A stretch of 64,000 nt of DNA from Chalara sp. BL73. Its lineage: Eukaryota > Ascomycota > Leotiomycetes > Helotiales. Location of the stretch: positions 124,001 through 188,000 of the forward strand of contig CAKJVC010000087.1 in NCBI GenBank assembly GCA_918026815.1, written 5' to 3'. Shown in pieces: positions 1 through 64,000 of this stretch. A program made the translations under genes and the position numbers. Below the pieces are notes generated by a model. The model worked only from the letters and a program-made list of their open reading frames with translations. It was not told where the DNA came from and ran no database searches. The first letter of the stretch is position 1. Each line of letters opens with the position of its first letter.

Positions 1-1569
1 AAGGGATGGCTAGAGTTTTGTGATAAAAACCACAGAACCCTCTGCAGGAAATTCGATCCAGGCCTTCCTCAGGGTTTCCGCGTTATAGACTGCTTGACGC
101 GCAGAATTGTCTTATGGGAGACCGTGGCCGGTCAGAAGAGTTATATTACTCTCAGCTATGTCTGGGGGAATCATGTTGAGGACGCTACGACCTCCAAGGA
201 TTCCCATTTGGGGGCCTTACCTGCGACAATTGAAGACGCTATTCTCTTAACAACAGGTCTTGGATATCGGTATTTATGGATTGACCGATACTGTGTTTCC
301 CAGGACAATCCTATCGAGAGGCAATTGCAGATTCAGAATATGAATGCGATCTACGAACAGTCTGTCGTCACCATTATCGCAGCAGCAGGAGACGATCCTT
401 ATTATGGACTGCCCGGGGTCAGTGCGACACCACGAAGATCCCAACCGCATGTGAAGATTGGAAGCAGGACTCTTATATCTACTCCATACGTGAAGAATGA
501 AATCCTGCACTCAAAGTGGAATAGTCGAGGCTGGACTTACCAAGAAGGACTTCTTTGTCGAAGAAGGCTCGTGTTTACCGATACGCAAATATATTTTCAA
601 TGCAACTCTATGCATTGCCTTGAAAGTATCTACGCGCCACTCGAAATTTTACATACGTACAAGAAAAACCGGATGCGAGACCTGGTGAAGATGTCCAGGG
701 TCTTTCCTCTTCGTGGACTTGGAAAGTACCCGAAGGATCTCGAAGATCGGTTAAATGAGTACCTAGCAAGGTCTCTGACCTTCGAAAAAGATATTCTAGA
801 CGCTTTTAGAGGTGTCCTGACTGCTTTTGAGCGCGAGTTCTTGGATCCAGTAAAGAGCTTCTGTGGAGTTCCAATCTTCTGTGAAACGCCTTCAACAGTG
901 ACCTTGGAAGCATTGGTCTTTGGCATGTCATGGTCTCCCAGGTACAAGGATGGTCGAAAACCCAAACGACGACTAGGGTTCCCGAGCTGGACATGGGCGG
1001 GCTGGGAGATGGACCAAATTGTCTTCAATATTACTGGGTCCCGGAAGCACATTGCAGCCTTGGAGTATTTTAAATCGCTTATTGATGTTAGTGTGGAATA
1101 TCTTGATGGGCTCGTGTTACCCTGGAATGGGAACCAGGATCAAATTCTGGCTCAAGAAGGGACGGGAAATTTTCCTCTCTTTCTGCGCATATGTGGTCTA
1201 ACTCTTAATGTGCAAATATATCCCGACGGCCGTATATCGACAACTGAAGACGACGGTGGAATTGTTGAGCATTTTATGGTGCAGCTGTCGACCAAGAACT
1301 TCCGAAAGTGTGCGGTGCACGATACACGAAGTGCTTATAACATAAAAGAGGACAAGGATAGGGCCCTTCCATTCACTTTTCTCGTTATGGGCCATTCGGA
1401 TTATGAGCTAGTCTTCCTGCTTCTTTATCATCCAGAGAATTCCTTTTGGTTTGAGCGCATTGATTCTTGGCACGTCAGCAAGAGCGCAGTGGAAACTGAC
1501 CTGAAATCGATGATAAAAGTGCCAGAATCTCTGAGAGGCTGGACAAGGCGAGAAGTCTTAATAAAATAG
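1..1569 (+). CDS. HET-domain (heterokaryon incompatibility) protein, 5' end outside window
   Basis: The reading frame is open from base 1, so the gene starts upstream of the window; at least 522 codons are present, ending with TAG at 1567-1569. The HET domain is near the visible start: ITLSYVWG, then YLWIDRYCVSQDN, then YEQSVVTIIAA and RGWTYQEGLLCRRRLVF, which are the three conserved blocks of the family. The residues before it (WLEFCDKNH, then RVIDC) match the usual lead-in. A C-terminal part after about residue 330 has no motif I recognise. HET proteins trigger allorecognition cell death in filamentous ascomycetes; the partner here cannot be inferred. No intron is needed in the visible part. 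Confidence 0.9.
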   Translation, partial: KGWLEFCDKNHRTLCRKFDPGLPQGFRVIDCLTRRIVLWETVAGQKSYITLSYVWGNHVEDATTSKDSHLGALPATIEDAILLTTGLGYRYLWIDRYCVSQDNPIERQLQIQNMNAIYEQSVVTIIAAAGDDPYYGLPGVSATPRRSQPHVKIGSRTLISTPYVKNEILHSKWNSRGWTYQEGLLCRRRLVFTDTQIYFQCNSMHCLESIYAPLEILHTYKKNRMRDLVKMSRVFPLRGLGKYPKDLEDRLNEYLARSLTFEKDILDAFRGVLTAFEREFLDPVKSFCGVPIFCETPSTVTLEALVFGMSWSPRYKDGRKPKRRLGFPSWTWAGWEMDQIVFNITGSRKHIAALEYFKSLIDVSVEYLDGLVLPWNGNQDQILAQEGTGNFPLFLRICGLTLNVQIYPDGRISTTEDDGGIVEHFMVQLSTKNFRKCAVHDTRSAYNIKEDKDRALPFTFLVMGHSDYELVFLLLYHPENSFWFERIDSWHVSKSAVETDLKSMIKVPESLRGWTRREVLIK

Positions 1570-1977
1570 ATTCAGATATGTGTTACTCTTTATCCTTAAT
1601 TATTGTCCCTTATAGAATTGTAGAATTAACTTTTAGTCCCACGGTTTTTTCTTAATATATGTATATATAAACTTCACGAGTACTAGGATCTAACGAGAGC
1701 GTCTGCGAACCACTGAAGCCGGATTTATGATTTAGCCTTCACACGAACTTTCGGCGGATATAAATAAGGGAAATGTAGGAAAGTAAAGTGTAAAGCAAGA
1801 AAGACAGGTTGGCATGGAAGAAGTATGGTTGAGCTTGTCTGTGGAATGAGTGGCTTCAGAACTTGTGCAAAGGAGAAGACGAGAAAGGATCTTACCTCCA
1901 AATCTCAAGCCCTTGCTCTATTTGAAACTTGAATTCTTGTTACAACACGTATTGAGCTCACCATCTAGGATCATATC
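1570..1977. other. Intergenic stretch after the HET gene
   Basis: AT-rich 3' flank of the HET gene, followed by sequence with no convincing coding signal. A short open frame lies at 1850-2050 but resembles nothing known to me. Confidence 0.5.
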
Positions 1978-2051
1978 ATGTGGCAAAAGAAGAGTCAAAA
2001 ACGTTCAAGATCCAGATTCACAACAGGCCTCTTACGGGTTGGGGAGTTGAG

Positions 2052-2059
2052 TATAGCAA
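2052..2059. repeat. Left target-site duplication of the MITE
   Basis: TATAGCAA, identical to the copy at 2207-2214. Confidence 0.75.
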
Positions 2060-2206
2060 AGCTAAATGCGGCTTAAAAGATGTATAACTAGTATAACTAT
2101 TAGTATATCTATTATGTAAATACCCACGGTTACCATGGGTACCCACGGGACGGGTAGAAAAAGGCCCCAATTACCCGGCCCACGGGTACCCATTCCGCAG
2201 CGTAGC
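2060..2206. mobile_element. 147-bp MITE of hAT type
   Basis: The element is flanked by a perfect 8-bp direct repeat TATAGCAA (2052-2059 and 2207-2214), the duplication length of hAT elements. Its ends are imperfect inverted repeats (left AGCTAAATGCGG; right end read inward GCTACGCTGCGG). Inside are GC-rich palindromes such as GGTACCCACGGGACGGGT, close to GGGTCCCACGGGGCGGGT at the left end of the large hAT element at 27051. Read inward, the right end has the order TGCG, four bases, then a GGGTACCC palindrome, parallel to the large element's terminus. It has no coding capacity, so it would depend on a transposase from elsewhere. Confidence 0.75.
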
Positions 2207-2214
2207 TATAGCAA
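2207..2214. repeat. Right target-site duplication of the MITE
   Basis: TATAGCAA, identical to the copy at 2052-2059. Confidence 0.75.
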
Positions 2215-2426
2215 GACTTACAGCAGGGGCCCAACAGCGAGACTTCGCTGCGGCCGAGTCAGCAGCACTGGTAGAAGGATTTCTTAATACAACAGAGCTA
2301 CTACGGAGCTTTATCGACGTGAGCAAAAAGTTCCTGGATGTCGACGGCGCAGGTGTACTGGATTCTCTGCATCGGATTATCTATCCTGAGCTCGCGTTTT
2401 TGAGTCCAGGCCAAGCAGACTTATAG

Positions 2427-2971
2427 AAACAGCAGTAAAATTTTCTCCCCAAATAAGGGCTTTATGCTCCACTACAGTAGGAAATCATCCATGACAAAAT
2501 ATAGACCTATTTTCATGAGGGTCCAGTTCGGGATCCTTGGGAGCCTATTTGGGCTCCCCAGGATTATCGTCAAAACTTGACAATAATGATATGAGAGAAG
2601 CCCTAGTATCTATCTAGTCTGCTTAGAGATCAAGTGCATGAGTAAGTAGTGGGTACTGCTCAGAGGTTGCTCAGAGAGTGCTCAACTTGCCCAGGCCGCT
2701 CAGGCGAGCTGGGTGGGCCGAATGTGAGCCAGGGTGAGTAGAAGCGGCGGGTTTACTAACCGACCTGGGGACAAAGACAAAAGAAGTTGTGTCTGACTAC
2801 CTTGGAGGTCATAGAAGTTGGGGCGATCGACCCTCCCCCCCTTTCTTGGTCCGCATCTACCCTTTACATGACAAAGCCACTGCTGCTGCTGCTGCTGTAG
2901 AAAACTAACCCTGGTAGGTCAACATAGGTTTCATTTGTGTTTTTCTATGGCTCTTGCTATTTACTGTATAG
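2427..2971. other. Intergenic stretch before the amidohydrolase 3' end
   Basis: No gene seen. It contains a six-unit CTG run near 2880-2897. Confidence 0.5.
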
Positions 2972-4234
2972 CTATTTCCTCAAGAACGTCAAGGCCGCAA
3001 TACAAAGAGCATCCACTCCAACTTTCATCGTTGGTTGTATAACCGGCGCAAAAAGGGCCGAGTGGTTTCCGGGGATCTCTTCTGTGTGATTGCCTTCTTT
3101 ATGGACCCTGTCCCAAAGTTCGGCATCAATACCGCCAATGAACCAAAAGCAGCATGGAAGGTCTTTGCAAGTACCCAGCGTAGAAAAGTCCTCGCTAACA
3201 TTGGTTCTTGGAGTATCACCGTCAAAGTCCTCAAAATGGTTTTCGAATGATGCGGCTAGTTGGGACGCTACATGGTTGTCATTTAAGGTAGGTGGAAAGC
3301 GCCGCGTTGGGGTGAATAATGGCGGTTTGGGTGAGCCGCTAGCCATGCACTCGGCCTCTACGATGCGCTGGATAGCGGATATGATTTTCTGTCGAGTATC
3401 CAGTTTGACAGTCCTGAAATCAAGCCCGATTTCAGCCCTATCCGCAATGATATTCTCGGTCTGGCCTGCTTGCAGACTTCCGACGGTTACGACAGCGAGA
3501 TCACTCGGGTCAATCTCTCTGCTCACAATACTCTGCAGCCTAACAACAATATGTGCAGCGAGAAGCGCAGGATCTACTGTCTGATGCGGTAGTGATCCAT
3601 GGCCACCGCGCCCATAGACGGTAACCTTAAGACTGTCGGCAGCAGCCATGATTGTGCCAGGACGTGAGCCAACGCTTCCTGCACGCATTCGCATTACGTG
3701 CTGGCCGAAGACATAATCCGGAACGGGGACCTTCGAATAAAGTCCATCGTCAACCATAGCCTGCGCGCCCCCACCCCGTTCTTCGTCTGGCTGAAACAGC
3801 ACGATTAAAGTCCCGCTCCACGCATGTCGAATGCTCGCAAGCGCTTCGGCCGCTGCGAGTAGACAAGTCATGTGCATATCATGCCCACAAGCGTGCATTA
3901 CTGGTTTTTCAATGCCGTCAGCGTCGCGCATGGTGACCGAGCTCGCATAAGGGAGCCCCGTGAGCTCTTTGACAGGAAGTGCGTCCATATCAGCCCGTAG
4001 AAGAATGGTGTTCCCAACGCCATTTCTGAGCACTCCGGCAAGCCCATAGCCACCGATATTTGTGTGGATTTCGTATGCTTTTAACTGGGACAGATGGGCT
4101 GCGACCTTTCGAGATGTAGATTCCTCTTGTTGCGAGAGTTCGGGGTGAGCGTGAAAATACCTGTAAAGATCCTCATAAGGGGCCAAGTCTAAAGAAGCAT
4201 CTCTCAATATTTCTGATAAACTTTTTTGTACCAT
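2972..4234 (-). CDS. M20-family amidohydrolase (IAA-amino-acid hydrolase/hippuricase type)
   Basis: A single-exon protein of 420 aa, the normal length for the M20D group of metal-dependent amidohydrolases that hydrolyse N-acyl amino acids. The metal site is intact: HACGHDMHMT at about residues 114-123, then DEERGGGAQ at about 151-159 with the catalytic Glu, then the GQHVMRM histidine at about 178. The dimerisation (lid) domain lies between roughly residues 190 and 310 and begins with GRGGHGSLPH. No signal peptide or membrane segment is seen, so it is probably cytosolic. The substrate cannot be read from sequence. It is transcribed away from the neighbouring MFS gene; the ~290-bp gap is probably a shared promoter region. 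Confidence 0.9.
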   Translation of the reverse strand: MVQKSLSEILRDASLDLAPYEDLYRYFHAHPELSQQEESTSRKVAAHLSQLKAYEIHTNIGGYGLAGVLRNGVGNTILLRADMDALPVKELTGLPYASSVTMRDADGIEKPVMHACGHDMHMTCLLAAAEALASIRHAWSGTLIVLFQPDEERGGGAQAMVDDGLYSKVPVPDYVFGQHVMRMRAGSVGSRPGTIMAAADSLKVTVYGRGGHGSLPHQTVDPALLAAHIVVRLQSIVSREIDPSDLAVVTVGSLQAGQTENIIADRAEIGLDFRTVKLDTRQKIISAIQRIVEAECMASGSPKPPLFTPTRRFPPTLNDNHVASQLAASFENHFEDFDGDTPRTNVSEDFSTLGTCKDLPCCFWFIGGIDAELWDRVHKEGNHTEEIPGNHSALFAPVIQPTMKVGVDALCIAALTFLRK

Positions 4235-4525
4235 CTATTTAAAATTTTTGTTAGTTTAAAATATATATGTTTTTTCTTATTTTAAGATTTGAATTATATA
4301 CTTTTTCAAATAGAGTGTAGCTGTTAATCAATTTGCGTAAAATGCTGAACACGGTGTATAATAAAAGATGTTTAATTCTAAAGCTGAAGACGTCACTAAT
4401 ACTCACGTTTTAAAGCTGTTTAAATCCACCAGCATATATAATGCTCGAAGAGTGGGGTTGCTCTCCACTTCACATTTCCCCTTGGGTATGATTATTAACC
4501 TTACATCTTACATGCATCAACTAAA

Positions 4526-6154
4526 ATGTACACTAAAGACAAACTTGCTACATTCTTGCTTGGGAAGAAGATTGGAAATGCTCCTCCGCCCGATTTCTTG
4601 AAATTTCGGTCGTCCGAGGGATTCATCATCAGCACAATTGCCATTGCCGTCTTCACCGTTCGTTCATCCCCCACCTGAATGAAGCTGCGTCGAAGGCTAA
4701 CGAAATCCTAGGACACGTTTCTATACTCACTAGTAGTCCCGGTCCTCCCATTTGCATTGGAGGAAAGAGCTGCAGTTAGAGCAAACGATCTCCAGAAGTG
4801 GACCTCAATATTTCTGAGTGTCTATGGAGGAGCATTAGCCTTTGGTTCTCGTAAGTTATAATCAATGCCACCCGTCTGGCGATCATCCCTTTGACAGAAA
4901 ATAGCACCATCAGGATGGCTGGCAGATAGATGGTCTTCCCGCAGAACACCTCTGCTCTTGGGGCTGTTCGCACTGGGTGGCTCTACTGTCCTTCTCTGTC
5001 TCGGTCATTCATTATTCGTTCTCCTTCTCGGAAGAATCTGCCAAGCTCTTTCCGCATGTATCGTCTGGACTGTGGGCCTGGCTCTTCTCACTGATACTGT
5101 TGAGAGTGAGAAGATCGGCCAAGCGATGGGGTACGTTTCATCGGCTTTCAGTGTCGGGTCAATCTGCGGGCCTCTATTAGGAGGAGTGGTCTACGCCCGA
5201 GCAGGCTATTACGCGGTGTACGGAATAGGATTCGCCATCGTCGGGCTTGACATTCTCATGCGAATGTTTATGGTCGAGAAATTAGTTGCGACTCAGTGGT
5301 CATCAGAGAACGACATTGTGTCGGTCACTACGACCGCCGATGTAGCGCAGCAAGCTGATTCTCATGCCTCACAGCAAGAGATGCATCCTATTCCAATCAT
5401 TGATACAAAGCCTTCTTCTGAGATAATTGAAAAGTCTACTAGCCCACAGTCGCTTCCACCAATCAAATTACTCGGATACAAACTCCCACCAATGTTAGCA
5501 CTCCTCCGCATACCTCGACTGTTGGTATCTCTCTTCGGCTGCTTCACATTAGCCGTCTGCCTCTCCGCCCTTGACGCTGTTCTCCCGATCTACGTCAACG
5601 AGATCTTCCACTGGGACTCCCTCGGTGCCGGTCTAATATTCCTAAACATGGTCGTTCCCCAACTAACCGCCCCTTTCTTCGGCTACCTCTCGGACCGGTA
5701 CGGAAGCCGCTATTTTACAGCTCTCGGTTTCACAAGCTGTATCCCCTTCTGGATCTGTCTTCGCTTCGTCATTTCAAATACAATAGCGCACAAAGTCTTG
5801 CTCTGTGTGCTGTTGAGCGGCATCGGGTTTGGCCTGACGATGGGGCTTCCTGCGCTGATGGCAGAGATCGATCATGTGGTGCAGCTGGAAGAGAGAAAGA
5901 GACCTGGGAGCCTAGGAAAGAAAGGAGGAGCTGCACAGGGTTATGCGCTGTTCAACATGGCTTTTGCTATTGGGACGATAGTTGGTCCTCTGTGGGCTGG
6001 CTTCGTGATTGAGCATTCAGGCTGGGGAACAGTGGGCTGGAGCTTATCGATTATATGCGGTGCTACCGCTGCAGCTACTTTTTGGTGGACGGGAGGAAGG
6101 ATCATGCTGAAGAAGAGCACGATAGTAACGGAGCGAGCGGTTGATAGGTGCTGA
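4526..6154 (+). CDS. Major facilitator superfamily transporter, vesicular-amine-transporter-like
   Basis: Three exons fit the family: 4526-4657, 4712-4850 and 4905-6154, giving about 506 aa. Joining the first two restores a transmembrane 1 stretch (VFTDTFLYSLVVPVLPF); joining the third restores the MFS motif between helices 2 and 3 (GWLADRWSSRRTPLLLG). A second copy of that motif, FGYLSDRYGSRYFTALG, follows the long central cytoplasmic loop, giving the usual 6+6 helix layout. Fungal members of this subfamily are plasma- or vesicle-membrane proton antiporters of amines or drugs; the substrate here is unknown. It is divergent from the amidohydrolase and could share its promoter. The start ATG at 4526 is the first in frame. 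Confidence 0.85.
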
Positions 6155-7196
6155 GAGATCTAACTGACTGCAGATGAGCTAGTATGGGTCTCGAAAACCT
6201 TTTGTGTACAAATTTCCGGGTCTCTATCCATGTACTTCTAAATAAATTCAATAATAAACAATATAAGTTGAAATATCTTAGGAGCTTCAGGAAACCAGGC
6301 TAACCCATTTCTGTCATTAATGAGAGCTAAAGTAGAACAAACTTACTCCCACCGTGGCGGTTAATAAATAACCTCTGTAAAGCCTGTTTAAACTTAAAGG
6401 GGAATCTTACCCTAAGGCTACATATAATGCATAAACAGCAGCGAAGAGTCCTGCGACGGAAAACGTTTGGGATAGTACTTCTTATGAGCCGCGCCCAACT
6501 ATAGGTTCAATTATCAAGAAGAGCTTATGATAAGATGGTTGATTAGTAGTACACTTTCTGGACTGCAGTTTTTAACCTACCTAAACCCACCAACACCGGC
6601 ACACATATTTATCCGCAATCATCCTCTTATCTTATCAATCGACGTGCAACCAAATTTTTCTGCAGATCTTATCAAGCGAGTCTTTTCCCCTGATTAGTGC
6701 GGGAGCCAAACAAAGCGTGGGGAAGCAAGCCTAGACTGAAAGTAATCTCGCATGGCAATTGTAAGCTGGGTGTTGAGTACACGAAAGGGGGCGTAAGGTA
6801 TGGAATTAAACCCCTTAATTAAGCGAGACTTCTGAAGGTTGCGGGATGATGGATGCTCGTGCGTTATAGACGCCATATGTCTATGGGTATATGCACTGTT
6901 CAGATAAAATTATGTGATGGGTGAGGAATACGCTTGCAAGCCGGAGGTCTGGTTATGAATGTTCGTCCTGACCATGTTCATTCGAGTAAGCTCCGATGGC
7001 TATGCAGCACAAAATATGCGATCATTTCATAATAATGTAGAAAGATAAATGTAGGGGCAGCAAGTGCTCAGTTTGCCACATGTTGTAGGCCTACGGACAG
7101 GTATCTGCTTTGAAGCAAAGCAAGTTAGATCTCATCTCTCAATCATGTACAAATCATCAATCCCTCCTTTCCCGTACAAAACAACAGACAATCATC
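6155..7196. other. Intergenic stretch
   Basis: About 1 kb lying 3' of both flanking genes (convergent arrangement). I see only short, unrelated open frames and no RNA gene. Confidence 0.6.
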
Positions 7197-7865
7197 TCAC
7201 TCTCGACCATCTGGATTGTAGTCACCCTTTCCACACCAAAAGAAACACTCCCATACCAATCCTCCCGTTGCCGGGTCGGTATATCGTGCACATTCCCTCA
7301 ACGGCCACTGCACTGCACCAACATATTTGAACCAAGGCTCCTTTCCGCTGCTCGTTCCAGCATGTACTCGGCTCCAATCGTAGGCTAGAGGACGAGGAAG
7401 CTGGGACTGCAATTGGTTTTCACCAGATGGAAGTGTGCCGAGTGTATGGACTGAAGAGGGAGTGCCGATTGCGCGACAGTTGTGGTTATACACAGTAACC
7501 TAAAGTGTGGTTAGTCGCTAACTGATAGAAGTATATAAACCAAGAGAATGGAGGAAGCGAAGGTGGAGGTGGAGGGGAAGATGTTGAATTTACCTTGGTT
7601 TCATAGTTGTTAGAAGAGACGAAGCGGGCGTAGAATGCGACAGTGCACTCGCGGTCTTCCCTAATGGTACAGCTTGACGGTTATCAGCTTTGAGATTTTG
7701 GGGATGGAAATAGGCTTACTATGGAGCACCATGATCAGAAATCAAGGAAGTCTTCTCAATGTGGCCTTTCTCAATGATGGCTGTGAGAGGAAGTATAACA
7801 GGGCTAGTAAGTACGGTCGTGAGGAGAACGAAGCATATGCAGGTGACGAACTTGAGAAGCATCAT
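7197..7865 (-). CDS. Small secreted cysteine-containing protein
   Basis: Three exons in good phase: 7720-7865, 7594-7672 and 7197-7499, giving about 175 aa. The start at 7865 opens MMLLKFVTCICFVLLTTVL, a typical signal peptide. The mature part has six cysteines (YCTI, DREC, NHNC, REC, WEC, WC), enough for three disulfides. It has no domain I recognise and no membrane segment after the signal. Small secreted proteins of this kind are often candidate effectors or extracellular factors in plant-associated fungi, but nothing here proves that. All introns begin GTAA and end AG, which supports the model. It lies alone between two intergenic stretches. Confidence 0.7.
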
Positions 7866-8373
7866 GGTGTTTGTTGTACTCTAGTATGCGGTTGGAGACA
7901 ATGGTAATTGTTCTTGTGCAGAATGGCGCTTGAAGAAATCCGTGAGGAAAGGTGCCTACTTATCTTGAATAAAATGAAAATTTGCAGTGATGTAGGTTGC
8001 TACCGGAGGCAAGAACAAGGCTAGACACATGAGGAAACCGCGTTTGTAGCACGAATATGTGCAGAACCATGGCCAGGCAATAGAAGTCCTCAACTGTCCA
8101 TTAGGACAAATTAAAAAGCGAAGCTTCCTAAAATATTTTGAACATATTCAGATATTATGATAATTTCTGCGCGCGTGTATCAGATATATCCTGGAGGCTC
8201 CCAGGTCAAGGCTTGAAAACTACCTATTTTGTTCTGTTGATCCATTTTACGTTGAATTATAGCTTTTGAGATACCTACATCAAGATATAACGGTAAATGA
8301 AAGGGGGTATAGCTGAAGATATCAATGGGATATCATGAGATTGCATCACTCATACATTAGCGACAGCTCAACA
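7866..8373. other. Intergenic stretch upstream of the secreted-protein gene
   Basis: Presumed promoter of the secreted-protein gene and 3' flank of POLD3. No gene seen. Confidence 0.5.
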
Positions 8374-9940
8374 TCACTGTTTCTTCCCGAAGAAGCTCAT
8401 TATACTGCCTTGACCCGCCTTCCCTGCTCCTTTCTTCCCTTTCGCTGCAGCTGCGGCTGATACTTTAGATTTGACAACTGGTGGAGTTGGCTCATCTTCT
8501 GAGAAAGACTCCCAAACTGCCTCTTCTTTTGTAACTGTAATTCGTCAGCGTTCTTCGTATCAGAAAATCCCTAGGCGACACATACCAAGATAACCCTCTT
8601 CGTCCTTGATGGTCTTCTTCTTCATGACCCTCCGCTTGCCTCTTCTCCGCCCATCACTAACGGTCACGACGGGTTCCTCTTCCTTGACAGGTTTGATGTC
8701 CTCCAAAATAGTCTCTTCCTCCTCGGGTGGAGGTGTAGGGACCGCCTCCTCTTCCTCCTCATCGTCCTCCATCATTTTCCTCAGTGCTGCTTCCCTTTCC
8801 TTTCTTGATTTCCTATCTCCTTCGGCCTCTTCATTATCTTCGGCCTTTTCCTTCTTGACTGGTACAGGAGGAACATATCCATCATCTTCGTCATCATCGT
8901 CATCCATCATGGGGACATCCTCGGCCGCAGAGTCTGTATTTTCTCGTTCTAACCTTGGCTTTGCTTTGGCAAAACTCTTGAATATACTACTTGATTCTTT
9001 CTTCAGTTTCACGGGAGGAGCAGGTGTGCTTTCTTTACTACTTGGAGCACTATCTGTTGCGGCCTTTGCCTTTTCCTTACTCTTGCCGAAGAAGTCCTTT
9101 GCAGCAGCTGATTGACTTCCTTTCCCATCTTGCTTCGTAGAACTTGTTGCTTTCGCCGCGGCAGCTTTCGGGGCTTCTTTGGATGATTCTGCAGGCTTTA
9201 CTTTTGCAGACACTACAGGGGGCTGTCTAGGAGGAATACCAGGCGGACGGCGATTGGGACGGTGTCTGACCAAAGGATTAAGGATTGTGCCATATGTTGA
9301 GGCATGCTCAAGAGGATCCTCGGTTGCAGTCAGAGTTTGAATTTCTCGTGCTGAGTCTGAGAGTAGTTGCAGGTCCTTCAAGGGATGGGGTCCAAGGCTG
9401 TATATGTGAATCGAAGTGATGCTTTCGTATTGCGACTTGACATCTAAAATTTATATTAGCTTAATCCTGAAGTGGTAGAGTATACATACCCTCTAAGTTC
9501 TCTTCACGAACTAGTGAGACGGTGGTGATTGGAATTGATATAGGCTCCTCCACTGGCTGCGGCATAGAACTGCTCATGAATGGGCTACTTTGCATATAAT
9601 CATCCTCGCCGTCCTTTTTTATGATTGGAGTAGGAGTAGCTTCTCTCTCCTCCTGTTTGAGCCCACTAAGAAGATAGGTTGCATGCACAGTTCCAGGCTT
9701 CTTAGCATTTTGTTGCCTGTGAAACTCAAAGAGCATCCTGTGCATGTTAGATACGCTGCAGAACAGAATGTGACACATACTCCTTCGCTGCATTGACGTG
9801 AATCTTCAGAGCTCGACTGAGCAGCCGATAGGTGATCTAGAAATTATTAGTAACTGCAACAGTTCATAATGTGGGTGGGCACTTACCACTTTATCCTCTG
9901 CCAATATTCCAGCAGCTAGGTAGCTCTTATACTCCGGCAT
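8374..9940 (-). CDS. cdc27: DNA polymerase delta subunit 3 (Cdc27/Pol32/POLD3)
   Basis: Five exons join in phase (9887-9940, 9781-9836, 9490-9737, 8586-9443, 8374-8534), giving about 458 aa. The N-terminal winged-helix part (YLAAGILAEDKV, then ITYRLLSRALKIHVNAAKE, then MLFEFHRQQN and VHATYLLSG) is the conserved block that binds the Pol delta B-subunit. The rest is long, acidic and lysine-rich. It ends in QGSIMSFFGKK, a PIP box for binding PCNA, as in all Cdc27/POLD3 proteins. The protein acts in the nucleus as the PCNA-binding accessory subunit of Pol delta and, by family knowledge, of Pol zeta. It is divergent from RAD18 with only 186 bp between start codons. Confidence 0.92.
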
Positions 9941-10126
9941 CGTGTTGTGTTGTCGTTGTTGCGAAGTCGTGTGGTTTTGTTCATGAGGAGACGCGATTCT
10001 CCTGTCGCGTCATCCTTGAAAATCAATTTACGCGACCAACACCACCATTCTCAACACCCGCTCTCCAGCCCATGGCGTGCGGTTTATTTACGCCAGTCTC
10101 GAGTCAGCTATCGCATATATTAGGCA
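9941..10126. promoter_or_regulatory. Shared bidirectional promoter region of POLD3 and RAD18
   Basis: 186 bp separate two divergent start codons, so both promoters must lie here or overlap the 5' ends. It contains CGCG-type hexamers (ACGCGA, GTCGCGTC, TTTACGCG). MluI-cell-cycle-box-like control is possible but not shown. Confidence 0.5.
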
Positions 10127-11562
10127 ATGGCTTCCTCAAAGGATAGAGAAGTGGCAGATTCCACCGACTGGCTCGCGACGCCCATTCCCAAACTCGCGGC
10201 CGTTGATTCTGCCCTCCGATGTCAAGTTTGCAAGGACTTCTACGACACGCCAATGATCACCTCCTGCTCGCATACATTCTGCTCACTGTGCATACGGCGG
10301 TGTTTGAGCAATGACGGAAAATGCCCTGCGTGTAGAGCGAATGATCAGGAGTCAAAACTAAGGCAGAATTGGGCTGTAGGCGAGCTGGTGGAAGCTTTTA
10401 ATGCAGCAAGGCAGGAGGTACTGGACTTTGCGAAAAGGCCTGTTGAGATCAGCATGGAGGAAGGGCCAGGGAAGCGTAAGCGTGGAGATTTCGATAGGAT
10501 GAGGCATGAAAGCCCCTCGAAAAGGATCCGTGAGTCAGGGAGGACGACGAGGTCCACAAGATCACAGGTTGTGGAGATACAAGATTCTGATGAAGATTAC
10601 GAGCCAGGTAGGTCACGGAGTATCTAGAATTTCTACCGCAAGCATGTGTGGAGACTGCCTCGACTAACATATCACAAGAACAAGAGCAGGCAAATAATGA
10701 AGACGGACTAGTTGAATGTCCAATATGTTCGGGACGAATGACTGTAGAAGCAGTGCAAATTCACATTGACAAATGTAATGGCATACCTCCAAGCAAGAAA
10801 CCTCCAATACCGCATCAATTACCTATCACAGATTCTTCAACCGCCATATCCAAACCTCTCACAAAGCCAGAATATTTAGCAAAGCCACACTATGCCAGTA
10901 TGAAAGACCTAGCGTTGAAGAAGAAACTCGCCGAGTACGGCTTGTCCGCATATGGTAACAGACAAATGCTAGAAAAACGTTGGTCTGAGTATGTCATCAC
11001 ATACAACGCGAATTGCGATTCGAAGAATCCGAAGACGAAAAGCGAATTAAGGCACCATATGGACGTCTGGGAAAGGACACAAGGGAATCCTAAGGTTGAT
11101 AGGGAAGGTGCCCTGATAAAGGACAAGAACTTTGACGGAACGGCTTGGTCCACGACACATGCTCCAGACTTTAAGGATTTGATTGCACAAGCGAGAAGGA
11201 ACAGGGCAGCCAAAAAGGATAAGGAGCTAGAAGAGAGAAGAGAGATGCAATCAAAGGACGACGCTCCCGCCCCAAATTTATTGCTGCCGCGGCGGAGTAA
11301 TGCTTATGCTACAGCATATCCGTCAACTTCTAGTCACAGTATAGCACCACCCACAAATCCACACCAGCTCCCCGATCAAATTTCGGCTGGCGGTAATTCC
11401 TTCCCGCAGTTCGCCGAAGATCTATCTTCGGGGAGCAGATCACAGCCCATATTCTACCAAGAACCAGACCTGCCGCCACCCTTTGATGAATATGGCCAAC
11501 CTCCCTCCTCACAACTCCGGCGTACTCCGACACGATCTCAAGACCCAGGGCCAGCCATATAG
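10127..11562 (+). CDS. RAD18: Postreplication repair E3 ubiquitin ligase RAD18
   Basis: Two exons, 10127-10607 and 10679-11562, give about 454 aa, typical for fungal Rad18. The RING finger has C32, C35, C47, H49, C52, C55, C66 and C69. A UBZ4 finger follows at C174, C177, H189 and C193 with exact C-x2-C-x11-H-x3-C spacing. A SAP-type DNA-binding helix pair is near MKDLALKKKLAEYGLSAYGN. The order RING-UBZ-SAP and the Rad6-binding region after it match Rad18, which monoubiquitylates PCNA at stalled forks to recruit translesion polymerases. Its divergent neighbour encodes a PCNA-binding polymerase subunit used in the same process. Confidence 0.93.
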
Positions 11563-11676
11563 GTCGAATATAAATACAATCAGACGGCTAATACCGTAGT
11601 GAATATAGAGTCGACTATGATAATAATATTTCCAAACACTTGTCGCTCTTTGAAATGACTTATTTCGGCTCATATG

Positions 11677-13157
11677 CTACGCCGCTTCCTGTGCAGGTTC
11701 GAGGTGTATTCTTCGCAAGTCCTCCATGCTCTTATTTAGGTCCGCGTTTAATTTCTCTGCTTGACATGTTTCTTCTTTCTGCGGCTCCACACTCTTTTGG
11801 TCTGCGGCAGCTCTATCCTTTGCAGCTTGCCGTTTCACTTCCTCCAGTTCCGCGAGCTTCTTCCTCGTTTCCTCTGCCTCTCTCCTCTCCGTTTCTTCCT
11901 TCGCTTTCCGCTCCGCTTCCTCTTGCTTCTCCTTTTCAGCCCGCTCCATAGCCTCAAGCTCATCATCAACCTCGCTCTCATCAACGCCTTCTTTGCCTGG
12001 CTCAGCAAGGACATCACCAACCTCGTTGACTTGGCCCATCTGTTCACGTAGTTGCTCAACGATATCATCCACACGCTCGACACCACCAATTTGTTTGTTA
12101 AGACCAGCCAGGACCTTCGTGCTGCCCTCCATGACCCGTACTAGCTCAACTTGGTCCGCCGCCTGCTCAATCTTTACAAAAACTTCTTCCAATTGTGAAA
12201 GCGTAGCGTAGCGCTTTCCTAACGATGTTTCAGCGAGCTTCTTGCTCTTTAGTGCCGCCAGCGCTGAGACACGATTCTTCCTCTCAACCGCTTCTTTGGC
12301 TTGCTCCCCTAGTGCCTCCACACGCTTCTCTAAGACGTGCGTTTGGGCTTCTAGGTCCGTTATTAAAGTCTTGAGACTTGAAATGGTAGCATCCTCTTGC
12401 GTAATCATCTTCTCCTCTCCAGCAGCCCTCAGTTTGACTGTGTCCTTATCATAAACCAGTACCTCCTTATCTCGCTCCAGAAACCTCAGTAGAACATCAA
12501 AGTCATGTCCTGAAAGCTTAGTCTCGCCCAAGACATCCCGAAATTCCTCTTCGAAAGCACGTCTCGAGTATATCCTGTCCACTCTGCCTCTCTTTCCTCC
12601 AACCCTACTCTGCAACTCCCGACCTGCCTCTTCCAGGTTCTCTAACACCACTAATCTGCCGACAGGTAGTTTATTGCCTCCCTGAAAGAGTCCGAGCTGC
12701 CGTAGTCCCCATCCCAGCACACTCAAAGGGCTCAGATCCCATCGTTTGGTATATATGCTCTCCCTCGCCCCTTCAAACTCCTTTATACCCAACATCTCCT
12801 TCCTCTTGACGCTCTCCTGTACCACTGTCCCTAACGCAATCGGCCTGCCCCATTCCTTGTTTTCAAGACTCCTTAGCAAGCTTTCGTCAATAGACAGGGT
12901 GAGGAGGTCATGTGAGGGCAGGACACCAGCGCGACACGCGTGCGCAAGAGCTTTGTGCCACGCTTCTATGTTTGCAGCGTAGCCATCCGGATTTGTTGAC
13001 TGGAGCTGGCGGAAATCGGAGTATAGGGCTCCTAGACGGGCTCTGTGAATTGTTAGTGATAGTTGAGGCGGAGAGGCGGGAGGGGTATCTACTTCCGGAA
13101 TGAGGGCTCGTTGGTGAGAAGATATGTTAGGAGGGGGCTTTCGCTATCGCTGTGCAT
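11677..13157 (-). CDS. CHM7: ESCRT-III-like nuclear-envelope protein CHM7 (CHMP7)
   Basis: Exons 13093-13157 and 11677-13042 give about 476 aa. The N-terminal half (ARLGALYSDFRQ, then EFEGARESIYTKRWDLSPLS) has the winged-helix layout of CHMP7. The C-terminal half is a Snf7 domain rich in charged helices (KTLITDLEAQTHVLEKRVEALG, quoted in part; then SALAALKSKKLAETSLGKR) followed by a long Glu/Lys coiled coil. Chm7 is recruited to the inner nuclear envelope and nucleates ESCRT-III to seal holes and remove defective pore complexes. The tail RIHLEPAQEAA ends cleanly at TAG. Its 3' end faces RAD18's 3' end with about 115 bp between. Confidence 0.88.
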
Positions 13158-13575
13158 TGTGCGTAGTTTATATGAGGCCCATGTGCGGTGCCAGAGTTAG
13201 ATTGGGAAAAAAGCTATAATGTTTTGGTGTTTGTTGACGTCGTTTCCTTATCGTTATCGCAAGCCAGTGCTGATTGCTCTTTGTGCAAATTGTGCAATAT
13301 GCATAAAGTTGTGCAACTATAGAGGAGGCTCCATGATAAATATGTTGTAAATGCAGGAAAGGAGTTAACTGCACTATTTACTCGTGATTCGACTTGTAGG
13401 TGACTTGTTAAAAATATGTCAAATTTCTGGTTAGAAGGAATTAAAATTGTATATCCGTTCAAGAAGACATATCAATGTCTCTCAATCATATATGCATGTT
13501 CCATCCATCTATACACTCAACGCCTCCCAATGCATATGAATCATAATTTACCATCTCCTACCTCGAGTGCGATAC
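13158..13575. other. Intergenic stretch between CHM7 start and TRS85 stop
   Basis: AT-rich, no gene seen. It must contain the CHM7 promoter. Confidence 0.5.
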
Positions 13576-15897
13576 TCATTCGAACTGGATCTCTACTTTA
13601 TCTTCCTGAGTCTCCTCCATTCCTTGTAAAGGTGCATTATCTAAGCCCGTCAGAACTGGAACAGGAGCACCCATCAGGCTTTTCCGATGTGGCCTGCTTT
13701 CAAAAGCTTCACTCTCTTCCCCGATTTCGGTCTCAATCTCATCGGGCATGAGAGTACCCTCAATGGCACTTTCTGGGTAGAGTGCTATTGCTACTTCCCT
13801 TTTGAGACCCTTCAAAAAGTCGCTCGCATTATCCCATTGTTCCAGACCATCTTGATGAGCAAGCTCTCCATATCTAGACGCTGCTTCATCTAGCCTCAGC
13901 TTTGCTTGTTGAGTTTTTCCTAATGTGAGCCATGCATCCGCTGCTAGGACACTCCATAGAGCACTTTTTCTACTGCGAGATCCCCATTTTCTGCTCCCGG
14001 TACCTTTCTTGGATGCGTAACAACTTGCTACACGTTCCTTAATCAATGCCTCACCGACTACTCCTGAAATTTTGTATTCAAGTAATCTTGTGCCCCATCG
14101 CGCAGCATCGTCCGCGGCCGACCCACCCCTCAATCTTAACAATTCCATTCCCAAAGTCAAAGCTCGTAAGGCACCGTACGATGCATTACAACGTGTTATG
14201 TAGGAGTATGCAGCGGTCTCAAGCATCTGATCCACGGTTTCAGAGCGTATCTTCGCAGTCATAGCGGGGGTGTTGACAAGAATTGATATCGCGGCCATTT
14301 CGTTGGCTGCTGCATGATACCGCCACGCTTTGTCACCATTAAAGTCGGAACGAAGCAAATCATATGTTGAATGTGCAAGCTTCCAATCTCGGAGCATGAA
14401 GGCATAATCAGCTAGCTTTCGCAAAACCGCCTCATCAACGCCAGGTGGGTAAAAGCCTTGTACAGAATCATAATTTGATTTTGAACCCGCTGATGGCGCT
14501 GTACTGGAACGAGAGCCAGTCGAAAAAGTCAACTTTTTGAAGGACCCAAAAAACTTCGCGCCAATCCCTCGTCGGCGAGACGCTACTTGGTCATTCCAGG
14601 TTGAGATATTTCGTTCCATGGAAGGAATTACGGATTGTGTGACCATCTCTCGTATGAAGGTCTTAATAGCAGTAGTATCAGATTCATATATGCAGGGCTG
14701 TGTTTCTTCCACGTCTTCTTGCAATTCCCGAGTCTGGATGTCTGAAAGTTCTTCTGCAGCTGCTAACCATTCGCAACGAGGTAGTGGAACAGCGTCATCA
14801 TCTGATGAGACACAATGGCTGCTACGTAATCGAAGCAGATGACAATGGAGACCGAAATGACGCTTCATTTGTTCAAATAAAGTCATAGATTTACTTATGT
14901 CATCGCGCTCTTCATCATGTACCAGCACGTAATACCTGAGATATTCAAAGCCCACCCATACAGGCAATCTTCTTGATCCCTGGCTAGAGTCATCATATAA
15001 ATTCCGCAATGCTTCAATAGGGCTTGTGTTCCGCGAGCTGATAGCCATTATACAAGCCACTGGATGTGCAAATGTCTCGTGGGGTGCCAAAGGAAGCCCA
15101 GAGAGCAGTCTGCGCATATATAAAGTGTAAAACGGCGAAGGGACGTCGGTGTTTTTCAATTGCGCCTCTTTGAATGTCAAATAATCCTCACTATCCATAC
15201 TGGGATATTCTTCAGCATGTGAAAGATGCCTATCCACCAAGTTCTCGATCTGAGATATGTCGCCACCAGTTCTCAAACGTTTTGATCCAACTGGCAGTTG
15301 AGTTGGTTTGCCGTTGACAGGTGGGTTTTTGCCCTCGGCGCTTCTTCTCACTTCTTGTGGTGGCTCAAGACCATCGCCCAACTGCACGAATCGCACCGCA
15401 AAATTATCCCATGTCCGGCCAGCACCTATACTGTCCCGTACCGTGACTTTCCCTTGTATTTGCTCTCCGAAGGGCCGTAGTAATTCCCATAGGCCGCCGT
15501 CAAAGCCCTTGTCCTTAACCAACTCATGAGTGTCTGACGAGGAGTGAACAGCTATGTGTGGCACAAATGCCTTCAATATCAGATCACGAGGGTCATCGGA
15601 TCTCTCAACGGCCCCGAGTTGATGTTCGCCTGGTGTACCCATCCCTCCAAATACTGAGCCTTGCATTCTTGGTGTTGCAGTTCCATTTGGCGAATCTGAT
15701 CTCGACGCGGATCGTGTTGAGGTGGAGGCAAAGAGAGAAGATACGGACGCATTCGATGTTCGGTATGGAAGCGTAGAGATAGAGGATACCATGGAATCGG
15801 CATCGGTAGTTCTGGTCTTGGGGAGTCTCAAGGAGGGCGTTCTCGCAGCATCGCGGGACTCGAGAGGCGAGGCATTATTGGTCGTCATGAAGGCCAA
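13576..15897 (-). CDS. TRS85: TRAPP III complex subunit TRS85 (TRAPPC8)
   Basis: One exon of 773 aa. The core begins after a Ser/Thr-rich N-terminus with DPRDLILKAFVPHIAVHSS, the start block of the Trs85/TRAPPC8 family, then VTVRDSIGAGRTWDNFAVRF. The C-terminal half shows TPR-like helix pairs (DYAFMLRDWKLAHSTYDLL, then KSALWSVLAADAWLTLGK). Trs85 is the specificity subunit that directs TRAPP III, the Rab1/Ypt1 exchange factor, to autophagy and Golgi membranes. The first ATG is used; MAFM gives a second ATG three codons later. Confidence 0.85.
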   Translation of the reverse strand: MAFMTTNNASPLESRDAARTPSLRLPKTRTTDADSMVSSISTLPYRTSNASVSSLFASTSTRSASRSDSPNGTATPRMQGSVFGGMGTPGEHQLGAVERSDDPRDLILKAFVPHIAVHSSSDTHELVKDKGFDGGLWELLRPFGEQIQGKVTVRDSIGAGRTWDNFAVRFVQLGDGLEPPQEVRRSAEGKNPPVNGKPTQLPVGSKRLRTGGDISQIENLVDRHLSHAEEYPSMDSEDYLTFKEAQLKNTDVPSPFYTLYMRRLLSGLPLAPHETFAHPVACIMAISSRNTSPIEALRNLYDDSSQGSRRLPVWVGFEYLRYYVLVHDEERDDISKSMTLFEQMKRHFGLHCHLLRLRSSHCVSSDDDAVPLPRCEWLAAAEELSDIQTRELQEDVEETQPCIYESDTTAIKTFIREMVTQSVIPSMERNISTWNDQVASRRRGIGAKFFGSFKKLTFSTGSRSSTAPSAGSKSNYDSVQGFYPPGVDEAVLRKLADYAFMLRDWKLAHSTYDLLRSDFNGDKAWRYHAAANEMAAISILVNTPAMTAKIRSETVDQMLETAAYSYITRCNASYGALRALTLGMELLRLRGGSAADDAARWGTRLLEYKISGVVGEALIKERVASCYASKKGTGSRKWGSRSRKSALWSVLAADAWLTLGKTQQAKLRLDEAASRYGELAHQDGLEQWDNASDFLKGLKREVAIALYPESAIEGTLMPDEIETEIGEESEAFESRPHRKSLMGAPVPVLTGLDNAPLQGMEETQEDKVEIQFE

Positions 15898-16327
15898 TAA
15901 GTCTGCCGTAGGGTGTGTATGAGATTGTGTGCTTGTAGCTCTACGGCTTTGATTCTGCCCAAGACCATGCAGGTGGTTATTCCAATCTGATTATTCAATC
16001 TTTAAAGCCGGCTTTCCTGGTTGAAGTGGCAAATCGTTTTATTCTGATCCGTTCCGACATATACATTGAGTAAAGTCTGCAATTAAGAGGTAAGCTTGAT
16101 GCTCGAACCTACGTCGTTGACTTGCCAGAGCCTGGCGCATTGGATGTGTTTCTTTACAATACTATGGTAAAGTCGGCGATTAAATTCAAAGAAGTCCGCT
16201 GGCATCAACGCACGTGATTCATCCACCCATAAGGGTATTCTTTTTTTTTCCTTATCAAACTGGAACAAAGACAAGCAATGTAAACTTTGACGTAAAATCG
16301 CTGCGGCCTAATTCTATTCGTTCATCG
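15898..16327. other. Divergent promoter region of TRS85 and CCA1
   Basis: About 430 bp between two divergent start codons. No additional gene seen. Confidence 0.5.
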
Positions 16328-18472
16328 ATGCATCTACATGTGGCCTTGACGCGGTATTGTACAGGTCAAGTCACGGTAAGAGTCACCCGCCGCTGGTTTG
16401 AGACTTCAGAACTCCTCATGAAAAGAAAACGCACATTTTCCACACAAGCTTTTACGTCAAAAAGAACGAAGATGGAAACAGCTCAAAGTAAGTAAGCATC
16501 TCGAGATCTACGAAGTTTAATAACAACACTCTTCCTCGCAACTTAAGCTATCGCTAATTTTCACTCAGTCACCCTTCTGCCAGAGGAGGAGAGGGTATCT
16601 AATATCCTACTGGATGTCGCTGCCTTCATAAACCGAGAAGAGTCACTCCCAGAAAATGGTCAAGTGGTTTTGCGGTTTGCTGGGGGTTGGGTTCGTGATA
16701 AGCTCCTTGGAATCGCAAGCAACGATATTGATGTTGCTGTCAATGTTATGACGGGAGAGAACCTTGGCATCAAGCTCAAGACTTATTTCGAAAATGAAGA
16801 CAACGTGAAAAAACATGCTCTTGGTCCTAAGGACTTGGGCAGTTTTCACAAGATCAAAAAAAATCCAGAAAAATCTAAACATCTAGAGACTACAACAGTC
16901 AAACTCTTTGGTCTGGATTTAGATTTGGTGAATCTACGGAAAGAAGTCTACAATGATGATAGCCGAAACCCACAGGTGGAATTTGGAACCCCTGAAGAGG
17001 ATGCTGAGCGACGTGATGCTACCATCAATGCTCTATTTTACAACATCCATGATAAGGTAGTTGAGGACTTCACAGGTGGCCTAAAGGATCTGAAGGCTGA
17101 ACGCATTACAACACCGATGGACCCGGAAAAGACTTTTAATGATGACCCATTACGAGTATTAAGATTAATAAGATTTTCAAGTCGTCTCGGCTTTGAAATA
17201 GATCCAGATGTGAAGAAATGGATGGGAGATGCTACCGTAGTGCAAAATTTTAGGGCCAAGATATCCCGAGAAAGAGTAGGGACTGAGCTGACTAAAATGC
17301 TTAAAGGTATGCAAACTTTGCGTAGCATATTTCCATAAAAAGCTAAATGAGGTACAGATAAGAATCCTGTTCGCGCCCTTGAATTGATTGATCGTCTCGG
17401 CCTCTACAACACTGTCTTCACGGATCCAACTAAGGAAGTCCCAACTCCAGACTGCTCAGACTGGAGCATTGCCTATAATTGTCTAGAGACTTTGAGGAGA
17501 AATTCAACCCCGGGTTCAATCTACGAAATCTTAGTACGTTCTGAAGATGCCAAATTCCAAGCTTGGGTCCTTGCAGCTCTCGTTCCTTGGGCAAATATCA
17601 TCAAGACACCGAGAGTCGGAGCAAAGGCTGCAGAAAACGAGCCATATATTGCAGATGTCGCCAGACGTGGAATAGCGATGGATAGCAAAACTTGCACCGT
17701 AGCCAGCGGGGCTTTCAAGAATCGTTCCGAAATCACAGATCTCAAAGACAGCATCAAACGAGGTGATACATGGATTCATGAACGAGTTAGTATCTCCATG
17801 TTGATAATTTTCCGCACAATGATGTCTGAGGCTCTCCAGCACTCAATATCTTGATAAACTTGCTGAACTTTGAGCTGACCATAAACAATATAGGATACGG
17901 TGGGTATGATGATTCGCAGCTGGAAGGCAGACTGGAAACTCCATACTCTATTTGCTCTACTCGTTGAAGTATGGTCCCTTTGCCTATATGACTGCAATGT
18001 CTATTCCTAAATTTAGATATTGCCGCGCTGCTCTTGCTTGTATAAAGCTAATTTATCCAGGCTGATTCACAAAGCGATCAATATCTCAGCGACTGGCAAA
18101 ATTTTCTCGACCACCTAGAAAAGTTAGAGCTGATGGATGTTGCCACCGAGTAAGCTTTCTGCACATTCTCTAAATTTATTGCGCTACTATATCCAACAAT
18201 TAGTTAATTTCGGTGTCTATAGGAGGTATCCCCTTACAGGAAATGATCTTACTAAAGCTTTAAATCAAAAGCCAGGCATCTGGTAAAGTCCTCAAATCCA
18301 TACGACCGAGTTTGCTTCACTGTTGCTGATGCTACATAGGGTTCAGAAAGCGCTGGATATCTGCATGCGGTGGCAGCTAAGGAATCCTGGCAACAAGAAT
18401 ATTAGTGAAGCGATTGAGGAAGTTCGTAGACAACTTGAAGAGTTGAAAAACTATACCCCGCCAAAGAAGTGA
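16328..18472 (+). CDS. CCA1: CCA tRNA nucleotidyltransferase
   Basis: Seven exons join in phase (16328-16487, 16569-17306, 17358-17785, 17894-17968, 18061-18149, 18223-18282, 18340-18472), giving about 560 aa. The enzyme adds CCA to tRNA 3' ends. Class II nucleotidyltransferase motifs are in order: FAGGWVRDKLLG, then the metal-binding DIDVAV, then ERRDATINALFYN, then DDPLRVLRLIRF. The ATG at 16328 gives a basic, hydroxylated leader (LTRYCTGQVTVRVTRRW) like a mitochondrial presequence. In-frame ATGs downstream (MKRKRTF, METAQ) could give cytosolic or nuclear forms, as known for yeast CCA1. The start choice is inferred. Confidence 0.9.
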
Positions 18473-18859
18473 TTGTGGAGACTAAAAATAACAATAGAAC
18501 TGCTACCCACATCAAAATCTGCTACCATCTCTTGCTCTCGCTCAGTGATTCCAAATCTGTAACAGATGACTATGTTAGTGACAACAGATGTTTTTTAATC
18601 AATCGACGCAGCATCAGCGGCATGCCAATACGAAAAATTTTATAGTAGCTCAAGAAGACTTTGCTTCGAGTTATGTTCTGTCCCGATTAAGAACCAGACG
18701 TTTCGTAAGCTATTAGTTTGAACTAAATTAACATTTGTCAAAAAAGCTGTGCTGCAGATAAAGGGGCGCTCTCGCTAAATTTCGCCAGGGCTATCACAGC
18801 CTCATCTCAACTCCAAAGTCGAATGGCCATCTTCGCCACTATAACACACAAACCAAAAT
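18473..18859. other. Intergenic stretch between CCA1 and TTI2
   Basis: No gene seen; it should hold the TTI2 promoter. Confidence 0.5.
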
Positions 18860-20656
18860 ATGTTCACTCCTGCTCGCCAAGCAGCACGTAAATTCATTTC
18901 AGACAAAGAAGTAAAAGACGACCAGGTTCCAGAGATACTGCGTAAAGGTAAGATTTCCCCCCTCCAACGCTCGTGCTTAACTCTGACCTTTGGTTGTAGC
19001 TCTGCCTCAAAGCTATTCTCTAAGTGATATCTTAAATAATCTAGCCAAAGATTCAATCTTTAAAAAAGCAGTTGGTTTTTGCCGCTTCATTAAGGTATGA
19101 AATGCTGATGATGAATTTTTCTTGCAGGATGCCTTAGAAAACCTTCTCATTCTACACTTATGTCTCGAGGACGCCTCAAGGCTAAAGCGCGAGCCCCGGG
19201 ATGAAGAGCACGTCCAAAAGCTTGTAAAATGGATATCGCAATCTATCTTGCCAGATGAAAGCATTATCCCTCAATCAGACATACCTTCAGGTTTGCTTCA
19301 TGTCCTTCCCACACTGCAGCCTGTAACGCCATTTGCTGACCAAGTTCTCCAGACAATGAATCAACCACCATAGCCCAAGCCATCTTGACAACAAAACGCG
19401 CCGCCAGTCAGGGGTTCGAATGCCTATCCCTTCTCGACTCCCTGCTCCCCTCTCCTCCGCCAAAGGCTGATCCAGAAACCCTCCTCCCCGCAATCGCTTT
19501 CTCGTCATCACGTGATTCATGGGCGACATCTGCAATCGTCCGGACCGCGCAAAAGCAGCTATCACACTACAACTCACAAGTCACAAGTCGAGAGCTTATC
19601 GTTGACTTTCTGCTTCAGAATTTCATCCGCCCGTTATTTTCAAAGTCTAAACCAAGCACTATCACGAGCACGGGAAGGAAGGCGATGCCCTCGTCCGAAC
19701 CACCGAAACGCTTCGATGCAGCGGCCGAGACGAGGGATAAGCCGTGGAAATACAGAAAACCATATGCAATTACGGTTCTGGAATGGGCGGTTGAGAATGC
19801 AAGCGTACGTACCAATCGCCGTTTTCCCAAGGGTTCATGGTAAGTGTTTGCTGACGAAGAGGTTGATTAGGAGGGCATCATATCTCAGAACTGGAACCTC
19901 TTCATTCCGCCCCTCCTCACGCTGATTGATGACGCCAGCACATCTACCCGCCTCCGCGGTCTCAATATCCTGAGCACCTTCCTCCCGAGATTCCCCTCCC
20001 AGATCCTCGCGCAAACAGGCTTAGGCCCGGTCTTTGAGGACGCGATCCATCCAACCCTGCTCTTCCTCCCTTCCCTAACGCCCATCGAGGAATCCGTCCA
20101 GCTCCTCCCAGCAGCATACGCGGCACTAAACGCCCTATGCGACGCCAGATTCACCGAGAAGAACGACAAAGAGAGGATCAAGTTCCTAGACCAGGTCATC
20201 CGCCGAGGGGTACTACACGGGTATCTATACGCGAGCGAGCACCCGGCGATCGTGCAGATACTCGTTAAGGAGCTAGCTATCACGATCGGGAAGCTGGGAA
20301 TCCATTGCGTGAAGCATCTCAAGGACATCCTGCCGGTCCTCTCTGCCGTCCTCGAAGACCCGTTCACCGCCGCGGCTCTCCTCAGAGCCAGCATCAAAAC
20401 GCTAGAAGCGACGATCCTGAACGCGTGGCCGCGCATCAGCGAGCCGGTACATAGGATGACGATCCTGAAATCGCTCGTGCTTTGCTGGAATAACGTGACG
20501 AAAAGTGAAGAGAGTGAAGATGTAACGGCGGCGTTGACGAAGGTGGCAAATCTGTTTGTAAAGGTAGTTGAGAAAAATGATGAAGCCGGTATCAAAGGGG
20601 ATATTACGAAGCTTGTTCAAGCGGATCCGGGATTGGAGAAGTTGTTTGGATTATGA
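18860..20656 (+). CDS. TTI2: TTI2-like subunit of the TTT (Tel2-Tti1-Tti2) complex
   Basis: My model has five exons: 18860-18947, 19000-19094, 19128-19290, 19353-19804 and 19871-20656, about 527 aa. The C-terminal helical-repeat part (EGIISQNWNLFIPPLLTLID, LRGLNILSTFLPRFPSQIL, then FLDQVIRRGVLHGYLYASEH) fits Tti2, which with Tel2 and Tti1 matures PIKK kinases through Hsp90. Two points are uncertain. The intron 19095-19127 is only 33 nt. The frame change near 19353 is solved here by a 62-nt GTTT...CAG intron, but the removed stretch (LLHVLPTLQPVTPFADQVL) looks coding, so a 1-nt indel near 19365 is an equal alternative. Confidence 0.7.
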
Positions 20657-21064
20657 GATATCTGTACCCCTAACAAGCAGGAAATATTAAAGGCATCATC
20701 TTGCTCGACACATATAATGCTGTATACTCAAGTATATGGAAATTATGGGAGGTGCAGAGTGTTGCCAAAATCGAGGAATTACCACCACAGCTCTGGTGAC
20801 TTTATAGCATTTTCACAATGTGCCAAGTCTTGAGGTTTAAATTGCGTTTAATAAATACATGTGCTGTTTGAATTTTTCGAAATAGGCACCCAAGCAAGCA
20901 AAATCTATCGAAAATGCGCTTGAAGCTGCTATGCCCTTTGTATGTGTATATCTCTACCAGCCTAGCCGCTCACAAAAAGTCCAAGTAGAACCGTAGTCCT
21001 CACCCCCCCCCCCCCCCCCCCCCCCCGAATCCACCATTTGCCAACTACCAATCCAGCCATAAAA
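20657..21064. other. Intergenic stretch
   Basis: No gene seen. Ends in a long C homopolymer. Confidence 0.5.
21003..21026. repeat. Poly-C tract of 24
   Basis: An uninterrupted run of 24 C on the plus strand (G24 on the minus strand), just beyond the pseudogene's apparent stop. Confidence 0.95.
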
Positions 21065-21965
21065 TCAGGTAGTATACCCCAAGCTATCTCTCGCTTCAGC
21101 AGGCAGCGACTGAGCATCCGTAATCATTTTATTGCCATCTTCGTCACCGAAAGAGATAGTCTTGGCTCCAAACCTTGCCAGATCACCCGAGAACGACATC
21201 TGGAACACGGGCACGTTTGGGTTCTCCTGTTCATACTTACGCCAAGCCAGAGCTCTAAAGGTTCAAAGCGCAGTAGCCCGTTCTTCAAAACTCTACCTTT
21301 TCGAAATCATCGAAGCAGCGGGCCACAGGTCCGCTCCAACTGGTTGGCAGTTGGTGATACCACAGGGGATGCACGCTAGGGAGAGCGTCCGGAAAGATGC
21401 ATGAATCGATACCATTGTCTGAGGTGTCCAGAAGCAGGATATCTGATTGTGGTTGATACCAAATCGGAGAATGGTATTTCGTCCAAGACCACGGACTTAT
21501 CCTACAACTCCTCGATCATTTCAGCCGACAAGCGTACACCTTCCTGGGCTGCAAAATGCCAGACCCCTCTTACTTTGCAATACTCTGCGGTTTTTGTATG
21601 TCTATAAATTTTTCTTTTGGATAACAGAGCAAGCAGGGTTTTGGGAGGATCTTTGCAATCTCTCACATCCGGTATACATTTCTTGAAGACTTTCAGAGCG
21701 ACCTTCTGAGGCTCTTGACACACATTAACTATAGCTGGAGCCTTGACTCGATTCTTATCGGAGACTCAGTGGAAGCGATGAAAATGAGCACACATAGTGA
21801 TCGTTCAACATCGTGATCAGAGACCCAGGCCTTGCGGGTGTTTACCACAAGCTCTATGGTTCGAGGACCGGGCAATGCGTATTTCCAGATCAGATTTCGA
21901 AGCTCTAGAGGAAACTCAGGAAATCAGGCAAATGTACAGGCTGTACCAATCTTCCCGGACTGACC
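21065..21965 (-). pseudogene. Degraded 2EXR-domain gene
   Basis: On the minus strand, frames hop between recognisable blocks. Around 21850-21920 lies FPLELRNLIWKYALPGPRTI, the start of the fungal 2EXR domain. Around 21690-21750 lies KAPAIVNVCQEPQKVALKVF, its second block. Then come WHFAAQEGVRLSAEMIEEL, an in-frame stop, and SVVLDEIPFSDLVSTTIRYP. The last about 55 codons (PNVPVFQMSFSGDLARFG and onward) are open to TGA at 21065-21067. Stops and frameshifts separate the blocks, so no intact product is possible. 2EXR genes form large, fast-changing families in Leotiomycetes and related fungi; their function is unknown. Edges are approximate. Confidence 0.65.
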
Positions 21966-21985
21966 ATAATAACTTGTTGATGTAG

Positions 21986-23324
21986 TAGATGATATAGTAG
22001 ATGATGTTGGTGGGTTGGTGTTCGACATCTACTGACATATTTTAATGATCCAAGTTGGTGTGCGTCCAAAGATACAAGTTATTAGGCTCGACTTCGAGAA
22101 AGGTAAAGTAGTTCGATTGGTAAACCAAAGATATTCTTCAAAGCTCCTTTTATGTCGACATGGCAGGTAGAAGAAATATGTAGAGAAACTAAGTGTGTAT
22201 GTAAAATCTTAAAGATATCCTTAGCTTGGACGTCAACAAGCACTAACATTACAAGCCTCCAGGCCATGAATTTAGGCTCAACTCTATTCTATAGACTCAA
22301 GTAACAAGAAAAAGTTCCCGACCACCGTCACGAGTCAAAGACTTCGACTAAATTGAAATACAAAACCGCATCACCTTCACAAAATATACAACTCAGCTTC
22401 GCCCATATATATAGCTTGTCCTCCTCATACCAAGAATACGAATATATCCCAAGAAGACTAAAGACCATTCAATGGCTCCGCCAAGCATAACCCAAGTCTC
22501 CACTAATTGCATAATCTTCTACAACTTTTAAATCGGTGTCTGTATCTTAGGAGATACTGTAGAGTAGAAAATGTCGAAGTACAAGCTAGCATTTGGAGAA
22601 CCGTACTTTCAGTAACTGCTGCAGCCTCGGCGGAAAATGCGTAACAAAGAAATTTGACAACAGAGCATGGTGATAGGACTACGAAGCAGCCCCAGATTGT
22701 TTAAGGCAACTACAGATATACCGCGATGGCCTCAGAAAAGTGTAGATATTCTATAATTTCCACTCGGGAGTCCTTCGGCGCAGTCAATCATTGTGAAAGT
22801 CAAACAGAAGGCAAGTACCATCTCTACATGAGCAAGGTGCACCCAGGAATATTCTCCACAATGCAAATAAAGTTAGGCACACGATTTATTCGTCTAAGTT
22901 ACAAAGACCCACTAAGCAGCAGGTACGAGCAATGAGAGCAAAGAAACAACTATCTACTTTAGAAAGTTGAAAAGGAAATCATGAAAAGCAATGAGATGCG
23001 TCCCTTCCTGACATAATTTGATGCTTGCCAAATCTAATATACCTCGAACCATGGCGAAGGTCCTCCCAATAGGTATACATGTCGTGTAAGTTGAGTAGTT
23101 AGAAGGATTTAATGCGAAGTAGAAGTAGGTGAAGCACAGTGGATACTTGTTGATAAGTATGCTTCCTGATATGAAGCATGTGTAGATGACCCCGGGTATT
23201 GGTTCGTTAACAGACGTTGAGGTATGTAGTGGAAATTGGGAAATTGATAGTCGCAGGAGGTCGTGAATTGGAAGAAAACACAGAAAGAATGTTGGAAAGC
23301 TGTACAGTTTCGTGTACCACAGAG
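21986..23324. other. Intergenic stretch downstream of the RNA-binding protein gene
   Basis: Probably includes the 3' UTR of the gene ending at 23325. No coding or RNA gene recognised. Confidence 0.5.
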
Positions 23325-25463
23325 TCAAGCATTGCGAGCCGATGGAGACTCGGACTTGCGGACCGATGGAGATGAGGAAACATCGCCATGGGCAACAGCT
23401 GGAGACTCGACCTTGACACTATCCTCCGCAGAGCCGTCCTCGGAGACAGTAGGAGTAGCCTTAGGAGGAGAAGCAGGAAGTGCTCTAGCAATGTTGTCAA
23501 CGTTTTGCCTGACAAGATTAAGCTAAGATAGGAACACTTACTGCTCCTTCAGCTTGCCTGAGACTGGGGGATCGGTGAAGGATACCTTGGTGGTGGTTCG
23601 ATCAATATCCCTAAAGCCTGCGCCAGCTGAACTACTTGAGCTTTTTGACAATTAGCAGCGAATACAGAAGCATAAAAAAAGCATTCGGCTTACCCATGGT
23701 TGGAACCATCGCGCTTCCATGAGCCACTAGCACGCGAGCCCGAGGATGGGAAATGACGTCCAATCTGGGATACCCGTGGGAGCAGTGGAGATCCACCATT
23801 CAACTGAGGAGAAAGAGCAAGAATTTCCGCAGCTGATCCACCATAGGCGCCGACATTGTACTCATTTGTACGGAACTGGCGACGCTCAGTTGTAATTCGC
23901 TTGAGATCCTTCTGGGCTTGTGTATCGGCGTAGCGGACTTGAAGAAGCAATCCATCCTCGCCAATTGGTTGACCATGAAACTTCTTGATGATCTCTTCAC
24001 AGATCTCGCGAGTCTCGAAACTAAAAACAACTGTCAGTCAGATAAAGCGGGGGAATTTGTAACTACCTACCGAGCAAAACCAACCCCACGGCTATTGTTC
24101 TGGCTATCTCGAAGGATGCGGCTTGATTGTACTTTATAATCCATAAAGATAGCGCCAAGCTCCTGTATATGATCAGCAATTGAAATAAGGATATCAAGCA
24201 GGGGGACCAACAGCTTCAGTCATGTTCTTAGGCAAGTTCGAGACATAAAGGTTAGTGGATTCATCATCACCTTCAGCCTTGAGCCGAGAGTTGAAAGATT
24301 CCTGGAAGATTTTAGCAACGCGATCCATGCCCAAGTGAGAGAAAACATACTCTAGCAAATCCAACCTCGTAGCCAAGCTTGTAGAAACCCCGGATGCAGA
24401 GTTCAGAGTCGCGAACGTCGTAGTATTTGGCGAAGCCGAAACTAAAATTATTAGTCGCTAAGAAACCATTTCGAGTTGAGGGAAACATACCCCTTGCAAG
24501 CACCAGTGGATGTATCAATGATAGCCTTTGACGTCTCAACCTTACCGAAGCGCGCAGCATAGGCAGCAAGAGTGTCATCATCAGTGTTCGGGTGCAAGCC
24601 ACGGATATAGACATTGCGGTTGCCGAAGATTGGATTTGACAAACTCTGATCAAGAGTTCTCATGCTTTCACGAGGGGTGAAGACAGCTGGAACAGCTCGA
24701 GGAATGGGGGGAGCCTGAGCGAGCAAAGCGTCAATATCGACATTGATGGGGATATGCAAGGCCTTCTGAGATGTCAAGGGCTTTGTGGTCTGTCCAGCAT
24801 GTGGGAAGGTGAGCGACTGTGGAGATGGAGTTGAGCCAAAAGGAGAACGATCTGGCGCAATTTGAGTACCATGATCGCGGAGAGAGATCGAGCCATAGTA
24901 GGGAGTACCTGGAGTAGATTCGTTGGTGGAATGAGAGCCACGACGATTCTCAAGACCTGGAACTTCCTTATGGAGATGGTCTTTGTTGTCTGTATAATAG
25001 CTTGTACGACCTGGCGTATATGGGAGCATAGGATAACCAGCAAGATAACCTGGATATGCGGAAGCAGCATGTGCAAGATATGGGTTGATGCCAGGATAGC
25101 CGTATGTGTTCTCAGCATGAGCCAATGGAGCCGCAGCTAGAGGTTGAGTAGGATCTATGGCTTGTCAGTACTATGTACAAAAGCTAGAGCAATATAGTGC
25201 ATACAAATTCCAGCAGGAGGGGCGGCAGGAGCACAGAAGAATTGGCCGTCTGTTGTGACGTAGAATTGAGCGCTGGTGCCAGCGGCCCCAGCGGTAGCAG
25301 CAGTGGGGAGATTCATGCCTGCGAATTGGCTCATCATGGTATTCAATGGCATATTTTCGTTCTGAGCGGTATTTTGATGGACTGAGGCGTACTGCTTTTG
25401 TGGGAGGTTGAACACTGCAGGGCGAGGATAGGTTTCGGTCTCGATCGTCTGTTGATAAGCCAT
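23325..25463 (-). CDS. Two-RRM RNA-binding protein of the RBMS/MSSP (Msa1-like) family
   Basis: At least eight exons; the first are 25205-25463 and a second ending upstream at 25154, the last ends with TGA at 23325-23327. After a Tyr/Pro/Ala-rich N-terminus comes RRM1 (NVYIRGLHPNTDDDTLAAY, then GFGFAKYYDV) and RRM2 (TNLYVSNLPKNMTEA, then SRGVGFARFETREICEEII). The pair and its spacing match the MSSP/RBMS family, whose fission yeast member Msa1 restrains sexual development; the role here is unproven. The C-terminus is Ser/Pro-rich. Introns fall inside both RRMs. One intron (about 23521-23553) is only 33 nt, and without its removal a stop appears directly after KEQ. Confidence 0.85.
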
Positions 25464-27042
25464 GGTGAACTAGCAGATATCGTCAGTTACAGATATCAAA
25501 AGGCTATCGTAGGTAGAATTTGGAGAATTGAGGCGAATAGTTGGGGGGAGTAGAGAGGCGGAAAGAAATAGGCGGGGCGAACAGAAAAAGCAGGTATATT
25601 AGTAAATCGTCTGGAGAATAGAATGCCTTAGTGAATTGCTCAAGTTGGGGGGCTCCTTTCACCTTCAATCGTTAAAGTGAATGTTAATGGGGCTGTGGAA
25701 AAAACACAAATAAAAGGTAATCGTCTTATCATGCAGGTGCCAATATCGTAGTTGCTTTAAGACAACACAGGAATAGAAGAGATTCTGGGCAAACTTACTT
25801 TTAGAGTCTCTTCAAGAATCGGTCTCAAGAGGACCGTGGATTGATAATCTCCAGAAGGGAAGGACTGCAAAGGATGTAATGTTAGCAGTGTACTTGAAAG
25901 ATGGCTTCTTGGGAAATCATAGGTAGCCCAGAAAGATTGAGCTACTGGAGAGCTGGCAGCATATAGGCTGTTGAAATAAAGCGGTACTTACTTGCAAAAA
26001 AAAGTGGCCTGGGTACAAGTAGCGAGTGAGAATTCCTTGTGGTAGTGTAGAAAAGATGGGAAAGCTATCGGAAAGCCAGATGCGGATGGTAGGGATTGCG
26101 TTGTGATGGATTTTGTGTTTGGTGTCGAGAGGAAGAAGAAGAGGAGGAGGAGGAGGAGGAGAAGGAAGAAGGAAGAATAAAACTGCGACTGTGCAAGAAG
26201 GCGCTTTATACGTATGTGGGCGTGAGTGTGCGTTTGTGTGATTGTAGGCAGTTGCGGCAGGAGCTGGTGGAAGGTGAGAGAGATAGAGATAGAGATAGAG
26301 ATAGAGAGAGCCAGCGAGTCCCTAGTGCCAGTTTCTTATAGCAAGAACGAACGGCCACCACCCCCCAATTCACCTTTTGCTTCAGGCGTTGGTACAAGCA
26401 CAAACCGATAAACAAAAATATAACAATAACAACAATATCCCTCCACCACAGAACAAGAAGCAGCAGATGCAAATACAGAACAAGCCCCGTCTTATCGTCA
26501 CAAATTGTACAGATAATTATACAACGCGCGCGGAAAAGATAATGCTACAAGCAGATGACGTTGATGCTAAGAGGGAATATAGGAGACAACTCCTACCCGC
26601 AGGTGGGGGACAAAGGCTGCTTTATATCTAATCCTCCCATCCTCCCGCATTCTGTACATATCATGGTGGCTCACCTCCTGCATACATGCTCTCGATCCGA
26701 TGCGCTTGAAACAAGGACCGCGGAAGGCAAACTACAGACTGAGCATCAAGTTACCGCGACGATGGTGCAGCAGCTGCATCAAGAAAAGTCGCTTTCTAGA
26801 CAGGAACCAGATGACAGATCAGTTGCTAAATATACAGCCAGCCATTGGGATCGCCTAGGTAAGATCTTGATCCACCTATGATGCGATATCTGACACATGT
26901 ATGCATAGATTCCTAATTGAGCTGCTACTAGCTCTATGCTCCGAGCTCTTTATCTGTATGTGTATTAACGGGCGCCGAACCTAACTAAGCAATCCATGAA
27001 GCATATCTCCTTGTTTGAACACTTTCCCGTTAGCGCAGGCGA
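25464..27042. other. Long upstream region of the RNA-binding protein gene
   Basis: About 1.6 kb with purine-rich and GATAGA microsatellites and T/A-rich blocks; probably a long promoter and 5' UTR with introns. No protein or RNA gene recognised. Confidence 0.5.
26275..26310. repeat. GATAGA microsatellite
   Basis: Repeated AGAGAT/AGATAG units next to GAGAG; a purine run also lies at about 26128-26175. Confidence 0.8.
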
Positions 27043-27050
27043 TATAGACC
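27043..27050. repeat. Left target-site duplication of the hAT element
   Basis: TATAGACC, identical to 33279-33286. Confidence 0.95.
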
Positions 27051-27180
27051 TAGACTGCGAACTGGGGTCCCACGGGGCGGGTTTTCACCTACTTGACCCC
27101 ACCCGTCGGGGTCCCACCCCATGGGTTGGGGTCTATCAAAAGCACCCACCCCACCCCATGGGGTCTTGATGGGGTGCCAA
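27051..27180. repeat. Left terminus and subterminal palindrome array of the hAT element
   Basis: The terminal TAGACTGCG is followed by GGGGTCCCACGGGGCGGGT and several variants of GGGGTCCCACCCC and CCCCATGGGG up to about 27173. Such subterminal motif clusters are usual transposase-binding sites in hAT elements; binding here is inferred. Confidence 0.8.
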
Positions 27181-27395
27181 GCACCCATTACATTTACACG
27201 TGACATTACAATAGTTGCTGTACAGTTAGAGAAGTTATACTAATAAGTCTACTAATCAAAAGCTACGCGACATAAACGTATTAAAATTTTGGTTTGTGAA
27301 TTTTATTATGTGCTTAGCGCCCTATCGCTAGCGTGTATACCTTTAATAACTCCATTGCTTAACCCATTTCCTTTGTATGAACTGCGTTTGATTCT

Positions 27396-27944
27396 TTAAC
27401 ACCGGCCTGGGTACTTGTAGCCCGTCATTCCCTCTCTCATTCTTTGAACCAAATGCATATCCTTTACTTGAATAGTAACTCTCTTAGCGTGGATTGCGGC
27501 AAGATTTGTGACTTTAAAGTAATATTAGTATAAATATTAGTATAATGTATTTATATGAAATAACTTACGCTCGAACTCAGCTACCAAAGCAGATTCTGCG
27601 GCTTCTTGGAGACATTGTAAAGCACTAAGTTGAATGCGAAATGCGTGTCGAGACGTAATATCATACATTATTTCCCTAACTAGTCGAGTAAATGGAGCTT
27701 TTGGGATTAAAAGCTCAGTGCTTTTTGGTATCGTTTGATTTCTCTAAGTGCTTTGGCTACGTTTAAATGTTAGTTTTATACTAATTATTATATTAATCAA
27801 CTTACTGCCAGGTTTCAATCGATATTTCTTCTTTGGTACAGCTTTTGCAGAGGTTTTAGCAGAGGTTTTGGCAGAGGTTTTGGCAGAGGTTTTGGCAGAG
27901 GGTTTGCGAGCAGATTTGGTAGCTATTTTCTTGGTACGTGCCAT
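27396..27944 (-). pseudogene. Transposon-borne histone H3 / CENP-A-like gene with one frameshift
   Basis: Three exons on the minus strand: 27806-27944, 27569-27756 and 27396-27511; introns are 49 and 57 nt with GTAAGT donors. The tail keeps the H3 start MARTK, then ATKSARKPSAK (compare H3 residues 22-32), then four or more KTSA units, then KKKYRLKPG. The histone fold follows: [52 protein letters not shown] and KDMHLVQRMR. Loop 1 is two residues longer than in H3, the CENP-A length. The H3-H3 interface residues H113, D123, L126 and R129 are kept. Between YQK and STEL the A run (27722-27726) is one base short, breaking the frame; both sides align to H3, so it is a lesion in this copy or an assembly error. 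Predicted length without it is about 147 aa. Confidence 0.85.
27841..27905. repeat. 12-bp tandem repeat coding the KTSA units of the histone tail
   Basis: Five near-identical copies of GCAGAGGTTTTG on the plus strand; each encodes four residues (K-T-S-A in cyclic order) on the minus strand. Unit-number changes would lengthen or shorten the tail in steps of four residues without a frameshift. Confidence 0.85.
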
Positions 27945-28467
27945 TGTAACCTATTAAGATTAGAATAAATATTAGTATAATACAGAATAATATGTACCTG
28001 TGCAAAGTCGCAAATTATTTTCAGAAAAGGTGAAGGTGAATGTGAATATTGACACGTGAAATTGAAATTATAGCTTTGTGATTTCGACGAGAAGACTATA
28101 AAGAATTAGTATAATGATTAATATAAAAATAGAATATAAAAAAGATAAATATAATACATACTTGTGTATGGTGTAGTTGTTGGTAAATTTAATTGAAGGT
28201 TAAAAGAAGTCAGGTTTAAAAAAAGTAGTTGGATGCCTTAAAATCGAGGCATAAAAACGCGACTGCCTTATTTTTCAGGATAACGCGTACTTTTCCCTCA
28301 TTCATTCTTTTTGCACCAACTTATTAAATCTGAACAAAGTCAAACATCTATCGCAGTACGTGTTTTTGGTGTATTATATTAATCTTTATACTAATTTTTG
28401 AAGCTCTAGTTCTTGCGAGTTGAAATTTGCAAAATACGCCTACTTTTCGGTTGCGTTACTTTCCAAT
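27945..28467. promoter_or_regulatory. Divergent promoter region inside the hAT element, with probable 5' UTR introns of the histone gene
   Basis: 523 bp separate the histone start (-) and the accessory-gene start (+). Read on the minus strand, two GT...AG segments precede the histone ATG (about 28163-28097 beginning GTATGT, and about 27998-27953 beginning GTACAT); both contain the TATACTAAT-type motif, so the transcript probably has spliced leader exons. Confidence 0.5.
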
Positions 28468-29772
28468 ATGGCTTCACCTTTCGAAAAGCAACCTCCTCAG
28501 GTAATTTTTATTGAAATATTATATTAATCTGTATACTAATCGGTTTCAAGGATATCATTGTCATTTCTGATGATTCAGATCATGAATTTGATATGGATCT
28601 TGATTCCTCGCAGCAAATCGGTTCTTCCAATAAACGCAAGCGCAAATCTCCGGGCAGTTTTTCTACCAATGTGCATACTGTTAAAGCTAGAAGAAGACTT
28701 GAAGCTATAAAAAGCAACAGTATTCAAAATCAGATCGAAAAAGCGAAAGCCGCAGATCAAGCAGCAATTACATACAGAAAAAAAGTACTCAAAAAGTCTG
28801 CCGAATTTGCACTCGCATCTGTTGCCGAGCAGAAGCGAATGATTGAGCAGTCTGCTTTGCAAGTTAGAACAAAGCGGTTCGTTTAATTTTGATTATACTA
28901 ATTTTTATACTAACCTGTATAGTGAACGAGATGGCAAAGATTGGAAATCTGTGGCAAAAGCTTTGGGTTATGGAGAAATTGGTGGCCTATATGCAATTGA
29001 TGATGATGGAAATCCAGCATGGGAAGATATTGAGTATGAATCGGAAGACGAATACGAGTTTGAGCATATGTGGAGATTGAATGAAAAGCAAAACGGTGAT
29101 AAAGCAGTTGTCGGCAAATCTGCTAAAGAGTTGAAAAATGACGGGATTGCCAAGCATAAACGATCCATTTTAGTAAGTTTCAGATTAATATAATGATTCG
29201 TATAACGCTAATACAATTTCAGGATGCCAAAAAGCTTGAATTTAAGTTTTGGCAAAGAAAATGGCGCCGAAGCCGTCGATCTTTGTTCCGCAAAATCCGA
29301 AAGCTTGCTGCTGGTGGACAGGAATACTTGGAAAGAACAAGCTGTCCTTACATTTACAAGAAGTACAAATTTCTACTAATTTTTATACTAATCTGCTAAC
29401 TGATATAGCAAATTCTATGCGTATAAAACTCCTGAAAGATACTTTACTCAAGGAGAAAAGGCAATTTGGAAAAATCTTGCAGCATGGGCATACGGAAATG
29501 AAGAGTGGATCGATCTGCCGGGCCCTGCAAATTGGTGGCCAGCCGACGATAAGTTAAATGACACAGGATTCGGCTTCTCCGATTCGTTGACAGGCCATAG
29601 AGAAGCGTTTGATATGGTATATGCTACGGAAATTCCGGAAGATGGATCATACGAACGTATTTTCCCCGCTTATAATGATTTGTTTTTGATGACAGACAAT
29701 TCTTTAAGTCAAACAATCGTTAAAGCATTCTTTGGTTTACAAAGCAGCTTTCAAAAGCCGCGTAAGCTGTAA
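28468..29772 (+). CDS. Unknown 370-aa accessory protein of the hAT element
   Basis: Five exons join in phase (28468-28500, 28551-28876, 28923-29172, 29223-29362, 29409-29772); the frame is intact. I recognise no family. Residues 13-21 read IIVISDDSD, a good match to a SUMO-interaction motif with its acidic flank. KRKRK at 39-43 is a nuclear-localisation-type cluster. Residues about 60-120 are Lys/Ala/Glu-rich and likely helical. A basic aromatic stretch KFWQRKWRRSRRSLFRKIRK lies in exon 4, and the C-terminal third is Trp/Tyr-rich (IWKNLAAWAYGNEEWIDLPG). A nuclear DNA- or chromatin-binding role is an inference from these features only. It sits between the histone gene and the transposase and has the same intron style. 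Confidence 0.75.
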
Positions 29773-30009
29773 ATGTATATGTAGTTTTTAAGTATATACA
29801 ACAAATGAAGCAAGGAACTTTAAGCAGATATATTCAATTTTATACTAATCTTTATACTAATCATTATATTTTACATTAATTTTTGGAAGTTTAATTATAA
29901 CCTTTAATATGTACAATTTTTTGGAAGTAGTAATTTAACTTGTGTTTAAATACTTGTTTTTTCTTTCCGATTTGATGCTTTTTTTTTTTACTTGCACACT
30001 TTTGTTGCT
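29773..30009. other. AT-rich spacer between accessory gene and transposase
   Basis: Holds two adjacent TATACTAAT-type copies near 29840-29865; probably terminator of the accessory gene and promoter of the transposase. Confidence 0.5.
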
Positions 30010-32715
30010 ATGGAGTCAAGCAATTCGCAAGACTTTTCTGATCCTTTTAGCTCATTTGAGCCAAATACTTCTGACAATTTACTATTTTCGCAAATTGGTC
30101 CAAAAAACCTATATTTTCGATGGGAACTCGAATATCACGATAAGTTTGTTGAATGGTGGTTAAGTACACAATGGGCAGTTCAAGCAGTTGCAAACCAATC
30201 AATTGATTTGGTAAAGCAATTAAATTGGAAATCTCAAAATCGAAAATCTATTGCTTGGAAACAATTCGATCAAGGAATACACCGGATCACCGGAGAGCCT
30301 AAAGTCATATGTCAAAACTGCAACAAGGTTCTCGCACATCCAAATACGCGGAATACCGGCACAAAAGCTTTGTCTGGTCATATAGCGTCTCGGCAATGCT
30401 TTGTTTATTCTAGCCAAAGTAATACAAGGCAGAAAAAAGTGGAAGACATGTTTCACGCTATCTCTGTAAGTAGATTAGTATAAATATTAGTATAATGTCT
30501 AATATTAATAGCAACCAATCTTTACGAAGCAAGCATTTCACGACCAGGTTCTTGCAACTATTGTTTCACTTCGTACTTCTTTCCGCGCAGTCGAAAATCC
30601 TGAATGGAGAAAGCTAGCTGTTATGCAAAATCCAAATTTCGAACTTCCTTCTGCAACAACTATGAAGAATCGACTAATGGAACAATCAGTCAAACTTGAA
30701 CAGAACATGCTTTCAAATGTTGTTCCTGGAAGCAAAATTGCAATTTCTCTTGATTGCTGGTCTAGTACAACAAGACTATCATTTATGGGTATAATAGCTC
30801 ACTATATTGATAAGTCATGGGTTCTTTGTCAAGAATTAATAGGATTTGAAAGTTTAGTAAACGTTCATTCCGGAAATGCGCTTGCTCAAGTTGTCAATAA
30901 CGTTTTTCAACAGCACAATCTTTTTGATCGTGTTGTTTCAATTACAACTGATAATGCGAGTTCGAATACTACAATGGTTCTCGAAATCAACGGATACTTA
31001 CAAGAAGCTTTGAAAGCTAATAGTATTCTAAAAAAGAAAGTCCAACACGTGCCGTGTTTATCGCATGTGATTCAGCTTAGTCTTCAAGCACTTTTGGGCT
31101 TTGTTCAATTGAGGCCTACTAACGACACATTTGTTCGGAATTGGGTAGCAGAAAAAGAGCTGTCTGATCTTGAGAGAATCAAAGCTAGTGACAAACGTGG
31201 TATTCCATATATACTAGCAAAGGTATGTAACACGTGACTTTTATACTAATTTTTATACTAATCTTATATTAGATTCGAAAGCTTGCTATTCTTGTTAATT
31301 CCAGTGCACAGCGGAAACATCGATTTCAAAGAGTTCAACAAGAACAAATCAGAGATTCATCTTCTCCGAATGATCCAGTTCTTACATTGTTAATTGATGT
31401 ATGCACTCGATGGGACTCAACAGTGCATATGATTCTTCGTGCATTGCGTCTTAAAGAGTCTATCAATCAATTTTGCAGTGCATACGATCCTGCTAAGCCT
31501 TTTTTCTTTTTCTGCATTAGAATGGAAAAAACTTGGCTATTTGGCCGATTTGTTACGTCCTTTCAATTTTTTTACAACAACAATCGGCAAAACAACAAGC
31601 ATAACATTGCCTTATGCTTTATCAATTTACGATGAATTGTTTGAACACTTGCAAGAATCTCGCCGAGTATTAACCAAAAAGTCTGTTGCTCAACTTTGGG
31701 TAAAAGATTTAATTGGTGCGATTAACGCTGCAGAAGCCAAGCTTGATACTTACTATAACAAAACATATAGTAGTCTTGGTAGTTTGTATGGCATCGGAGC
31801 AATTCTTGATCCAAAATCGAAGCTAAAATGCTTTGAAGAAGATTACTGCTGGCTTAATTTCAAAACAGTTGATTGGGCCAAAGAATTTGAGCGTCAATTT
31901 CGGTCGTTATACGATACGGAATATAAAGAAAAGTCTACGAATGCTGACCGACTTTCTCAAATTCGAGAAGTTAATCACGACCCTTTAGCATTGGCATTAA
32001 GTCGCAAGCGCTTTACTCGAGACATTCAGAACCCTTATCGCAAAGATGATGACTTTTCTCCTTCTGAAATTGATGAATGGCTGGCTATGAGTATGTTTAC
32101 AATTCTACTTTTTATACTAATTTTTATACTAATCTTTGTGTTGTTTTTTTAGAGCCTGATAATCGATCACCGCTACTTGTTTGGAAATCGCTTGAAACAC
32201 AGCTTCCTGGCTTATCAGCAATGGCTAGAGACTTACTTTGTATCCCGATGGCCGGTGTTGGAGTAGAACGTGCTTTTAGTTTTGCACGTGATATATGCGG
32301 ATATCGCCGTGGCCAGCTTCAACCGACAACTATTCGGTCGCTTCTTTTGGTTTATCATTCGCTCGTTGAACATTCACGAACACGTGAGCTTCAAAATCTA
32401 CTATTTTCAACTATTAATATCCAGGATATGACACTTGAAGATATGGAAACGGAAATTAAAACGCGAGAAAATGATCTTGAAGTCCAACTTGATCAAATTG
32501 ATCTTTGGGAAAATCATTACTATATTAGTGATGAAGAACCAGAAGGAAAAGCAAAAGTTCGAACTCGTCGTGCTCAAGAACGCTTGGATTACAAGATTTC
32601 TAAATCTTTACGTCAAACAATTCATCAAAATCCACTTTCGACTACTCAGTTTCAAAATACACTTAGGAATCGCCGCGAACCGTCAATTGGAAACAACGAA
32701 CTGGGAACTATCTAG
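30010..32715 (+). pseudogene. hAT transposase with N-terminal BED-type finger, probably one frameshift
   Basis: Exons 30010-30465, 30512-31222, 31273-32090 and 32153-32715; about 848 aa if the frame is continuous. A BED-like zinc finger (VICQNCNKVLAHP, then LSGHIASRQC) precedes the catalytic core. ISLDCWSS and SITTDNASSNTTM carry the first two acidic residues of the hAT DDE core. The C-terminal dimerisation domain has ARDLLCIPMAGVGVERAFS and CGYRRGQLQPTTIRSLL; the Glu of VERAFS is the usual position of the third acid. In exon 3 homology shifts from frame 1 to frame 2 at the T run 31500-31512. A GT-AG segment 31478-31520 could remove it, but it lacks the TATACTAAT motif typical of this element's introns and would delete conserved-looking residues. 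Confidence 0.88.
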
Positions 32716-33140
32716 TAATAGTAGTCAAGAGCTGCCTCGACTTCCGACTCCTGGTATTGGTAATATTGTGCCGGATACTCCAATAGGCATTCACAGGTCA
32801 AAAAAGCAAAAAAAAAATTAGTTTTAGAATATTAGTGTTGTATTATTATAATTCACAATTTTTTCCACTCTATTACAATATGTTTAGATTTAACATTTGA
32901 AGTTTAATTTTTATACTAATTTTTATACTAATCAACCACTTTGCATTTCAAGTACTTTTGTAAAAACAAGTATACAAAATAGCCTTGTTTAACCTGTGTG
33001 CACATAGAAAAATCAATGCCAAAACTGGAAAGAATCATCTCGATACTAGAATACCTCGTATATTTTTAAAATTCCGCCAGTCCGCCCTACATTCTTGTAG
33101 AGGAGTTTGACTGTAGTTTCTATATTTAGTTAATCTTATC

Positions 33141-33278
33141 GGGGCCCCATTGAGGTCCCGCGGGTTGGGGTCAAAATATACAACCCACCCCACGGGGGAA
33201 GCGAGCCTCGAAGACCCGACCCACGGGGTCCCATGGGTCGGGGGCCCCGGCCCGCCCCGTGGGTTTCTGCGCAGTCTA
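33141..33278. repeat. Right terminus and subterminal palindrome array of the hAT element
   Basis: Mirror of the left array: GAGGTCCCGCGGGTTGGGGT, CCACCCCACGGGGG, GACCCACGGGGTCCCATGGG, then CCCGCCCCGTGGG and the terminal CGCAGTCTA. Confidence 0.8.
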
Positions 33279-33286
33279 TATAGACC
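33279..33286. repeat. Right target-site duplication of the hAT element
   Basis: TATAGACC, identical to 27043-27050. Confidence 0.95.
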
Positions 33287-34784
33287 TGTCATGGTGGTCT
33301 GTGAACTTGCTACCAGCCTCCTCCACTGAGACCTGCATAATAATGGTATCGATCTGGAGCTGCCAGTGAGCGACGGTGGGATCTGTGAAGGACGCCACAC
33401 TGGGACCTAACATATCATGTCTAACAATGGACCAAAGACAAATAATAACGCATAATTGGATTGTGAATGAACCTGTTCCAAAGACCGTCCTTCGCCCAAG
33501 GCTGTTGTGGCTCTGCATGGCTTACAGCATGCAAACATAGATCTGAAGTCCCTTGCATGTCTGATTCTGAGCTGTGATCTAGTCTGGCATCAAAGGAAAA
33601 AGCAAAGATGTGTTTGCTGCGCTGCTTAAAGAGTTTAGCTCATTCCTTGTCGCCACTGTGTTGAACCAATACAGATATCTATGTTAGATGGCCATTTGGT
33701 GTGTGCAATACATTGATTGGAGAATCAGCGACGTGATATTCAACACAGATATGATTGTTCTTACTTGTGGTTCGATATTTCCTTTCCTCGATTGTGATAC
33801 ACTGATGTCGTTATCAGAGTTGCAAAAGGGCCACCAAGTGCCCCTTGCTTACGCTAACCTGTCGCCACTGTTGGTGGATCTCCTTCCCTCCAGCCAAGAA
33901 CTTCACTGTTTACCTTAAGACACTTATCTCCGCTATAGATGTCTGCTGCCACTTCGGCCATAATAACGAGCCTCCCGGTGTCAGAATTCCTCTCATGGAC
34001 CCTGTATAGTGCCTATCACACCATTCTGTTCCCGGCCGCCACGCGTTTCGATTGGTTCGTCCTGGCAACCTGGTAATGCAAACAATCGCTTTGCAGCGAG
34101 GGGGGTAGCACCAAGAGCCTTGCCCAGCTGGACGGAGCTTTTGAGGCTCTGCGTACGTCCTCGAGCCCACCAAGTAGGCAGGATATGCGTGGCTTCGTCG
34201 GGAGCGTTTACCCGGTCATATTTTCATGTTTGTTAATCTTGGGCATACTTGATTTGTTTGCGCAACCAACCTCCTGGTTTCTGTATATACTGCAGAAGTC
34301 GCACTAGCACCAGAGCGACAAGCATCCCAACTTTGCTCCATAGAGTATTGATGGGTCCTTGTCCATGAGCTACTCTACGAAGGACTAATTAATGAGCTCG
34401 ATGTCTGTGACAAGGACCAATCTTTCCATTGATAGTCTCACTGAACTCCAGACATCACATCAGAAAAGTAATTCATATGCAACGGGAATTCCAATAACCT
34501 TAAAGTCTATATAAAATCGCGAGGATGAGTGGACAATCGCCTTTATCACATAAATGCAACACGCCATGTTCTCGTTCCGTTTAAGCGCCCATATTATCCC
34601 CGGCTCGCTTCCCCTACTGCATCTTCCAATCACCCAAAATATAGGCATGTACAACTTCCTGAAATGCTGGTACCAAACTCCTGCCAAGCGTATGCTCGGA
34701 AGCAGGTGGAGGGGTACCTATCTTCTATCCCTGTAGCTGGATCTAGAATCAACGCATTGCCGCATCTAAGGTGGGCAAGGGGCT
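33287..34784. other. Intergenic stretch right of the hAT element
   Basis: 1.5 kb with several short open frames on both strands, for example 33276-33518 (-), none matching a family I know. Possibly an old gene remnant; no support for an intact gene. Confidence 0.4.
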
Positions 34785-37069
34785 TTATGACCACACATCC
34801 TCCTGCAGAAGTGTTAGTATTTTGTATCCTGAAATCCGGTATGTGGACGCGAGTTTTGGAAAAGGCTCATGACTTGAAGACGGAATCATATCGCAAAAGC
34901 TTTCTAAGTCCAGTTGTAAAGAAACACAGTAACCCCCCCAAACAACGTACCTGGTATTGATTCGATGACCGCATTCCCTTCACGATATCCTCGGCCTTCG
35001 TCTCAGGGATGCCTCGCTCCTCAGATAGGATCTTTCCTAACACCGCATTGACTTCGCGCGCCATATTTGCTGCATCACCGCAGACGTAGAAGTAAGCTTT
35101 CTGGAGTAGGAGCTCGTTGACCTCCTTCGCGTGCTCCTTCAAGCGGTGCTGAACGTAGACCTTGGAAGGGCCTTCACGAGAAAATGCAGTAACGAGAGAG
35201 AATTTGTCGCCCAGCGCACCTTGATACTCCTGTGATGCTGATTAGTCATGCCGTTTTTTTTGGGGGGGGGGGTCCAGAAGATCGTACCTTCCACTCGTCC
35301 TTGTACAAGAAATCCTCGGTCGATTTTCGGCACCCGAAGAAGAGCATTGTACGGCCGATGTTTTCGCCAGCCTTTGCCTGGGCAGCTCTTTCCTGGACGA
35401 ATGCGCGGAATGGTGCAACACCAGTTCCTGGACCGATCATGATGACGGGTTTGGAAGGATCCGATGGGAGCTTGAAATTCGAGTGTCTGACGTGAACAGG
35501 GACGTGGATGCCGTCGTACTTATTACGTGGGCCAGTGATTTCGTATGTGAGACCATGGGGATCTGGACTGGGATCTCCATGTTGCTTTTGCTTCAGTGCT
35601 AGGAGATAGTTCGTGGTGACACCCTTGAGTGCGTCGGAACGGCCGGGGATTTCCATTGATTCGACGACTGCGGTGATGGAGATCTTGTTCTTTTGTACTA
35701 GAGATGAGGAAGAAATTGAGTAGTATCTTGGCTGTACCTTAGGGAAACCCTCAATGAACGCGGAGAAAGGAACGGCAGTCCACTTTTCTGGACCACCGAT
35801 TTTCCCCAACGCTTGTGCTAGGTTGTAGTAGTGGTTGCTGATCTGCTCGTGAAAATAATCTTTGTCACTTCCGAGCTTGGTCATTTCTGCTTTGGCTGCC
35901 TCAGTTGGTGCAAAGGGAGCTAACGTTGCAATCATTTGACGAGAAACAGGGGCGCAAATTTCCATGTGGTAGCGAACAATGGCATCATAAGTGGTAGGCG
36001 TAGGGAATGGTACTTTGGCTGTAGGGTCTAGGGCCTTGACGCTGATGACACTGTCTCGTTTTGAAAGTAGGCCAACAACATTAAGAAATCTATCAACCTC
36101 CTTTCCTGCATTTGTTGGCCAGACAGCAAGGTGGTCTCCTGTTTGATAGCTGAGATTTGAGCCGCTAATGTCGATTTCCATGTGCAAACAATTTCGATCC
36201 TTGACTGTGAAGATTTCTCTCGATTCAGCGATTGGAGCGATGTATGGATTGTGGGCATTATATGGTCCCTTTTGGGTTCCCTCTAAATGCATCTTGTTCG
36301 GCTCTCCAAGGTAAACCTCTGGGGAGTCCTTCGTTAGCCCTTCCCTGTCCGTGATGCCAAATACAGGCTCGTAGACTGCTTCGCGCTCTTCCAGGCCCAT
36401 CTTTTCTGCAACAGCTGTCCACATAGGATCCTTCCATGCAAGGAAATCTTCTTCCATTGTACCAGCTCCATCGTCTCCTTCTCCGGCCTCGCCGATCTTG
36501 GTTGCTCCCATCTTCAAGAGAGCCTTGGTTACATTGCGAACCATCGAGTTGTAGTGTTCGTAGGTGTTGTTGCCTAGGCCAAATGCAACGAATTTCAGGC
36601 CCTCTAATGGTGGATCGCTGGATTTTGAGAAAGCAACGTCTTCTCCCGTAATAAATTCATAGAAGTCCACGGCATTATCAGTTGGCTCACCCTCACCGTA
36701 TGTGGCGAGCACGAATATGACAATCTTGTCCTCCCCCAATGAGTCCAGATTGTCAAAATCATACTCCTCCAAATCTGCCACCATGGTCTCAAGGCCAAAG
36801 CGACTCTTCCCTTCCTTAGCTAATCTCGAGGCATAATCCTCTGCCGTGCCAGTTTGCGACCCATAGAAGACCACGCAGTTCTTGCCTGACTCTTCCATCT
36901 TCTCCACAATGTTTCTCGTTTTCCCCGCTTTGTTGCCATTTGCATTCGCATATGTGCTGGCGTAGGGGTCCTTCGTTATGCCCCAATATGTGCCTTTTGT
37001 GAAATATGCCACCGTTCCCAGGAGGAGGGCGGCGAGGACAACAATATCAAGAGTGTCGAGTTGAGCCAT
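34785..37069 (-). CDS. cprA: NADPH-cytochrome P450 reductase
   Basis: Three exons: 35288-37069, 34951-35229 and an 18-nt last exon 34785-34802, giving 692 aa, the normal length. The last exon codes only EDVWS and the stop; this restores the family's conserved C-terminal Trp-Ser, which stacks on FAD. An N-terminal membrane anchor (TLDIVVLAALLLGTVAYF) holds it in the ER. The FMN site FYGSQTGTAEDYA, the FAD site RYYSISSS, and the NADPH site GPGTGVAPFRAF and CGDAANMAREV are all present. It passes electrons from NADPH to microsomal P450s, including ergosterol enzymes. The 35230-35287 intron contains a C/A homopolymer junction. Confidence 0.95.
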
Positions 37070-38678
37070 GACGAGATCGGCACTTCTGTCCTCTCGAGGA
37101 ATTTAATCCTGCGACAAGTAATGTAGAGCAGTCAGGAGGAGATCGTGGGAGGAGGATAAGCAGATGTGTGTGACACAGAACTTGTATAGGCAGCGGTTGG
37201 AATTTCTGCTGACGGTGTAATATTAAAATCCTCTAAAATGTGCAAGTATCGTAAGAGCAGGTCAATTCAGTTGGCCGACACGGGATCCGAGAGGCTGTCC
37301 TATTTTGTATGTGGGGTAGTAGATTACCTAGGCTAGGATAGCAAAATCACTGAAACTGAAAAGCTGGCCTTTAACTAAACAATGAACCGCCGTCTTTATG
37401 TATGTATGTATGTATGTATGTATGTACGTAGGTATGATTTGAACAATTGGAAGGGACAAAAATGTAGAAATAAACGTTTGCGGACCCCTGGAGGGAGCAG
37501 AGTTTCTATCTACTTCTATGCGAATACGTTTAAGTGGTTGATCTTCCGAGTTATGCTGCCGATAGCTACCGACGAACTGCCAGCCTGCTGCTGGTCCACC
37601 AATGCAGATGCCGCTTAACTCTATCACTCACACCCTCTACCCCCCTTCCATTCTTGAATTAATTCGACTTTTCGGAACTTTTCCGCGTTAGACTAAAAAC
37701 TCGACTTTTTTCTTTTTGATCTGCTTTATCTGTTAGTAAGCAGGTGCAACTACTAGCCCTGTTTGAGTTCCGTTCTTTTTGAGGTGTGCGATGTATGGGG
37801 CATGTCGTGAGACCATGGGTCTGGAAGCCCAGCTCGCATCTACATCTACATTGAGTTCTTTACTGTTTCCACGGAGACTGGTGATAAAGGGGAAGAAGGA
37901 TCTTTCGTAAAGGCATCAAACTGGTATGGAAAGGAATATAAGCTTTCCATCTCTGGAAAAACACAATTTGATATCAAAGGCTAATAGCCAACCAGCATTG
38001 TCTCCATCTCTACGTCTTTGTCTTCTCCCTCATTCCCCACTCATCCCCCCCCCCCCTCCCCAAAGATCTTATGCATAGAACTGTTGCTTAGTACAGTACC
38101 CATTCTACTTCGACTTCTGTTCTTCGTCGCCTGTATGCGATCAATTAAGTTTTAAAAACAAGCTTGTACATGTATCATCATCTCATGACTCAAGCCAGAT
38201 GAAAGCCCATCGTGGGCACGAAAAAAAAAAAAAAAAAAAAAGCCCGTTCCTTTCTGCCAGCAAAATAAACAAAAATTCATATTTCCCCTTTTTTTTCCTT
38301 TTTAATCTAGCTAAATATATCGAAAATAATAATCATCATCATAAATAGAGGCTCAATTTATGCACAGGAACTTCTGTTGTGACTGGGATTTGAGCTTTGG
38401 TCCTCAATTGGCCCAGTACCACTTCGCCCATTGTGACGGTGAACATCTCCGTCTGCAATAAGCTCCCCTGGCACAAGCAAAGACTATCATCTGCCGTCCA
38501 TGGATACACAGTCTCTTCTTCTCCAATCCGATTTTGTTCGTGACAGCAACTTTTCATGCTTTTCAACCTAGGATGGATCACACTGGCTGTCCCCTTGAAG
38601 TTTGGGAGTTGCTATTAGCACGCCAAGATAAACCTTAAGGTACCTCCAGGTACTGGGAACACCAACACGCCTGCGATC
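37070..38678. other. Divergent promoter/5' UTR region of CPR and the PAG1/TAO3 gene
   Basis: 1.6 kb with pyrimidine-rich tracts, a TATG microsatellite (37397-37426) and an A21 run (38221-38241), which suit long fungal leaders. An open frame at 38339-38581 has no recognisable product. Confidence 0.55.
37397..37426. repeat. TATG tetranucleotide microsatellite
   Basis: About seven copies of TATG ending in TATGTACG. Confidence 0.9.
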
Positions 38679-41600
38679 ATGGGCTCAGGTACGTTGACGT
38701 TGAGCCGAGCGTCTGAAGTTTAGTGTAGCAGGATCCCAACGATACTGAACCACCTCTTCTTCGTCGTTTCTTCCTCTTCCTCTTCCCATCCTTCTTCCAT
38801 CTGTCTCTTGCTCGACTAAGCTAATCATCCTTTTCCTCCAAAAGCTCCATCACCAGACCGGCCGAATGATCGATTCGCAAGTATTGATGCCGACTTTTGG
38901 AATGCGACTGTGAAACCCTTACGCTCTGGCGGGATAAGAGACCCCTCGAACCTACCCTCCCCCTCTGGGCTTCCCACGAGAACAGCAGACCTACATTCAC
39001 CTCTCCCGGGTCTCTCGCCCCGTCTGCATCCAGACAGTCGGTTGGCAGATTCCAAGTCCCATAATCGCAAGACAAGCATTGTACATGGAGTCCAACATTC
39101 GAGGAATGGGAGCCTCGCTAGTACATCCAGTCCGCTGAGTCCCCAGTTGATCGCTGCAGCTGGAGGTGAGAGATCTGATGCATTCAATATGGGGGAATCA
39201 CAGTTTACTGTTTCCAGCATGTCAAGCGTGGTCAGTGGATCCTCTTTCAGTACGGATGCCACATTGGTGCAGGAACGACCGTCGACCTCCTTGGACGGAA
39301 CTATACAGACACAGAAGCGGGTAGAGCGAATGCAGAGTAATAGAAGTCGAAGGGATCATACACATCATTCGTCGGGCTCGAGGCACCACCATAAGGAGGA
39401 ACTCAAGACTGTTGGGGAATATGCTTTACATGTGCTGTTCACATCGGTCAGTTTCCTCATTGCAGAACTGTGATGAATGCTATATTGACTAGGATTTAAG
39501 TTTATTGCGCAAGCCGAAGAGAAGATATCACAATGTATTACCATTCCCCTGGAGCCAGAACCTCAAATTGAGCAAATATGCGGCCCAGGGGTCGATTCAA
39601 CCTTCGACCAACTCATATCGGCCCTTGGGCATATTTCGAGTCAGAAGCCCAAAGCATTAATAGATTCTATGATGCTATGGCGGAAGAAAAAAAGTGAGGC
39701 TGCTAACGAAGCTCGCAGTCAGCTTCAGGTATGCCCTTTTGTGGCTTGATTCTTTCCTATGCACTAAATATTAGCTAGTCTCAATCCCGAAGCAATAATC
39801 TTCCTGGTCAACTTGTCAGAAGGAACACAGAACCGCCACATATGCTGGCAGATCAGCATGATATAATAAGCATGGCACAGCCTCCATATGCTGCCCGTCA
39901 AGAATCATTTGCCCAAGCAGAACGTCGTTCCACTGCCTCGATTTATATATTATGTCGAGTCTTGATACAGATTATTGATCAAAGCACCCTGGCATGTATA
40001 ACACCCGAGATGGAGGACAAGCTTGAAGGCATCATGTTTGTACAATTAAAGTACTATGATACCGACCAGCTTCTAACTTCGCCCTTGAAAATGGCGAACT
40101 GGTACCTATTCAGTCAGTTGATTGGTGTCATGAGTGAGATAAACTTCGAGAGTGTGACAAGTCGTTTCGTTGCGGATCTGGAAAGGTTCCAAAAGGAACT
40201 GGTGGTCAAAAGTCCGCTGAATCGGGAAACTGAAGGCAAGGTAGAGCTCCTTCTTGGCGGGATGAAGCATTTGCAGCTCAAAACGTATCCGGAGGCTGCC
40301 TGGGAACAATCTTGTGAATTTATGATTGCGCTTGGGCGTTTCTTTGGGAAATCCCATGGCCAACGACTCAAATATGCGTATTGCCAAGCTATTGAGCTCT
40401 TGTTGCTTCCTGTGGCAGCACAAGCAACCACAGAATTGAGCATGCCCAGATGGACTGATGTACTCCAGGCAATATCGCCTCGTCTTGGTAATATGTTCAT
40501 GAAGCCCCGCCATTGGACAGTAGCTTTTCCATTGACAGCCACCATGCTCTGCGCATCTCCTGTTGATGGCTTTTCATCACAGTGGCTCCAGCTGATTCTG
40601 CCTCTACAGCCTAAGCTCAAAGACCGCGCAACGAGACCGGTTTGCTTGCAAGTTATCTCAAGACTTTTGTGGACATACCTTTATCGTACGAACGACACAC
40701 AAAATGCTACAATCAAGAAGCTTGAAGAGGTCCTCCGACTCGTTCTTCCTTCTGGAAGAAAATCCTTCATCTCATCGGAAAGATCTATCTCAGACCCTCT
40801 GATACAAATAATACGTATCATTGGTTACAAACATCCAGACTTTGCTCTTCGAACAATTGTGTTTCCCATGATAAATGCTGATCTATTTTCATCTGGAAGG
40901 GACTTGAGGATCGATCAACTGGAACCTGAAAAAATGGTCGTTGGAATCAAAGCTTTTCTTGCTATTATCTCAGACCTCGAAAAGGGGGATCAAGGACGCC
41001 CACCCTTTCCTCAACATTATCGAGCCGTGCCTTCTTATGAGAGAGTGCCAACTTCTCCCATAATGATAGCGCCTCGAGTACCTCTCTCTCCTTTGGCTCT
41101 ACCTGTGTCAAGTCAAGAAGATCGTCTATCCCGCCCAGTCCTTACAAACGCACTCAGTGATGTTGCCAAGGAATATTACGACCGATTTTGCGAAATTTTG
41201 GGGAAGATTACCATCATTTGTGACAATACCTTCGGTGGACAAGCTGTGCTCGATGAGAAGTTCAACAGCCCAACACCGAAAACTCCCATCACGGACACAT
41301 TTAATTTTGGACGACGTGATGATCATGCATATCCGTCTGACCAGAAGCAGGGCTTCTATGAGCTCTTACTTGTTGCTGTTCAAGCCTTGCCGCGTTGCCT
41401 CTCTGCAGCCATACCGTTCAACTCATTAATCAACCTCCTGTGTACTGGCACTGCCCATGTACAGTATAACATTGCTGAGTCTTCAGCACAATCGTTAAAA
41501 TCGATTGCAAGACAGTTACATGCTCAACAAGTCACTATAGGCTTCGCACGCTTTATCTTCAATTTCGATGACAAATACTCGACTATGTCTGATGGCGGCA

Positions 41601-44600
41601 TGCTTGGCCCAGGTCATATCGATAGCACCCTAAAGCTATATGTTGAGCTACTAGAAATATGGATCGAACAGATCAAACAGAAGAGTAAAGAAGTTGCTGC
41701 TGATCATCCTATTGAAGGTAATAGCCCTGAAAAACGGGGTATGCAACTGGACCAGACGGGTCTCTGGGCCCACTTTGACGAAATTGAGTCCCATGGGCTG
41801 TTTTTCCTCTGCTCCCAGTCGAGGAGGGTCCGGTCTTTTGCCGTGACGGTTCTTCGACTGGTGACCGAGTTCGACAAAGCTTTGGGCAAAGAAAACAGCC
41901 GACTGATTCACATACTCGAGGGCGACTCCCAACGTGTCATGGACTTCAATGATGAGTGTTTATCGGTGGCAGAGCGTAGCAGACTTCAACGTGGCATGCA
42001 AAAGAGTAACTTCCAAAGTGCATTGATCGAGCTTTGCAGCAGCGAAATCTCCTACGACACCACGCTTTGGTTCAAGATATTTCCTAATCTGATAAGAATA
42101 TGCTACGATCGGTCTCCTTTTGCGGTTGCGCTAGGTCGTGAGCTGATTTGCAATCGTATTCTTCAAATGTACAGGACCATCGTTGCAATTTCCGAAGCAA
42201 CCAGGGGGCCACAATACACCTCATTCGATCGTTACGAGCCTGGGAGTGGTCGCATGCTTACAAGAACCTCTACCACACCGCCAGACGTAGTGATAGAGCA
42301 GTGGAAGCTGTATCTTATCGTCGCCTGCACGACTTTGAGTGACAAGGGTGGCCAACCGCAATCCATTCCGCAAACTCACCTTCGAAAGGGGTCCAAACAG
42401 CTCCAAACGCAAGAAAAAATAACGTCCGCAAAAAGCCTATACAAGTATATCATACCTCTGCTCAATGTTAACTCGCCATCAATACGCGATGCCGTCGTAG
42501 TCGCATTAGGCTCGATAAATGTCAATATCTATAAAACCCTACTTGACGAATTACAGGGGGCTGTCAGTCGATGTACTGATGACGCCAGAGCTCGAATACA
42601 TCAGCGCACTGGGAGCAGCCCCAGAAGGAATAAGAAGACGGACTTGCTTCGCACTGAAATAACTCACATCTATCGCCTCACGTCTCACTTTCTCAAAGAT
42701 TCTGAGGTTTGTCAAGATGACTGGATTATGAATAATTTGGTTACATACACGAAGGATTTAAAGTTATTCTTGATGGACGGTGAAGTTCAAATGGATTGGG
42801 AGTTTCAAAAGCTTCGTCGTCATTATTGCGGTTTAATGGAGGAGTTATATGAAGGAATCAATCGCACCAAGGATCCAAGCCGATGGATGACCTTCGAGTC
42901 CAGGAAGTCAGCGTTTTCATTAATGGAGGACTGGTGTGGATTTTCTCCTAATCAGAACCAAATACGGCAGAGAGAGGATAGCATGAGGCAATCAATGATC
43001 GATCAACAGACGCTAGGGGAGAGAGGCACTGCGACAGCTGCAATGGAAATTGAGAAACGAAATCTCCGCAATGCAGCACTCAGCGCCATGGCCGCTCTGT
43101 GCGGCGGGGCAGTCCGCATAACTTTGGAGAGCGGGGCACTTCTGCAATTTGACATTAGGAGAATGCTGGTCTGGATTGAATCAATCTTTACTTCTGGAAG
43201 CGAACGGCTACATTTGATTGGGAGACGAGCCCTGAAGAATCTAATCATCCACAACAAAGACATCCCCAATCTTCTGGAACACTCGATCTCGCAATGCTAT
43301 GTCATTAAAGGTTCAAAGATTCTCGAAAGTTATTTTGACGTGATTACCGAGGTTCTTTTGGAGCATCCGGATTATCAGCTACCTTTCTGGAAGATCCTGG
43401 GTATTGGGCTATACACTCTCGGAAGTGAGCTGATGGAAATCCGTGCCAAATCAGCTCATGTCTTGAGGGTCATGGAAGAGAGACAACAACGAAGTTCAAA
43501 GATCCAAGACTTCGATATCAGTGTTTCAGATAAGACACAAGCAGTATATAAACTTGCACAGTTCGAAATCTCCAAGCGTCTCTCCAAGCAACACTCGGAA
43601 CTCGCATTTGTAATATTCTCCGAGTTTACACTTTATTTCAAAGATCTCGAGGCTGGTCCGCAACGCAATATGGTTGCCGTAATATTACCATGGATTCAAA
43701 TTATTGAACTACAGTTGGATCCTAACGGTGGTCCCACCGCTCAATCCTATGTATTACTTGCGAATTTGTTTGAAATCACGATTAAGCAGAGTAGTGCTCT
43801 GCACAACGAAGTACAGGCGTTATGGCAAGCACTGGCCACTGGACCGCACCCTGGTAATGTTCAATTAGTTCTTGATTTCATCATGAATCTCTGTCTTGAC
43901 AGGCGGGAGCAAAACTTTGTCGAGTTTGCCAAGCAAATAGTAGTTTTCCTTTCAAGCACTCCTGCAGGAACTAAGGTGGTGGAGTTTTTGCTGATGCAGA
44001 TCACGCCTAAGGCCATGATTCCAAATGAAAAGCGCGACTTTATACCACCTCCACCAGATGCGGCAAGAATGCCATATCTTGCTGAGCTTTCAGAAGCCCT
44101 ACCTACTGGAGCGAAACAAGCAGGGTTCTCCTTAGGACAACTATCTCTCATTTTGCTGGTTGATCTGATGGTATCACCTACACAACTTGGTCCCGAGAAT
44201 GTGCCGTTGCTACTTCAAGTTGTGATAGTCCTGTGGGACTCTTATATTCCTCTTGTGCAAGAGCAGGCTCGTGAGATGCTGATTCATCTCATACACGAGC
44301 TAGTAATCTCTCAAATTGAGGATGGGACAACGGTACCGTCCAAGAGGTCGATCGAGGAGCTTATTGAGTCTATTCGACGACACGACCCTAAGGTCGTCTG
44401 GGCATATGAGGATAATAATGGAAAGGGAGAAGATCATGACAATAAGGTTCCAGCAGGAATGGAACCATTGACAACGGAGGTTGTGAAGACTTTTGCGCTG
44501 ACGTATCCCGGAATACAAGACTCTTGGGCAAAACTATCATTGACCTGGGCAACTTCCTGCCCGGTTCGGCATCTCGCATGCCGCTCATTCCAAGTATATC

Positions 44601-46522
44601 GTTGCATTCTCACCTCATTGGATCAGTCGATGCTTGCCGATATGCTTGCCAGACTATCAAACACGATTGCTGATGAAGACCCTGACGTTCAAACGTTTTC
44701 CATGGAGATCCTTACGACCCTGAGGACGCTGATTTGCAAGCTGGAGCCGAAAGAGTTGGCAGGTTTTCCACAGCTTTTCTGGACAACCTGTGCATGCTTG
44801 GATACAATCAATGAGCGAGAATTTTTGGAGGCGCTCAATATGCTACAAGAGTTACTTTTGAAACTCGATTTCTCGGGATCCAACATCCGCTCCCTTATGG
44901 CTGATGGAAGACCCCCTAGGTGGGAAGGCCGTTTTGATGGTTTGCAGTCGCTAATATATAAGGGCCTTCGATCGTCGAACTGCCTTGACCTGGCCCTCTC
45001 GACAATTGATGCGCTTGTACGGTTTCCAAACGATGATCTTATTGGCGACGACAGTCGTCTCCTCTTCGCTGTGCTGGCCAACTTCCCTCGATTCCTGCAT
45101 GCCATGGACCAAGCGGGCACAGATACCCGGACTAGTGCCACTGCCCACATACTAATAGAGGTCGCCGAAGAGCAAGGTTGTAGTGCCATTGCGAGAGTTC
45201 TGAGCGCCTTTGCTGCAAACAGATATCGAGCTAGCAAGGATTTCCTTACCCAGCTTGTGTCAGCGATCCGCGAATATTTCTTTCCTCATTGGGACTTTGG
45301 TTGCCTCAAATTTCTTATGGGCTTCTTAACAAATGATATTCCGTGGTTCAAACTCAAAACCATGCGCATTCTGTGCACTATCATCCCAGACATTGATATG
45401 CGCAAGCCAGATATCGCTTCCCATGGCCCAGACTTGATCTCGCCTCTGTTGAGACTGCTGCAAACGGAGTTCTGCATGCAAGCTTTAGAAGTGCTTGACA
45501 CGATCATGACGATGACTGGAACTTCCATGGATAAGCATCACTTGCGCATGAGCATGACGAAGGCCTCATCAAAGGCCATTCGTAAGGAGTACGAGCGGAC
45601 TCAGAGCCTGTTTGGGATTCCAGAAGAGTCCGGGTGGTCGATCCCAGCACCAGCTATGCATGCAGAAGTTACTCGAGTGAATGTTCATGCCGCCTTCTAT
45701 ATGTGCCAAAACCCAGGCAGTATGGACGCCGAAACAGTACCAACGCCGGAAGTTGAGTTCCATGTTGATGAATTCCACTACGGATACTTCCCGCCCACCG
45801 AAAGAACAGAAACCATGATGTCCGACGAAGGCCGTGGTGATGGCCACATCAACGATCTAGTATCAAAGCTCGATAGCCTAGACGATTTCTTTGAAGACCC
45901 GCTCCAAAGCCCAACCAGTGACGGTCGTTCCTCACGTACCATTACCGAGCTCGGGTTCTCAGGCGATGGCTTTGAATCTGCCGGCGGTGCACAACTATAT
46001 GATGAACAAACACTTCCCATCTTACATCAGAGTTTGGCAAATGCATCTAGTACTGCTTCCTTCCAGAACGGCTTCGCGGATATTCGGCCTCAGCACTCCC
46101 GCGAGCCCACGAGCAACGCTATGAACCCCGGCGCCTTCAACCTGGGTAAGGTCTCGCGGCCGAACATGCACTCCCGCTCCGTGACCTCGCCGTCCACCCC
46201 AGCTAGCTTCCAATCTAACGTCTCGGCATATCTTTCGGATGAAGACTATATCGAGGAAGTTTTCTCCGACGGCGATGAGGAGCGCGGACCTACGAGTGGA
46301 GAAGGGAGCTTCTTTTTGGAAAACATGATCAAACCTATTGCGGCAGGTACAAGATCAGGCATGAGAAGGCTGACTGGCGGACGGTCCAGGGAAAATGACC
46401 GGATGAGGGAAAATTTGAGGGCGGGTAGACGGGGTATGAGCCAGCCGCCGAAGTCCCCGAGGGTGCCCAAAGTACCTCAGGCATATTTAACGAAGAGCAA
46501 TAGCCCAGGTGAGCCGTTGTAA
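38679..46522 (+). CDS. TAO3: Cell morphogenesis protein PAG1/TAO3 (Furry/Mor2 family)
   Basis: Four exons join in phase: a 10-nt first coding exon 38679-38688 (MGS plus one base), 38845-39446, 39501-39728 and 39779-46522, giving about 2,527 aa. The N-terminus is disordered and Ser-rich; the helical-repeat body begins with EYALHVLFTS joined to FIAQAEEKISQCI, and continues with ASIYILCRVLIQIID and LKMANWYLFSQLIGVMSE, which are signature blocks of the family. Furry-family proteins are scaffolds of the RAM/MOR network; they support NDR-kinase (Cbk1/COT-1) signalling in polarised growth and cell separation. The C-terminus is Ser/Pro-rich and acidic. An alternative start inside the second exon is possible. 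Confidence 0.92.
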
Positions 46523-47434
46523 TATAGTGTTTAAACATTTTATGCTATTTATTAAATGTGGCGTGAAGAATTGGATATAGAAGGGAAGGAATTTGGAGTT
46601 GATTAGAAGGTCAATAGAGATAAGATCTAGGAACATGAATGCTTTGAACTGTGGGTGACGGACTTTGGGACTGCTTTTATTTGATCTGATATTACGCGTT
46701 TTCGTTTCCCTTGCTTTTTCGCCTTCGCGTTGGTTGTCAATAAAAGGTTGAATAGATGTTCCTTCCACCCGTATGCTTCCCTCCTCCAGCTAGTCTTTTT
46801 GGCTTTACCAATTCCCATGCGACCTTCGCCCTACGCTTTCATTTTGACTTTGTCACGGAATTGCGCACGGGCCTTTAGCTTACTAAGCTCGCAGCACCCC
46901 TATTTTGTAAGGGTTTGCCCTTTACAAGCTTTCCTGCTCTTTAGACAACAATATCACCACGATATCTCTGCGCATGCGGTACTAGCAATTGCCACGCTCT
47001 CATCTGCTCCGTGATAGACTTCATATCTCCCTTTCTTCTACAAGACATTGAAGTTCACCACAAGTCTTCAACGCTCTGCTTTCGCTAAAGCCAAATCTCT
47101 TGTTACGAATTACTTGCGGAAAAGCCTCTTCATATCAGGACGGAACTGTTCCTTGGGAGGCTCTCCTGACGTACGATTAACCGGAAACCAGACTTTTAAA
47201 CAGCAGAGCAACCTGCTGTTGATGTTTCTGGATTATTGATTGGCGCTAAATTTGCTGCATTTATGTTTTATAGTTCGAGAGTGAATTGAGACAGTTCATA
47301 CGTAGAGAAAAATTATAACCTTAAACCGCCCACGCTATTTCAATCCAAGATCGAGCAAACAACCTCAATATCTAAATCAGCTCCAGATCTGGTTGCCATA
47401 CTTCATCAACTATCTTCCGCTGCGGCTTTTAAAA
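46523..47434. other. Intergenic stretch between TAO3 and the BTB gene
   Basis: No gene recognised; short frames only. Confidence 0.5.
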
Positions 47435-48679
47435 ATGGCCTCCTTAGATCACAACATCGATAGTTCATCCTCCTCCATCGGCAGACTCGGCGACATCAAA
47501 TTAGCAGCCACCCGCAACAATAAGCGTGTGGTGCTCAAAGTTGACTCCTATGCATTGTGTACAGCCAGCCCTGTTTGGAACAAGTTCATCAACCCACCAT
47601 TCGGCGAGAAGGCACAAGAACTTGATTTCACGGAAGACAATATTGACGCTCTAATGATCCTGCTTCATATCGCTCACCTCCAATTCAACAAGCTCCCCAG
47701 CTACCCTTTGCGCCATGAGCTGATACTTCATCTTGCAAATGCTTGCGATCAGTATGACTGCGTCAAGCTCGTTAGGCCTTGGCTCGACCTGTGGTTGATA
47801 AATGGGAAGGAGAAGATCTTAAAGCCCGGTCGGGAGAATTGGCTATACATTGCTTGGGTCTTTGGACGAGAGGAGGAGTTCAAAATTCTATCTCAACACT
47901 TGGTCAGAGACGTGACAGTGGACGCGGAGGGAAATTATCTGAATGAGGCTGGTGAAAAATTAGCGGAACCAATGCCGCCTGGAATCATCGGTAAGCCAGC
48001 TTTTACCTCTTATACAATGGTAATCGGCTTTCTGCGATTTGGTGATAAAAAAATATCTCTTTCGAAATGGGTATGACCTGTCAAGGAATAAGCTGAATGG
48101 CCCTTGACGAGTAACCCATGAGCCAATTTTCGTGGTACCATGAAGCGCAGATACATTACGCTAACCTTCTGCGTAGAGTCCATCTCAAATGTTCGCCGAA
48201 AAACCATAGTCCAATTGCTTACTCTACCTTACAATGTAGTCTTGGAGTATGAGAAATGCTTGCACTGTCTTGATCAATTCTGCATCCGCCGGGATTACCC
48301 TAGCCTTCTGGAAGAAACAACAAACTGCGGAACTCTTACATATGGCTCTATAATTGCTAGCCTTTGCCGGAACCACCTCTATCCTTTCAAGATTTCAAGA
48401 AACGGTGACGAGTCCTGGAATAGTGCTCTCAAGAGTGATAAGGACATCTCCCTTAGTGTCTCCAGTCTGGGAGACATCATACAAAGTCTGGGTGAGAAGA
48501 GAACTGCCCAGAACCTTGGATACGCCAGTCTTGGAAATAATCACCTATCCTGCCCTCTCATGTCCGGAGTCACTTCAATTAAATCATTCCCAGATAAAGT
48601 AAAGTCTATTCTCTCTTTCATGGAGAGCCCGGTCCTTGATTCTCACCGTCATCACATGGGTGTTGCTCGAACGGTGTAG
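47435..48679 (+). CDS. BTB/POZ-domain protein
   Basis: Two exons, 47435-47990 and 48177-48679, give about 352 aa. The N-terminal BTB fold is seen in LGDIKLAATRNNKRVVLKVD, SYALCTASPVWNKFINPPF and the following helices (LHIAHLQFNKLPSYPL, then LANACDQYDCVKLVRPWLDLW). The pattern is the short BTB type that is expanded in filamentous ascomycetes, not a BTB-kelch or BTB-zinc-finger protein. The C-terminal part contains several Cys and His but no clear finger. Such proteins usually mediate dimerisation or Cul3 binding; nothing here shows the partner. Confidence 0.78.
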
Positions 48680-49015
48680 CTGCCCACGGAATAAAGTTTA
48701 GCAGAATAGTTCCTGGATGGAAGACTACTCGCTGATTAACTATATAGCTCCCAGCCAGCTAACCTCGAAATGACAAACCCACCTTTCATAAAACATGATA
48801 CTCGGATAATTGGCTAGTCGGAACAGTTAATGGCATGAGCGATTTGATGATAGAAAGCAAACGGTTGAAGAGAGTAATAGCGGAGGGAGTAGATAGTGCA
48901 ATATCTTCCACAAGACCATTTCTTGCGCATGTGGTGTCTCAATTTGCCTTCTCCCTCACACGCATGATATCTTTTCAACGATATACAGCCGGCATGCGCT
49001 ACCTAGCTAGCACTA
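48680..49015. other. Intergenic stretch between convergent BTB and DUF4291 genes
   Basis: No gene seen. Confidence 0.5.
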
Positions 49016-49969
49016 CTATCCCGCCAAAGCGTCCATCTTCATGGCCCCCCTCAACTCCTCGCCAAGCTCATAGACTCTCTCCGTAACCACCAACCCCTTC
49101 TCTAAAAGCTCCTCCTCCGTCCATACCTTCCCACCCTCCACACCTTTCCCCCAATTCACGAGCTCCCCCAGCTTCGTAGCACGTTGGCTCACATCCTCGA
49201 TCTTTACAATCCCAGCTATCATCTCCGGCACCACCGTACCAGGGACGCCTATCTGGATAGATCTATGGCGCAACATCTCTCCCGACGGCGCGCCTACCAC
49301 GACACGCAATCAGCGCCAAAACTCCAAGTATGATCTCTCGAAATGGAGACCAGTTCAGAGGGAGGGGGGGAAATAAGGAAGGCGCTAAAACATACGTTCA
49401 GGATCCCATTGCACACGCACAGGTTTCGATCTCTCCTCCGCGGTAAGAGGTATCTTGCCATGGGTAACGCAAGCTTGTGACAGCAGGGAGAGGAACGTCG
49501 AGTGCCTCATCTTCAACGCAAGGATATTCGTCTGTCGCGCGTCTTTGCTAGCGTATCCCGAGCTAAAACCCACTCATCAGCATCCCCTTCAAACTATCCG
49601 AACATTCCAATCACCAAGGCTCCAACGTGTGATAAACAGCGGAGCCAAGAAATCAAAATGTCCCTGCCCGCGTTCCGCGCTTTGCGAAACCCGTCCCGCC
49701 GTGGGAGAGAGTAGAAGGCGGGGACAGATATCGGAACAGGAAAACACGCACCGGTACATCATCCATCCCCAGCTCGGCTTGATCCACGTCATCCTCCCCT
49801 CCCTGAACTGCGGCGACGCATCTAGCCTCTGCTCCCTAACGGCCGCTTCGGCGATCGCCTTCGAATACGCCTGATACACCGTGATGGTGTCCTCATCATA
49901 CAGCGCTCTGATCTGTCGGTACGGTACGTCCCCTTTATCTTCCTTCTTCATATCTGCTTTGATGCCCAT
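49016..49969 (-). CDS. DUF4291 protein
   Basis: Three exons in phase (49752-49969, 49396-49562, 49016-49293), about 220 aa, the usual length of DUF4291 proteins. The family blocks are in order: RQIRALYDEDTITVYQAYS, then MTWIKPSWGWMMYR joined by splicing to SGYASK, then VRVQWDPER and LRHRSIQIGVPG. Function is unknown; homologues are common in bacteria and scattered in fungi. Residues of the WIKPS..WMMYRSG core are intact, which suggests selection. Its 3' end faces the BTB gene. Confidence 0.85.
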
Positions 49970-50525
49970 TTTCAGGTACCTGGGTATGCTTGTTGTTCTT
50001 ATCTTATTCTTTCCAAAATTGGATATAGCGTCTTTGAGGTATTTGAAAGTTTGTAGATCGGATTTAGTTTGATTGTTGAGAGGGGAGAAGGGAGAAGGGA
50101 GGGAGGGAGGTGTTTATGGCATGTTTGGGATATGTGATGTTGCTGGCGCGGAGCTAAGCGAGCTGAAGTTAAGGGGGACGGGCTGGGAGTCACTGGCCGA
50201 GATGTGGAGGCTTAGCCACAACGGCAACCGTCCCGTTTTATGGCACAAGGCATACTTACATGCGTGTCATATGAACTATAAGACAAGGCGTGAAAGCCAC
50301 ACCAGTCGGAGAAGATCTGTTCACTTCATCTTCGGATAGCAGCACCCCTTGCCATGGAAGCATGTCTTACTCGACGCGAACAAAGAGGCGGGAATGTTGT
50401 AAAACCATGAAAGAGGATATGGAAGAGAAGCAAGCTAATTCATTGAAAAAAGGCCAGCGATACAAATAAAGCAGTAGAAGAATCGAAGGCACCACATAAA
50501 TCCTACGGGAACTCGAACGCTCGTT
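49970..50525. other. Intergenic stretch between DUF4291 start and the F-box gene stop
   Basis: Promoter of the DUF4291 gene (-) and 3' flank of the F-box gene; a GGGA/GGAG-rich block lies at 50075-50110. No gene seen. Confidence 0.5.
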
Positions 50526-53500
50526 TCATTTCGCCTTCCCTTTCCCCTTTCCCTTGATGGGACTCTCCAGATTCGGAAATTCATCTTCCCCAACAACCCC
50601 CAACTCTATTCTGCTCGCCTCTTCCGCTAGACTCAACTGCAACGCATACTCCAGATCATCCGCCTCAACCGTGTCTTTTTTCTTATTCCTGAATTTTGAA
50701 GCCTGGCTCGTGGAAGGCGAAGACGACGCTGATCGGCGACTCTTCTTCTGCTTATAGACAATTGGGATGTCGTACGTACCACTACCGCTCGATCTAGGTG
50801 AGCGGCCACCAGAATCAACACCGTCGAGAAGAGAGAGTCGTATAGCTTCCTCAAGATCTTGGTTGAATTCTTCATCTTCTGGTGGCGACTTGCTCTTGTA
50901 GCTTCCGGCGGGCGTGACGGTGGAGCTGGTAAGAGCACTTTGGGAAGATTCGTCTGCAGTGTACCCGTTAGCGCTTTTGCGACGCTCCTCGTCTGCTTGA
51001 AATGTCTCGGTAGAAATGAGTTCAGCATAACGGAGTGCTTCCTCTTCACTAAGTTCACCGACGCCGAACCTTCCACGAAGTCTGGCTTCTTCCTTGGCAC
51101 GGCGCAGTTTCTCCTTTCGAAGATCTTCTTGCTCAGTTGCGATATAATCCATCAATGCACCTCTTCCCGTATTTGTGAATCGGTCTGCACTGCCATTATT
51201 GCCTCGCTCGTTGGATCGACGAAGGCGACGCTTTTTGCTTTGATACTGATCGGATGCTGAAGCGCTGTATGACCAATAACGCAAATGAGTTCCCAGTGAG
51301 ACCATTCCGCGTAAAACTGTTGGATCCGGGTCAAGAAAAAGCGCACCTGCTGCGTAAAGATTGATCCCTACTCCTTGAACAGATGCCTCAGCTTGAATAA
51401 GCCTGCGTCTGGCACGGCTAGAGAATCTCGAGTGCAAAACTCTGATGGGCTGTAGTGATGATGCAAGTGGGTCCCAAGCTTGAACAAGACCATCATTTCC
51501 TCCATGAACAACATGAAGTGCTGTAAGCGCTAGACAAGATATCTGTGGTGAGTCCGTATGGATAGTGCGGATAGGATGCAGCTCGTTGACAACGGCAGCA
51601 TTGACAGACTGAGGACCTCTCATATTAAAGACTACCACACTTCCGATACTTGTCCCAATTGCTAGAAAACGAGCACGTTGACCAGGAATAGCGGCTGAAG
51701 ATGCAGCGTTGCCTTGATCCGAAGGTGTCGCGAATGGCGATGAGACTGTGGAGTCGCCATTTGCAGTGAGAATAGGATCCTCGCTGATGGTCAACAATGC
51801 AAACGTAGACATGTCAATACCGCTGGCAGTAATTTTCACCAGTGGTTGGTCCTTCAACGACAAATTTGATGTACGCCATTCTTCAACAAGAGTTACCCGA
51901 GCGAATTTCTTGAATGTGGGGCTACCAGGAAGGCTGGTTGCTCTATAGGGGGGTGTGTCGGTTGGCTTGTAGACAGTGGTACCGCCAAACAGTGCATCGA
52001 CTTGCGGCCTATCTGGTGATAGATCTCTAGCAGGCGTAATAGTCTTGCCTCCACCAAATAGTGAAGCCATTGTCATAGCTTTCGGAGCCATTGGTGGAGT
52101 CTTTGGCAACGGATAGCCTTGAAGAGAAGTTTGCTCAGATCTCCATCTGGTATATCTCTTGATCTCTGCATCTTCACCTTCTTCAAAAGCGCACCGCATA
52201 ACGACAATTCCTTCTCCAGCTCCATTGCCATCGTCACCACCAAAGTCAACCTCAAGCCTTCTTCTCATATCCCAACCAAGACATATGTTTCTGAAGTGTG
52301 ATGGTCGATAAAGAAGAAATTTCTCAATTTCCTTTGTCTCCGCAATGATTTGCGCGTTAGATAGTCCCATAGAAGTGGCAGAAGATCTCGGAGAGTAGCT
52401 TCCATGGATCTCCTGTTCATTGTACGGATCTTCCTTTGCTACACGACGTGATGGCTCAGCAAGATTCCAGTAAGCGGTACGGCCGGCATTCCAAGCATGA
52501 CGTTCAACATCGCTATCGTCAACCTTGACGTCCAAAATTGCTGATGTGGGCGTGTTGCTAAGGTAGAAGATCTCGCCTAAAGCATTCAAGGCCACGGCCC
52601 AGATCCGGCCAGAAGTTTTCCGACCACTATTGAAGGATTCATCAACTTTGATCTGCACGATGGGCACCCCCGGGCAGAGAACCCATTTTGCAGTTAGCTG
52701 GCCTCTTGTGATGCGACGTACATGCTGAGTATCTGCGCCCAGAGAATATGCAGACACAACTCCCAGAGTTGAGCCTGACATCAGCCCAATTAAACCATCT
52801 GTTGTCTTCGGAACATTAGCAGACTTGGCAATCCAGACAGCCGAGACTCCTTCAATAAGATCCGGAATCCCAGGAACGCCAGACCCATGATCCACCATAT
52901 TACTAGGCAGACTCAAAAAGCGCCCACGCATTTCCTCAGAAGAACGAAAGTAAGTTTGTCCACCGGGGAAGCCTTCGCCATATATCATACCATAAGGTTG
53001 ACTAACATCCATCGAGTTTGGCAAGCCAGTAGGTCCGTCACCTGCACCGTATGGTTGGTCACCAACAAATAGTTCCGCAAATTGCGGTAGAGCTTGAGGA
53101 TCGGACAAGCCCCAGTTGTCTACTTTGCCCACAGCAGGGTCGGACATGCTTGCCGTTCCGGTCTCATCAGTGCCGTGTATGAATCGTGTTGGCTTCTTGC
53201 CCGTGTTAAAGACCGCATGCAGGTGGTTGATGGTGGCGAACAGCTGGGAACCATATGTCACGACGGCATTCGTGTTGTTAGCAGCGCTATTGGATCGCGA
53301 GGAGCCGCCATGGCCTGCAGGCATTTGAGAAGGTTTGCCACGCCCAAGGCTGCGCAGAAGTCTCGTTCGCAGAATATACTCGCTGCGCCAGGACGAGAGA
53401 GTAGTCAGCCGAGTGAAATAACGACGTTCCGAACGCAGGGCTTCTTTACTTTCGCCGTCTTGTAGTTCCTTAGCTGTGCTATCTTGGCCAGGAAAGAACC

Positions 53501-54118
53501 GCGAAAAGGCAGTGCGCCAGGCATGTGGCGTAGTAACAAGTTCGTAAAATCGACGAGAAACCAGTGTCACAGCTGACAACGACGCCGCTGGTAAATGTGA
53601 CAGGATGTGTGTGAGCACCTCTACACGATGATTAGATTAGAATTATTGCACGACCAGAGATCCAAAGCACGACGAATCCAAAACTGCACCATGCTGCGTA
53701 TTTATCAACAAGGAAAGGCCGTACCATTAGGAAAATCCTCCAATTTTGGTCCGTCTCCATTTCTGGCTGTAGAGTTCACGATCTTAAATCCCGGACCCTC
53801 ATTAACCCTCTTCGGAGAATGCGACAAAGCATTTTCATATTCCTCAATCTGTTGGAATGATGGCTTGGATCTCTTGTCCTTGCCTGCTATTTTCAATCGT
53901 GATGATTGTTCCTCAACATTGCGGGCTTCTTTCCGTGTCGTAACTGAACCTCTTGATGAGGAACGAGATCTTGGTCGAGAGAGATCATCGCCTTGACTAC
54001 CGCGTATATTTGCGGAGTTCGTGTCTGGAGAGTGCAAGCCATATTGGGAAGATTCGGAGGCGGACGCGGTGTTGACTGGGTTGGAACTGTTTGAAAGCGC
54101 TGTGGGGTCTATTTGCAT
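50526..54118 (-). CDS. F-box/UIM protein similar to Ufo1
   Basis: Two exons, 53725-54118 and 50526-53620, give about 1,162 aa. After a Ser-rich N-terminus the F-box spans the splice: EVLTHILSHLPAASLSAVTL, then VSRRFYELVTTPHAWR at about residues 132-168. The middle resembles a divergent WD40 propeller (for example LALTALHVVHGGNDGLVQAW). The C-terminus has two ubiquitin-interacting motifs, NQDLEEAIRLSLLDG and DDLEYALQLSLAEEAS, then a Lys-Gly tail. F-box plus propeller plus UIMs is the layout of budding yeast Ufo1, an SCF receptor that hands substrates to Ddi1 and the proteasome. Orthology is likely but rests on layout. Confidence 0.82.
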
Positions 54119-54670
54119 TAAAGTTTTCTGGAAGATGTGGTTTGAGAAGTGAGACTGAGCCAGTGGTTTCTGGTCAGTCGAGTGTAGTTTTACGGTGTAT
54201 AGTGGTGGAGATTCCTGGCTGAATATGTGTGGTTGTGATCTTTGAAGAAAAAGTTGTGACGTGGGATTTGGCTCACTGCCGTCTGGGAGATGAGGCTGCC
54301 AAATCGGGATTAGCGCGTTTGACAGCTATAATTTGGGAGAGATTTGACAAAGATAGAAACAAAAGAGAAAGCGGGATGATCCATTTAGGAAATCACGATT
54401 AATAGCAAAATCTATAGGATGGCGTACATCACATCAGCTTCGGCTTTGTGATGAATCTACACCCGTCTACTGCAAAAGGTCACAAAAGTTCATGATATCA
54501 GCGCAAATAAATTCTGTCTATTTTAGATCAGAAGGTTTAAGCTTCCCCATGTTCGTATATACATAGACCTATTGTACATTATTATTATATGGAAACCGTT
54601 CCACCTGGGGTATATTTAAAGCATTTCCTTTTGCCCCAAAACGCCTATAACCACCAAACCCGATAAAGCA
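54119..54670. other. Intergenic stretch
   Basis: F-box gene promoter and 3' flank of the wall protein gene. No gene seen. Confidence 0.5.
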
Positions 54671-57175
54671 TCAGATCAAATACCCAACGCCAAATGCGAT
54701 GCATATCCCCAAGACTCCATATAACGGCCGCACAGCCCCAGCCCCATTCTTTTTTCCTGTCTGCGTTGCCGTTGGCGCTGACAAAACAGCAACGGTGGTT
54801 GTTTTGAACCCAACTCCTCCCGGCCCCAAGCTAATGGTCTGGCCATTATAGACCTGTGTCGTGGTTTTGGCATCAGGTCCGATAGTGTAAATAGTCCCTC
54901 CAATATTCACCAACGTAGACCCGATTTGAGAGTACGTGATTCCTCCAGCTGTGATTACCTGCGTAGCTGGCAAGTGGTTCAAGGGATATGTTAGAGTAGA
55001 ATCGTCAACTATGAGTCCGCTAGGTCCTATAGTCACTGGCTTTCCGTTTATCATGGTTGTAATTGGCTGCGCGTTTGGACCGATCGTGTATGTTATACCA
55101 TCGATCACTGCAAGACTGTACCCGATTTCTGTGACTGTCACTCCACCGACGAGACCCAACGCAATTCCAGCAGCCCCACCTATGGTCGACGTCCCAAACA
55201 CAACCCCGCCAGGGCCGATAGTGATAAGTTGCCCATTGAACAGTCTCGTTTGAGGGGTTGAGCCCGGGCCATAGAGAATTGTGGATCCATCAATAACAAC
55301 TTGAGATGCACCAATTGCAGTAATAATCTCGCCATCAAGAACTACTACATTTGTGGGTAATGATGGCGGCAATATTGTAGTATCTGAGAATCCCAAACCT
55401 CCAGAACCCACGGAAATTGTTTGTCCGTTGACTACAATAGTTGTCGAGGGAGCTCCCGCGCCAATCGCAAATGTAGTTCCTGCAATCACTGCTGAAGAAG
55501 GTGCCAATAGAACTGGAACGCCATTGACTGTAGTCGGCGTAGCTACTGGTCTGAAAATGCCGGGATTGGTTGGGAGAGGAATGACGACGCCAGGGCCGAT
55601 AACTTGGGAAGGGTTCACGGTGAAAGTTTGGCCGCCGACCGTCACTTGTGTAACTGCAGGACGGCCACCGTTGACTACAGTAGTAGGGCCAATCGCAACG
55701 AAAGTTGGGCCTACAACTACTGGTACACCAGCGACTGTGGTACGAGAAGTAGTCGGAGCTGGAGAATTACTCGCGGGGTTTTGCACCGGTATCGCGCCAG
55801 AACCACCCCCTCCGGAGTTCCCTCCTCCAGAATTCCCTCCATTTCCTGGGTTTTGAACATTGCCGCCATCACCAACATCAGTTGGCTGAATTACACCTGG
55901 AATTGTCGTATCAACCTCACCAGATCTTGTGTTCGGGGGAGGTGGATCAAGCGGAACCCAAGAAATGCCAGTCGTGACTGTAACTTTGCCTGTATGTGCT
56001 CCTCCAGGATATGTCACTTCTGGCTCCGTTGTCCAAACTGTCACAGGATTCTTGCTTGTAATTATGATTGTTGTTGGTGCTGGGATCAGTAATGGTATTG
56101 TAATCCCAAACCCGGCTGTGCTACTAGTTGCCGTTGGAGGTGGTGGGAAAAAGGCGATGGTGGTTCTCGATGCGTTACAATACGTGGGAGGCGTGATTTC
56201 AGGAATCAGAGGATATGCACTGGGAGTGACGGTCGCATTACCCGTCAAAGTTAATGTAATTGTTGTCGGATTTGGTTTAATTATCCACACTGTGCTAGGT
56301 TGGCCAGGAGTAAGGGTGATATCACACTGGGTACTGGATTCGGTTTTAGTGGCGGTCAAAAACGAAGTCGAACACTCTCCGGCTTTATCCACTACATTTC
56401 CTTCCTTATCATAGATAATACATGTCCACGTCGGATCTCGTGTTGGCTCAACATAGCATTGTCCATCCAGATCATAAATGCTACATTCTGTGGTCGCAGT
56501 TGGAGTAATGGTTGGTGGGCACACTCCAGCTTTGTCGGTGACATTTCCTTCCTCATCATATAAGGTACAGGTCGGAACTTCCGTTGGCTCTGGGTCTGGC
56601 CAGCATATTCCATCCGCATCATAATTAGTACATGTCGGTTTAGGTGGGTATGTAGTCGGCAAACAAGAGCCCACTTTGTTGACTTCAGCACAGGTAGGAG
56701 ATTGGGTAGCCGGTGGAATCGTAGTATTCGACCATGTCGTCGAATTTGATATAGATGTGGGCGAGGATGAGGTTTCAGGCCATGTTGGGTCTATACTTGG
56801 TACGGGGATGAGGACTTGGGTTGAAAGAGGGACTGACTCTGACGTCGGTGGTGGATTTAGGGGACTCCACGAGATTCCATTAGATACCGTTACTTTATCT
56901 GTGATCGTGCTTGAGGATAAATGATATGTGGAAGACGAGGTGCTGGCAGTGTTTAAGGGTTGTGATGATGAGCCTGAAGTACTACTATTTGATGGTAAAT
57001 CGGAGCTACTTGTGCTTGACAAGATAAATGTGCGTATAGGAGTTACAACTGCAGCTATCATGAAATGTTAGTTGAAGCACGTTGGTTTCAAGAGACGATT
57101 AAATTTACCATTCTGTCCCAAGACCACTGATGAACACAATATCGTACTCCAATAGAGTTCAAAGTTATGGAACAT
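54671..57175 (-). CDS. Ser/Thr-rich secreted protein, probably GPI-anchored cell-wall protein
   Basis: Exons 57109-57175 and 54671-57054, about 816 aa. The first exon encodes a short hydrophobic leader (LYWSTILCSSVVLGQN) that works as a signal peptide, and the last residues YGVLGICIAFGVGYLI are a typical GPI-attachment tail. After a Ser/Thr-rich stretch come about four Cys-containing repeats (CTNYDADGICWP, CTLYDEEGNVTDKAGVCPP, CSIYDLDGQCYVEP, CIIYDKEGNVVDKAGEC). The second half has repeats of about 50 residues built on NGQTISVGPGG-like turns followed by a Val/Ile strand, as in fungal beta-rich wall proteins. The role is probably surface or wall structure; no enzyme motif is seen. Confidence 0.82.
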
Positions 57176-59162
57176 CTTAACTTCTCAATCTAAACCAGCT
57201 CTTAAATGTTGCTTTTGAAAGACTGCAATGGTGCGCCTAGGCCTCAACACGAGCAATACCTGAAAGTTGGGCAAGCGATTTCTCAGAAGCATCTAGCAGG
57301 TGAAGAAGATCTTCTGGTCCCAATTAACCATGGCAGGATAGAAGCGGCAATGCAGAAACGACAGTGGTGGATGGATAAAGTGCTATGGGTTCACGGCACA
57401 TAGAGTAGACAATACTAAACCACGGTGGTTAACGGATGGGAGATACCACCCGGGGAGCATCTGGATATTAAAACTGCTCGTGAAGGGGAGGGAAAATGTG
57501 CAGATGAGGTGCAGGATGCTTAATGCTGTGGTGGAGTAGGCAAAATGAGAGAGCCGGTCTGCCAAGTGACTCTTTCCAGGGTGTGGATTGGCGCTATTAC
57601 AGGGCTCACAAGCCATGTTGCCGGACTGTCCACTTAAACATTCCTTTTAACATTACCCTGCGGGATAGCCCTGCTCCTTGGTAAAAGGTTGATCATGGAT
57701 CTATTGGGCTAGCCCAGGTTTTGCAGGTGACGGTGTCCAGGCTGAGAGAGAGAGCAGTTATGAGGGGGCTGAGGGGAACCTGACCAGTGGCTTTTGGCGA
57801 TACAGCAACAGTACAGTACTGCAAGTAGATGCAGCATGCCAATACTGTACAGTATCAACAAACAATAGGTGGCCAGATCTTAACTCCTTCCTGTACCACC
57901 GTAGGTCGAAAACCAAGACTGAGGTAATGTACTTCCGAGTAATCCCAAGTAGAAGGACCGAACCGGTTGGTGGGTGGCCGTGAAGTGAGAATTTTATTCA
58001 GCATTTCTCATGTTCCTGCCTCTCCTCACCATCTCGTTGGCTAGCCTACGAGTGTTTCTATGCGGAAGTGCTTTTGGCAACAAGTCAGATCGATTTCAGG
58101 GCTGTGGTCCAGCTGGGAGCAGATTGTCCGTGAAAGCTCCACTTGGCATAGGGCAAAGGCTAAGCTTTCCAGTAAAATGAGATCGTCTCGATTCTTTTTC
58201 GCCTTACGAAACAACTAAGTAAGATGTCGGAAATTCATGCTTTCAGCTTGTAGCCTTATGGCCTTAAGGAAAACCACTTATAACCGACGCAACACATAAG
58301 ATGAACCCTTCGTCTCCGCGGTACTTGGAAATGAAAGTACACGGACCCTACAGCATGTTGTAGAATCAGATGTTTCAATTAGCGTAATAACGATGGGCGG
58401 GCATCAATGTGGATGTGTCTGTCAGCTAAGGATTTAATCACAGCCATCAAACTCTAAAGAAGATGATGAACGCGTCGTCAACATTTGCTTCGTATTTGGT
58501 GTACTGGGCGTGCTGGGCTCGTACCTGCACTACTACGCGTATTTGCCTTCTGCTTGTCCTCACCCTCCTTCGAGTACGGATTACGGTGATACAGCAGGGA
58601 GCTAGAGGTCGGATGTCTCTTTCCAGCTGATCGCTTGCTCCCCTGATGATCCTAATCCCGAGCAAACACCACACACCCGCACGGTACTGCACAGTACAGC
58701 ATAGTACAGCATAGTACAGTACAGTAGAGTCGAGCGCAGGACTGGACAGGACAGGACGGTGCGGAAACGCAATCTGGTATGTTTATGCATATTTGTCCAG
58801 GGCATGTATCTTAAGCGATACCCTCGTTTGTGAAAATGATCTGAGGATGCATGCGGGTTGAAAGAGTCTGGCCCAGAATCCCTGCTTTCCAGTTTTCCAG
58901 TTTTCCAAATTCTTGAACGGAGGGACCACCCAGGTCTCCCCGTCCGGATCTTGTTGGACAGCAACAGACGGCAGCCACCAATACCACCATCACCACCAGA
59001 CCACATGTTAATCAGGGATTTCGGGGACCCGACCATCCAGCTCCCTCAACTGTACAACCGGTGTTTAACCAACCAGCCGGTTTATGATTTCTGTACGGTA
59101 AGCTATCCTTAGCACTTTTTTGCTCGTACCATATTGGCACTTGCATATTTCTCATAGACGGT
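57176..59162. other. 2-kb intergenic stretch
   Basis: No convincing gene. It contains short direct repeats around AGTACAG at 57805-57860 and 58685-58730. Confidence 0.5.
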
Positions 59163-59747
59163 TCACATCCTCCGTAAAAGGATATATACAATAATGCAAC
59201 AATCCATAAATGCAGCTGGCAGCAAAAAGGTACGTCGTTTACTGTAAGCGGCTCCGGCACACTGCACGCTTTCGATACATCTTTTATCGAGTGGTAAACG
59301 AGAAAGAGATTTTTCACAACCCCCATGTTCTCCAATGTCAGCACTGAGGCTGCCATATCGTAGTTCGCCAATGAGTTCGTGGGCAAGCGAGATATCAAAC
59401 GCCAAATCATAGAATCGCTGGTGGCGGCCAGAACGCATCAAGCCATGTGTGAGTAACAACGTCCCGAGGCCCAAAGGAACGTCGGGAAGCCACCCAACGA
59501 TCGTGATGGTTTCGGCAGAAAGATCTCGCAACCTCTGCCGTGCCGTTCATGCTGCAACGGCACGAAAGGGCAGGTGGTGGATGTTTTGCATCTCACATTC
59601 TGAACCTGATGGTCTTCGACCCATTTCCTTCACGAGAATTTGGCGTAGTTGTCTCAGTTCTTGAAGAGAAACAATCGCGTAATACGAGATACAAGAAGGA
59701 ATGATCAGCAGTAGTCGACACCACCACAGTGATGATGAGGATGCCAT
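59163..59747 (-). other. Possible small membrane-protein gene (weak)
   Basis: Two minus-strand open frames abut: one from ATG 59747 (WWCRLLLIIPSCISYYAIV, a membrane segment) and one ending at 59163 (VGWLPDVPLGLGTLLLTHG, then MDCCIIVYILLRRM). A splice near 59550-59580 could join them, but I found no clean donor/acceptor pair. An overlapping frame (59012-59410) also has a hydrophobic stretch, so coding status is unclear. Confidence 0.25.
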
Positions 59748-59768
59748 TTTAGGATCACCATACACTTG

Positions 59769-60117
59769 ATCATTGGTCCCAAATACTGTTGCTGTGCCTC
59801 AAACCATCGCATCACACACACAAGTCGATCCTAGTCTATATATCTACATTTTACGACCAGGGCAAGCGAGTCTGCATCGTGTCGGAGGAGATTTCATCCA
59901 TTTTTTCTTAACACCACCCTCCAAAACTGCCCAAAGCAGACCTCGGAGAATTCCTTCATCAGTCGCGGTCTTCCTCTTGCCTGAATGAGGGCAATCAATT
60001 CAAAGTGGGTGACCGGCAGGTACTTTATCTGGACCACGTGAGATCTTGTTAGAAGTTAACTTTATCCAACTTGCCCTAGCCAGCTAGTTGCTGTATGAAT
60101 ACTATGCTCTGCGGGAA

Positions 60118-60158
<41 letters not shown>

Positions 60159-60686
60159 TTTTGGTCTCTCTCAATATCGAATGTTCAGCTGTTTTCGGTG
60201 TACTCAGGCGCACATTCTTGACATTGTGGACCTGCGGATCTCTTCAAACCTTTCGCCCCCCCACCGTTGCTGATAAACTCTTCCCTGCCTAGTCCGGGCT
60301 GAGAAAAAATGACCACCGCGATTCACTTAACGGCTTCAACGCTTTAAGCAGGCAATCTCCTGGCTTCCGGGGGCAGCTCGACTGTAAGGTTTATCAGTGC
60401 TTGGCCGCGTCGTGGCGTCCTGAAGACCACTGAAATCATCACTACGTTACTAGTCAGCACACCCTAAAACATATCCACCCAAGGCTGACGAAACGTAAAA
60501 ACGCCTGATTGCGCTCCCTGAGACCCCCGCCATTATCTCCCAATTGCCATAACCCACCCGAGGGCAGTACCGGGTCCACCATCCGCGCCCTTGGGATAGC
60601 CATGTTCCATATGTTCAGTTGGATCTGGCACTGTTTCCCTCGATCATTTTTCGTGTGAAATAGAGAATGCGATCAAGTTCCTGACC
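59769..60686. other. Promoter region of the pepsin-like membrane protein
   Basis: Contains a CT dinucleotide tract followed by a T run (60119-60163), typical of fungal promoters and leaders. No gene seen. Confidence 0.5.
60119..60163. repeat. CT microsatellite with T run
   Basis: About 15 CT units followed by about 12 T. Confidence 0.9.
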
Positions 60687-63151
60687 ATGCTGCTGCTGCT
60701 GCTGAGGCGGGTAGGACTCATCACAGCATTGGCGGCACAATGTGTGAACAGTTCCCCAGCAGCCTTGGCCGTAACACCCTCGCTCCAATGGTTTGTAGAC
60801 TAAATTTCAACAATTCTAACAAAGTCACTGACGACTACAGGTATGGCGATGATGGAGATTGGTCGGCGGTCTCAATTCGCATGGGAACGCCACCGCAATG
60901 GATCGATGTAATGGTGAGCACTGTGAGCTCGGAAACATGGGTTGTTGGAAAAGGAGGATGTCCTTCAACGCCATCCGATTGCAATAATATGCGCGGAGGG
61001 CTGTTCACCCCAGGGAGCTCGACATCGTGGCAACCACAAGGCTTCTTTGAGCTGGGAGTTGACAAGCACCTGGGAAATACTGGGTACGCGGAATATGGAT
61101 TCGACAATTTGACCTTCGGCACTACAGGCGTGAGCTTGCCAAATGCAATCGTTGGGGCCTTTAACTATACCGGAACGATAAACTCGACTCAATATTTGCT
61201 TGGATATTTTGGGTTGGGAATTGTTCCTGGAAGCTTCAACAATACTAAAGTCCCTAGCGCGATTAGTGCACTGCTCGAAAAGGTAGATGCGATCCCCAGT
61301 CACAGCTACGGATATACCGCAGGAGCAAGATATCAGGACAAAGGAGTCCTCAACTCTTTAACATTAGGGGGATATGATGCTAATCGTCTCGTTCCGCATA
61401 ACACCTCGTTTACCCTAAATCCTAGTCAAAATCCGGAGGTCTATATCAACTCTATTTCTATTACGAATACGGGCAATTCAAGTAGTCTGGCATATTCCTC
61501 TGACCGGATTTCCGCTGTAATTGACAGTTCTACTCCGTATTTATGGCTTCCAACGGCAACATGTGAACGATTTGCGACTGCATTAGGCTTGATCTACGAT
61601 GAATCGTTAAATCTATACGCTTTTCCGACAAATAGCTCTCAGCACGAGACGTTACAAACTTCGAATACAACTTTCGCATTCAGTCTATCAGACATATCTG
61701 CATCACCGGACACTGTTGTGATTACGTTACCGTATGCGGCATTTGATTTAAAACTGACCTTCCCAGCCATTCCCGGAACTGTTTCCGGCGCTGCGAATGC
61801 TACCAAATACTACTTTCCTCTCCGACAAGCAGCTAGTGATGCGCAATATACCATCGGCCGAGTCTTTCTCCAAGAGGCCTACTTGATCACAGACTATGAG
61901 AGGGGAAACTTTTCGGTCCATCAAGCTATACATAATTCTTATCTAAACACCAGTATTGTCGCGATTACGCGACCTTCAACAAGCACCTTTTCTGGACCAG
62001 AGACGTCGCGAAAAGGGGGTACAAAACTTTCCATTGGGGTAATCGTGGGAGTCAGTATTGCAATTGTGGTAGTTATTTTCCTTTTGATATTCATAGGAAT
62101 CTGTCTCTACCGACGCAGAAAGAAACGCACGATTGTGGATGATGAAAAAGCTACAACAGCCCCGACTCGGTCTCTCTTCGATCGCCTGCGTAGGAGGAAA
62201 GAACCACTTCCCCATGAAGCCAGCGGTGACACCAGCTACCCAACAGAAGTCGGGGCTGACGCAACGCATGAGCGTTTTGAGCTCCCTGCGCCGATTGGTC
62301 CTGTAGAACTAGATAGCGAATACGGAACTTTAGACGGCACCACAGAGAATGGGTCATCAACCCAAGACTCTAGTAAGCTCTCCGCCTATGAACGAGCGAG
62401 AAGGAAGCTCGAACATCAACAAATAGCAGCAGCACACGCGCAACGAGAATTAGACACCTACCATCCAGAGAAAACGGATAACGATGTCAGTTCCGTGCCA
62501 CATTACCGACCATCAGACTCACTGCGCGAAATACCAGACGTCGAGAGCCCCCTCGTAAGTCCTGTAGGACCCGAATCAGGAGGCTCCTTGACGATCAGTA
62601 ATGGCGCGCCGTCTCCAGTCAGCCCGGGTTTCACATCCGCACCTGTATCACCCATGACAGCCGCCCCGCCTACATACACGCCTATTGCCTCCACGAATGT
62701 CGTCTATGCAGGACGTTTACCTCCAAATGTTGTCCTTCCACCAGTGGTGCCCAAATTCGTGGGACCGGACGGGAGGACTATGAGTGATGAGAGCGGATCA
62801 GGTTCGGGCTCGGGGTCAGGGTTAGGGTCTGATCCTATAAGCAGCACACTAGGAAGTGGATTTACGGATCGTGAGAGCGATGACCTGTATGGCGCCACCA
62901 CAAGAGCCCCCCTCTCGCCTGTCTCTCCAAGTGGTCCTGCCTATGCTTTAACAGGTCTGGACGATGGTCCGGTTGCCCCAGAAGAAGAGGGGCGGTACAT
63001 CCCAAATGCGCGCGCAGATGCGCAGGTACAGGAAATCCTTGCACCATGGGGCAGTAGGAGGAGGTTAGATGGCGAAGACATTGTGCACGTCCCACAACCT
63101 GCTGCGAATAGGTTCTCCTGGGAAGAGGAGAGAACCCAGGGGACAGACTGA
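60687..63151 (+). CDS. Membrane-anchored pepsin-like protein lacking the first catalytic Asp
   Basis: Exons 60687-60790 and 60841-63151, about 804 aa. The first exon encodes a signal peptide (MLLLLLRRVGLITALAAQC); splicing joins TPSLQW to YGDDGDWSAVSIRMGTPPQ, the normal start of the pepsin fold. In the first active-site loop the usual D-T-G is VMVSTVSSETWV, so Ser61 replaces the catalytic Asp. The second loop keeps its Asp (SAVIDSSTPYLWLP). After the pepsin domain come one transmembrane helix (IGVIVGVSIAIVVVIFLLIF), a basic stop-transfer RRRKKR and a roughly 350-residue Ser/Pro-rich cytoplasmic tail. It is therefore more likely a surface receptor or sensor than a protease. Confidence 0.85.
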
Positions 63152-63693
63152 ATTAAACACTCTCTACATTGATATTTAGCGTTGGCGTTCGGCGGGTCTG
63201 GGATTACTGCATGTATCCCATGTTGGGTATACCTTCCTTTGGTTGATATGATAATGTATATATGAACTAAGTAGGACCTCTCTCTCTTGTAGAAGATGAT
63301 GGGCCAGTATATATGACTACACATTGGCAAGGTATTGCAATGAATTGGATCAGGCATTCAAAGAATATATAAAGAAATGAAATAGCAATATATCTCAATG
63401 GTTTTCATTTTCCCTTTTTTTTGGACTACGTTGTCTTGCTTCCAACGGTCCACTAGTGAGTGGATGCCAGGATCGAACCCAACTCTGGGTACCGCTGGAG
63501 GATTTCTCCAAACATCGGATGGACCCGACCCAACCCAATATAAAGCCTTGGAACAAACAATTTGTTGGGGGTTGTGGATACAAATTATCCTCGTTTTTAC
63601 GTAGGAAGGGCGGACATCAGGGAAGCAGATTAAAGTGCAAGTCGGTTGTCGCCACCGTCAACGGTAATTTATTGTCGCGGGCAGCTCCCGTTT
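63152..63693. other. Intergenic stretch between convergent genes
   Basis: No gene seen. Confidence 0.5.
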
Positions 63694-64000
63694 TCAAGAT
63701 GGAAAGGCATCGATTTCATAAGATATCGAATGAAGCCTTTCTGTCAGTCTTCCGTCATCGCAGAAACCAAGCTGCTTCGCATACAGCTCCGTCGCCGCTA
63801 TCGCAACGTGGTTCCCCATTTGACGACCCAGATGCGGCAAAGCAGAACCCCTTTCATCTACTTCCTCCTCGCCGTCCTCCTCCTCCGCGTGCCTGGGCAC
63901 CGGCTCGCTCTCGAATCTCGCATCCATGTCGGACGCCCATAGTTCTCGGAAGTAGATGGTGTCGAAGTCGGGCCTATGGTTATTCCCGTCGCGCGAGAAG
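63694..64000 (-). CDS. C-terminal part of an unknown protein, cut by the right edge
   Basis: The minus-strand frame is open from base 64000 to TGA at 63694-63696, about 101 codons. It reads DFDTIYFRELWASDMDARFE, an acidic stretch EEEDGEEEVDERG, then HVAIAATELYAKQLGF and a short tail. The regular residue use and lack of stops support coding. I do not recognise the family; the gene continues beyond the window. Confidence 0.5.
   Translation of the reverse strand, partial: FSRDGNNHRPDFDTIYFRELWASDMDARFESEPVPRHAEEEDGEEEVDERGSALPHLGRQMGNHVAIAATELYAKQLGFCDDGRLTERLHSISYEIDAFPS

What the first reader, a model, noticed from the sequence alone, without database searches (positions are those of the whole stretch)
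27051..33278. A hAT DNA transposon carries its own histone H3/CENP-A-like gene
Seen directly: inverted ends TAGACTGCG, flanking 8-bp duplication TATAGACC, hAT transposase, and between the ends a spliced minus-strand gene with a full histone H3 fold ([24 protein letters not shown]). Known: histone genes are host genes, and hAT elements normally carry only transposase. Inference: the element captured a histone variant and may use it to set the chromatin state of its own DNA, reach particular chromatin, or evade silencing. I know of no described transposon family with an H3 variant as a structural gene.
Basis: partly seen in the sequence, partly recalled or inferred. Interest (0 to 1): 0.97.

Follow-up and report, generated by a model that had tools for sequence, protein, structure and literature searches.

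The report
Jumping gene with its own histone
A jumping DNA element in a likely fungal genome carries its own unusual histone H3 gene in all 25 complete copies found, and a paired DNA tag in each of its predicted introns, and it likely uses the two together to keep its DNA from being silenced; histone-carrying elements of this general kind were first described in 2013.

Summary
27051-33278 is a hAT element (9-bp inverted ends, duplication TATAGACC) with three genes: a minus-strand H3-like histone (H3L), a middle gene of unknown function, and a hAT transposase. It is a family: 25 complete copies of about 6.2 kb, all with H3L, 25 of 25 with perfect 8-bp duplications at 24 distinct sites. Of 8 copies read in full, one (contig C133) has all three genes intact; in the window copy H3L and transposase are frameshifted.

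H3L is not CENP-A-like; it groups (100/99) with H3-like proteins of five other fungal genera. And the kind is known: Manning et al. 2013 described a hAT element with transposase, central ORF and H3L.

New here: H3L's introns lie elsewhere than host H3's, so it is no recent host copy. A 21-bp double TATACTAAT module sits once in each of 9 predicted introns and in all 4 other non-coding stretches (15 in all), none in exons, and is nearly confined to this family. H3L lacks tail residues that a fungal H3K9 methyltransferase needs. I propose self-directed anti-silencing chromatin; untested.

The parts
27043..27050 (.). target-site duplication, left copy (TATAGACC)
27051..33278 (+). hAT element with H3L, middle gene and transposase (6228 bp)
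27051..27059 (.). terminal inverted repeat, left (TAGACTGCG)
27064..27166 (.). G+C-rich subterminal repeats (GGGGTCCCA / CCCAC.. units)
27396..27944 (-). H3L gene, predicted exons 27806-27944, 27569-27756, 27396-27511; frameshifted in this copy, intact in 4 of 27 full-length copies
28468..29772 (+). middle gene, 5 predicted exons, 370 aa, no Pfam family; relatives in Chlorociboria and Tricladium
30010..32821 (+). hAT transposase gene, 4 predicted exons, 884 aa where intact (C133, C27); frameshifted in this copy
27236..27256 (+). double TATACTAAT module, left terminal non-coding stretch (3 mismatches)
27524..27544 (-). double module, H3L intron 2 (exact)
27777..27797 (+). double module, H3L intron 1 (2 mismatches; antisense to H3L)
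27959..27979 (-). double module, stretch between H3L and middle gene (1 mismatch)
28105..28125 (-). double module, stretch between H3L and middle gene (2 mismatches)
28375..28395 (+). double module, stretch between H3L and middle gene (1 mismatch)
28520..28540 (+). double module, middle gene intron 1 (2 mismatches)
28894..28914 (+). double module, middle gene intron 2 (1 mismatch)
29184..29204 (-). double module, middle gene intron 3 (3 mismatches; antisense)
29372..29392 (+). double module, middle gene intron 4 (1 mismatch)
29841..29861 (+). double module, between middle gene and transposase (exact)
30474..30494 (-). double module, transposase intron 1 (exact; antisense)
31242..31262 (+). double module, transposase intron 2 (exact)
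32113..32133 (+). double module, transposase intron 3 (exact)
32912..32932 (+). double module, right terminal non-coding stretch (exact)
33152..33248 (.). G+C-rich subterminal repeats, right
33270..33278 (.). terminal inverted repeat, right (CGCAGTCTA)
33279..33286 (.). target-site duplication, right copy (TATAGACC)

Best explanation
This is a hAT DNA transposon whose own gene set includes a divergent histone H3 (H3L), and H3L is likely built into nucleosomes on the element's DNA, which the host's H3K9 silencing machinery would then be unable to mark. Shown: a three-gene family with 25 of 25 complete copies flanked by perfect 8-bp duplications; at least one copy with all three genes intact; H3L in one clade with H3-like proteins of five other fungal genera; a double TATACTAAT module once in every predicted intron and in every other non-coding stretch of the element, none in exons; H3L tail reading A7-T8-K9-S10-A11-R12-K13-P14 where H3 has A7-R8-K9-S10-T11-G12-G13-K14. 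Inferred: (1) H3L is expressed, pairs with H4 and enters nucleosomes; (2) such nucleosomes are poor substrates for the host's DIM-5-type H3K9 methyltransferase, so HP1 and DNA methylation are not recruited; (3) the middle protein, or the transposase, binds the modules and acts as reader or loader that places H3L on the element, so the effect is aimed at its own copies and other copies are helped in trans; (4) open element chromatin allows expression and transposition.
For: Family and mobility. Intact copy C133. Purifying selection on the gene set between the C133 and burst lineages: 7 non-synonymous against 18 synonymous changes, dN/dS about 0.11, p 9.6e-8, or 9.3e-5 if only transitions are allowed for. 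Old H3L lineage; middle protein kept in Chlorociboria and Tricladium, the latter also with an H3L. Modules: 15 in the element, 1 in the rest of the window, 1 in 45.5 kb of control loci; 180 exact matches in the genome, reversed-pattern control 0, 98 of the 100 listed in element copies or fragments. Host has the machinery to be evaded: one Pre-SET domain, two chromo-shadow matches, and four matches to the DNA methylase family at three places. [quoted passage not shown] Arabidopsis VANC21 binds YAGTATTAY arrays in introns, intergenic and terminal non-coding regions of its own transposon and removes methylation (PMC5735166, passages).
Against: No expression, binding or chromatin data. Of 16 near-identical copies only 3 have an intact H3L frame, so if those one-base differences are real the latest burst did not need H3L in cis. 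A 720-bp derivative without any gene has moved. Older copies are heavily hit by RIP-like mutation, so the element does not escape all host defence. In Neurospora R8A with wild-type H3 present had only a partial or no effect. H3L itself contributes 0 non-synonymous and 1 synonymous change to the selection test, which says nothing for H3L alone. Middle protein: no family, no structural match, and an unusable model. Six of nine intron modules are in sense orientation and TACTAAT resembles a branch point. The introns are predicted from splice signals and frame, not from RNA.
Confidence: 0.33

Rival explanations
1. H3L is a passenger: a histone gene caught once by the element and carried along without function, as the published 'transduplication' reading of similar elements holds. 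The modules would be unrelated.
For: 13 of 16 near-identical copies have a frameshifted H3L yet sit at different sites with perfect duplications. A gene-free derivative moved. Manning 2013 speaks of drift, Dhillon 2019 of capture of a housekeeping gene inactivated by RIP.
Against: Ten of 11 older copies are in frame apart from point changes, one (L028) is not; the frame-breaking indels cluster in copies too alike to be polished apart, so they may be assembly errors. H3L keeps the histone-fold core with relatives at 62% and 90% identity, and 4 of 27 copies are intact. H3L has its own introns and is not a recent copy of host H3.
Confidence: 0.3
2. H3L acts globally in trans: it poisons host heterochromatin as a dominant-negative H3, with no aim at the element. 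The modules serve splicing or transcription.
For: Ectopic tail-mutant H3 causes semi-dominant, genome-wide loss of DNA methylation in Neurospora. H3L departs from H3 at R8, T11, G12, G13 and K14.
Against: Does not account for the element-specific module array; a global effect would harm the host and favour every other transposon as well.
Confidence: 0.2
3. The modules are intron-making or splicing units (introner-like, each with branch-point-like TACTAAT) that spread inside the element, and have no chromatin role.
For: One module per predicted intron, introns of 46-62 bp made largely of the module; sense orientation in 6 of 9.
Against: Six modules lie outside introns; 3 of 9 intron modules are antisense; two half-sites at a fixed 12-bp period are not needed for a branch point; 1 module in 45.5 kb of other loci, among them host histone genes.
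Confidence: 0.15
4. H3L is a centromere-type histone that steers the element or its DNA to centromeres.
For: Loop 1 is two residues longer than in H3, a feature recalled for CENP-A.
Against: In the tree the six H3L proteins form one group (100/99) apart from host CENP-A and from H3; the place of the long CENP-A row is itself unsure. Left flanks of most copies have ordinary base composition.
Confidence: 0.02

Closest known systems
H3L-bearing hAT element of Pyrenophora tritici-repentis (Manning et al. 2013, PMC3538342; passages and first part of section 20 read)
   Same: hAT transposase, central ORF of unknown function and an H3-like gene between the inverted ends; about 6 kb (5.6 kb there); many near-identical copies; H3L neither H3 nor CenH3; short derivatives.
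   Different: Different fungal class by the relatives found. Perfect duplications at 25 of 25 copies here, while the paper reports no evidence of mobility. Module array not mentioned in what I read. Sequence homology to the Ptr element not tested: I had no Ptr sequence, and no protein named from Ptr is in the hit lists or among the 120 listed of 7647.
H3-bearing hAT elements of Pseudocercospora, Cercospora and Sphaerulina (Dhillon et al. 2019, PMC6710886; abstract, Results, first part of Discussion read)
   Same: hAT ends, 8-bp duplications, H3-like sequence inside, RIP damage.
   Different: There a partial, intronless H3 retrocopy, about 9.5 kb, every copy RIP-inactivated; here a full-length gene with two predicted introns of its own, and four intact copies.
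VANC / VANDAL anti-silencing system of Arabidopsis (PMC5735166 passages; PMC10398659 abstract)
   Same: Short A+T-rich motif repeated in introns, intergenic and terminal non-coding regions of the element that would encode its reader.
   Different: Mutator-like element, no histone; binding and demethylation were shown there and are untested here.
TET/JBP-carrying fungal DNA transposons (PMC12730594 passages)
   Same: DNA transposons, hAT among them, carrying a chromatin or DNA-modification gene.
   Different: Carry an enzyme acting on methylcytosine, not a nucleosome component.

Membership tests
hAT superfamily | 8-bp target-site duplication | tested here: met
   25 of 25 complete copies
hAT superfamily | short terminal inverted repeats | tested here: met
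   9 bp perfect
hAT superfamily | hAT C-terminal dimerisation domain in the transposase | tested here: met
   PF05699 1.5e-9, over the curated cut-off
hAT superfamily | RNase H-like catalytic core | tested here: inconclusive
   PF14372 at E 8e-4 but below its curated cut-off
H3L-bearing hAT elements (Ptr type) | transposase + central ORF + H3-like gene between the ends | tested here: met
   architecture as in PMC3538342
H3L-bearing hAT elements (Ptr type) | H3-like protein that is neither H3 nor CenH3 | tested here: met
   with long-branch caution
H3L-bearing hAT elements (Ptr type) | common descent of the element sequences | not tested
   no Ptr element sequence was available
CENP-A / CenH3 | groups with CENP-A | tested here: not met
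   only one CENP-A (the host's) was in the tree
CENP-A / CenH3 | centromere localisation | not testable with these tools
   needs ChIP
VANC-type anti-silencing (works like) | short motif array in the element's own non-coding regions | tested here: met
VANC-type anti-silencing (works like) | element-encoded protein that binds the motif and removes silencing | not testable with these tools
   needs EMSA / ChIP; no sequence relation to VANC was tested

The most novel reading that the evidence does not exclude
The element is a self-addressed chromatin system: its own protein reads the TATACTAAT double modules in every intron and gap and loads its own H3 variant, so that each copy wraps itself in nucleosomes that cannot take the H3K9 mark. 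That would be a transposon-encoded epigenetic state, with introns serving as landing pads, and H3L would be a histone lineage that has evolved within mobile elements rather than in host genomes.
Probability: 0.15. Interest if true: 0.95.

Novelty: new variant of a known kind. Interest (0 to 1): 0.62.

Why it matters
Histone-carrying hAT elements are in print as accidental captures of a housekeeping gene. This family gives a testable alternative: the histone is old, has introns of its own, lacks the tail residues that silencing needs, and shares the element with a motif array laid out like that of a known plant anti-silencing transposon. If H3L is loaded on the element, it would be a direct case of a genome parasite changing nucleosomes to escape heterochromatin.

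Tried and rejected
Chance or nested fragment: rejected by 25 complete copies with duplications. CENP-A reading: rejected by the tree. Recent copy of host H3: rejected, since host H3 is open only from about K9 to A127, which implies introns near those points, whereas the H3L introns fall at about codons 46 and 110; host CENP-A also differs. Viral relatives: one scan of viral contigs with P0001 gave none confirmed. Fold of the middle protein: mean pLDDT 46, not searched further; a PDB profile search gave one weak, uninformative hit. Fold of P0001 (pLDDT 63): best matches are nucleosome H3 chains at TM about 0.4, too weak to tell H3 from CENP-A. Insertion-site preference: no strong consensus among 18 duplications. 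RIP protection of modules: CpT sites in modules changed in 26 of 171 cells against 491 of 1380 in exons and 236 of 711 in other non-coding DNA, but CpA sites in modules changed more often (13 of 27), all-context rates are 44 of 225 against 532 of 2187, and the cells are related by descent; I do not build on it (rows L027, L028 and L036-L038 were dropped before this count). The copies held only in part or broken (C6, C53, C62, C73, C85, C114, C135) were left out of the count of 25.
Full report
The element. At 27051-33278 lies a hAT element with 9-bp perfect inverted ends and the duplication TATAGACC on both sides. It holds three genes: H3L on the minus strand (27396-27944, three predicted exons), a middle gene on the plus strand (28468-29772, five predicted exons, 370 aa) and a hAT transposase (30010-32821, four predicted exons, 884 aa where intact). 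Pfam finds a core histone domain in H3L (8.7e-30), the hAT dimerisation domain in the transposase, and nothing in the middle protein.

It is a family. A DNA search with the histone gene gives 33 matches, 27 of full length. Of these 27, 25 have both element ends, 6198-6254 bp apart, and all 25 have perfect 8-bp duplications: the window, 16 and 8. C17 and C18 share flank and duplication, so there are 24 distinct sites. The two others are C6 (left end replaced; right flank like that of the first C7 copy) and C73 (contig ends). A 720-bp derivative with the same ends and the duplication AGCATGAC, present on C127 and C183 with the same flank, holds none of the genes.

State of the copies. Fourteen copies differ by 0 or 1 substitution in the first 2.4 kb; eleven older copies carry 83-407 substitutions there, 85-98% of them C to T or G to A, the mark of RIP-like mutation. 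Of eight copies read in full, the middle gene is intact in six, the transposase in two (C133, C27), and all three genes only in C133. H3L has an intact frame in 4 of 27 copies: C178, C51, C133, C168. Among the 16 near-identical copies, three have one base fewer in an A-run, nine one base more in a C-run, one has both, three neither. The frame-breaking indels that I saw are in homopolymer runs, and ten of the eleven older copies are in frame; copies this alike are hard to polish, so assembly error is a fair suspicion that I could not test. The window copy also has a private cluster of differences at 32550-32689.

Selection. Between C133 and a burst copy (C27; C51 for H3L) the three genes differ by 18 synonymous and 7 non-synonymous changes, dN/dS about 0.11 (p 9.6e-8; 9.3e-5 when only transitions are allowed for). 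Middle gene and transposase carry this; H3L has 0 and 1.

The histone. The nearest listed protein is from Bisporella sp. PMI_857 (90%), then, within the fungal H3-like group, Tricladium varicosporioides (62%) (120 of 7647 matches are listed). Five listed proteins share with H3L the signature EFE[LM]T..AAIHA.RVTI..KDM.LV.. In a tree with 15 H3 proteins that I picked from the list, host H3 and host CENP-A (both partial), the six form one group with 100/99 support; the element, Bisporella and Tricladium group at 98/95. The tool flags five long branches, host CENP-A among them. Whether the Pseudogymnoascus, Clarireedia and Talaromyces genes lie in transposons is unknown. A protein search of the genome finds H3L only in element copies or fragments, besides host H3 on C159 and CENP-A on C66. 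The tail reads ATKSARKP where H3 has ARKSTGGK, in the element and in Bisporella alike.

The modules. TATACTAAT occurs 20 times in the element and once in the other 57.8 kb of the window (0.34 expected per window), none overlapping an exon. As a double site with a 12-bp period there are 15 modules with up to 3 mismatches: one in each of the nine predicted introns, three between H3L and the middle gene, one between middle gene and transposase, one at each end. Six intron modules are sense, three antisense. One weaker copy lies at 2087 in the window and one in 45.5 kb of other hAT and histone loci. In the whole genome the exact double site occurs 180 times and the reversed control 0 times; 98 of the 100 listed lie in element copies or fragments, two on C9 do not. 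The seven other copies read in full keep 20 TATACTAAT sites, or 19 in RIP-hit C159.

Mechanism. The host has one Pre-SET protein (the DIM-5 type), chromo-shadow matches (HP1 type) and DNA methylases. [quoted passage not shown] R8A alone with wild-type H3 was weak (PMC3248561). H3L differs at R8, T11, G12, G13 and K14. The module layout is that of VANC21 targets (PMC5735166). From these I infer that H3L makes chromatin on the element that resists H3K9 marking, aimed by a module reader, most likely the middle protein. Every step of this is untested.

Prior work. PMC3538342 (passages, section 20 first part) describes in P. tritici-repentis a 5.6-kb hAT element with transposase, central ORF and H3L in 10 near-identical copies, with ESTs for H3L. 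PMC6710886 (abstract, Results, first part of Discussion) describes RIP-inactivated intronless H3 in hAT elements of six Mycosphaerellaceae. PMC3017866 (passages) mentions H3 similarity in a RIP-damaged S. nodorum repeat. My ten paper searches showed no report of such an element in Leotiomycetes and none of the module array; they cover open-licence papers only.

Verdict. A real, recently mobile member of a known kind, with new features. Interest 0.62: prior art lowers it, the module array and the old intron-bearing H3L lineage raise it.

Noticed in passing
   Followed up: yes
first about 200 bases of the element, older copies L025-L035: RIP-like change is rare in the terminal stretch (45 of 909 C/G cells) against 532 of 2187 in other non-coding DNA and 1353 of 4461 in exons; G+C-rich context or protection near the ends.
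   Followed up: partly
older copies, whole first 2.4 kb: RIP-like mutation hits CpA and CpT about equally, unlike the CpA bias reported for RIP elsewhere.
   Followed up: no
L092 (C127) and L093 (C183): 720- and 713-bp gene-free derivative with the same ends and duplication AGCATGAC, same flank on both contigs.
   Followed up: partly
window 32550-32689: Cluster of substitutions, a 3-base gap and an inserted base private to the window copy among eight aligned copies; possible assembly error.
   Followed up: no
contigs C6 / C7 start, C17 / C18 / C135: Same element locus on several contigs (shared flanks or duplication): duplicated ends or alternative haplotypes in the assembly.
   Followed up: partly
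window 27832-27906: 12-bp tandem repeat coding the KTSA repeats of the H3L tail; copy number differs in older copies and in the Bisporella protein.
   Followed up: partly
C9:1384442 and C9:1826263: Two exact double modules not in a recognised element copy.
   Followed up: no
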